NCBI GenBank assembly: GCA_030426945.1
Contig: JAUHXL010000016.1
Location: forward strand, 1-36,991
Source: a bacterium
Lineage (GTDB): Bacteria > Myxococcota_A > Bradymonadia > UBA7976 > UBA1532
Length of the DNA: 36,991 nucleotides
Direction: 5' to 3'
Numbering within the stretch: position 1 is the stretch's first letter; the number at the start of each line of letters is the position of its first letter. The translations under genes and the position numbers were made by a program. Positions 1-36,991 of the stretch are shown piece by piece. Under the pieces are notes generated by a model. That model was given only the letters and a program-made list of their open reading frames with translations. It made no database searches and was not told where the DNA came from.

Positions 1-363
1 CCCGGCGAGACGTCCCTGTGGCTCGACCCCAACGCGCCGACCCCCTGGGACGGGGCGACCGACGCGGCCATCCCCGCGCCCACCTGGGACGCCACCGCCG
101 TCGACGCCGCCCTCGACGTGTGCGCCGACGCCGCGGTCGCCGAGCGCCTGCGCGCGCTGCCCGACCTCGCCGCGCGCGGCTTCGCCCTCGCCATCGAGCA
201 GGTCTTCCGCCCCTTCCTCTTTCCCGCGCCCCTGCGCCTGACCGCGCAGCCCACGCGGCGCGCGGCCCGCCTGTCCTTGCCGCTGCACCGCGAGGACTTC
301 GACGGCGTGGTCATGCTCGACGACGTCGGGCCCGCGCTGCTCCGCGCGCTGGCCAGCGGCTGA
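1..363 (+). CDS. Unidentified protein, C-terminal part only
   Basis: The reading frame is open from the first base to a TGA at 361-363, so the start lies outside the window. The 120 visible residues look like real protein: acidic residues and prolines at the front, then an amphipathic stretch (AERLRALPDLAARGFALAIE), then a beta-like segment ending GVVMLDDVGPALLRALASG. Third codon positions are almost all G or C, as in the neighbouring genes. The track's ATG-type start at 118 (a GTG) is internal to this frame and not needed. I do not recognise the family and assign no function. It converges on the mosaic lipoprotein gene. Confidence 0.6.
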   Translation, partial: PGETSLWLDPNAPTPWDGATDAAIPAPTWDATAVDAALDVCADAAVAERLRALPDLAARGFALAIEQVFRPFLFPAPLRLTAQPTRRAARLSLPLHREDFDGVVMLDDVGPALLRALASG

Positions 364-375
364 TCCCGCCGGTCC

Positions 376-415
376 CTGGGGGGCACCGCCGTCGACCGGA
401 TCGCCAGCCGCCCAG
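376..415. terminator. Candidate bidirectional hairpin between convergent genes
   Basis: CTGGGGGGC at 376-384 pairs with GCCGCCCAG at 407-415 (8 of 9 positions), with a loop of about 22 bases. It lies in the 64-bp gap between two convergent stop codons. There is no T-tract, so it is a weak candidate. Confidence 0.3.
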
Positions 416-427
416 GCCCGGAGCCGT

Positions 428-3400
428 TCAGGGGCCGGGGCACCCGCGGCGGTAGATCTCGGCGCGCGCGGGCACCTCGAAGTCGGTCGGCCCGTAGAGC
501 AGCGCGCGCCGGTCGGGCAGCGGCGCGAGGCTGCGTTGCGCGCGGCCGTCGACGACGGTGGCGGTGGTCACCCAGGTGTCGGTCGCCGGGTCGAAGACGC
601 GGGCCAGGTCGCGCATCACCAGCGCGGTGCCGTCGCTCAGCGTCGCAGCGGCGGGGCCGGGGAACAGGGGAGCGTCCAGGGCGGGGCCGGGCGTCCACGC
701 GCCCGCGGCGGCGTCCAACAGGGCCACGGCGGTCGAACCACGGAAGCCCTCGCCGAGGCCCGCGGCGGCCAGCACCCGGCCGTCTCCGAGGCGCGCGAAC
801 GCGGCGGCGTACCGGCCCTCGAGGCGCGGGCCGGGTGTCGTCCCGTCGTCGGCCGGGTCGAACACGGCCGTGGTCATCGCGAACACCACGTCGCCGCCCT
901 GCGGGGCGCTGCCGGCCAGCAGCACCCGGCCGTCGTCCAACGCCACACCGACGGGCGCGCCCTGGAAGGGCAGGTTCATGGCCAGCGGCGTAGCCTCGCC
1001 CTGCGCGCCGTCCACGGCGTAGATCACGCCGTCGCGCAGCGCGTCCGCGTCCACCCGCCGGGCGCCGAAGCCACCGGCGATCAGCACCCGGCCGTCGGGG
1101 AGGGCGACGGCGGCGTGGTCGCGCCGCGGCGCGGGCAGGGGGGCGAGCTCTGTCCAGGCGTCGGCGACCGGATCGTAGAGCTCGACCACCGCGGTGGGCG
1201 TGTCCTCGAAGCCGAAGACCGTGGTGCCGCCGGCCACCAGCACCCGACCGTCGGGCAGCAGGGTCGCGCTGTGGCCGTAGCGCGCCGTCGGCATCGGCGC
1301 CGTCGCCAGGAAGCGCTCCGTCGGCGGGTCGAAGCGCCAGGCCTCCGCCGTCACGGCCTCGCCGAGGTAGCCGCCGCTGAACAGCACGCGCCCATCGGCC
1401 AGCGGCGTCAGGCGCGCCTCCACCGCGCTCGGCCCCTCGCCCCCCAACCGGCGCCAGCCCGAGCAGCGGCCGTCCGCCTCGAGCGTCGAGCCCGCCGCGC
1501 AGACGCCCGCCGCGACGCAGGCGCCGTCGCCCCCGTCGTGCATGCCGGCCGGGCAGGCCGGGCAGCCCGCCACCGGCGCCACGGCCTCGGGCTGCGACGT
1601 CGGATCCGTCGGATCGCTGCCCGCCTCGATCTCGAGGTCGTCGAGGAAGCCGTCGCGGTCGGTGTCACGGTCGAGCGGATCCGTGCGGAAGCCGTCCGCG
1701 CCCGCGACCACCTCCTCGCCGTCGGGGATCTGGTCGCCGTCGCTGGTCAGCCGCAAGGGATCGGTCTCGAAGACGTACACCTCTTCGCCATCGCTCAGGC
1801 CGTCGTTGTCGGTGTCGGCGCGCGCGACGTCGGTGCCCAGGCGCGCCTCTTCGCCGTCGGCCAGGCCGTCCCCGTCGGTGTCGTCGCCCGGCGTGCTGGC
1901 GGGGTCGGTGGGATCGCTGCCCAGCGTCACCTCGGCCCGGTCGACGAAGCCGTCACCGTCGGTGTCGCGTCGCGTGGGATCGGTGCCCCACACCCGCACC
2001 TCGGTGCCGTCGCTCAGCCGATCGCCGTCCGTGTCGCGGTCGGTGGGATCAGTGCCCAGCGCCGGCTCGTCGCCGTCGGCCAGCCCGTCGCCGTCGCCGT
2101 CGTCCGACGGCACGCTGTCGGCGTCGAGCGGATCGCTCAGCGCCAGGCCTTCGGCGCGGTCATCGTGGCCGTCGCCGTCGCTGTCGGCCCGATCAGGATC
2201 GGTTCCGGCGATCATCTCGGTGCCGTCGTTCAGGCCGTCGCCGTCGCGGTCGCCCAGCAGCTCGGGCGGCAGCCCGATGCTGATCGTGCCGGCGTCGACG
2301 CCGAACTCGAATTGACCTGCGCCTGGGAAGACCACCTCGTCCCAGCCCACCTCGGCCGCGCCGCGGAGGAAGCCGCTGGCGCTGGCGTCCACCGCGGCGT
2401 CGCCGGCGGCCAGGCCCCGCTCGCCGTCGATCGACACCAGCGGCGTGTGCGCGATCAGCACGAAGCGGCCGCCCGCGGTCGTGGTGGCCTGGTGGTGGGC
2501 GCCGAAGGCCTCGAGGCCGACTCGCACGCCGGCCTTGGGCAGGCCCCCCTCGCGCGGGATGGCGTCGACCATCGCGCAGCTTTGCTGCACGGCCGCGCTC
2601 TCGGCCGGCGCGGCCGTGGCGTCGGCGGCCTGGGCGGCGGCGAAGTCGGCGCGCGCGCCGCTCAGCGCGCGGTGCGCGGCCTCCATGCGCGCGCCCAGAT
2701 CGGCCGCGCGGATCAGCCGCCGCTCGGCCTCGTCGCGGTCGGCCGCGGTGGCCTCGCCGGCCACCAGGCGTGCCGCGATGGCGTCCAGCCCGTCGAGGGC
2801 CTCGGCGAGGGCCATGCCGTCGCCGCCGAGGGCCTGCACGTCGGCCATGACGGCATCGATGGCGCCCAGCGCGGCGTCGTCGCGGACCGCGGCCATCGAC
2901 GCCGCGCGCGATGCGTCCATGGCCGCCGCAGCCGCCGCGGTGTAGCTGTCGGTGCAGCCGCTGAAGTGGTGCGCCGCCGCCAGGTGGCCCGCCTTCTGCG
3001 TGGTGAGATCGGCGATGGCCGTCTCGTAGCTGGCGATGTCGGCGGTGAGATCGGCGTAGCGGCCGATGTCGCGGTTGAGGTCCTGCAGCGCGTCGATGCC
3101 GAACTCGGCCAGCTTCACGAGCGCGTCCTTCAGCATCCCCACGATCATGCCGAAGGCGAAGTCGGCGGCGTTGCTGGGCACGGTCTGGCCGTCGGCCCCC
3201 ACGAAGGCGGCGCTGGCCAGCACGCGGATCAGCTGCCAGGTGCCCAGGCTGGCGGCGTCGTGGCCCGCGGCCAGCGCGAGGGGCTGCAGCACCGACTCGG
3301 CGACGACCGGGGCGGCCTCGATGGCGATCAGCGCCGCCAGCCCGGCGGCCAGCGAGCGGGTGAGGCTGCCGTTCTCGCCGAGGATGTTGTCCAGCACGTG

Positions 3401-4822
3401 CCGGGTGCGCTCGCCGCGGGTGCGGTCGAGGCTCCGCATCATGTCGCCCACCTCGCTGTCGAGGCGGCGCGCGAGATCCTCGTGGATCTTGGCGAAGCTG
3501 TCGGGGCGACACTTGACGTCGCCCTCGACCGGCACGGCGGCGACGCCGCAGCAGCAGGCGACGAAGGTGACCGAGCTGTGATCGAGGCCGTCGACCTGGT
3601 CGATGCTGTCGTCGTCGAAGCCGGCCGCGCGGTCGAAGCGGAAGCCACCGCCCAAGGGGCGCACCGGGCGCATGCGGCCGTCCTCGCCCACCTGGGCCTC
3701 GCTGACCAGCGTCAGCTCGGGCCGGCCGTCGCCGTCGCTGTCCGGCGTCAGCTGCAGGATCCACAGGGGGACGTGGTTGGTCAGGCCGCCGTCGGCGGGC
3801 ACCGAGAAGTCGAGCGGCATGTTCACCAGGGCGTCCTCGGGCAGCTCGGCCGAGTCGAAGGTCATGGCCAGGGCGCCGGGGATGACGATGCGCCCGTTGG
3901 GCAAGCCATCGGGGGGCGTGCCGTTGATGATCTCGTCGCCCTCGTCGCCCAGGCTCGCGCGCAGGTTCAGCGTGCTCAGATCGCGCAGCTCGACGGTCTG
4001 GTCGGGCCGCACCAGCGCCCCCTCGGGCAGCGTCACGCGTCCGCCGAGGGGTGACTCGTAGGTGGCCGCCGCCGAGACGAAGACGGTCAGCGGTCGGACC
4101 TCGGTGGTCGTGTTGCCGGCGGCGTCGGTGGCCTCGATCGTCAGGTCGTGATCACCCGACGCCAGGTCGACGGTGGCCTCGAACCGGCCGGACGCGTCGA
4201 CCGGGGTGGGCGCGCCCATCACGTGGACGGTGACCGCGCTGGTGTCGTCGAGGGCCATCCCGCGCACGGTGAACTGGGTGCGGTGGACGAGGGCGGGCAG
4301 CGCCTCGACCACCAGCGCCGGCGCGCGATCGTCGAAGAGCACCCGCAAGCTGGCCTGCGCCTCGTTGCCCGCCCCGTCGACCGCCGTCAGCGTCACGGTC
4401 GTCCGGCCGGGGGGCACCGTCACCTCGAGCGCGAACGCGCCGTCCGGCCCGGGCACCACCTTGCCACCCCCGGGCCCGATGACGATCACGTCGCCGGCGT
4501 CGTCGCGGGCCTCGCCGCGCACGATCAGGGACGCGACGTCCACCGTGAGCTCGGCGGGCCCGTCGAGCGTCAGCGTCGGCGCCTCGCGGTCGGCGGCGCA
4601 AGGCGCGCAGGGCCCGCCGCAGTCGACGCCCTGCTCGCCGGGCGTCCACACGCCGTCCGCGCAGCCGCTCCCCCCGGCGCCGGCGTCGCCCGCGCCGCCG
4701 TCGCCGCCGGGCCCGGCGTCGCCGGGTGCGTCCGGCCTCGCATCCACGAGCGTCTGTCCGCCGCCCCCGTCATCACAGGCGACGAGCATCAGAGCCAGCC
4801 ACCCGAACACTGCGCGTCTCAT
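428..4822 (-). CDS. Large mosaic lipoprotein with Ig-like, TSP type-3 and Kelch-like repeats
   Basis: Predicted surface or periplasmic lipoprotein of 1464 residues. The start is ATG at 4822, not the track's upstream start, because GAGGGGG sits six bases before it and the protein then opens with a type II signal peptide whose lipobox ends LMLVAC. A Gly/Asp-rich linker and a Cys-rich motif (GVDCGGPCAPC) follow. Two Ig-like segments (about 85-255) carry the repeated pattern TLTAVDGAGN / TIEATDAAGN. The middle (about 430-800) is Ala-rich and largely helical. About 850-1075 is a run of calcium-binding thrombospondin type-3 repeats (DxDGDGLxDGxE, GTDP). About 1130-1464 has Kelch-like repeats (LPDGRVLVAGG). 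The architecture suggests a calcium-stiffened adhesin or binding protein, but the ligand is unknown. It is divergent from the response-regulator gene with a 138-bp gap. Confidence 0.88.
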   Translation of the reverse strand: MRRAVFGWLALMLVACDDGGGGQTLVDARPDAPGDAGPGGDGGAGDAGAGGSGCADGVWTPGEQGVDCGGPCAPCAADREAPTLTLDGPAELTVDVASLIVRGEARDDAGDVIVIGPGGGKVVPGPDGAFALEVTVPPGRTTVTLTAVDGAGNEAQASLRVLFDDRAPALVVEALPALVHRTQFTVRGMALDDTSAVTVHVMGAPTPVDASGRFEATVDLASGDHDLTIEATDAAGNTTTEVRPLTVFVSAAATYESPLGGRVTLPEGALVRPDQTVELRDLSTLNLRASLGDEGDEIINGTPPDGLPNGRIVIPGALAMTFDSAELPEDALVNMPLDFSVPADGGLTNHVPLWILQLTPDSDGDGRPELTLVSEAQVGEDGRMRPVRPLGGGFRFDRAAGFDDDSIDQVDGLDHSSVTFVACCCGVAAVPVEGDVKCRPDSFAKIHEDLARRLDSEVGDMMRSLDRTRGERTRHVLDNILGENGSLTRSLAAGLAALIAIEAAPVVAESVLQPLALAAGHDAASLGTWQLIRVLASAAFVGADGQTVPSNAADFAFGMIVGMLKDALVKLAEFGIDALQDLNRDIGRYADLTADIASYETAIADLTTQKAGHLAAAHHFSGCTDSYTAAAAAAMDASRAASMAAVRDDAALGAIDAVMADVQALGGDGMALAEALDGLDAIAARLVAGEATAADRDEAERRLIRAADLGARMEAAHRALSGARADFAAAQAADATAAPAESAAVQQSCAMVDAIPREGGLPKAGVRVGLEAFGAHHQATTTAGGRFVLIAHTPLVSIDGERGLAAGDAAVDASASGFLRGAAEVGWDEVVFPGAGQFEFGVDAGTISIGLPPELLGDRDGDGLNDGTEMIAGTDPDRADSDGDGHDDRAEGLALSDPLDADSVPSDDGDGDGLADGDEPALGTDPTDRDTDGDRLSDGTEVRVWGTDPTRRDTDGDGFVDRAEVTLGSDPTDPASTPGDDTDGDGLADGEEARLGTDVARADTDNDGLSDGEEVYVFETDPLRLTSDGDQIPDGEEVVAGADGFRTDPLDRDTDRDGFLDDLEIEAGSDPTDPTSQPEAVAPVAGCPACPAGMHDGGDGACVAAGVCAAGSTLEADGRCSGWRRLGGEGPSAVEARLTPLADGRVLFSGGYLGEAVTAEAWRFDPPTERFLATAPMPTARYGHSATLLPDGRVLVAGGTTVFGFEDTPTAVVELYDPVADAWTELAPLPAPRRDHAAVALPDGRVLIAGGFGARRVDADALRDGVIYAVDGAQGEATPLAMNLPFQGAPVGVALDDGRVLLAGSAPQGGDVVFAMTTAVFDPADDGTTPGPRLEGRYAAAFARLGDGRVLAAAGLGEGFRGSTAVALLDAAAGAWTPGPALDAPLFPGPAAATLSDGTALVMRDLARVFDPATDTWVTTATVVDGRAQRSLAPLPDRRALLYGPTDFEVPARAEIYRRGCPGP

Positions 4823-4902
4823 CGATACCCCCTCGCCGCCCAGACGGCCCCCTGCGCCCGGCCGCACCCCCAACGGACGAGCGGCGTGGGCTCATCCCCC
4901 GA

Positions 4903-4931
4903 TTGACCGGACGCCGAGAGCGTCCTACCGT
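4903..4931 (+). promoter_or_regulatory. Candidate sigma-70 promoter of the two-component genes
   Basis: TTGACC (4903-4908), a 17-base spacer, then TACCGT (4926-4931). The -35 box matches 5 of 6 consensus bases and the -10 box only 3 of 6. It lies 30 bp before the response-regulator ATG in a divergent gap. Confidence 0.4.
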
Positions 4932-4960
4932 GCGAACGCGGGTGCGATGCGGGGGTGGGC

Positions 4961-5377
4961 ATGAACGTCGCAGCAGGTGGGCCCGGCAGCGTGGTGATCG
5001 TCGACGACGACCCGGATGATCTCGAGTTGGCCAGGCGGTGCTACGTGCGCAGCGAGGCGACGCGCCCCCTGGTGATGTGCGCGGGGGCGCCCGCGTTCTT
5101 CGACCACCTCGACGCCGTCGAGCGCGGCGAGGCCGGTCCCATCGCCGTCGCGCTGGTCGACCTGCGCATGCCCGAGATGACCGGCTTCGAGCTCGTCCAG
5201 CGGCTGCGCGCCCGGCCGGCCTTCACCGAGGCGCCGGCGGTGGTGGTGCTGACCACCTCGCTTCAACCCGCCGACCGCGATCGCGCGGCCGCCCTCGGCT
5301 GCGTCGACTACGTCGTCAAGCCCACGCACGTGCGCGAGTTCGTCGCTTTCTTCGAGCGCCTCGAGGCGTCGGCGTGA
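4961..5377 (+). CDS. Single-domain response regulator (CheY/Rcp1-like receiver)
   Basis: A stand-alone phosphoreceiver domain of 138 residues with no output domain. The acidic pocket is VDDDPDD near residue 12, the phosphoacceptor is Asp67 in LVDLRMPEMTG, a Thr/Ser follows VVVLTTS, and the conserved Lys120 is in VVKPTH. The spacing and the DDDPDDLELARR start resemble Rcp1-type receivers that work with a partner histidine kinase. I chose ATG 4961 over GTG 4955 because GGGGG lies five bases upstream. Its stop overlaps the kinase start by GTGA, which implies translational coupling and a direct partnership. It probably passes phosphate to or from the kinase. Any downstream effector is not visible here. 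Confidence 0.9.
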   Translation: MNVAAGGPGSVVIVDDDPDDLELARRCYVRSEATRPLVMCAGAPAFFDHLDAVERGEAGPIAVALVDLRMPEMTGFELVQRLRARPAFTEAPAVVVLTTSLQPADRDRAAALGCVDYVVKPTHVREFVAFFERLEASA

Positions 5378-6525
5378 GCCAGGACGCCTTGAGCGTCCAG
5401 CAGCTGCTGGCCGTCGCGAATCGGGTGCAGCTGGCGCTGCTGGTGGTGCAGGTGGTCGATCCGGACGATCCGGACACGTGGGTGCTGCGCCTGGCGAACC
5501 GGGCGGCCCGCGGCGCCGCCGAGCGGGAAGGCGACGACGCGTTGGGTGGTCGGCTCTTCCTCGAGGTGTTCCCCGGCGCGCGAGGCAGCGCCCTGCTGGA
5601 TGGCTGCCGTGACGTGCAGCGCCACGGTCGGCCGTGCGAGGTGCGCGAGATCGTCCTGGGCGATCTGCACGGGCCCCGCGCGGCCTACCGGGTGAGCCTG
5701 GCGCCCCTGCCGGGTGACTGCGTGTTGGCGCAGTACCTCGACGTCACCGCGCAGCGCCGCGCCGAGGACGAGCTGCGGGCGCTGACCGCCGATCTCGAAG
5801 CGCAGGTGGCGGCGCGCACGGCCGAGCTCGAGGCCTCGCGCACGGTCATCCGCGAGATCGCGCACGCCGCCGCGCACGACCTGCAGACGCCGCTGCGCCA
5901 CGTGGTGGGCTTCGCCGAGTTCGCGCTGGACACGCTCGAGTCCGACGCGCCGGCGCGCGACAACGTCGAGCGCGCGCGCGCCGCGGCGCTGCGCATGAAG
6001 ACGCGGGTGGACGCGCTGCTCGAGTTCACCGACGAGCGCCGCGTGGACGAGGAGGTGTTCGCCGTCGCGCCGCTGGTCGAGGGGGTGCGCCGCGATCTGC
6101 TCGACCTGGCGGGCGATGCCCGGGTGCGGGTCGAGCTCGAGGTCGAGCGGCTGCGGGCCAGCCGCGAGCACCTGCGCACGCTGATGAGAGAGCTGCTGGC
6201 CAACGCGCTGACCTTCACCCGGCCCGGCGAGGCGGCGGACGTGCGGTTGAGCCTGCGGGCGCGCGACGACGAGGTGGTGCTCGAGGTCGAGGATCGCGGC
6301 ATCGGTATCCGCACCGAGGATCAAGCGCAGGTGTTCCAGGCCTTCCATCGACTGCAGCCGGATCGGGACGGGAACGCCGCGGGGGTCGGCCTGGCGCTGT
6401 GCCGGCGCGCGGTCGAGGCCTGCGGCGGCACCCTGGCGGTGCGGTCGACGCCGGGCGAGGGGGCCACCTTCGTGGCGACCCTGCCGGCGCAGGTGGAGCC
6501 GATGGCGCACGGCGCGTTCGGCTGA
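5374..6525 (+). CDS. Soluble PAS-type sensor histidine kinase
   Basis: 383 residues, starting at GTG 5374 inside the regulator's stop (GTGA). The track's start at 5038 is a read-through of the regulator gene in another frame. Residues about 10-130 look like a PAS sensor fold, followed by a coiled coil (LTADLEAQVAARTAELEAS). The HisKA H-box is AAHDLQTPLRH with His168. The HATPase domain has its N-box at LLANAL (Asn277), G1 at EDRGIGI and G2 at GVGLALCRRAVEACGG. There are no membrane segments, so the signal is cytoplasmic or brought by a partner. The H-box style is that of phytochrome-like kinases, but there is no GAF/PHY region. A desaturase gene follows after 72 bp on the same strand, which makes membrane-lipid control a possible but unproven output. 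Confidence 0.9.
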   Translation: MSQDALSVQQLLAVANRVQLALLVVQVVDPDDPDTWVLRLANRAARGAAEREGDDALGGRLFLEVFPGARGSALLDGCRDVQRHGRPCEVREIVLGDLHGPRAAYRVSLAPLPGDCVLAQYLDVTAQRRAEDELRALTADLEAQVAARTAELEASRTVIREIAHAAAHDLQTPLRHVVGFAEFALDTLESDAPARDNVERARAAALRMKTRVDALLEFTDERRVDEEVFAVAPLVEGVRRDLLDLAGDARVRVELEVERLRASREHLRTLMRELLANALTFTRPGEAADVRLSLRARDDEVVLEVEDRGIGIRTEDQAQVFQAFHRLQPDRDGNAAGVGLALCRRAVEACGGTLAVRSTPGEGATFVATLPAQVEPMAHGAFG

Positions 6526-6597
6526 TCCGCCGGGCGCGGCTGCGCGCGCGTCGCGCGTGCCGTAGTATCGTGCCGGCCGCGCCGACCGGGAGACGCC

Positions 6598-7743
6598 GTG
6601 CATCCAATCGACGAGCGGGCCCTCGAGGCCGATCTCGACGCCCTGCGCGCCGCGCTGCGCGCCGAGGCGGGCCCCGAGGATCTCGCGCACCTGCGTCGCA
6701 TGGCGCGCTGGGGCCGGATGTGCTCGCTGGTCGGCCTCGCCGCCGCCGGCTTCTTCCCCAACCCGCTGGCCTGGTTCGGCCTGGGCCTGGGCAACTTCGC
6801 CCGCTGGGCCATCGTCGCCCACCACGTGATCCACCGGGGCCTCGACAAGCTGCCCGGCACGCCGCGCCACTTGCACGGGCGGGTCTTCGCGCGCGGCTGG
6901 CGCCGGCTGATCGACTGGTTCGACTGGATGCACCCCGACGCCTGGCACCACGAGCACGACGTGTTGCACCACTACCGCCTCGGCGAGGGCGCCGCCGAGG
7001 CCCGGCCGGGCGACCCCGACGTGGCCGAGGACAACGCCTTCTTCCTGCGCGACTCGAACCTGCCCTCGTGGGCGCGCCGCGCGGTCGTCTACCTGGGCAG
7101 CCTGGTGTGGAAGCCGCTCTACTACGCGCCCAACACGCTGAACCACCTGCTCGATCACGACGCGCGCCGCACCACCGGCGAGCGCGTGTCGATCTTCAGC
7201 TGGGACGCCTGGCTGCCCTGGAGGCCGCGCGCGCGCGCCGCGCTGCTGCGCTGCTGGCTGCCTTACGCCGCCTGGCGCTTCGGCGCGCTGCCCGCCCTGT
7301 TCCTGCTGTGGAGCCCGACCGCGGCCCTCTACGCGCTGAGCAACCTGCTGATCGCCGAGGCCGTCGCCAACGCCTGGTCGTTCTGGGTCATCGTGCCCAA
7401 CCACACCGGCGACGATCTCTATCGCTTCGACGGCCCGGTGCGCGGCCGCGGCGACTTCTACCTGCGCCAGATCGTGGGCTCGACCAACTACCGCACGGGT
7501 GGCGATCTCAACGACTTCCTGCACGGCTGGCTGAACTACCAGATCGAGCACCACGTGTTCCCCGACCTGTCGCCGCGCCAGTACCAGCGCGCACAGCCGC
7601 GGCTGAAGGCCCTGTGCGCGAAGCACGGGGTGCCCTACGTGCAAGAGAGCATCTTCACCCGCATGCGCAAGACGACGGACATCCTGATCGGCGCCACGTC
7701 GATGCGCCGCTGGCCGGCCGCCGAGGCGGCCGAGGCGGCGTAG
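6598..7743 (+). CDS. Membrane fatty-acid desaturase (acyl-lipid type)
   Basis: 381 residues from GTG 6598, with GGGAG five bases upstream. It belongs to the di-iron membrane desaturase superfamily, which inserts double bonds into acyl chains using oxygen and an electron donor. The three histidine clusters are visible: HHVIH (75-79), HHEHDVLHH (117-125) and QIEHHVFP (H318, H319). The Q-x-x-HH form of the last box is typical of acyl-lipid and front-end desaturases. Hydrophobic segments lie near residues 40-60 and 215-260. No fused cytochrome b5 domain is present, so electrons must come from a separate carrier. Regiospecificity cannot be read from sequence. A hairpin 10 bp after the stop may end the transcript. 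Confidence 0.9.
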   Translation: MHPIDERALEADLDALRAALRAEAGPEDLAHLRRMARWGRMCSLVGLAAAGFFPNPLAWFGLGLGNFARWAIVAHHVIHRGLDKLPGTPRHLHGRVFARGWRRLIDWFDWMHPDAWHHEHDVLHHYRLGEGAAEARPGDPDVAEDNAFFLRDSNLPSWARRAVVYLGSLVWKPLYYAPNTLNHLLDHDARRTTGERVSIFSWDAWLPWRPRARAALLRCWLPYAAWRFGALPALFLLWSPTAALYALSNLLIAEAVANAWSFWVIVPNHTGDDLYRFDGPVRGRGDFYLRQIVGSTNYRTGGDLNDFLHGWLNYQIEHHVFPDLSPRQYQRAQPRLKALCAKHGVPYVQESIFTRMRKTTDILIGATSMRRWPAAEAAEAA

Positions 7744-7752
7744 CGGCGCGGT

Positions 7753-7772
7753 CCTCGGCTGCCCCGCCGAGG
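7753..7772 (+). terminator. Hairpin after the desaturase gene
   Basis: CCTCGGC (7753-7759) and GCCGAGG (7766-7772) form a perfect 7-bp stem with a 6-base loop, starting 10 bp past the desaturase stop. No T-tract follows, so it could be a Rho-dependent or weak terminator. The rest of the 284-bp gap up to 8027 shows no gene on either strand that I can support. Confidence 0.4.
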
Positions 7773-8027
7773 GCGCGGGGGCGCGCGACGTGGCGGCGGC
7801 GCTGAGCGGGTGCTCCGGCGCTCCCTGCGGTTCGCCGGGTTGCCCGCGACGGCGCGCGTCGCGCCGGTGGAAGCCGGTCGACGGACGATGCGCAAATCGT
7901 GCGTCCGGCGCGCCCTCGACGCGGGTGGGGGCATCCATTGGGCGGCCGACGCGCGCCTCGGCCAGGACGCTCGGCGACCGATGCGATCTCGAGACGGCGC
8001 GCCCGAACGCAAGCACGGAGCATGTTC

Positions 8028-8948
8028 ATGGCCAAGCCGGTCATCACGGTCATCGGTGGGACGGGTTCGCAGGGGGGCGGCGTGGTCGACGCGCTGCTCG
8101 CCGACGGTGCGTACGCGGTGCGGGTGCCGACCCGCGATCCCGACAGCGCGGCGGCGCGGCGGCTCGCCGAGCGCGGCGTGCAGCTGGTGCAGGCGAACCT
8201 GCACGAGCCGGCCACGCTGCGGGCGGCCTTCGAGGGGGCGCACGGCGCGTTCGTGGTCACCAACTTCTGGGATCCCGGGCAGATGCAGCAGGAGACCGAG
8301 GTGGGTGTCACGGCCGTGAAGGCCGCGCGGGCCGCCGGCGTGCAGCACCTGGTGTGGTCGACGCTGCCCGACTGCGCGGCGATCAGCGAGGGGCGCTTCG
8401 AGGTCGTGCACTTCACCGGCAAGGCGCGCGTGGACGAGGCGGTCGAGGCCGCCGGCTTCGCGCGACACACCTTCGTCGAGGCGCCGTTCTACTTTCAGAA
8501 CTTCCTCGGCATGCTGGGCCCGCAGCCCCTGCCGACCGGCGGCCGCGGCTGGGCCGTGCCGATGGATCCCGCGGCGCGCGTCATCCACGCGGGCGACGTC
8601 ACCGAGGTGGGCCGCGCGGTGGCGGCGGCCTTCGGCGCGGGCGACCGCCTGCCCAACGGCAGCCACCTGGCCGTGTGCGGCGGCGCTTACTCCTGGAACG
8701 ACTTCGTGGCGGCCTTCAACGCGCTCGGCAACGACTTCGCGGTCGTCCAGGTGCCCGGCGAGGCCTACGACGGCTTCTTCCCGGGCGCCCACGAGATGCG
8801 CGAGATGTTCGAGTACTTCGAGGCCTACACGTACTTCGGGCCGAAGGCCGAGCAGCACATCGCGGCGGCGAACGCGCTGGTGCCGGGCGGCTTCACGCCC
8901 CTCCGCGCGTGGTTGGAGAAGAACTGGAAGGACGCGCCCGCGGCCTGA
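8028..8948 (+). CDS. NmrA-like NAD(P)-binding Rossmann protein
   Basis: 306 residues. The fold is an extended short-chain dehydrogenase-like Rossmann domain of the NmrA family. The nucleotide-binding loop is VIGGTGSQGGGVVDALL near residues 7-22. ATRDPDS-like spacing follows (VPTRDPDSAAARRL), and an active-site-like region sits at VWSTLPDC. Members act as redox sensors or as oxidoreductases, and many lack the catalytic Tyr-x-x-x-Lys; I do not see a clear YxxxK here, which favours a sensor or regulatory role. I chose ATG 8028 because GGAG ends seven bases before it, while ATG 8022 is too close. The track's long N-terminal extension is Arg-rich and not protein-like. No partner gene is evident. 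Confidence 0.88.
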   Translation: MAKPVITVIGGTGSQGGGVVDALLADGAYAVRVPTRDPDSAAARRLAERGVQLVQANLHEPATLRAAFEGAHGAFVVTNFWDPGQMQQETEVGVTAVKAARAAGVQHLVWSTLPDCAAISEGRFEVVHFTGKARVDEAVEAAGFARHTFVEAPFYFQNFLGMLGPQPLPTGGRGWAVPMDPAARVIHAGDVTEVGRAVAAAFGAGDRLPNGSHLAVCGGAYSWNDFVAAFNALGNDFAVVQVPGEAYDGFFPGAHEMREMFEYFEAYTYFGPKAEQHIAAANALVPGGFTPLRAWLEKNWKDAPAA

Positions 8949-9043
8949 GGTCGATCGCGTACGGCGCGCGCCGTCCGCGAGGCTGGACGTCGTCGCCGGC
9001 GGGCGCGCATGCTGACGCCACCGTCTCGACGTGAGGTGTGCGC

Positions 9044-10126
9044 ATGAACCGCCGGCTGCTGGTCGTGGCGTCGATGGTGGCGCTGGTGGGCTGCGGGGGC
9101 TCCAACAGCGCGGGCGGCGGGGAGGGCGGCGACGGGCGCCTCGAGGACCGCCTCGAGGCGATCCGCGCCGAGCACGGCGTGCCCTCCATCTCGCTGGCGG
9201 TGGTCCGCGGAGGCAAGGTGGCCGAGGCGGTCGCGGTCGGCGAGGCGGACGCCGGGCGGGCCGCCCGCCCCGACACGATCTATGCGTTGGCGTCGGTCTC
9301 CAAGGTGCTGGTGGGGCTGACCGCGGCGCGCCTGATGGAGGTGTCGCCCGGGGCCGTCGACCTCGACGCCGACGTGAACGACGTCCTCGAGTGGACGCCC
9401 GCGCTGGCCCACCCCGGCCACCCCGACGTGCCGGTGACGCTGCGGCAGCTGCTGCGGCACGAGGCCAGCGTCGTCGGCGACACCGACGCGGATTACGACA
9501 CCTACCCCAAGCCCGATCCCGAGGGGGATCTCGGCGCCTTCCTGAAGCCGTTCCTGGCGCGCGCCGAGGGGTGGCTGCCTGCGGCGCCCGGCGCCGCCTA
9601 CGCCTACTCGAACGTCGGCGTCGCGCTGGCGGCGCACGTGCTCGAGGAGGCGGCCGGCGAGCCCTTCGAGGCGCTGTGCGAGCGGCTCGTCTTCGATCCG
9701 CTGGGCATGGACGACACCCGGTGGTTCTTCGCCGACCTCAGCGAAGCGCAGCAGGCGCGGCTGGCGCGCCCCTTCGACGAAGACGGCCAGCCTTACGAAC
9801 ACTACGGCTTCGATGACTGGCCCAGCGGGCAGCTGCGCAGCACCAGCCTCGACCTGGCCCGGCTGCTGGTCGCGCTGGCCACCGACGGTGGAGACGCTCT
9901 CCCGGCCAGCACCGTGCGTCTCTTCGAGAGCGTGCCCATGCTCATCGACGCCGCCGACGGCGTGTTCAGCCACTCGGGCGGCGAGGCCGGCGTGAACACC
10001 TACGTCGAGTACCGCGAGGACGGCGCCGGCTACGCGGTGCTGGTGAACAGCGATCTCGAGGACGGACCCCTCGACGACCTCATGGACGACGTCGCCAGGC
10101 TGGTGGAGACGTCCGCGGGCGACTGA
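9044..10126 (+). CDS. Beta-lactamase-fold serine hydrolase, lipoprotein
   Basis: 360 residues from ATG 9044, where GAGG lies seven bases upstream; the GTG at 9038 is less well placed. A lipobox (ALVGCGG) and a Gly-rich linker indicate membrane anchoring outside the cytoplasm. The class C beta-lactamase/DD-peptidase signature is complete: S84-V-S-K87 with the nucleophilic serine, Y188-S-N190, and H310-S-G-G in place of KTG. The family includes esterases, D-aminopeptidases and penicillin-binding relatives. HSGG instead of KTG favours esterase or peptidase activity over true beta-lactamase activity. It stands alone and converges on the methyltransferase gene, with two hairpins in the 78-bp gap. 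Confidence 0.9.
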   Translation: MNRRLLVVASMVALVGCGGSNSAGGGEGGDGRLEDRLEAIRAEHGVPSISLAVVRGGKVAEAVAVGEADAGRAARPDTIYALASVSKVLVGLTAARLMEVSPGAVDLDADVNDVLEWTPALAHPGHPDVPVTLRQLLRHEASVVGDTDADYDTYPKPDPEGDLGAFLKPFLARAEGWLPAAPGAAYAYSNVGVALAAHVLEEAAGEPFEALCERLVFDPLGMDDTRWFFADLSEAQQARLARPFDEDGQPYEHYGFDDWPSGQLRSTSLDLARLLVALATDGGDALPASTVRLFESVPMLIDAADGVFSHSGGEAGVNTYVEYREDGAGYAVLVNSDLEDGPLDDLMDDVARLVETSAGD

Positions 10127-10128
10127 GG

Positions 10129-10157
10129 GGATCGCTCCCCGGCGCGGGCAGCGATCC
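10129..10157. terminator. Hairpin terminator in a convergent gap
   Basis: GGATCGCT (10129-10136) and AGCGATCC (10150-10157) form a perfect 8-bp stem, and the loop contains a further CCC/GGG pairing. It begins two bases after the hydrolase stop, and GAAACC follows. It can serve either direction. Confidence 0.6.
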
Positions 10158-10178
10158 GAAACCGAGCGGCGTGCACGC

Positions 10179-10198
10179 GGCCCGCCGACCCACGGGCC
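10179..10198 (-). terminator. Second hairpin, after the methyltransferase gene
   Basis: GGCCCG (10179-10184) pairs perfectly with CGGGCC (10193-10198) across an 8-base loop. It lies just downstream of the minus-strand methyltransferase stop. There is no T-tract. Confidence 0.4.
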
Positions 10199-10204
10199 CG
10201 CCGG

Positions 10205-11062
10205 TCAGCGACGCTCCGCCGTGACGACGTGCAGGTGCCGCATCGGCCGCGTCCACCGCGCCACCTCGGCGGACAGGCCGGACGCGATGGTGGGCACGTC
10301 CTGGTCGCGGCGGACGCGGAAGCCGTGCGCCTCGAGCAGCGCCCGCATCTCGTCGGGACGGTGCGCCGAGCGCAGGGGCTCGCCCAGACGGCTGACCACC
10401 AGCCCGATCAAGCGAACGATCAGCGCGGGGCTGTGATAGCAGATGATCAGCCGGCTGCCCGGCGCCGAGCGCCGCGCGATCACGCGCAGCGTCGCCTCGA
10501 TGTCGGCCTTCTCGAGGTACATCACGACGCCCTCCCACACCCACGTGGTGGGGCGATCGCTCGCGTGGCCCGCGGCAGCCAAGGCGGCGTCGAGATCGTC
10601 GCGACCGAAGTCCACGGGGACGAAGCGGACGTCGCCCGCGGCCTGATCGAGCGCGGCGGCGCGCTGCTGCTTGGTGCGCTGAGAGTCCGGGTGATCCACC
10701 TCGAAGACGGTGGCGTCGGCCAGCGCCGGCATGCGCCACGCGCGACCGTCCAAACCCGCGCCGAGGATCGTCAACTGAGGTAGCACGCCGCCCGCGTCGG
10801 CGCCGCGGATGGCGTCGTCGATGGCGACGGTGCGGGGCACCATCATGTAGGACAGCCGCTGAACGTGGCTCTGGGCAAAGCCCTCCCGCCTGCTGCGCGG
10901 CGACCCCCCGGCCAGCATTCGCTGCACCCGCTGCCGCGCCTCGTCGGGCAGCAGCGGCAGCGCCGTCGGGTCGTCGAAGCGCTCCACGGCTGCGCGGGCG
11001 TGCGCCAGCGCGCGACCCATGCACACGAGTACGGCGGTCTGGCTCTCGGTTCCTGGCTTCAT
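10205..11062 (-). CDS. LCM-type SAM-dependent methyltransferase (TIGR00027-like)
   Basis: 285 residues. It matches the leucine-carboxyl-methyltransferase-like class I methyltransferases, many of which act on small molecules or polyketides. The SAM loop is LTILGAGLDGRAWRM, the acidic end of strand 2 is VFEVDHPDSQ, and the family motif DHPDSQRTKQQR is present. A later block reads TWVWEGVVMYLEKADIEATL, which is characteristic of the family (the VxEGxxxYL motif). I chose ATG 11062 (MKPGTESQTAVLVCMG) because the family begins this way; the track's GTG at 11101 adds residues without a ribosome site. The substrate is unknown. The nearest minus-strand genes (PadR, ABM) lie 115 bp upstream and may or may not share its transcript. 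Confidence 0.85.
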   Translation of the reverse strand: MKPGTESQTAVLVCMGRALAHARAAVERFDDPTALPLLPDEARQRVQRMLAGGSPRSRREGFAQSHVQRLSYMMVPRTVAIDDAIRGADAGGVLPQLTILGAGLDGRAWRMPALADATVFEVDHPDSQRTKQQRAAALDQAAGDVRFVPVDFGRDDLDAALAAAGHASDRPTTWVWEGVVMYLEKADIEATLRVIARRSAPGSRLIICYHSPALIVRLIGLVVSRLGEPLRSAHRPDEMRALLEAHGFRVRRDQDVPTIASGLSAEVARWTRPMRHLHVVTAERR

Positions 11063-11177
11063 GGCGCCGCACCATGCCGGACGAAGGCGGCCGCTGTCCA
11101 CGCGCGCGCCGAGAGGACCGGATGCGGTGGTGGATCTGGGTCGTCGGAGAGCTGGGCTCCCGGCGGCCGGCGGCGCA

Positions 11178-11681
11178 TCACCTCAGCAGGTCTTCGAGCG
11201 CGTCGATCTCGCATCGCACCTGCTCGTGCAGCAGGGCCAGCGCACGGCCGGCGAGACCGTCGTGAGGCGGGAAGGCGTCGAGCGCGCGCAGCCGCCGGCG
11301 GCGCTCCGCGCACATCGCCTCGAGCGCCGCGCGCTGCTCGGCGGGCGCGACGCCGTCGAGGTGGGCGAGCAGCGCGGCGACCGGGTGCGTACCCTCGGTC
11401 AGGTCGCCGATGCAGCGCCGCAAGAGCTCGCCGTGGGCCCGCTCGCCCGCCGCGGTGACGCGGTACACCTCGCGCTCCGGGTAGCGCGTGTCGCGCACCG
11501 CTTCGCCGTCGATCCACGCGCGATCGACGAAGCGGCGCAGGATGGCATAGACCGTCGGGCGCGTCAGCCCGACGGTCCATCCCAGCCCGCCCTCCAATGC
11601 CTCCACCAGGGCATAGCCGTGAAGCGGGTGGGCGCGAAGGGTGCTGAGCACCATCAACTCCTTCAGCGCCGTCAGGCTCAC
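11178..11681 (-). CDS. PadR-family transcriptional regulator
   Basis: 167 residues from GTG 11681. The N-terminal winged helix is clear: LTALKELMVLSTLRAHPLHGYALVEAL, recognition region RPTVYAILRRFVDRAWI, and wing (REVYRVTAAGERA). The C-terminal half is helical (PAEQRAALEAMCAERRRRLRAL) and fits PadR dimerisation. PadR proteins usually repress a neighbouring gene and are released by a small ligand. The start overlaps the stop of the ABM-domain gene (GTGA, 11678-11681), so the two proteins are co-translated. The likely operator is the AT-rich palindrome just before the ABM gene, which would make the operon autoregulated. Confidence 0.93.
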   Translation of the reverse strand: MSLTALKELMVLSTLRAHPLHGYALVEALEGGLGWTVGLTRPTVYAILRRFVDRAWIDGEAVRDTRYPEREVYRVTAAGERAHGELLRRCIGDLTEGTHPVAALLAHLDGVAPAEQRAALEAMCAERRRRLRALDAFPPHDGLAGRALALLHEQVRCEIDALEDLLR

Positions 11682-11995
11682 CCGATGTGTCCGCTGACCG
11701 GGGTCATCTCGTACATCTCGAAGGTGTCGATGATCGCGGACAGATCCTCGTGCTCGCCGTGGTCCCGCTTGCCCTCCTCCGACGCGAGGTACGCGTACAG
11801 GGGCTCTCGCTGCGCGAAGGTCGCCCAGACGACGACGGCGTTGCGCGTGCGGTCGACCGCGACCTGCCGGCCCAGGACGCCGTCGACCTTCTGGCCCATC
11901 AACTCGTTGGGCCGGCTCGCCAGGCGCACGAGGTCGTCGAGCCTGCCCGGCTTGGCGGTGGAGACGCTCACGAAGGTGAAGGTGGGGGTCTGCAT
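11678..11995 (-). CDS. Small ABM-domain-like (antibiotic biosynthesis monooxygenase fold) protein
   Basis: 105 residues from ATG 11995, with GAGG about eight bases upstream; the track's longer start crosses the operator and is rejected. It is a dimeric alpha-beta barrel-like domain: TFTFVSVSTAKPGRLDDLVRLA, a central VAVDRTRNAVVVWATFAQREPLYAYLAS and a C-terminal strand IIDTFEMYEMTPV. Proteins of this shape include quinol monooxygenases, haem-degrading enzymes and many of unknown function. The conserved catalytic residues vary too much to assign chemistry. It is the first gene of an operon with PadR. PadR-linked ABM proteins are usually small-molecule stress or detoxification functions, which is an inference here. 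Confidence 0.75.
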   Translation of the reverse strand: MQTPTFTFVSVSTAKPGRLDDLVRLASRPNELMGQKVDGVLGRQVAVDRTRNAVVVWATFAQREPLYAYLASEEGKRDHGEHEDLSAIIDTFEMYEMTPVSGHIG

Positions 11996-12012
11996 GATGG
12001 GGTACCTCGAAG

Positions 12013-12034
12013 TTGACTGGTCAATATTGACTAG
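12013..12034. promoter_or_regulatory. AT-rich palindromic operator candidate for PadR
   Basis: TTGACTGGTCAATATTGACTAG contains the perfect palindrome TCAATATTGA (12021-12030) inside the near-perfect 18-mer CTGG-TCAATATTGA-CTAG. A second, overlapping half-palindrome TTGACTGGTCAA starts at 12013. It lies 18-39 bp upstream of the ABM start codon, where the promoter must be, and its AT content is striking against the GC-rich background. Confidence 0.6.
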
Positions 12035-12112
12035 CGGCGCGCGGACGCCGCCGTCAAGCGGTTCGATCGTGCGGTGAGGATCGCGGAGGTCGGTCGGGAC
12101 GATCACGTCTCG

Positions 12113-12135
12113 CCTGCGCGGGCTGCTCCCGCAGG
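12113..12135. repeat. REP-like bulged hairpin upstream of the RAYT gene
   Basis: CCTGC-(GC)-GGG, loop CTGCT, then CCC-GCAGG: an 8-bp stem with a 2-base bulge, about 85 bp before the transposase ATG. RAYT-family transposases recognise short bulged hairpins of this kind (REP sequences). Only this copy was noticed in the window, so the assignment is tentative. Confidence 0.3.
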
Positions 12136-12220
12136 CCGCGGGCCAGAAAACGACCGCCGCCGCGCAACAACGGCCGCCGCTGTCCGATGGATCTCCCCCG
12201 CTTCACCCCGGAGGAGACCC

Positions 12221-13315
12221 ATGCCCGCGCCCGACACCACCCCCGCGCGGCCCCACCGCGCCCGCAAGCGCAGCCCGCGCCACCGCTGCATGCTGCCCGG
12301 CCACTGGATCCACGTCAGCAGCCGAACGGTCCACGGCCGCTACGCGTTCGTGCCGCCCCAGGACGAGGGCGAGCTGCGGCGCCTGATGTGGGGCGTCGTC
12401 GGCCGCGCACAGACGCGCTATCAGGTCGACATCGCGTACGGCGTCGTCACGAGCAACCATTTCCACTTCATCCTGCGCGCCGAGCGCCCCGGCGCGATCA
12501 GCACGTTCATGCAGTACGTGAAGGCCGGCTTCGCGCGGCTGACCCACAAGACCTACGAGACGTCGGGCCCGGTCTGGGACGGCCGCTTCCGGTCGAGCAC
12601 GATCCTCGACGCGGAGGCCGAGGTCTGGTGGCTGCGCTACTGCATGGCTCACATGACGAAAGAGGCGATCGTTCCCCGCCCGAACATGTGGCCCGGCTTG
12701 CAGTGCGTCGACCACCTGCTCGAGGGCACCCAGCCCGAGGGCCTCTGCTTCGACGCCGTCGCTTGGATGATGGCGAAGTGCCCGAAGGACAAGCGCCCCT
12801 TCTTCCGCAAGGTGAAGGTGCGCATCCACCGCCTGACCGGCTGGGAGCAGGAGCCGCTGCACGCCTACCAGGCATTCTGCCGGCAGATGTTCGACGACAT
12901 CGTCGCCGAGCACGCCGAGCGCCAGTTCTTCGGCCTCGACGCGGCGCTCGCCCTCCCACACTTCTTCGTGCCGAGCGAGGTGAAGCACAGCCCGTGCGCG
13001 GCGTTCTCGGCGATGGGCCCCCAGTCGAAGGAGCTGCTGAAGGCCGCCTACGAGGCCCGCGGCGAGGGCATCGCCGCCGTGCTCGAGGCCGTCCGCACCG
13101 TCGCGAAGGACGGCCACACCGCCGCCGCCAAAGCGGCAGAGTGCGACCCCGAGTGCCCCTGGCGGCTGCTCCCCGAGGGCTTCGACTGGCCCCCGCTGAT
13201 CAACGACGCCCTCGACGATCCGCCCATCGTCGGCCCCTTCCTGCCCCCCGACGCCGAGCTGCCGTTCTGGCCAAAGAGCTGGGGCCCACCACCCCGCGTC
13301 ATCGGCGACGGATAG
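12221..13315 (+). CDS. Y1 (HUH) transposase of the REP-associated / RAYT type
   Basis: 364 residues from ATG 12221, preceded by GGAGGAGACCC. The N-terminal half is a Y1_Tnp (IS200/RAYT) single-strand DNA nuclease: the start strand PGHWIHVSSRTVHGRYAF, the HUH metal site H80-F-H82 in TSNHFHFILRAE, the family motif GPVWDGRFRSS, and the candidate nucleophile Tyr140 in WLRYCMAHM (the position of the RYIxLNPVRA block). The roughly 200-residue C-terminal extension has no similarity I recognise. The gene is single, without an accessory TnpB or flanking inverted repeats, as expected of domesticated RAYT genes. It borders a patch of lower GC. Confidence 0.85.
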   Translation: MPAPDTTPARPHRARKRSPRHRCMLPGHWIHVSSRTVHGRYAFVPPQDEGELRRLMWGVVGRAQTRYQVDIAYGVVTSNHFHFILRAERPGAISTFMQYVKAGFARLTHKTYETSGPVWDGRFRSSTILDAEAEVWWLRYCMAHMTKEAIVPRPNMWPGLQCVDHLLEGTQPEGLCFDAVAWMMAKCPKDKRPFFRKVKVRIHRLTGWEQEPLHAYQAFCRQMFDDIVAEHAERQFFGLDAALALPHFFVPSEVKHSPCAAFSAMGPQSKELLKAAYEARGEGIAAVLEAVRTVAKDGHTAAAKAAECDPECPWRLLPEGFDWPPLINDALDDPPIVGPFLPPDAELPFWPKSWGPPPRVIGDG

Positions 13316-13533
13316 TCCAGCCGCCGCCCTCCCGAACCCGCCATTCACCCGCGCGCCCCGCGGCGCCAGCGCCGAGGTGCGCGCGAAGTCCTGCGCCGAA
13401 GCCGCCCGCCGCCCGGATCAACGTCTCGAACCGCGCCCAACGGGCCGATCACGGGCGGTTCGGCCCCGGCTCAGCCCCCCGCCACGAGCGCCCCACCACC
13501 GCTCCGCCAGAATCCGCAGCAATTCCAAAGGCC

Positions 13534-14004
13534 TCAGAGTCGGTATGCGCCGGAGAGTCCACAACTAGCCCCATCATCCAAGGCAGCTCGTGCGTCATCC
13601 CTCACCACGCCGCGTGCACAGGCTTGGTCGGCGGCGCAGTCGCCGCGGTAGCCCGACACAAGTTCCGCAGCGGAGCCGAAATGTAGCTCGCCGCCGCAAT
13701 CCGCCACAACACCACAGACATCCGCTCCGGCGGTGTAGCTCCACGGCTCAGGACCTACTTCGGAGTAGTCAACGATCACAGCATATCGAAACGGTAGCGG
13801 CGCAACGCCACCGTCGTCTGTCAGCCCGCCGTCGGGGCATCCGCAGCTGCCATCCTCGATGCACTCCCGCCCCTCCTCTTGAGTACATGCGACGATTGCA
13901 GCACACCAAGCGGCCAAGAGAAGCTGACGCAGTGGTTTCCGATGGCGCCCAAGACGCCTGCAACGGCCTATCCCGCGCCCCGCCTTGGAAATTCCTATCG
14001 CCAT
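13534..14004 (-). CDS. Small lipoprotein, possibly truncated at its C-terminus
   Basis: 156 residues from ATG 14004 (AGGG about six bases upstream). The N-terminus is long and basic, followed by a hydrophobic core and lipobox (AAIVACTQ). An acidic, Cys-rich linker (CIEDGSCGCPDGG) precedes a beta-rich segment RYAVIVDYSEV, then GADVCGVVADCGGELHFGSAAELV. That pattern resembles repeat-bearing surface lipoproteins of Myxococcota, in which the domain continues further than here. The frame ends abruptly at GLSGAYRL, 218 bp beyond the transposase gene, so the 3' end may have been lost. Codon use and GC are visibly lower than in most of the window. It overlaps the preceding ORF by ten bases. Confidence 0.6.
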   Translation of the reverse strand: MAIGISKAGRGIGRCRRLGRHRKPLRQLLLAAWCAAIVACTQEEGRECIEDGSCGCPDGGLTDDGGVAPLPFRYAVIVDYSEVGPEPWSYTAGADVCGVVADCGGELHFGSAAELVSGYRGDCAADQACARGVVRDDARAALDDGASCGLSGAYRL

Positions 14005-14303
14005 GTGGGCCCTGCCGTTGGGTGATAGGTGCCGCCCTCGGGAATACCCAACAGCCCAGCCAAGTGGAAGAACCAATCCTTCTTCATCACATCCGCCAGC
14101 ACCGCTGCCCCGTCCTCCAGACACACCTGAAGGATGGAGCCTCCGTGTGCACTTCGCCCTACTCCCCTGATCGGCGACCTCAAGATGTTCAACGACAGCA
14201 ATTCGTGCGCCTCCCAGTCGCTGGAGAACTGCGCCGTCCACAGAGAGGGGGCCCTTGTAGAAAAGGTATGGGGTCGGGCGAGACTACAGGGCATCGATGG
14301 CAT
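13995..14303 (-). CDS. Hypothetical 102-residue protein
   Basis: A minus-strand ORF whose stop overlaps the lipoprotein start and whose own start overlaps the end of the nuclease-like gene by 20 bases, giving three genes head to tail. The latter two thirds look protein-like: FSSDWEAHELLSLNIL, GGSILQVCLEDGAAVL, DVMKKDWFFHLAGLLG. I recognise no family. The first 25 residues are less convincing, so the true start may be later. The position, between a nuclease-like protein and a lipoprotein in the low-GC patch, would fit a small accessory or immunity-type protein, but nothing in the sequence proves this. Confidence 0.4.
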   Translation of the reverse strand: MPSMPCSLARPHTFSTRAPSLWTAQFSSDWEAHELLSLNILRSPIRGVGRSAHGGSILQVCLEDGAAVLADVMKKDWFFHLAGLLGIPEGGTYHPTAGPTWR

Positions 14304-15486
14304 CTGCTGCCGTGATGATTCGCTGTACCGTCAGGCGAAGGGTCGACAGGAACTCGTCGACCCGTTCTTCGAGCTCGCTCAGAAAGACGTCCCGCGACAG
14401 CGAACTCCCATCGCCCCCCTTCGGCTGCACTCCAGGAAAGAGACTCGCGACACTATCCACCCACTCGACCGCGATAGACGGGCTGATTCCGATGGACCTG
14501 AGCTGACCTGGCAGCCAACCGGTGTACAAGTCGCCGGACTTCGTGAAGCCAAAGAGTGTCAGCTTCTGCTTGCTGCCACGAGGATCACGCAGCTTGACGG
14601 AGAGGCTACTCGACCCCAATTCGACAAATGCCCCAAGTTCCCGACTCGCCTCGAGAATTTTCTGCACCGTCTCCCTTGCTGACGGCTTGAGGTGTTCAGT
14701 AAGAAACGCCTGCTCAGAGGGTGGGCGTGCGCGGCTCTGACTTTCGGAGTCGGGGGAGGGGAGTTCAACCCTCACATTGGCCTCTCCCGAAGTCTCGACG
14801 TGCACGACCGCTCTGGTGATCTCGACCGAGTTCGCGACGACACTGGGGACAACGATCGTGCTGCCGGGCTCTTGAGTGTCCCTGAAGATCTGAAGCTCGA
14901 CCAAGCCAAACGTGAACTGCAGGCGAGGATGGGCGTGTAGCGCACCAAGGAGGTGCTCCAGGCCGCGACGAATTCCATCGCCGACGACCAAGAGGAGGAA
15001 CCGCCCGTGCCGAAGGGATGTAGCGACGCTGTCGATGAAGTCGGCTTCCACCCAACCCTGGTCTGGGTGCGTCGCTGAAACGTAGTCGAAGAGTGACCCA
15101 CCGCCGATGGGAGCGGGCGCGAGAGCGCTTCGACACTTCGCTTCCAACTGCTCATACGACCAAGAGGAAGCATTCACGGCGTACTGGAGAATCTGGGCGA
15201 CGACTTCACGGGTGGCCTGCGGATTCCTCCACAGCTTCGTCTCAACAATCGTCAGGTAGCCAGACGGCGAGATGAAGAGATTGTCGATACAGTCGATCTC
15301 GCGCCCGAGGTTGATGAGCGGTCCGAACTGCTCGCCGAATTCCTTTACCGGGAGGATGTCTGGACAGTTGCTGATGAGTCGTTGAAGCGAGTCTTCAGCG
15401 TACTCGCGACTCTGTCGAGACGCGGGTTGAAGGCGCAAGTACTCACCGGAACTCGTGATCCGACAGGGAGTGGCTCGGCGTCTCAT
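14284..15486 (-). CDS. PD-(D/E)XK nuclease-like protein
   Basis: 400 residues from ATG 15486, preceded by GGAGTGAGAG. Residues about 28-105 form a restriction-endonuclease-like core: Glu31 (YAEDSLQ), Asp68 after IDCIDNLFI, the E82-T-K84 pair in LTIVETKLWRN, and Gln98 in REVVAQILQYA. This ETKLWRNPxxxxxVVxQIL arrangement is shared by uncharacterised PD-(D/E)XK proteins. The middle is beta-rich (FLLLVVGDGIRRGLEHLL). The C-terminal third is a separate domain (QKLTLFGFTKSGDLYTGWLPG), perhaps for DNA or target binding. The likely activity is DNA cleavage or binding. It sits in a lower-GC patch, divergent from a DnaB-core ATPase, a setting compatible with defence or DNA repair. Confidence 0.75.
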   Translation of the reverse strand: MRRRATPCRITSSGEYLRLQPASRQSREYAEDSLQRLISNCPDILPVKEFGEQFGPLINLGREIDCIDNLFISPSGYLTIVETKLWRNPQATREVVAQILQYAVNASSWSYEQLEAKCRSALAPAPIGGGSLFDYVSATHPDQGWVEADFIDSVATSLRHGRFLLLVVGDGIRRGLEHLLGALHAHPRLQFTFGLVELQIFRDTQEPGSTIVVPSVVANSVEITRAVVHVETSGEANVRVELPSPDSESQSRARPPSEQAFLTEHLKPSARETVQKILEASRELGAFVELGSSSLSVKLRDPRGSKQKLTLFGFTKSGDLYTGWLPGQLRSIGISPSIAVEWVDSVASLFPGVQPKGGDGSSLSRDVFLSELEERVDEFLSTLRLTVQRIITAADAIDAL

Positions 15487-15489
15487 CTC

Positions 15490-15588
15490 TCACTCCTTCA
15501 GGATGGAGCGCGCCAAGCGCTCAGCATTGGTGACGGTGCGGACCACGCTGCGAAGCGTGGAATTGTTCGACGGACCCACGACGCGCAT
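15490..15588 (-). CDS. Possible 32-residue small protein upstream of the nuclease gene
   Basis: A short frame MRVVGPSNNSTLRSVVRTVT...RSILKE ends with TGA three bases before the nuclease ATG, and the nuclease ribosome site lies inside its last codons. Almost all wobble bases are G or C and the C-terminal half would form an amphipathic helix. No clear ribosome site precedes ATG 15588, and GTG 15579 is an alternative. It may be a leader peptide, a remnant of a regulator, or chance. Confidence 0.3.
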   Translation of the reverse strand: MRVVGPSNNSTLRSVVRTVTNAERLARSILKE

Positions 15589-15939
15589 CGTACGCCGCCG
15601 ACACGCGCGGGAGAACCCCCTTTGTAGCATCGTGGCTGTAACTTGGGAGGGGACGTCGAGTGGCCACCTCGAGGATTCAGGGCGCGCACACGCCTTTCTG
15701 CTCGACGCACGGCGCTGGCGTGTCGTCGCAGGTCGCGCCTTGGCGACCGGACCGACGGGCTGGACGTCTCCGAGCCGAAGCAACTGGCGGCGTCGGCCAC
15801 CGGGGCGGTGCTGAGCCGTCGCCAGTCGCGGGCCGCGGACGGGAAAGTGTGGTCGTCCCGACATCATCACCATGCGACGAGAACTGTCGCCCAGCAGCGG
15901 CATCCTCTGCCCAGCACCGAGAGGCCCAGGACATCGCCC
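15589..15939. other. Divergent intergenic region with no supported gene
   Basis: The plus-strand frame that reads into the DnaB-core gene is open here, but its translation is Arg/Ser/His-rich and not protein-like, and the minus frames are similar. Promoters for both the nuclease operon and the ATPase gene should lie here. I could not identify a convincing -35/-10 pair. Confidence 0.5.
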
Positions 15940-16677
15940 ATGGGGTTCGACCCGATTCGCACCGGCATCGGCTGGCTCGACGACTCACCCGGCGCGCTGT
16001 CGCGCGGCGGCTTGACCCTGCTGGCGGGCCGGCCCGGTACCGGCAAGACGAGGCTGGCGCTCGATCTGGCGCTGCGGGCGAGCCGTCGCGCGCAGGTGGC
16101 TTGGTACTTCAGCATCGGCGATGGGGCTCTGCCGCTCGCCGCTCGACTTTCGGGTGGGCGCGTCGAGGTGATGGGACCGGATCGGCTGCGAAGCGCTGCC
16201 GATGGAGGCGGCGTGCTGGAGGTCTTCGGTGAAGCGGACCGTGACACCGCTTCGATCGGTGCGGAGGTCGAATCGTCTGCGCAGCACCCTGCGCTCGTCG
16301 TGGTCGACTACCTCCAGATGGTGCGCGAGCCGCCCGGTGCGTCCAGTCGAGTCGAGGCGATGGTGGCCATCGTGGCTGACCTCGCGGAACTCGCGCGACA
16401 GGCGGAACTCGCGGTGCTGCTCACAACGCAGCTCACTCGGGCACGCCGCGCGGACGCGCCGAATCTGCACCCGCTCGTCGCGCAGTTGCCGGCCGCTGAG
16501 CGCGTCGTCGCGCTCTGCGATGTCGTGTGGGCGCTCTCCGTCTCGGGCGACGACGATTTCGGAGCGCCGCGGGAGGACGCTTGGCTCCACCTCGCCCACG
16601 CGCCCGCGCTCGACGCCCCACGGAAGCACCGTTTGGGGACGGCCGCGCTGAGTGAGCCGTGGCTTCCTGATGATTGA
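15940..16677 (+). CDS. DnaB-core RecA-like ATPase lacking the helicase N-domain
   Basis: 245 residues from ATG 15940; the track's 99-residue extension is not protein-like. It is close to the C-terminal motor domain of the replicative helicase DnaB: an opening TGIGWLDDSPGALSRGGLTLLAG, Walker A GRPGTGKT (30-37), Walker B LVVVDYLQMV with Asp123, and the DnaB-style block LLTTQLTRARRADAPNLHPLV followed by AALCDVVWAL. DnaB proteins are about 450 residues and carry an N-terminal primase-binding domain; here that domain is absent. It may act as a stand-alone RecA-like ATPase, a loader, or a helicase working with a partner. It converges on the WYL gene with a five-base gap and is divergent from the nuclease-like gene. 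Confidence 0.85.
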   Translation: MGFDPIRTGIGWLDDSPGALSRGGLTLLAGRPGTGKTRLALDLALRASRRAQVAWYFSIGDGALPLAARLSGGRVEVMGPDRLRSAADGGGVLEVFGEADRDTASIGAEVESSAQHPALVVVDYLQMVREPPGASSRVEAMVAIVADLAELARQAELAVLLTTQLTRARRADAPNLHPLVAQLPAAERVVALCDVVWALSVSGDDDFGAPREDAWLHLAHAPALDAPRKHRLGTAALSEPWLPDD

Positions 16678-16682
16678 TGCCC

Positions 16683-17678
16683 TCACGAAGGTCGGTGTCG
16701 TCGCGCAACCGCCTCGGCCGTCTCGGCGACCCACGCGCGCAGCGCGGCGGGCGCCACGACCTCGAGCAGCGCGCCCTGGCTCAGCAGCCAGCCGAACAAC
16801 TCCATCGTCTCCATCACCCGAGCCTCCACCCGAACCTGACCATCGGGCTCGGTCGTCACCCGTTGACCGATGGACAGCGGCGCCTCGATCACCGCGGGTG
16901 CGATCTCCGGCGCGAGGCGCAGCACGAGATCGATCGGCGACGGATCCAGCCGATAGCCGAGGTTGCCGGCGGCGATGTGGGTGTCCAGATCGAAGTCATC
17001 GGGGCGCTCGAAACGTAGGTCGAGCAGGCGTGCGGCGGTGCACCGATGAAGGAGCAACTGCCAGGGCTCGCCGGTGTCGCGGACCACGAGGTGCTCGGCG
17101 CGTCCCCGGACCACGAGCCCGAGCGGGCAGACCGTGTGCGTGCGGGGCCGGTCGGCGTTGCGTGCCCGATAGTCCACCTCGAGCCAGCGATCTTCGAACA
17201 GGCCCCGCAGGACGACCTGGCGAACGGCTGGGTCCACGCGGGGCGCGAGTCGTGCGGGTCCGGGCGCGAGACTCCGCACCTTGTCGGACCAGGCCAGCAG
17301 CCGTGGGTCGCCTCCTCCGCGCACCACCTCGCCGGCACGCTGTACGTGGGGGGCGAGCGCCGCCTCGACGGGCGGCGGAAGGATGGGCGGCAGGCCCTCT
17401 CGTCGCATCAGCAGCGGCAGCGCGTCGCTCGGCGCGGTGCCCGAGACGCCAAACGGCTCGCTGTCGCCGCTCCATGACCAGCCGAACGATCTTCCACGCC
17501 CATCGCAGAGGAGCGGAAAGACACGTGACAGTCGGTTGAGATCGCGCTGCACCGTACGAAGGTCGATCGCGACGCCGCGTGCCGCGAGGCGGGCTTGCAG
17601 CGCCACGGTCCCGATCCGACGCGGCGCACGAGGGATGAGGGTCAGCATGGTCCAGTGACGGACGAGCGTGTCGCTCAC
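16683..17678 (-). CDS. WYL-domain transcriptional regulator (YafY-like)
   Basis: 331 residues from GTG 17678 (AAGG six bases upstream), in frame with the track's TTG at 17693. The N-terminus is a DeoR-type helix-turn-helix typical of the family: SDTLVRHWTMLTLIPRAPRRIGT, then LRTVQRDLNRLSRVFPLL. The WYL-like module follows (VDYRARNADRPRTHTVCPLGLVVR, then EPWQLLLHRCTAARLLDLRFE), with Trp-Gln-Leu in place of Trp-Tyr-Leu. A C-terminal extension domain (WCX-like) carries RVEARVMETMELFGWLL. Such proteins bind nucleic acid or nucleotide ligands and often control DNA damage or phage-defence genes. Its neighbours here are a DnaB-core ATPase and a PD-(D/E)XK protein. Confidence 0.88.
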   Translation of the reverse strand: MSDTLVRHWTMLTLIPRAPRRIGTVALQARLAARGVAIDLRTVQRDLNRLSRVFPLLCDGRGRSFGWSWSGDSEPFGVSGTAPSDALPLLMRREGLPPILPPPVEAALAPHVQRAGEVVRGGGDPRLLAWSDKVRSLAPGPARLAPRVDPAVRQVVLRGLFEDRWLEVDYRARNADRPRTHTVCPLGLVVRGRAEHLVVRDTGEPWQLLLHRCTAARLLDLRFERPDDFDLDTHIAAGNLGYRLDPSPIDLVLRLAPEIAPAVIEAPLSIGQRVTTEPDGQVRVEARVMETMELFGWLLSQGALLEVVAPAALRAWVAETAEAVARRHRPS

Positions 17679-17860
17679 CGGACGCCTTGGCAAGCCGAGC
17701 CGGTCACCGCTGTGTCGCGCGTGACCACCGACGAGGCTGCCATGCTGGGCTCAACCGGGAAGCCGTTGCCCCGAACGCTCCGTCTCGAGTCCCCGTGGCC
17801 CATCATCGGGGCCATCGGCGCAGCTCCGGTCGGCTCAGCGGGTCGGATGCCACCTCACTC

Positions 17861-20632
17861 CTACTCCACCCGCTCCACCCAAACCGGCGCCGTCCACGCC
17901 ATCACGTCCGTATCCTTCTGCCAAACCTCGAGGTAGAAAAACCACCCCCCCACCGCCGGCACGTCCAACGCCACGCCCTGCCAATCCCCCCCCGGCACCC
18001 CATCGAACGTCGCCACCGCCTCCACCGCCTTGCCCCCAACCTCCCCCCGCCACACCGTCACCACCCAATCCCCCGGCGCGTCCGGATCCACCAACCGAAA
18101 CACCCCCGTCGCCCGCGCCCCACGCACGCCGAGCCGCCCGCCCATCGGCACCCGGTCGCCGGCGTAGAACGCGATCTCCAGGTTCGGATCCTCCGTCGCG
18201 TACGCCCGCGCCTCCCGCACCGCCCCCAGCAGCGCCTCCTCCGTCAACGCCTCCGCCTGCACCGCCGTCCGCGTCGTGTGCCCGTAGCCCCAGTTCGCCC
18301 GGTGGTTGTCGTGATTCGCGGCAGGCGCGAGCCGGAAGCCGTGCAGCAGGTAGTGGTCCCAGTCGCTGTGCGTCTTCACGAAGCGCGACACCTCGCCGGT
18401 CTCGGGGTCGACCGACAGGCTCGGGTTCACCGGCGTGTGGCCGCCCAGCTCCGTCCCCCGCGCGACGGTGACCTCCATCAGGCGCGCCGTGTCGGCCGTC
18501 GCCGCGGCGACGTTGCGCAGCGTCGCGCTCACCAGCGCTTCGTCGGGCATCGCGGTGCCGGCGATCCAGTCCTCGAGCACGTCGCGCAGGGGCGCGTAGT
18601 CGTCGAGGCCGTAGTCGTTGAACTTCTTCTTCGCCTCGCTGGCCTTGGGCAGGTCACTCAGCCGCACGCCGAAGATCTGGTCCCAGCTCCCGTTCAGGAA
18701 CTCCTCGTTGTGCCGGAAGGTGCGCGGGTGGTTGAACATGACCAGGGGGCGCTCGCCCTCGGCGCGGCGGTCCTTCACGAACTCGTCGTACAGGCGGTCG
18801 AAGGCGCCGGTGTCGACCTTGGCCAGCGTGCGGGTGCCCATCACGTTGACGTGGTTGCCGGCGCTGTTGGTGCTCCACTCCATCGCCGGGATGGCGACGA
18901 AGGCGCCGTTGGCGGCCAGGGTGGCGGCTTCGGCGGCGCCGACGATCTCGGCGTAGGCGTCGGGGGTCATGTTGGCTTCGGCGTTGGGGTCGTCGGCGCC
19001 GGTGACGTGGGGGCTGAGGGCCATGAAGTCCATGCCGCTGGCTTGGGCGACGCCGAAGGCGAAGCGGGCGGCCTTGGCGGGGGTCTCGCCGACCTCGACG
19101 TGCTCGGGGTTGCCGTGGTCGTCGAGCACCTCGGGGTGGCCGTCGTCGAGGGCGCCGCCGCCGGCGTGGATGTGGGCGTGCAGGTTGCCGAAGTAGGTCT
19201 TGGTGCGGGCGGCGTCCTGCTGGGCGGCGGTGAGGCCGGCGTCGAGGCTGTCGGCGGTGAGGCTCCACTGCCACAGGCGCGCGTAGAGGTCGACGAAGGG
19301 CTCGACGGCGGCGGGATCGTCGTAGCGGACGTAGTTCTCGTAGTTGTTGAAGAACGCGCTGCCCGACCAGTTGCCCGAGCCGTTGACCAGCACGCGGTCG
19401 TCGACGATGACCAGCTTGTGGTGCATCAGCTGGTAGGCCTCGGCGTTGGTCTGCTTGTAGCGAATCTGGCCGCCGGCGGCGACGATGCGGTCGACGTAGC
19501 GGCCGCGCAGCTCGTCGCGATCCTCGGCGTTGATGACGATGCGCACCGACACGCCGCGCTCGGCGGCCTGGGCCAGGCGCTTCTGCAGTGTGTCGAACAC
19601 CAGGTGGTGCATCAGGACGTCGACGCGGGTGGTGGCCTCGGCCAGGGCGTCCTCGATGAGATCGATGGCGCCGCCGCCGGGCGTGAAGCCCACGAGGCCG
19701 TCGACCGAGCAGGCGCTGGCGTCGTCGGGGCGGTCGGCCCACATGGCCTCGAAGTGGCACGCGAAGCCGGCGCGCAGGGGGTCGGCCTTGTCGGCGTGCA
19801 CGACGACGGCGCTCTCTTCGTTGATCGAGGTGCCCGTCGACGACCAGTTGTTGCTGCCGGTGAGCAGGGTGGTGTCGTCCACCAGCAGGAACTTGGCGTG
19901 CTGCAGGCCGGCGTAGCTGCCGTTGTTCTTGCCGCGGACGAAGCGCACGGCCAGGCCGGCGTCGCGCAGGCGGCGGGCGACGCTGCCGTCGCGATCCTGG
20001 CCGCCGTCGATGGCGACGCGCACCTTCACGCCGCGGGCGTGGGCGCGCTGCAGGGCGTCTTCGATGGCCTTCACGCTGAAGGTGAACTGCGCGGCGTCGA
20101 CGGTCTCGCGCGCGCCGTCGATCAGCTCGACCACGCGGCGGGTCATCGGCGAGCGCGCCACCAGTACGGCCTTGTCGTCGGCGTCGCAGACGTCGCAGTA
20201 GGGCGCGGTGAGCACGACCTCGTAGCGCTGGGCGCCGCGGCACTGGCTGCCGGCGGCGTCGACGAGCTGGCGCAGGGCGGCGGGGCCCACCCAGGGCACG
20301 TCGTCGACGGCCTGCAGGTCGCGGAAGCGGCGATCGTCGCCGGTGCCCACCACGCCGTCGGGGCCGGCGCGGAAGGTGACCAGGTTCTGCGCGGCGCGGC
20401 TGTGGACGCCGTCGGCCCTCAGGCCCTCGGCGTCGAGGTCGAGCCGGTTGACCCGCGCCAGCACGTTGGCCTGCGTGCAGCGGTCCAGGCCCAGGCCGTC
20501 GGCCTTGCCGTCGGGGCTGAAGGGGTCGTCGGCGCCGTCCGTGGCGGGGGCGTCGTCGGCGGGGCCGTCGCAGCCGGCGGGCAGCAGGGCCAGCAGGGCG
20601 AGCAGCGAGAGCAGTCGGGTGAGTACGCGCAT
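17861..20632 (-). CDS. Exported lipoprotein fusing phospholipase D and a CehA/McbA-type PHP domain
   Basis: 923 residues from ATG 20632, beginning with a type II signal peptide (LLALLPAGCDG). Residues about 50-100 resemble a helix-hairpin-helix segment. A two-copy phospholipase D domain follows, with HKD motifs LQHAKFLLVDD (about 244) and MHHKLVIVDD (about 402), each followed by TGSNNWS or NGSGNWSG as in nuclease-type PLDs. From about 480 a second enzyme begins: YFGNLHAHIHAGGG, then FNHPRTFRHNEEFL, and NHDNHRANWGYGHTTRTAV with the terminal PHP/DUF3604-like pattern. It is compatible with a metal-dependent phosphoesterase of the CehA/McbA group. The last 120 residues are beta-rich. An extracellular nucleic acid- or lipid-degrading enzyme is likely; the substrate is not known. 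Confidence 0.85.
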   Translation of the reverse strand: MRVLTRLLSLLALLALLPAGCDGPADDAPATDGADDPFSPDGKADGLGLDRCTQANVLARVNRLDLDAEGLRADGVHSRAAQNLVTFRAGPDGVVGTGDDRRFRDLQAVDDVPWVGPAALRQLVDAAGSQCRGAQRYEVVLTAPYCDVCDADDKAVLVARSPMTRRVVELIDGARETVDAAQFTFSVKAIEDALQRAHARGVKVRVAIDGGQDRDGSVARRLRDAGLAVRFVRGKNNGSYAGLQHAKFLLVDDTTLLTGSNNWSSTGTSINEESAVVVHADKADPLRAGFACHFEAMWADRPDDASACSVDGLVGFTPGGGAIDLIEDALAEATTRVDVLMHHLVFDTLQKRLAQAAERGVSVRIVINAEDRDELRGRYVDRIVAAGGQIRYKQTNAEAYQLMHHKLVIVDDRVLVNGSGNWSGSAFFNNYENYVRYDDPAAVEPFVDLYARLWQWSLTADSLDAGLTAAQQDAARTKTYFGNLHAHIHAGGGALDDGHPEVLDDHGNPEHVEVGETPAKAARFAFGVAQASGMDFMALSPHVTGADDPNAEANMTPDAYAEIVGAAEAATLAANGAFVAIPAMEWSTNSAGNHVNVMGTRTLAKVDTGAFDRLYDEFVKDRRAEGERPLVMFNHPRTFRHNEEFLNGSWDQIFGVRLSDLPKASEAKKKFNDYGLDDYAPLRDVLEDWIAGTAMPDEALVSATLRNVAAATADTARLMEVTVARGTELGGHTPVNPSLSVDPETGEVSRFVKTHSDWDHYLLHGFRLAPAANHDNHRANWGYGHTTRTAVQAEALTEEALLGAVREARAYATEDPNLEIAFYAGDRVPMGGRLGVRGARATGVFRLVDPDAPGDWVVTVWRGEVGGKAVEAVATFDGVPGGDWQGVALDVPAVGGWFFYLEVWQKDTDVMAWTAPVWVERVE

Positions 20633-20774
20633 GGGCGCGCGGTGTAAGCAGGGGGCGTGCCGGCGGGGCGGGGCGGGGCGGTGGGGGTTGGCGGCGCTGT
20701 GACCGGCCAGCGGGGCTGCGGGGGTGGCGGGTGGAGTGGCCGGGGCGTCCTCGCGTCCGGTCGCGAGCGGTCGT

Positions 20775-22193
20775 TCAGTCGCCCGTCACGTCCGCCGCCG
20801 TGAACCACAGCGCTTCGCCCGCATCGACCGCCTCGCGGATGGTCGCGTCGGCCTCGTCGCGGGCCGAGAAGAAGGCGAGGTGGATCGTGTGGGCGCCGAG
20901 CTGGGCGGCGACGCGCGTGGCGCGGGTGCGCAGGGCGGTGAGATCCTCGCGGGTGACCGCGCCCCACTTGCACTCGGCGGCCAGCAGGCGGCCTTCGGCG
21001 TCGAGGGCGACGATGTCGAGCTGGTCGTTGCCGTGGGCGTCCCACCACTCGCCCACGCGCATCGGCTGCAGGGGCAGGCGGGCGCCGCGGCGTACGAACT
21101 GGCGGCAGGTCTCTTCGAAGACGGGGCCGAGGTGCTCCGACAGCGTGGGCTGGACGATGCGCTGCCACAGCACCTCGGGGCGCTGCAGGCCGAGGCTGCC
21201 GGCGCGCAGCAGGGGGGCGACGCTGCGGTGCCAGAAGGTCACGTAGGGATCGGCGATGCGGTAGAGCGCGCGCTTCGAGCGGGCCGGGTTCTTCTCGGTG
21301 ATGGGCACGACGCGCTCGACGAGGCCCATGTCTTCGAGCCACCGCAGCGGGCGCAGCAGGGCGCCGCCGCTCTGGCCGACGCGGCGGGTGATGCCGCTCC
21401 AGGTGTGGTCGCCGGTCGCGATGGCCTCGAGGATGGAGTAGTGCACGCGCGCGTCGGTGAGGAAGGCGTCCAGCATGTGCTGGGCCTCGTCCACCAGCGG
21501 GCCGATGGGGTCGAACAGCGCGGCGGCGGCGTTCTCGGCCACCGAGCGCTGCGGATCGAGGCGGGCGAGGTGTCCGGGCAGGTTGCCGAAGGTCGCGTAG
21601 GCGATCAGGCGGTCGAGCGGGCTGTAGCCGGGCAGGAACGCGGCGGCGTCGGCGACGTCGAACGGGCCGAACAGCAGCCGCGCGGTGCGGCGGCCGTAGA
21701 GGGGCTGGTCGGCCTCCTCGAGCGCGCGCATCGCGGTGACGAACGAGCCGCTCAGGACGAGCTTGATCGGCCGGCCGACGAAGTCGTGATCCCAGTAGCG
21801 CTGGAGGATCGAGGGCAGCGCGGGCGAGGCCGCGGAGAGGTAGGGGAACTCGTCGAGAACGAGGACGAAGGGCGTGTCGCCGACGCGGCGTCCGAGGTCG
21901 TCGAGCAGCTGCTCCCAGGACGCGAAGGTGACGCCGGCGCGCAGGGCGGGATCGTCGAAGCGCTCGCCGACCAGCCGGGACAGGTGGACGAGCTGCTCGC
22001 CCTCGGTGCGGCGGGTGGCCTGGTAGTAGAGGCCGCCGGTGTGCTGGGCGAAGCGCGACAGCAGGTGGCTCTTGCCGACGCGGCGGCGGCCGAGGACGAA
22101 GACGAGGTCGGGCTGGGGGCGCTGGGCGATGCGCTCGAGGGCGCGCCACTCGGCGTGGCGGTCGAACACGTCGGGGGGCTTCGTGGACGGCAT
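20775..22193 (-). CDS. Archaeal-type AAA ATPase with DUF234 nuclease-like C-terminus
   Basis: 472 residues from ATG 22193 (CAGGGAG about seven bases upstream). The N-terminal half is a STAND/AAA-like ATPase: Walker A GRRRVGKSHLL (about 35-43), Walker B FVLVLDEFPYL (about 112) and an arginine-containing sensor block LSGSFVTAMRALEE. A winged helix follows (ILEAIATGDHTWSGITRRVGQSG, then LRWLEDMGLVERVVP). The C-terminus is a DUF234 domain with a PD-(D/E)XK-like site, DQLDIVALDAEGRLLAAECKWG (about 394-412). The family is widespread and uncharacterised, common in archaea. Roles in defence or genome maintenance have been proposed. The array of 15-bp repeats begins 48 bp upstream of its start codon. 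Confidence 0.9.
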   Translation of the reverse strand: MPSTKPPDVFDRHAEWRALERIAQRPQPDLVFVLGRRRVGKSHLLSRFAQHTGGLYYQATRRTEGEQLVHLSRLVGERFDDPALRAGVTFASWEQLLDDLGRRVGDTPFVLVLDEFPYLSAASPALPSILQRYWDHDFVGRPIKLVLSGSFVTAMRALEEADQPLYGRRTARLLFGPFDVADAAAFLPGYSPLDRLIAYATFGNLPGHLARLDPQRSVAENAAAALFDPIGPLVDEAQHMLDAFLTDARVHYSILEAIATGDHTWSGITRRVGQSGGALLRPLRWLEDMGLVERVVPITEKNPARSKRALYRIADPYVTFWHRSVAPLLRAGSLGLQRPEVLWQRIVQPTLSEHLGPVFEETCRQFVRRGARLPLQPMRVGEWWDAHGNDQLDIVALDAEGRLLAAECKWGAVTREDLTALRTRATRVAAQLGAHTIHLAFFSARDEADATIREAVDAGEALWFTAADVTGD

Positions 22194-22240
22194 GGGGCGC
22201 TCCCTGCGCGAGGATGGACGAGCGCCAGGCGTGTGGACCT

Positions 22241-22345
22241 GGAACTTTTAGCGATGAAACTTCCGGTTGCGGAACTTCCGGCGGTGGAACTTCCAGCGGT
22301 GGAACTTCCGGCGGTGGAAGTTCCAGTCGTGGACGTTAGCGGCCG
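22241..22345. repeat. Tandem array of 15-bp units carrying GGAACTTCC palindromes
   Basis: Seven head-to-tail units: the four central ones match GGAACTTCCGGCGGT at most positions and the outer ones are degenerate (GGAACTTTTAGCGAT at one end, GGACGTTAGCGGCCG at the other). Each intact unit contains GGAA-C-TTCC, a 9-bp palindrome, so the array is a ladder of evenly phased inverted repeats. It lies 48-152 bp upstream of the AAA ATPase start codon. Confidence 0.85.
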
Positions 22346-22601
22346 GCGCTCAGCCCGTCAATCCGCGGGAAGGGCCGCGAGCACGGCGTGGGCGCTGGCT
22401 TCGTCGCCGGCGAGGGTGACGGTGGCGCTGGTGGTGGGTTGGTCGGTCGACCAGGGCGACCGCCCGGTGGGCGTGGCGCAGGCCCCGGGGGGCGCCGGTG
22501 GCGAGGGCGCGGCGGGCGGCGTGCTGGTGGTGCTCGGCCCAACGTACGGGGCGGCGCTCGCTCCGGCGACCTACCGGTCGAGCTGTTCGCGTAGGTTGGG
22601 C
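22346..22601. other. Region with no supported gene
   Basis: Neither strand gives a convincing gene. One minus-strand frame ends at 22358 in a protein-like tail (ATVTLAGDEASAHAVLAALPAD) but is closed by a stop at 22571 and lacks an ATG or GTG, so it may be a remnant. A 6-bp inverted repeat (ACCTAC/GTAGGT) on the minus strand lies just after the J-domain gene and could act as a weak terminator. Confidence 0.4.
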
Positions 22602-22937
22602 TCACTGGCCGCCTTTGCGCAGCAGCTCGGCGAGGGCGTCCGGATCGAGGCGGCGTCGCGGTCGGCCCTCGGCCCAGGTGGGGAAGTCGTCGGTGAGCGC
22701 GGTGCCGCGGGCGTCGAAGTGGAAGAGGCGCGTCTCGCGCCGGTCGCACGCCGTGCGCAGCGCGTCGTAGGCCCGGTGCAGCAGGCGGAAGCGCGCCGGA
22801 TCGCGGTCCGGTGGGTGGCGCCGCAGCAGCGCCTGGTAGGCCGCCTCGACCTGCGCGTCGGTGGCGTCTTCGGGCACGTCGAGCACGGCGAAGGGGTACA
22901 CCCGGGGCCTCCTACTCGTCTGGGTCGGCGTCGACAT
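22602..22937 (-). CDS. J-domain-like co-chaperone with an altered HPD motif
   Basis: 112 residues from ATG 22937, a site that overlaps the end of the preceding helical-repeat gene by 26 bases. Residues about 10-65 match a DnaJ J-domain: YPFAVLDVPEDATDAQVEAAYQALLRRHPPDRDPARFRLLHRAYDAL. The Hsp70-contacting tripeptide HPD is read here as H-P-P-D, one extra proline. A short second part (RLFHFDARGTALTDDFPTWAEGRPRRRLD) ends the protein. There is no Gly/Phe or zinc region. It probably recruits an Hsp70 partner to a substrate handled by the large upstream protein, but no Hsp70 gene is in the window. Confidence 0.75.
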   Translation of the reverse strand: MSTPTQTSRRPRVYPFAVLDVPEDATDAQVEAAYQALLRRHPPDRDPARFRLLHRAYDALRTACDRRETRLFHFDARGTALTDDFPTWAEGRPRRRLDPDALAELLRKGGQ

Positions 22938-25221
22938 CGTCGGCGAGGGGTAGCTGCGGCTGTGCGTCGTCGCGCCGTCGGCGGCCTGGTCGGGCGCTCG
23001 GCGCAGCGACGGCCGGGCCGGCCGGCGAGGGCCCGGGGGCGTTCGCCGGCGGGGGAGGCGAGAGGCCTTCGAGGTACTGCTCGATCTCGTCGAGCAGATC
23101 GAAGGCCCGCCGCCGGTCCCACCACCCGGGGCCAAACACCGGCTTGCCCGTGGCGTCCAGCTCGTTCGACCCGAGGTGGGGCCGGAGGTCGTCGTCCGCG
23201 GTGGTGAAGGCGTCCGCGGGCAGCTTCAACACCAGCGCCATGTCGTAGCGGGCGATGACGAACTCGACGTCGGTCGGATCGAGCGCCAGGCCCTGCAGCG
23301 CGAGGGCCAGCGACGGCTCGGGCGAGCCGACCGCCTCGAGGGCCAGGCGCACGAAGCGCGCGGAGGACAGCGTCGGCGTGGCGGTCACGGCGGCGTGGTC
23401 CAGCACGCGGCGCAGCACCATGTCGCGCGACTCCTTGGCGCGGCGCGCCTGCCACAGCAGGAGCACCGCCTCGAAGTCCTCGGTGGTGGGCGGCGTGGTG
23501 GTGGCCTCGAGGAAGTACGGGAAGCAGGGATCGAAGTACAACCGTCGGAGCGTCTTCCCGCTGGCCTGGAGGTACGCCAGATCGGCGTACGCGAGCCACA
23601 GCCAGGGGCGCGGATCGATCGCGAGGGCGGCGTCGCGCACGGCCTCCGCGGCCTCGACCCAGCCGGCGCGCAGCTCGAAGATGGCCTCCTGGGCGGCGAG
23701 ATCGAGGGCGAGGTCGGATGGCAGATGGGGCGTGGCGCGCGCCTCCGCGAAGAGCGCGCGGGCGGCGTCGTCCTGGCCCGCCTTGGCCTTCTTGCGGGCC
23801 TTGCCGGCCAGCAGCCGCGCCTGCAGCGCGTCGAGCTCGACATCGTGGGGGTGCAACTCGGCGGCTCGGCGGGCGTAGCGCAGGCCCTTGTCCCAGGACC
23901 TGCGGTCCCCACACGCCTCGGCCGCGCGGCGCAGCGCGTCGGGCGCGTCGGGGAAGCGCGCGACGTAGGCCTCGAGCACCTGCGTGCGCTCGCTGCGGCC
24001 CGCGCCCGAGGCCGCCTCGATCAGGGCCGGCCACCACGCAGGCTCGTCGGGATCGGCTTCGGTGGCGGCTCGCAGGTTCGCGAAGGCCGCCACGCGATAC
24101 TCCTCGGCGGCCGCCCGATGGTGGTGTCGCTGCCCCCAAGACCGTTCGGCCTTGGCCTCGAAGACGGCCGCGCCCAGCGCGAGCACGACGCCGCAGTGGT
24201 GGAGGACCGTGGCCCGGTCGGCGGGCGGCAGTCTCTCGGCCAGCGCCCGCCAGTGGTGGATGGCCTGGGGCGTCTCTTCTTCGAGCTCGGCGGCGTGGGC
24301 CGCGAGGATCAGCGGATCGACCCGGTCGTCCTGCCCCGGCAGGGCGCGGCGGACGCGCTCGACGGCCGCGCGGGGCGGCACGCCCAGCGCAGCGATCGCG
24401 CCGGGCAGGTCGCGCGCGAGCATGAGCTGGGCCGACGGCGAGAGCGCGTCGAAGGTGGCCGCGACCGCGGAGAGGGCCTGGTTCGGCTCGCCCGCGCGGA
24501 GCGCGGTCAGCGCGCCCTGCAGGGCGGTGAGATCGTCCGATCCGCTCGGCGGGGCGCCCTCGAGCAGCCGGGCGACCACGGGGCCGAAGGTCGGGGTCTC
24601 GCGCAGGGGCGCCCACCGCAGCGCGGCCTGCTCGTCGTCCCGGTCGTACCAGGCGGCGAGCCCGCGGAGGAAGCGCTGCGGGCCCTCGAACGCCGGGGCG
24701 TCGCCGACGGCGAGCTGCGCCGCGGTGGCGGTCGCGTCGTCGCCAGCCGCCAGGTGGGCCGAGGCGCCGCGCAGGTGCTGGGCCCGCTCGACCCAGTCGG
24801 CGGGCAGGCCCTCGAGCGCGAGCAGAGCGTCCGCGTCGTCGTCGCCGAGCATCAGCAGCGCGTCGGCCAGGGTGGTGAGCGTCGCGGCGTCGGCGCGGAC
24901 ATCCGGCGGCAGGGCGCGAACCTCGTCGACCGCGGCGGTGGGCGCGTGGGTGACGAGCCAGCGCAGACGGTCGGGGTGCAGCCGGTCGGCGGGCCGCGGC
25001 CAGAAGCGGTCGAGCACGGCGACGGCGTCGTCGAGCCGGCCCTTGCCGACGAACCGCGTGGCCTTCTCGAGCCAGTAGTCGAGCGCGCCGTCGTCGTTCG
25101 AGGTCGCCTGCGGCGGTGCCGCGACAGCCTTCGATTTGGGCTTGGACTTCTTGCGTTTGGAGCGGGCCGCGACGTCTCCCGGCGAGACACCGCAGATGGC
25201 AGAGCAGGGGGAGGGCCTCAT
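22912..25221 (-). CDS. Large TPR-like helical-repeat protein
   Basis: 769 residues. After a basic N-terminus (SKRKKSKPKSK) the whole protein is built of paired helices, with TPR-like units such as LDYWLEKATRFVGKGRLDDAVAVLDRFW, WWPALIEAASGAGRSERTQVLEAYVARFPDAPDALRRAAEACG and DKGLRYARRAAELHPHDVELDALQARLL. A Pro/Arg-rich, then acidic tail closes it (ADDVDADPDE). No catalytic motif is visible. TPR proteins are scaffolds. The overlap with the J-domain gene suggests a co-chaperone assembly. The start is uncertain: no ribosome site precedes ATG 25221, a terminator hairpin lies only 27 bp upstream, and GTG 25188 is an alternative. Confidence 0.75.
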   Translation of the reverse strand: MRPSPCSAICGVSPGDVAARSKRKKSKPKSKAVAAPPQATSNDDGALDYWLEKATRFVGKGRLDDAVAVLDRFWPRPADRLHPDRLRWLVTHAPTAAVDEVRALPPDVRADAATLTTLADALLMLGDDDADALLALEGLPADWVERAQHLRGASAHLAAGDDATATAAQLAVGDAPAFEGPQRFLRGLAAWYDRDDEQAALRWAPLRETPTFGPVVARLLEGAPPSGSDDLTALQGALTALRAGEPNQALSAVAATFDALSPSAQLMLARDLPGAIAALGVPPRAAVERVRRALPGQDDRVDPLILAAHAAELEEETPQAIHHWRALAERLPPADRATVLHHCGVVLALGAAVFEAKAERSWGQRHHHRAAAEEYRVAAFANLRAATEADPDEPAWWPALIEAASGAGRSERTQVLEAYVARFPDAPDALRRAAEACGDRRSWDKGLRYARRAAELHPHDVELDALQARLLAGKARKKAKAGQDDAARALFAEARATPHLPSDLALDLAAQEAIFELRAGWVEAAEAVRDAALAIDPRPWLWLAYADLAYLQASGKTLRRLYFDPCFPYFLEATTTPPTTEDFEAVLLLWQARRAKESRDMVLRRVLDHAAVTATPTLSSARFVRLALEAVGSPEPSLALALQGLALDPTDVEFVIARYDMALVLKLPADAFTTADDDLRPHLGSNELDATGKPVFGPGWWDRRRAFDLLDEIEQYLEGLSPPPPANAPGPSPAGPAVAAPSARPGRRRRDDAQPQLPLADDVDADPDE

Positions 25222-25247
25222 GGGGGAGCGGGGAGGTGGGCCCCGCC

Positions 25248-25292
25248 AAAATCCACCCCACCCCGCCGCAACAGCGCGCCGGGGTGGGGTGG
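25248..25292 (-). terminator. Rho-independent terminator, 13-bp stem with T-tract
   Basis: CCACCCCACCCCG (25253-25265) and CGGGGTGGGGTGG (25280-25292) pair perfectly over 13 bp with a 14-base loop. Read on the minus strand the stem is followed by ATTTTGG, so it works for the MopE-like gene. It is the second hairpin after that gene. Confidence 0.75.
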
Positions 25293-25312
25293 GCGCGGCC
25301 CGAGGTGTGGAG

Positions 25313-25347
25313 GCGCGCGCCCCGGGTGGTCACCCGAGGGCGCGCGC
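25313..25347 (-). terminator. Long hairpin directly after the MopE-like gene
   Basis: GCGCGCGCCC (25313-25322) pairs with GGGCGCGCGC (25338-25347), with an inner GGGTG/CACCC stem and a 2-base bulge, giving about 15 base pairs. It starts 17 bp after the stop codon. Together with the second hairpin it forms a double barrier before the TPR gene. Confidence 0.6.
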
Positions 25348-25364
25348 GGGAGCGAGGCCGTGGC

Positions 25365-26642
25365 TCAGCGCAGGCAGCGGCCGCCGCGCTTCGACTTCTT
25401 GCCCTTCTTCTTGGACTTGCCGCGGTCGTGGCTCCAGTCCGGGCGGCCCCGATCGTCGTCGTCCCGGCCGCCGCGATCCTCGTCCGCGTCGTCGTCGCGG
25501 TCGTCGTCGTCGTCGCGGTCGTCGTCGTCGTCCTCGTCGTCGTCGTCCTCGTCGAGGCCGCCGTGATCGTCGTCGTCGTCGTCGCTGCCGATGCCGTTGT
25601 CGCCGTCGTCGCCGCCGGGGCCACACAGCGCGCCGCCGTCCTTGCTGGCGCCCTCGAGCACCTCGAAGTCGCCGGCCATGTCGCCGGGGCCGATCTCGAC
25701 CGAGCAGCTCGTGTGCAGCGAGCCGTGGTAGGCGTAACCGGCCAGCAGGTGGATCTTCGGGCCCATCATCCGGTGGTTGTGGCGGCCGTCGAAGCTGAAG
25801 GCCTCGCCGGGCTCGACCCGGCCCGAGAACAACGTGCGGCCCCAGTGATCCAGCACGCGGACGTCGGCGCCGTGCTCACCCTGCCAGGCCAGCGTGAGGT
25901 CGGTGACGCCGCCCTCGCACGCGCCGCAGTCCTCGGGGGGCGGCGCGCACACGCCGCCGTCGTCGGCGAGGTGGTTGCAGTCGTTGTCGAGGCCGTCGCA
26001 CAGCTCGGCGGCGCCGAAGTAGACGGCCGCCTCGCCGTCGTCGCAGTCGCCGCCGCAGCTGGTCTGGCCGTCGCCGTCGCGGTCGTAGCCCTCGTCGATG
26101 TTGCCGTCGCAGTTGTCGTCGAAGCCGTTGCAGTACTCGGCGTTGCCCGGCCGGATCAGGACGTTGTCGTCGTCGCAGTCGCCCTTGCAGGTGGTCCAGC
26201 CGTCGCCGTCCTGGTCGAAGCCCTCGTCGATGCTCCAATCGCAGTCGTTGTCGACCTCGTCGCAGATCTCGGCGGCGCCGGTGTAGACGCTGGGATCGGT
26301 GTCGTCGCAGTCGCCGGCGCACCAGGTCTGGCCGTCGCCGTCGGCGTCGTAGCCCTCGTCGATCTTGCCGTCGCAGTTGTCGTCGAAGCCGTTGCAGTAC
26401 TCGTCGTTGCCGGGGCGGGCGAAGACGTTGTCGTCGTCGCAGTCGGGGGCGCGGCCGTCGTCGCCGGGGTCGCCGGGGGCGCAGGTGTCGTAGCCGTCCT
26501 CGTCGAGGTCGACGCACGTCACCGGGTCGAGGAGGGGGTTCCCGCCCTGATCGCCGCCGCCGATCTGATTCTGGGCGAGGGCCGCGCCGGCGGCCGAGGC
26601 CAGGCCGGCGGCGATGAGGGCCATGAGGAAGCGTCCGCGCAT
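25365..26642 (-). CDS. Secreted MopE-like repeat protein with acidic and basic tails
   Basis: 425 residues from ATG 26642 (AGGAG seven bases upstream). A type I signal peptide ends ALAQ. Four imperfect repeats follow, each a GDCDD or DCDDD unit plus a CNGFDDNCDGKIDEG-type unit (or a variant such as CDGLDNDCN), typical of the putative metal-binding MopE repeats of Myxococcota; MopE itself binds copper. A beta domain (GGVTDLTLAWQGEHGADVRVLDHWG) follows, with SFDGRHNHRMMGPKIHLLAGYAYHGSLH rich in His and Met, a possible metal site. From about 345 the protein is almost pure Asp (DEDDDDEDDDDDRDDDDDR), then a Lys/Arg tail. A surface-associated metal- or calcium-binding role is likely. A promoter and double terminator make it a single-gene unit. 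Confidence 0.88.
   Translation of the reverse strand: MRGRFLMALIAAGLASAAGAALAQNQIGGGDQGGNPLLDPVTCVDLDEDGYDTCAPGDPGDDGRAPDCDDDNVFARPGNDEYCNGFDDNCDGKIDEGYDADGDGQTWCAGDCDDTDPSVYTGAAEICDEVDNDCDWSIDEGFDQDGDGWTTCKGDCDDDNVLIRPGNAEYCNGFDDNCDGNIDEGYDRDGDGQTSCGGDCDDGEAAVYFGAAELCDGLDNDCNHLADDGGVCAPPPEDCGACEGGVTDLTLAWQGEHGADVRVLDHWGRTLFSGRVEPGEAFSFDGRHNHRMMGPKIHLLAGYAYHGSLHTSCSVEIGPGDMAGDFEVLEGASKDGGALCGPGGDDGDNGIGSDDDDDDHGGLDEDDDDEDDDDDRDDDDDRDDDADEDRGGRDDDDRGRPDWSHDRGKSKKKGKKSKRGGRCLR
25460..25600. repeat. GTC/GAC trinucleotide-rich tract inside the MopE-like gene
   Basis: The stretch is dominated by GTCGTC trinucleotides (GAC on the coding strand) encoding the poly-Asp tail. Such a tract is prone to length change by replication slippage in steps of three, which would keep the reading frame. 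Confidence 0.7.
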
Positions 26643-26677
26643 GTCGCTGCTCCTGGTCGGTGGTGGGGGCACCAACG

Positions 26678-26705
26678 ACCATAGCGGGCCACATGACGAA
26701 AGCAA
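26678..26705 (-). promoter_or_regulatory. Promoter of the MopE-like gene with A/T-rich upstream element
   Basis: On the minus strand: TTGCTT (26705-26700), a 16-base spacer, then TATGGT (26683-26678), 36 bases before the ATG. The sequence upstream of the -35 (26706-26730) is a pyrimidine- and A/T-rich run (TCTTCTTTTTCTTCTAAAAC on the minus strand), suitable as an UP element and unusual for this GC-rich window. Confidence 0.5.
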
Positions 26706-26772
26706 GTTTTAGAAGAAAAAGAAGATGAAGGTGGAGGGGTGGATGCGGCGGCGAGCGTGCGCGGACCTGCCA

Positions 26773-28176
26773 TCACGCGCGGGCGGCGGGCCGGGCCAGG
26801 GAGAGCGCGACGTACACGCCGGCGCTGACGGCCAGCGCGATCAGCGGCACCGGCACCCCGAGATCGATGTCCGGCCAGATCATCTCGGCCAGCGTGATGG
26901 CGTAGCCCAGCACCAACGAGGTGACCGCGGCGCGCTCGTCGCCGCGGCGCCAGAAGAGGCCGAAGGTCAGCACCACGAAGGGGCCGGCCAGGGTCAGCGC
27001 GTAGCTGCCTTCGAGCAGGCTGAAGGCGCTCTCCCCGGCGAACGCGAAGGCGACGCTGAGCACGGTGGTGGCGACGACGCAGGCCTGCGTGACCGGCATC
27101 ATCGCCGTGCCCTTCTTCAGGTGCGGGCCGAGCAGGTTGTGGGCGAACACGCTGGCCGCGGTGAGGATGGCGCTGTCGAGCGTCGACAGCACGGCCGAGA
27201 GCAGCGCGAGCACGAAGAGCACCACCAGCGCGGGGCTGAGCACCTGCGCGGCCAGCACGGGCAGCACCGAGCTCTCGACCTCGGCCGGCAGCAGCGCCTG
27301 CGCGGCCAGGCCAAGCAGCGCCGGCGCCACGCCGACGACGATGTACGCGCCGCCGGCGAACAGGCAGGCCTGCTGCGCCACCTTCTCGGATTTGCTCGAG
27401 AAGACGCGCTGCATCAGGTCCGCGCCGGCCAGGTTGCCGAGCGAGCCGATGACCAGCAGGTTGATCCAGTCGAAGAGGTCGCCCAGCTTCTCGGTGGGCA
27501 CCAGCACCAGGTGGTCGGCGGGCACGCGGTCGAGCAGCGCGCCGAGCCCGGCGGCGACGCCGGCGTCGCCGCCCAGCCCGCTGAGGACGTTGAAGACGAC
27601 GACCACCAAGCCGACGATCAGGATGGAGATCTGCGCGGCGTCGGTCAGCGTGACCGACCACATGCCGCCGAGCAGCGTGTACACCATCGCGACGCCCGCG
27701 GCGCCGAGGATGCCCGCCCACAGGGGCCACCCGAAGAAGACCTCCATGATGCCGGCGACGCCCACGAGCTGGGCGGCGATCCACCCGAAGTAGGTGACCG
27801 TGCCGAGGGCGAACCAGACCTCGGCCCGGCGGCCGAAGCGGTCGCGGTAGAAGTCCGCCAGCGTCAGCAGCTTGAGGCGCCACAGCGGCCGCGCGAAGAA
27901 CAGGCCGGCCAGCACCAGGCACAGGCCGGCGCCCAGGGGCTCCATCGCCACGGCGCGCAGGCCGACCGCGCGGATCTCGTCGGCGGAGGCCAGCAGCGTG
28001 CCGGCGCCGAACCAGGTAGCGAACAGGGTGGCCCAGGCCAGGGACAGCGGCAGCCGCCGGCCGGCCACCAGGAAGTCCTCTTCGTCGTTGACCTTGTCGC
28101 GCACGAAGAGCGCGAGGCCGAACATCAGCACCAGGTAGACGGCCAGCGCGACGGCCAGCCCGGTATCGACGGTCAT
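26773..28176 (-). CDS. Sodium:solute symporter (SSS family)
   Basis: 467 residues from ATG 28176, with GGAGGGGTGG directly upstream; the track's longer frame begins far upstream and is rejected. It is a polytopic membrane protein of about 13 helices typical of SSS symporters. Signatures are EEDFLVAGRRLPLSLAWATLFATWFGAGTLLASADE, then FFGWPLWAGILG, MVYTLLGGMWSVTLTDAAQ (with a likely sodium-site Ser/Thr) and LLSAVLSTLDSAILTAASVFAHNLL. Substrates in the family include proline, sugars, pantothenate and acetate; sequence alone does not tell which. It is divergent from the outer-membrane-type gene at 28300, sharing a 123-bp intergenic region. Confidence 0.93.
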   Translation of the reverse strand: MTVDTGLAVALAVYLVLMFGLALFVRDKVNDEEDFLVAGRRLPLSLAWATLFATWFGAGTLLASADEIRAVGLRAVAMEPLGAGLCLVLAGLFFARPLWRLKLLTLADFYRDRFGRRAEVWFALGTVTYFGWIAAQLVGVAGIMEVFFGWPLWAGILGAAGVAMVYTLLGGMWSVTLTDAAQISILIVGLVVVVFNVLSGLGGDAGVAAGLGALLDRVPADHLVLVPTEKLGDLFDWINLLVIGSLGNLAGADLMQRVFSSKSEKVAQQACLFAGGAYIVVGVAPALLGLAAQALLPAEVESSVLPVLAAQVLSPALVVLFVLALLSAVLSTLDSAILTAASVFAHNLLGPHLKKGTAMMPVTQACVVATTVLSVAFAFAGESAFSLLEGSYALTLAGPFVVLTFGLFWRRGDERAAVTSLVLGYAITLAEMIWPDIDLGVPVPLIALAVSAGVYVALSLARPAARA

Positions 28177-28299
28177 CCACCCCTCCGCGCGGTGAGGCCA
28201 GGGTGCACCAATGGCCGCGCGGGCGCGAGGCGCCTGTTGCGCATCGAGGGCGGGCGGGCCGACTTCCACCGCTCGGCCGATCCGGGTAGGGTGCTCGAG

Positions 28300-28893
28300 A
28301 TGCGGACCTCGATCTTGATCGTGCTGGCGCTGCTGCTCGCGGCACCCCTCGACGCGGACGCCCGCCGGCGCCGACCGAAGAAGAAGCCCAAGCCCCGTCC
28401 CGCCGCTGCCGCGCAGAGCAGCCCGAGCGACGTCTACGACAGCGCCTTCACCTACGGCCTCGACGTCTTCATGGTGCAGGGCAAGGCCATGGGCGGTGTT
28501 CGCCTCGGCGGCTACAAGGGCTCGCTCGGCCTCGACATCGCCGGCGATCTCATCTGGCTGACCGAGGATGACCCCAACGGGGTGGTCGACAGCTTCGTGG
28601 GCGCCCTCGTCGGGCTGCACCTTTACGGGCGCGTCGTCCGCACGCGCTCGGCCGAGCTGCGCATCGGCACGGGCGTCGACATCTACCCCCTGTTCGGCAT
28701 CAACGCCGACGAGGTGCTGTACAGCTGGCCGGTGTTCGCGGAGGCGCGCTATTGGCTGACGACGCAGTGGGGTGTCGGGGCGCAGGTGCGCTTCAACCTG
28801 TTGCACAGCGACGCGCTGGAGCCGGGCGTCGCGCGCGACGGGCAGGAGTCCATCCCGCTGATGTTGGTGCTGACGCTGGGAGGGCGGTCGTGA
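28300..28893 (+). CDS. Exported protein of outer-membrane or periplasmic type
   Basis: 197 residues from ATG 28300. A signal peptide (SILIVLALLLAAPLDADA) is followed by a basic linker (RRRRPKKKPKPRPAAAA), then short alternating strands: YGLDVFMVQGKAMGGVRLGGYKGSLGLDIAGDLIWL, VGLHLYGRVVRTRSAELRIGTGVDIYPLFG and YWLTTQWGVGAQVRFNLL. The pattern, with strong amphipathic strands and an ending in a hydrophobic strand (MLVLTLGGRS), fits a small beta-barrel. No family is recognised. Its stop overlaps the next start (GTGA at 28890-28893), so it is translated together with the lipoprotein. Confidence 0.7.
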   Translation: MRTSILIVLALLLAAPLDADARRRRPKKKPKPRPAAAAQSSPSDVYDSAFTYGLDVFMVQGKAMGGVRLGGYKGSLGLDIAGDLIWLTEDDPNGVVDSFVGALVGLHLYGRVVRTRSAELRIGTGVDIYPLFGINADEVLYSWPVFAEARYWLTTQWGVGAQVRFNLLHSDALEPGVARDGQESIPLMLVLTLGGRS

Positions 28894-29339
28894 GGCGCTC
28901 GGTCTTCGCGGCGACGCTGGCCTTGGCGGCGTGCACCCCGCTGACCTTCTCGAACACGGCGCCCATCGACTTCGAGCGCTATCAGTCGGTCTACGTCGAG
29001 GGCGCCGAGGGCGGGGGGATCGACATCTCCCTCGCCGGCCTGTCGCCGCGCGAGTACCTGATCGAAGGCCTGCGGGAGGACAGCGGCTTCCGCCGGGTGG
29101 AGCGGGGGCCGGGTGGCGTCGACGTCCACCTGCGCGTCTCCCTGTTCATCGACCTCGACCGCGGCTTCGACCGCGCGGACGACGAGTACCAGGTCACGGC
29201 CACGTTCGAGCTGTACACGCCCGACGGCCGCGTGGTGGATCAGGGCTCGGTGGGCGACCAGGACGAGGATCTCTACGAGGCCGTCGAGGACGCGCTCGAC
29301 GAGATCGTCCATCACTACCTGCCCAGCTATCGGCTGTAG
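28890..29339 (+). CDS. Small lipoprotein coupled to the beta-barrel-like protein
   Basis: 149 residues from GTG 28890, inside the previous stop and with GGGAGG seven bases upstream. The signal peptide ends in the lipobox LALAACTPL. The mature part has the shape of a single alpha/beta domain: IDFERYQSVYVEGAEGGG, PREYLIEGLREDSGFRRVERGPGGVDVHLRVSLFIDLD, YQVTATFELYTPDGRVVDQGSVG and an acidic helix EDLYEAVEDALDEIVHHYL. This resembles small periplasmic lipoproteins of the LpoB-like or GNA1162-type folds, though I cannot match one with confidence. Pairing with an outer-membrane-like protein suggests a two-part envelope complex. Confidence 0.7.
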   Translation: MRRSVFAATLALAACTPLTFSNTAPIDFERYQSVYVEGAEGGGIDISLAGLSPREYLIEGLREDSGFRRVERGPGGVDVHLRVSLFIDLDRGFDRADDEYQVTATFELYTPDGRVVDQGSVGDQDEDLYEAVEDALDEIVHHYLPSYRL

Positions 29340-29344
29340 AGCGC

Positions 29345-30148
29345 GTGTTCGGCCGGCGCCCCGACGGCACGCTGGTGCGCGACCTGGCGCCGGTGCGGCG
29401 CTTCCTGCCCTTCATCTCGCCGCGCCGCAACGACAGCCTGGTCTACGCGGCCCAGACCTTGCCGGTCGAGGCGGCGCTGGCGCACATCGCGGCGCTGAAC
29501 GCGGCGCGCCCCGACGGGCCGCGCGTGACGCTGTTCCACCTGGTGCTGCGGGCCATCGCGGTGGCGCTGCACGAGCGGCCGCGCATGAACCGCTTCGTCA
29601 GCGGCGGGCGCATCTATCAGCGTGACGGCATCTGGCTCAGCTTCAGCGCCAAGAAGGCCTTCGCCGAGGACGCGCCCATCCTGACGGTCAAGCGGCGCTT
29701 CGATCCCGGTGAGTCGATCGAGGCGATGGTCGACGGGGTGCTGGCGCCGCTGGGCGCCGCGCGAGGCGGCGCGCTCACGCAGGCGGATCGCGAGGTGAGC
29801 GTCCTGCTGCGGCTGCCGGTGCCGCTGTTGCGCGTGGCGGTGGGCTTCGCGGGGTGGGCCGACCGGCTGGGCCTGCTGCCGCGCGGCATGATCGAGAGCG
29901 ATCCGCTCTTCGCGTCGGCCTTCGTCGCGAACCTGGGCTCGGTGGGCCTCGACGGGGGCTATCACCACCTGTGGGAGTGGGGCACCTGCTCGGTGTTCTG
30001 CGTGATGGGGCGCATCGCCGGGCCGGCGGGCGCGCGCACGGTGACGTTGAAGTGGAGCTTCGACGAGCGCGTGGCCGACGGGTTCTACGCGGCGACGGCG
30101 CTGGCGGTCGTGGCGCGCGAGCTCGAGGCGCCCCCCGGTCGCGGCTGA
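29345..30148 (+). CDS. Stand-alone E2 acyltransferase-fold protein
   Basis: 267 residues from GTG 29345, five bases after the lipoprotein stop. It belongs to the catalytic-domain family of 2-oxo acid dehydrogenase E2 subunits (CAT-like fold), with LRPRMNRFVSGGRIYQRD-like and SFSAKKAFAEDAPILTVKRRFDP blocks, FASAFVANLGSVGLDGGYHHLWEWGT and a final FDERVADGFYAATALAV. No lipoyl or E1-binding domain is present, so it is not a classical complex subunit. The canonical HHxxxDG active site is F-D-E-R-V-A-D-G (Asp245, Gly246), lacking the His, as in other free-standing members of this group. Its function is unknown; acyl transfer to another cofactor is possible. Confidence 0.78.
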   Translation: MFGRRPDGTLVRDLAPVRRFLPFISPRRNDSLVYAAQTLPVEAALAHIAALNAARPDGPRVTLFHLVLRAIAVALHERPRMNRFVSGGRIYQRDGIWLSFSAKKAFAEDAPILTVKRRFDPGESIEAMVDGVLAPLGAARGGALTQADREVSVLLRLPVPLLRVAVGFAGWADRLGLLPRGMIESDPLFASAFVANLGSVGLDGGYHHLWEWGTCSVFCVMGRIAGPAGARTVTLKWSFDERVADGFYAATALAVVARELEAPPGRG

Positions 30149-30152
30149 CCCA

Positions 30153-30167
30153 GGGCGCAGCGCGCCC
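30153..30167 (+). terminator. Hairpin after the E2-like gene
   Basis: GGGCGC (30153-30158), loop AGC, GCGCCC (30162-30167): a perfect 6-bp stem starting four bases after the stop. There is no T-tract. The next gene starts 56 bases later with its own ribosome site. Confidence 0.35.
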
Positions 30168-30222
30168 GCCGGGAGGGCGCCGAACCCAGGAGGCAGCCCA
30201 CCCGCACCCGGAGCCCGCAGCC

Positions 30223-31038
30223 ATGGTCGCCCCAGCCTTCGATCCCCGCATCGCTCGCGCTCGTGTCGTCGGCCTCGGCGAGCTGCTCTGCGATCTTCGC
30301 CGGCTGGTGCTGGCGGGTCTGCGCGAGGCCGCGCGCCGGCGCGCGGCGGCCTTCGTCGCCGACTTCGGCGCGGCCGAGGCGTCGCTGGCCCCCGGCCTGG
30401 TGCGGCTGGCCGGCGAGACGCACGCCCACCGACACCACCTGCCGGGCGAGCTGCTGCGCCCGGCGGGCGAGCCCTTGCGCGCGGTGCGCGTCGTCACGTC
30501 CGGCGCGATCGAGCTGGTGGGCCCGGCGGGCGAGCCCTTCGGGCAGGTGGGGCCGGGCGGCGTCCTGGGCGGCGCGCTCGTGGTCGGCGGGGTGTCCTCG
30601 CGGCTCGGCCTGCGCGCGACCCACGGCGCCGGCGTCCTGACCATCGCGCCGGCGCGGCTGCGGGCGCTGACCGGACGCTCCCGCGGCTTGCAGCAGGCCG
30701 TTCAGGCGGACGTGCAGCAGGCGGCCGTGCACGCGCTGCTGGGGGAGCACCCGGCGCTGAGCGCCCTGGATCCGGAGGTGCGGCGCTACGCGGCGGGACG
30801 CTTCGCGCGCGTCGACGTCGCCGTGGGCGACCCTGCGCCCTGCCTTGCGCTGCGCGGCCTGAGCGTCGTGGTGGAGGGGCGCGGCGCCCTCGACGGGCGC
30901 TCGGTGCGGCCGGGCGCCGTCGTCGAGACGCTCGACGTGCCCATCGTGCGCGCCCTCGAGCCGCTGGTCACGCTGACCCTGGCGCCCGAGGCGTTGGCGA
31001 CCGCGTACGCCCTGTACGGGGAGGCGCGCGCCGCCTGA
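30223..31038 (+). CDS. cNMP-binding-fold protein without an HTH domain
   Basis: 271 residues from ATG 30223, with GGAG ten bases upstream. Two regions look like cyclic-nucleotide-binding beta-barrels: VRVVTSGAIELVGPAGEPFGQVGPGGVLGGALVVGG (about 85-125) with the family GxxxGE-like glycine pattern, and AVGDPAPCLALRGLSVVVEGRGALDGRSVRPGAVVETL (about 200-240). The phosphate-binding Arg of true cAMP pockets is not evident. No DNA-binding domain follows, so it is not a CRP-type regulator. A helical N-terminus (GLGELLCDLRRLVLAGLREAARRRAAAF) could mediate assembly. It may sense or bind a partner rather than a nucleotide. A methyltransferase gene follows on the same strand. Confidence 0.6.
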   Translation: MVAPAFDPRIARARVVGLGELLCDLRRLVLAGLREAARRRAAAFVADFGAAEASLAPGLVRLAGETHAHRHHLPGELLRPAGEPLRAVRVVTSGAIELVGPAGEPFGQVGPGGVLGGALVVGGVSSRLGLRATHGAGVLTIAPARLRALTGRSRGLQQAVQADVQQAAVHALLGEHPALSALDPEVRRYAAGRFARVDVAVGDPAPCLALRGLSVVVEGRGALDGRSVRPGAVVETLDVPIVRALEPLVTLTLAPEALATAYALYGEARAA

Positions 31039-31069
31039 GGAACCCGGCAACCCCCGTGGGCGTTCGCGT

Positions 31070-31107
31070 CTCCCTTCCAAGAGGCCGGCCTTCGCCGGAG
31101 GAGGGAG
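31070..31107 (+). promoter_or_regulatory. Leader hairpin that can mask the ribosome site
   Basis: CTCCC (31070-31074) is complementary to GGGAG (31103-31107) and the region between holds a nested CCGGC/GCCGG hairpin. The ribosome site GGAGGAGGGAG (31097-31107) of the methyltransferase gene falls in the closed part, so folding would reduce translation. Confidence 0.35.
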
Positions 31108-31113
31108 AGCGAT

Positions 31114-32136
31114 GTGAACGTACCCAGCGAACAGACCCCGACGGCGTCGACGCTGTCGGCCGGCGGCCTGCCCATCGAGGAGGTCGACTGTCCGCTCTGC
31201 GGACGGGACGACGCCGAGCCCATCGCGGTCGGCGAGGACTTCGAGTACCACACCACCCGCGACAGCTGGCGCATGGTGCGCTGTCGACGCTGCCGGCTGC
31301 TGTATCTGAACCCGCGCCCGGCGCCGGCGGCCCTCGACGCCATCTACCCGGATGACTACCACGCCTTCGCGTTCGAGCCGGCGCGCTTCGGTCTGATCCA
31401 CGCGGTGCGGACCCGGCTCGAGGCGCGCCGGCTGAGGCGCTGGTGCCGCGGGCTGCCCAAGCGCGCGCGCGTCGTCGACGTCGGCTGCGGTGATGGCTTC
31501 CACCTGCAGATCCTGCGGCGCTACGGCCGCCCCGGGTGGCAGCTCGAGGGGGTCGATCCCAGCCCGCGCGCGGTCACGGCGGCCCGCCGCGCCGGGCTGA
31601 ACATCCACGCGGGCACGGTCGAGCAGGTGGGTCTGCCGCCGGCAAGCTATGACCTGGCGCTGATGATCATGACCCTCGAGCACGTGCCCGATCCCCTCGC
31701 AAGTTTGGCGGCCGTGCGGCGGGCCCTGAAGCCGCGGGGGCGCCTGGTGGTGGTGACCGACAACGCGGACACCCTCGACTTCCGGCTGTTCGGTCGGCGG
31801 CACTGGGGTGGCTATCACTTCCCGCGCCACTTTCACCTGTTCGACGCGGCGACGCTCGGCGCGACCGCCGCGGCGGCGGGCTTCGGTGTGCGGCGCGCGG
31901 AGACCGCGGTGAGCCCGATCAACGCGATGTACTCGCTGCGCAACCTGCTGGTGGATCTGGGCGCGCCGGCGAAGGTCCACGACCGCTTGACGCTCGACTC
32001 GCCGGTGGGGCTGGGCCTCTTCACCGTGCTGGACGCGCTGCAGGCGGCGAGGGGCGAGGGCAGCGTCCTGTGCGCGACGCTCGAGCGATCCGGCCGCGGG
32101 CGGGTCTTGCGGGGCCGCTTCGGAGGGGCGCGATGA
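31114..32136 (+). CDS. Zinc-ribbon SAM-dependent methyltransferase
   Basis: 340 residues from GTG 31114, with GGAGGAGGGAG upstream. The N-terminus has a zinc-ribbon, C26-PL-C29 and C57-RR-C60, followed by LYLNPRP as in methyltransferases of cell-surface polysaccharide pathways. The class I core starts VVDVGCGDGFHLQILRRYG (about 120), with an acidic strand-2 end (LEGVDPSPRAV), MIMTLEHVPDPLASLAAVRRALKPRGRLVVVT and a final PRHFHLFDAATLGATAAAAGFG, the block typical of the 'methyltransferase type 12' group. It overlaps the FAD-oxidoreductase gene by ATGA. Methylation of a sugar or lipid-linked intermediate is likely; the exact substrate is unknown. Confidence 0.88.
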   Translation: MNVPSEQTPTASTLSAGGLPIEEVDCPLCGRDDAEPIAVGEDFEYHTTRDSWRMVRCRRCRLLYLNPRPAPAALDAIYPDDYHAFAFEPARFGLIHAVRTRLEARRLRRWCRGLPKRARVVDVGCGDGFHLQILRRYGRPGWQLEGVDPSPRAVTAARRAGLNIHAGTVEQVGLPPASYDLALMIMTLEHVPDPLASLAAVRRALKPRGRLVVVTDNADTLDFRLFGRRHWGGYHFPRHFHLFDAATLGATAAAAGFGVRRAETAVSPINAMYSLRNLLVDLGAPAKVHDRLTLDSPVGLGLFTVLDALQAARGEGSVLCATLERSGRGRVLRGRFGGAR

Positions 32137-33488
32137 GCGCCCGGACGCAGCCGGCGCCGGTGGTGATCGTCGGCGGTGGGCTGGCCGGCCTGACCGCGGC
32201 CCACGCGCTGCGGCACCATGGCATCCCGTTTCGCCTGTTCGAAGCCAGCGATCGGCTGGCCGGCCTGGCGCGAAGCTTCCGCGACGCCGACGGCTTCAGC
32301 CATGACTTCGGCGCGCACTTCATCACCAACCGGCTGGCGGCGGCGTTGGGGATGGGCGCCGAGTGTCGGACGGTGCAGCATTATGGCGAGGTGGTGCGGC
32401 TGGGCGGCGAGGACATCAGCTATCCGCTGGGCTTGCTGGGCGTGCCCCGCTTCGATCTGAGCGCCGCCTGGACGCGGCTGAGGGACGCCGTCCGGTCGAC
32501 GGCGTCGCCCAACGACGCGGCGACCTGGTTCCGTCACAACTTCGGCAGGGCGCTGGCCGACGAGGTGGCGCTGCCGCTGCTCGAGGCCTGGAGCGGGCAG
32601 GCGGCCGAGCGTCTGGCGCCCGCGGTCGGCGAGAAGCTGCCCGGGGGGCTGCTCGAGACGCTGTGGCTGAAGCTGGCGGGTCGGCTGACCGATCGCGCCG
32701 TGGCCATCGGCTACTGCGGCGCGCTGCCGCAGAGCGCCAGCGTCTGGCACGTGTACCCCGAGCACGGCGTCGGCGCGATCTGCGCGCGCCTGGCGGAAGG
32801 CCTGGACGACGCGGTGACGCTGGGCACGCGGGTGCAACGCATCCGGGTCGAGGGGGGGCGCGCGGTGAGCGTTCGGGTGGAGGACGACGAGCTGCCGGTG
32901 TCGGCGGTGATCAGCACCGCGCCCATCCACGTCCTTCCGCGGCTCGTCGAGGGCACCGACGCGCTGGAGCGTTTCGCGCGGTTCCGGTTTCGACCGATGA
33001 TCCTGGCCAACCTGAACCTCGAGGGGCGGCACCTGCTGAGCGATACCGTGGTGTGGCTGCCCGAGCGGGGCTTCGCGAGCTATCGGGTGACCGAGGCGCC
33101 GATCTCGATGCCCTGGCTGGCGCCCGAGGGCAAGACGACGCTGACCGTCGACATCGGCTGCGAGGTGGGCGATGACTGGTGGACGGCGTCCGACGCGGCG
33201 ATCGCCGCGCGCTGCCTCGAGGACATCGCGCCGCTGGTGCCCGACGCGGCGCGGCGTCACCGGAGCCATCGCGTGCTGCGCACGCCCATCGGATATCCGC
33301 TGTTCATGCGCGACTACGAGTCGGACCGGCTGCGGCTGGCCATCGACGGGACGGGCGTCGACAACCTGCTGAGCGTCGGGCGGAACGGCGCCTTCGACCA
33401 CCTGCTGATGGAGGACGTGTACTGCCGCACGTTGGCGCAGGTTCAGCCGCTGATCGACGAGCTGTTGCCGGCGGTGCGCGCGGCGTGA
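32133..33488 (+). CDS. FAD-dependent amine-oxidase-like oxidoreductase
   Basis: 451 residues from ATG 32133, inside the methyltransferase stop (ATGA) with GGAGGGG upstream. The dinucleotide-binding motif is VVIVGGGLAGLTAAHAL (about 10-26), then FEASDRLAGLARSF and DFGAHFITN, the pattern of the flavin-containing amine oxidase / protoporphyrinogen-oxidase-like family. WHVYPEHGVGAICARLAEGL is the substrate-domain block, and SVGRNGAFDHLLMEDVYCRT is the C-terminal FAD site. Members include desaturases of carotenoids, UDP-galactopyranose mutases and oxidases linked to glycolipids. Coupling to a zinc-ribbon methyltransferase favours a role in modifying a surface glycan or lipid. Confidence 0.88.
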   Translation: MSARTQPAPVVIVGGGLAGLTAAHALRHHGIPFRLFEASDRLAGLARSFRDADGFSHDFGAHFITNRLAAALGMGAECRTVQHYGEVVRLGGEDISYPLGLLGVPRFDLSAAWTRLRDAVRSTASPNDAATWFRHNFGRALADEVALPLLEAWSGQAAERLAPAVGEKLPGGLLETLWLKLAGRLTDRAVAIGYCGALPQSASVWHVYPEHGVGAICARLAEGLDDAVTLGTRVQRIRVEGGRAVSVRVEDDELPVSAVISTAPIHVLPRLVEGTDALERFARFRFRPMILANLNLEGRHLLSDTVVWLPERGFASYRVTEAPISMPWLAPEGKTTLTVDIGCEVGDDWWTASDAAIAARCLEDIAPLVPDAARRHRSHRVLRTPIGYPLFMRDYESDRLRLAIDGTGVDNLLSVGRNGAFDHLLMEDVYCRTLAQVQPLIDELLPAVRAA

Positions 33489-33491
33489 CGG

Positions 33492-34379
33492 TCAGTCGAA
33501 CGCTGGCGCCGGGGGGCAGCGGAGCGTCGTGAGGCGGCCGCCGATCTCGAGCGTGAGGCGGGCGGCGTGGAGCATCAGCCGCGCAGCCGAGGTGCCGTCG
33601 CCGTAGAGGACGTCGCCTTGGATGGGGTGCCCTCGGTGGGCGAGGTGGACGCGGATCTGATGGGTCCGGCCGGTGAGCGGGCGGGCCTCGAGGAGGGCGT
33701 CGCCGGCGCCGCGGCGCAGGACCGTGAAGTCGGTGACGCTGGGGCGGGCGTCGGGCCCGTCGCCGACGCGGAAGACGAGGGGGGCGGGCTCGTCGGAGGG
33801 CGGCGGTACGCGCTCGAGGGCGCCGTCGGCGCGGAAGGCCGGCTCGGTGGGCGCCGGCGCGACTCGAGCGAGGTAGCGTTTGTCGACGGAACGCTCCCGG
33901 AACTGCGCGTGCAGCGCCGCGGTGGACGCGCGATCGCGGGCGAAGAGGACGACGCCCGAGGTGTCGCGGTCGAGGCGGTGGACGGCGCGCAGGTCCGAGT
34001 CGCCGAGGGCGGCGCGCAGCAGCGCCTCGAGGTTGCGGTGGGCGCTGACGCGGGTGCGTTGAGTGGTGAGGCCGGCGGGCTTGTGGACCGCGACGACGCC
34101 GTCGCGGTCGAGCAGGATGCGCGCGGGCGGCAGAGTGGGCAGGGGCGGCGGGGGCGCGCGGAAGGTGTAGACGGCGAGGCGCGCGCCCGCGGGCGCGTGG
34201 TCGCGACCGGGGTGGCCCTCGCACCAGACGCCCTGGTGCGTGCGCGCGGTGGCCCAGGCCGCCGCGTCGACGGGGCAGCCGGGCGGTGGGCGATCCAATG
34301 AGACGGCGGCGGCGGTGACGCCGCGCCAACAGTCGACGGGCGGATCGTCGGGCAGCAGATCGAGGTGCGGGTCGAGCAT
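33492..34379 (-). CDS. RluA-family RNA pseudouridine synthase
   Basis: 295 residues from ATG 34379; no strong ribosome site is seen. The catalytic Asp lies in AVHRLDRDTSGVVLFARD, the signature of RluA/RluC/RluD-type enzymes, and the C-terminal signature ARPLTGRTHQIRVHLAHRGHPIQGDVLYG is complete. The N-terminus is unusual: about 85 residues (DPHLDLLPDDPPVDCWRGV onward, with AAAWATARTHQGVWCEGH) precede the usual start at LPPARILLDRDGVVAVHKPAGL, and there is no S4 domain. It isomerises uridines in rRNA or tRNA; which site is not readable here. It converges on the oxidoreductase gene with three bases between stop codons. Confidence 0.93.
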   Translation of the reverse strand: MLDPHLDLLPDDPPVDCWRGVTAAAVSLDRPPPGCPVDAAAWATARTHQGVWCEGHPGRDHAPAGARLAVYTFRAPPPPLPTLPPARILLDRDGVVAVHKPAGLTTQRTRVSAHRNLEALLRAALGDSDLRAVHRLDRDTSGVVLFARDRASTAALHAQFRERSVDKRYLARVAPAPTEPAFRADGALERVPPPSDEPAPLVFRVGDGPDARPSVTDFTVLRRGAGDALLEARPLTGRTHQIRVHLAHRGHPIQGDVLYGDGTSAARLMLHAARLTLEIGGRLTTLRCPPAPAFD

Positions 34380-34477
34380 CGGCGGAGTGTAGCGGGCGGG
34401 GCGGTCCGGATCAGCCCGCGACCCGGCAGGGCGCCGACGAATCGGTCTCGCCGGGGCACTGCGCAGGAGTCGGAGCG

Positions 34478-35707
34478 ATCGAAGGCATTCTCTCGAAGTG
34501 GGGCGAGGCCGCGCTCGCCTCGACCGGGTTCTTCTGGAAGGCCGGCTGGGCCTTCGTGCTGGGCTATGCGATCAGCGCGATGATCCAGGCCTTCGTGCCC
34601 AAGGCGTCGCTGACGAAGCGCATGGGCGGCGAGGGTCCGAGAGACGTCGGGCTGGCGACGGCCTTCGGCGCCATCTCGTCGAGCTGCTCGTTCGCCGCGT
34701 TGGCGACGGCGCGGTCGCTCGTCGCCAAGGGCGCGAGCATCGTCGCGGGCGTGGCCTTCATGTTCGCCAGCACGAACCTGGTCATCGAGCTGGGCATCCT
34801 GGTCTTCATCTTCCTGGGGTGGCCCTATCTGCTCGCCGAGCTGATCGGCGGCGTGGTGCTGATCGGCATCAGCACCACGCTGGTGCGGCTGACCGCGCCG
34901 GACGCGCTGCGGGCGGCGATGCGATCACAGGCCGAGGAGGACGCGCCCGACGAGCCGGACGACTTCGACTGGCGGCAGCGGATGCGCAGCGCCGCGGGGT
35001 GGCGGCTGGTGGGCCATCAGTTCGTGATGGAGTGGAAGATGGTGTGGGAGGAGATCGCCCTCGGCTTCACCGTCGCCGGCTTCATCGCCGTGCTGGTGCC
35101 CGACGCGTTCTGGAAGGTGCTGTTCCTCAGCGGCGTCGAGGGCGTCCCGGGTTGGCTGGTGTCCATCGAGAACGCGGTGGTGGGACCCCTGGTGGCTGCG
35201 TGCACCTTCATCGGCTCGATGGGCAACATCCCGCTGGCCACCGTGCTGGCGTCGAGCGGCGCGGCCTTCGCGGGCGTGATGGCCTTCATCTACAGCGATC
35301 TGATGGTGCCGCCCCTGGTGCGGGTCAACGCGCGCTACTTCGGGTGGCGGGGGGCGCTGTACGTGGCGGGCGTGATGTTCGTCAGCATCGTGGCGACCGC
35401 GCTGCTGTTGGACGCGAGCGTCTCGCTCTTGGACCTGGAGCCGGGCGCGGGGCGGGGCGAGGCGGTCGGGGGTCGCTTCGCGCTCGATTACACCTTCTTC
35501 ATGAACCTGGGGTTCGTGGCGGTGGCGGGAGCGATGGTGTGGCTGCATCATCGGCACGTGGGCGCGCAGGACGATGGGGGCGGCCGGGGCGACGAAGAAG
35601 GGGGCGGGCTGGGGCCGAAGCGCTGGCTGGTCTACGGGTGCTTCGCGCTGGTCGGCGGGGGGTTGGTGGTCGAAGGACTGAAGGCGGCGGGGGTCTTGGG
35701 CGGATGA
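34478..35707 (+). CDS. ArsP/DUF318-type permease, start codon unresolved
   Basis: Polytopic membrane protein of about 380-410 residues. The family signature is FGAISSSCSFAALATARSLVAKGAS, then AFMFASTNLVIELGILVFIFLGWPYLLAELIGG; further helices include GFTVAGFIAVLVPDAFWKVL and AACTFIGSMGNIPLATVLASSGAAFAGVMAFIYSDLMVPPL. Related proteins export organoarsenicals or other ions. The only canonical start in frame (GTG 34556) lies inside the first helix, whereas the protein-like frame begins upstream with AIEGILSKWGEAALASTGFFWKAGWAF. AGGAG at 34465-34469 is eight bases before an ATC at 34478, given here as the tentative start. Its stop is overlapped by ATGA of the next gene. Confidence 0.8.
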   Translation: MEGILSKWGEAALASTGFFWKAGWAFVLGYAISAMIQAFVPKASLTKRMGGEGPRDVGLATAFGAISSSCSFAALATARSLVAKGASIVAGVAFMFASTNLVIELGILVFIFLGWPYLLAELIGGVVLIGISTTLVRLTAPDALRAAMRSQAEEDAPDEPDDFDWRQRMRSAAGWRLVGHQFVMEWKMVWEEIALGFTVAGFIAVLVPDAFWKVLFLSGVEGVPGWLVSIENAVVGPLVAACTFIGSMGNIPLATVLASSGAAFAGVMAFIYSDLMVPPLVRVNARYFGWRGALYVAGVMFVSIVATALLLDASVSLLDLEPGAGRGEAVGGRFALDYTFFMNLGFVAVAGAMVWLHHRHVGAQDDGGGRGDEEGGGLGPKRWLVYGCFALVGGGLVVEGLKAAGVLGG

Positions 35708-36296
35708 AGCGATCGGCGCAACACGGGGGGACATCACCGCGGTCAGTCGGCGGGAGGCGCTGGGCCTGCTGGGGGCGGTGGGCGCCTTCGCGCTGGGCGT
35801 GCGCCTGCGGCCGGCCGCGGCCGCGGCAGGAGCGTCCGCGGAGAGTGAGGTGAGGCTGTTCGTCGCCATCCGGCCGGACGGGCGGACGCTGCTGACGAGC
35901 CATCGCTCCGAGATGGGGCAGCACGTGTGGACGGCGATGGCGCAGGTCATCGCCGACGAGCTGGACGGCTGGCCGCGGTGGTGCGGCAGGCGGCGACCAC
36001 CGAAGCGCGCGTGCGTCACACCGCTGCGCCGCGTCGAGGGCGCGGCGGTCACGACCATCGAGGGGGCCGAGGGGCGCATCGCCGAGGCGCTGCGCGCGGC
36101 GTGGATCGACCTGCAGGTGCCCCAATGCGGGTTCTGCCAGGCCGGCCAGCTGATGTCGGCCGTGGCGCTGCTGAAGGCGGTGCCGACGCCGGACGACGCG
36201 GCCATCGACCGCGGCATGAACGGCAACCTGTGTCGCTGCGCGACCTACACGCGCATCCGCGCGGCCATCCACCAGGCGGCGAGGGCGGTGAAGTGA
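35704..36296 (+). pseudogene. Chimeric, frameshifted remnant of isoquinoline-1-oxidoreductase-type molybdenum hydroxylase
   Basis: The 5' part (SRREALGLLGAVGAFALG, a Tat-like signal, then VRLFVAIRPDGRTLLTSHRSEMGQHVWTAMAQVIADELDG) is the start of a large molybdopterin subunit (IorB-like). After a short junction (WPRWCGRRRPPKRA) the frame becomes the end of a small [2Fe-2S] subunit (IorA-like): CVTPLRRVEGAAVTTIEG, VPQCGFCQAGQLMSAVALL and GNLCRCATYTRIRAAIHQAA. The plant-type ferredoxin half of the small subunit and nearly all of the large subunit are missing. ATG 35704 (ATGA overlap with the permease) is out of frame with the rest by one base; a G6 run at 35725-35730 would restore the frame if it had seven Gs. 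The product cannot be a functional hydroxylase. Confidence 0.82.
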
Positions 36297-36862
36297 GCGT
36301 CCTGCTGCTGATCGGCGCGGTGCTGCTGGGCGCGCCCGCGCCCCCCGAAGAGCTGAAGGATCCCGGCCACTTCGCCGACCTGGCCGATGAAGAGACGCGG
36401 GCGAAGGCGCTGTTCGGCGAGGTGGCGAAGGTGCTGTTGCACCCGCGCTGCGCCAACTGCCACCCCGCGACGCCGCGCCCGCTGCAGACCGACGCGCAGC
36501 GACCCCACATCCCGTGGGTGGTGCGCGGGAAGGACGGCGAGGGCGCGCCCGGGCTGACCTGCGACACGTGCCACGGCGAGACCAACGACCTGCAGCAGCC
36601 GGGCGCCCCGCACTGGCACCTGGCGCCCGCCGAGATGGCCTGGGTGGGCAAGACCGCGGGCGGGGTGTGTCGGCAGCTGAAGGATCCGGCGCGCAACGGC
36701 GGCCGCACGCTCGAGGCGGTGCACCGGCATCTGGCGGAGGATCCGCTGGAGGCCTACGGGTGGCGGGCGCCGAAGCATCTGCAGCCCGCGCCGGGGAGTC
36801 AGAAGCGGTTGGCGGCGCTGTTCCGCGCGTGGATCGAGGCGGGGGCGCACTGCCCCCAGTGA
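36293..36862 (+). CDS. Dihaem c-type cytochrome of the isoquinoline 1-oxidoreductase group
   Basis: 189 residues from GTG 36293, overlapping the chimera's stop (GTGA). A short hydrophobic signal (VLLLIGAVLLGAPA) directs export. Two haem c sites are visible: CANCH (LLHPRCANCHPATPRPLQ) and CDTCH (GLTCDTCHGETNDLQQ). The blocks IPWVVRGKDGEG, HWHLAPAEMAWVGKTAGGVCRQLKDPARNGGRTLEAVHRHLAEDPLEAYGW and LFRAWIEAGAHCP match the small cytochromes annotated beside IorA/IorB-type hydroxylases, which carry their electrons to the respiratory chain. Here the cytochrome gene is intact while its partner enzyme is reduced to a chimera. Confidence 0.85.
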   Translation: MSVLLLIGAVLLGAPAPPEELKDPGHFADLADEETRAKALFGEVAKVLLHPRCANCHPATPRPLQTDAQRPHIPWVVRGKDGEGAPGLTCDTCHGETNDLQQPGAPHWHLAPAEMAWVGKTAGGVCRQLKDPARNGGRTLEAVHRHLAEDPLEAYGWRAPKHLQPAPGSQKRLAALFRAWIEAGAHCPQ

Positions 36863-36903
36863 AGGGACGAGGTGTACCCGACGCGGCCGGCGGGCAGGGA
36901 GAA

Positions 36904-36937
36904 CCTTGCCCTTGCCCTTGCCCTTGCCCTTGCCCTT
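36904..36937. repeat. CCTTGC hexanucleotide repeat
   Basis: Five perfect CCTTGC units followed by CCTT. A second short run (CCTTGCCCTTCC, 36980-36991) touches the window edge. The rest of 36863-36991 holds no gene I can support; the minus-strand ORF that runs through the repeat reads Lys-Gly-Lys-Gly and is a shadow. Confidence 0.85.
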
Positions 36938-36991
36938 TCGCACCCACGTACGCATTGGCCGCTGCGCTCGGGATGGAGCCCTTGCCCTTCC

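What the first reader, a model, noticed from the sequence alone, without database searches (positions are those of the whole stretch)
13534..17678. Nuclease-like / DnaB-core ATPase / WYL cluster as a candidate defence locus
A PD-(D/E)XK protein, a RecA-like ATPase reduced to the DnaB motor domain, and a WYL regulator stand side by side, with a small ORF and a lipoprotein attached. The nuclease side has visibly lower GC than the rest of the window and is next to an HUH transposase. WYL regulators often control phage-defence genes, and nuclease plus ATPase is a common defence design. The combination is not one I can name.
Basis: inference. Interest (0 to 1): 0.65.

Follow-up and report, generated by a model that had tools for sequence, protein, structure and literature searches.

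The report
Borrowed nuclease gene beside unlinked neighbours
Three real genes sit side by side on a stretch of unusual base composition, but they do not travel together in other genomes; the one worth attention is a horizontally acquired DNA-cutting enzyme of a widespread, unstudied family that may defend bacteria against phages.

Summary
They are not one operon: nuclease and ATPase diverge, ATPase and WYL converge. All three have a third-codon GC 5-10 s.d. below the window's other genes. In about 100 loci encoding nuclease relatives, many with truncated flanks, a DnaB-like ATPase is present in 0 and a WYL gene of the same subfamily is adjacent in 1 (Wenzhouxiangella). The ATPase has no relative closer than ordinary DnaB in 379 phylum genomes. 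The WYL protein's closest kin found are in its own class, away from any nuclease. The lipoprotein belongs to a native lipoprotein family and the small ORF looks spurious. The nuclease is a sporadic single-gene family spread across many bacterial phyla and weakly related to PADLOC candidate PDC-S11 and to NucS. The best reading is an insertion-prone spot holding independently acquired genes, one of them a plausible single-gene nuclease defence. A WYL-controlled nuclease is possible but weakly supported. The three-gene system is not supported.

The parts
14284..15486 (-). NucS-like PD-(D/E)XK nuclease, 400 aa, with a well-ordered C-terminal domain (about 255-400) of unknown kind; Shine-Dalgarno-like AAGGAG upstream of the ATG
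   Evidence: Active-site residues conserved in 74 relatives; AlphaFold mean pLDDT 88.6; PDC-S11 hit 1.6e-6 over residues 29-120; NucS/EndoMS the most plausible fold match, prob 0.87 but E 0.15; ribosome-binding site read
15940..16677 (+). Stand-alone DnaB motor-domain ATPase, 245 aa; Walker A and B, QLTR motif and a C-terminal KHR kept; conserved Glu after strand 2 replaced (SIGDG for SLEMP)
   Evidence: Pfam DnaB_C 1.8e-17; alignment with DnaB of relatives; nearest solved structures are DnaB
16683..17693 (-). HTH-WYL-WCX transcriptional regulator, DriD/PafBC-type architecture
   Evidence: Pfam WYL and WCX; nearest solved structures are DriD, e.g. 8tp8, 9pfq
13534..14004 (-). Lipoprotein of a native family (ATG at 14004; the open frame extends to 14241); a neighbour, not a component
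   Evidence: Relatives in G000, G005, G006, G009; start position
12074..13315 (+). REP-type Y1 (HUH) transposase, one of a multi-copy family in this genome; a neighbour
   Evidence: Y1_Tnp 4e-6, REP_Tyr_transpos 8e-10, 11 matches in the own genome

Best explanation
The stretch 13.5-17.7 kb is an insertion-prone spot next to a REP-type transposase that has collected foreign genes one by one; it is not a three-part machine. Its one gene with an interpretable defence role is the nuclease, a single-gene NucS-like PD-(D/E)XK enzyme. The most likely mechanism is that it cuts invading or abnormal DNA by itself, with the N-terminal domain cleaving and the C-terminal domain recognising the substrate. 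Shown: the conserved active site, the predicted two-part fold, patchy distribution and placement among relatives from other phyla. Inferred: DNA as substrate, and defence as purpose. The WYL protein most likely senses single-stranded nucleic acid, as DriD does, and regulates its own or nearby genes (inferred). The ATPase is a diverged DnaB-derived gene of unknown use, possibly a leftover of mobile-element replication (inferred).
For: Opposed orientations. No ATPase within the flanks of any of about 100 nuclease loci and an adjacent WYL gene in one. ATPase has no homologue above DnaB background in 379 phylum genomes. Nuclease matches at E<=1e-12 in 18 of 379 phylum genomes, all others far weaker than the window's own; in a quick tree it falls in a six-member clade (support 100) with Bipolaricaulota, Actinomycetota, Desulfobacteraceae, Verrucomicrobia and Wenzhouxiangella, away from nine Myxococcota homologues. 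All three genes foreign by GC3, the nuclease most. 53 of 54 family members match PDC-S11 models. Neighbours of relatives include type I restriction, GajB-like, PDC and DRT-type models, C5 methylase/Vsr/Z1 genes, Cas6 and other RAMP genes, but also housekeeping genes.
Against: ATPase and WYL share a similar GC3 (0.80, 0.81) and end 5 bases apart, which could mean they arrived together. The Wenzhouxiangella relative, in the same clade, has a same-subfamily WYL gene 82 bases upstream of the nuclease on the same strand. The defence enrichment of neighbours was not tested with a proper control: near genes hit 141 PADLOC models per 124 proteins, genes over 5 kb away 71 per 102, with redundant models. 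Some loci have truncated flanks: 50 of 80 reach 4 kb on both sides, 74 of 80 have 1.2 kb upstream.
Confidence: 0.7

Rival explanations
1. A two-gene unit: the WYL regulator senses single-stranded DNA from phage replication or damage, as DriD does, and switches on the nuclease, with the ATPase gene inserted between them later.
For: WYL and nuclease are on the same strand; in Wenzhouxiangella (L104) a 35%-identical WYL lies 82 bases upstream of a nuclease of the same clade. WYL proteins of this type precede nucleases or restriction genes on plasmids, e.g. AbaSI-like in Vibrio and HNH plus McrBC in Marinomonas. DriD is activated by ssDNA (PMC12340889).
Against: 1 adjacency in about 100 nuclease loci; two clade members with visible upstream sequence (L093, L096) have none. 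The window WYL is closer to WYL proteins of its own class (about 40%) than to the Wenzhouxiangella one (35%), so the pair was probably not inherited together. No shared inverted repeat was found in the two promoter regions.
Confidence: 0.15
2. A lineage-specific three-gene defence system: nuclease effector, DnaB-core ATPase as DNA sensor or translocase, WYL switch.
For: Adjacency and shared foreign composition of all three; ATPase keeps Walker A and B; weak PADLOC mad8 match 4e-12, probably generic to DnaB-like cores.
Against: No recurrence anywhere; opposed transcription; ATPase has lost a conserved Glu; its single-sequence model is uninformative.
Confidence: 0.05
3. The nuclease is a DNA-repair or mismatch enzyme like NucS/EndoMS rather than a defence gene.
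For: NucS_C matches in 4 of 54 relatives; NucS/EndoMS structures are the most plausible fold matches.
Against: Patchy presence (18 of 379 phylum genomes), presence on plasmids and viral contigs, different C-terminal domain, no NucS match for the window protein itself.
Confidence: 0.1

Closest known systems
PDC-S11 (PADLOC phage-defence candidate, single gene)
   Same: PD-(D/E)XK domain; single-gene organisation; 53 of 54 family members hit its models
   Different: Only residues 29-120 match in the window protein (E 1.6e-6); the C-terminal part is not covered; PDCs are mostly unvalidated (PMC12988326)
NucS / EndoMS endonuclease
   Same: PD-(D/E)XK core and weak fold similarity
   Different: No significant sequence match of the window protein; different C-terminal domain; Foldseek E 0.15, TM below 0.35
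DriD / PafBC WYL-WCX regulators
   Same: WYL and WCX domains behind an N-terminal HTH region; DriD structures the best PDB matches
   Different: Low identity over the C-terminal half only; ligand and targets unknown; not shown to respond to DNA damage
BrxR / CapW defence WYL regulators
   Same: WYL domain; upstream of defence genes in some relatives
   Different: BrxR structures were not hit at E 0.01; BrxR family reported absent from Deltaproteobacteria (PMC9122601)
DnaB replicative helicase
   Same: Motor domain with Walker A, Walker B (DYLQ), QL-R motif, C-terminal K-x-R
   Different: No N-terminal domain or linker; conserved Glu of SLEM lost; altered motif 4

Membership tests
PD-(D/E)XK nuclease superfamily | Glu...Asp...E-x-K...Q-x3-Y active-site signature | tested here: met
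   E31, D68, E82, K84, Q98, Y102 conserved in 74 family members
PDC-S11 | Full-length match to the PDC-S11 profiles | tested here: not met
   Window protein matches positions 23-108 of 358 only
PDC-S11 | Anti-phage activity | not testable with these tools
   No experiment; no test of PDC-S11 itself was found in the papers searched
NucS/EndoMS | Significant profile or fold match to NucS | tested here: not met
   No Pfam match for the window protein; 4 of 54 relatives match NucS_C weakly; Foldseek E 0.15
DnaB helicase | N-terminal domain plus motor domain, about 450 aa | tested here: not met
   245 aa, motor only; relatives' DnaB frames are 450-540 aa
DnaB helicase | Conserved Glu after the H1a strand (SLEM) | tested here: not met
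   SIGDG in the window protein, SLEMP or TLEMP in four relatives
WYL-WCX (DriD/PafBC-like) regulators | HTH, WYL and WCX domains in this order | tested here: met
   WYL 159-220 and WCX 253-330 by Pfam; the HTH was read from the N-terminal sequence and full-length matches to annotated WYL regulators, not matched by a profile of its own
WYL-WCX (DriD/PafBC-like) regulators | Activation by ssDNA | not testable with these tools
   Needs binding assays
Three-gene nuclease/ATPase/WYL defence system | Conserved linkage of the three genes across genomes | tested here: not met
   0 of about 100 nuclease loci with ATPase, 1 with adjacent WYL

The most novel reading that the evidence does not exclude
A lineage-specific defence module in which a DriD-like WYL protein senses single-stranded DNA and a DnaB-derived ATPase without its catalytic Glu acts as a DNA-loading adaptor for a NucS-like nuclease.
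Probability: 0.04. Interest if true: 0.6.

Novelty: new member of a known kind. Interest (0 to 1): 0.22.

Why it matters
The claimed three-part system does not exist as a travelling unit, so it should not be listed as a defence system. The nuclease family has no Pfam model that matches the window protein and no solved relative by sequence, is spread across many bacterial phyla as a single gene, and has a strict active-site signature; a phage-challenge test of one member would settle whether this branch next to PDC-S11 is a real defence family.

Tried and rejected
Operon reading: rejected by orientation. ATPase as part of MADS (mad8 hit): probably a generic DnaB-like match, no other MADS genes among the neighbouring proteins scanned. 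The PLD-like gene (17861-20632) as DrmC/DISARM: below the NCBIfam cut-off (89.9 against 133 bits) and present in the same genus (65%) and family (60%). An empty site in relatives: not testable, because no relative keeps the same gene order and the sister contig ends shortly after the PLD gene. Paired repeats bounding the island: none found. Shared WYL operator between the two promoter regions: no matching inverted repeat. Phage origin: no PHROG for nuclease or WYL, no match of the nuclease in phage records, four matches in viral contigs. Single-sequence model of the ATPase failed (pLDDT 38). First genome-contig scan with the single nuclease sequence found nothing; the alignment-based scan worked. 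Rfam and promoter scans gave nothing useful.

Full report
What is there. The window is contig C715 of a 7.57-Mb, 772-contig genome bin (75.6% complete). From the tree labels and gene repertoire of its relatives it looks like Myxococcota; this assignment is inference. Between 13.5 and 17.7 kb lie a nuclease gene (14284-15486, -), a DnaB-core ATPase (15940-16677, +) and a WYL-WCX gene (16683-17693, -). The nuclease and ATPase diverge from a 453-base gap; ATPase and WYL converge with 5 bases between their ends. They cannot share one transcript. The lipoprotein belongs to a family with further members in this genome and three relatives. Other window genes are ordinary: fatty-acid desaturase, NmrA-like, leucine carboxyl methyltransferase, pseudouridine synthase, permease and so on.

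Composition. Third-codon GC is 0.936 +/- 0.023 in 20 other window genes; nuclease 0.70, ATPase 0.80, WYL 0.81. All three are therefore compositionally foreign, the nuclease most. Next to them is a REP-type Y1 transposase that has 11 matches in the genome. No repeats bracket the segment, so how it was inserted is unknown.

Linkage test. The nuclease family was collected from plasmids (5 loci read), whole genomes (80 loci from genome contigs, plus 12 read from the genome search collection) and viral contigs (4). Profiles or BLAST of the ATPase found it in none of them; the WYL profile found an immediate neighbour in one, L104 (Wenzhouxiangella), and two more WYL genes about 6 kb away. Flanks are incomplete in part of the set: 50 of 80 have at least 4 kb on both sides and 74 of 80 at least 1.2 kb upstream. 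Around the seven best WYL relatives in related genomes neither nuclease nor ATPase occurs. The ATPase has no homologue above DnaB background in 379 genomes of the phylum.

The nuclease. D68, E82, K84, Q98 and Y102 are invariant and E31 nearly so (73/74) in 74 members. The AlphaFold model from a 54-row alignment is confident (mean pLDDT 88.6), with a PD-(D/E)XK domain and a separate C-terminal domain; the low pTM (0.61) leaves their relative placement open. No solved structure matches by sequence. By fold, NucS/EndoMS is the most plausible match but not significant. 53 of 54 family members match PDC-S11 models, in the window protein over the nuclease domain only. In a quick maximum-likelihood tree the window protein lies in a six-member clade (support 100) with sequences from Bipolaricaulota, Actinomycetota, Desulfobacteraceae, Verrucomicrobia and Wenzhouxiangella, apart from nine Myxococcota homologues (the careful tree did not finish). 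At E<=1e-12 it occurs in 18 of 379 phylum genomes. This is the pattern of a mobile single gene. Neighbours of relatives include restriction, methylase, Vsr, Cas6/RAMP and other PADLOC-listed genes but also housekeeping genes, and a matched control was not done.

The ATPase. It keeps Walker A (GRPGTGKT), Walker B (VVVDYLQ), the QLTR motif and a terminal KHR, but the Glu of the DnaB SLEM motif is replaced (SIGDG) and the N-terminal domain is absent. That this Glu is the catalytic base in DnaB is from general knowledge. Reduced or absent hydrolysis is an inference. No DnaB of full length was found in this incomplete assembly; this is not interpreted.

The WYL protein. WYL plus WCX domains and best PDB matches to DriD, which binds ssDNA and then activates transcription (PMC12340889). 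Some relatives on plasmids stand before restriction or nuclease genes. In Wenzhouxiangella a WYL of this subfamily lies 82 bases upstream of a nuclease of the window's clade. The window WYL is, however, closer to WYL proteins of its own class (about 40% against 35%), so co-inheritance is not supported.

Verdict. The genes are real and foreign; the system is not. The remaining candidate is a single-gene nuclease, a new member of a known kind.

Noticed in passing
window 20775-22193 (-): ATPase_2/DUF234 protein with a D...E-x-K stretch near its C-terminus, matching PADLOC candidate PDC-S27 (3.8e-35); composition is native (GC3 0.97).
   Followed up: partly
window 17861-20632 (-): Lipoprotein fusing two PLD-type domains to a CehA/McbA-like metallohydrolase domain; 65% identical copy in the same genus and 60% in the same family.
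   Followed up: partly
window 12074-13315 (+): REP-type tyrosine transposase with a coding extension, 11 matches in this genome and up to 18 in related ones; an imperfect palindrome at 13350-13385 follows it.
   Followed up: partly
L104 5360-9224: Wenzhouxiangella stretch with two uncharacterised proteins, a WYL regulator and the nuclease in a row on one strand; a candidate operon worth its own look.
   Followed up: no
L130 and L131: Nearly identical nucleases in a Phycisphaerae bin and a bin labelled Leptolyngbya (end branches 0.04-0.05); the latter label may be a binning error.
   Followed up: no
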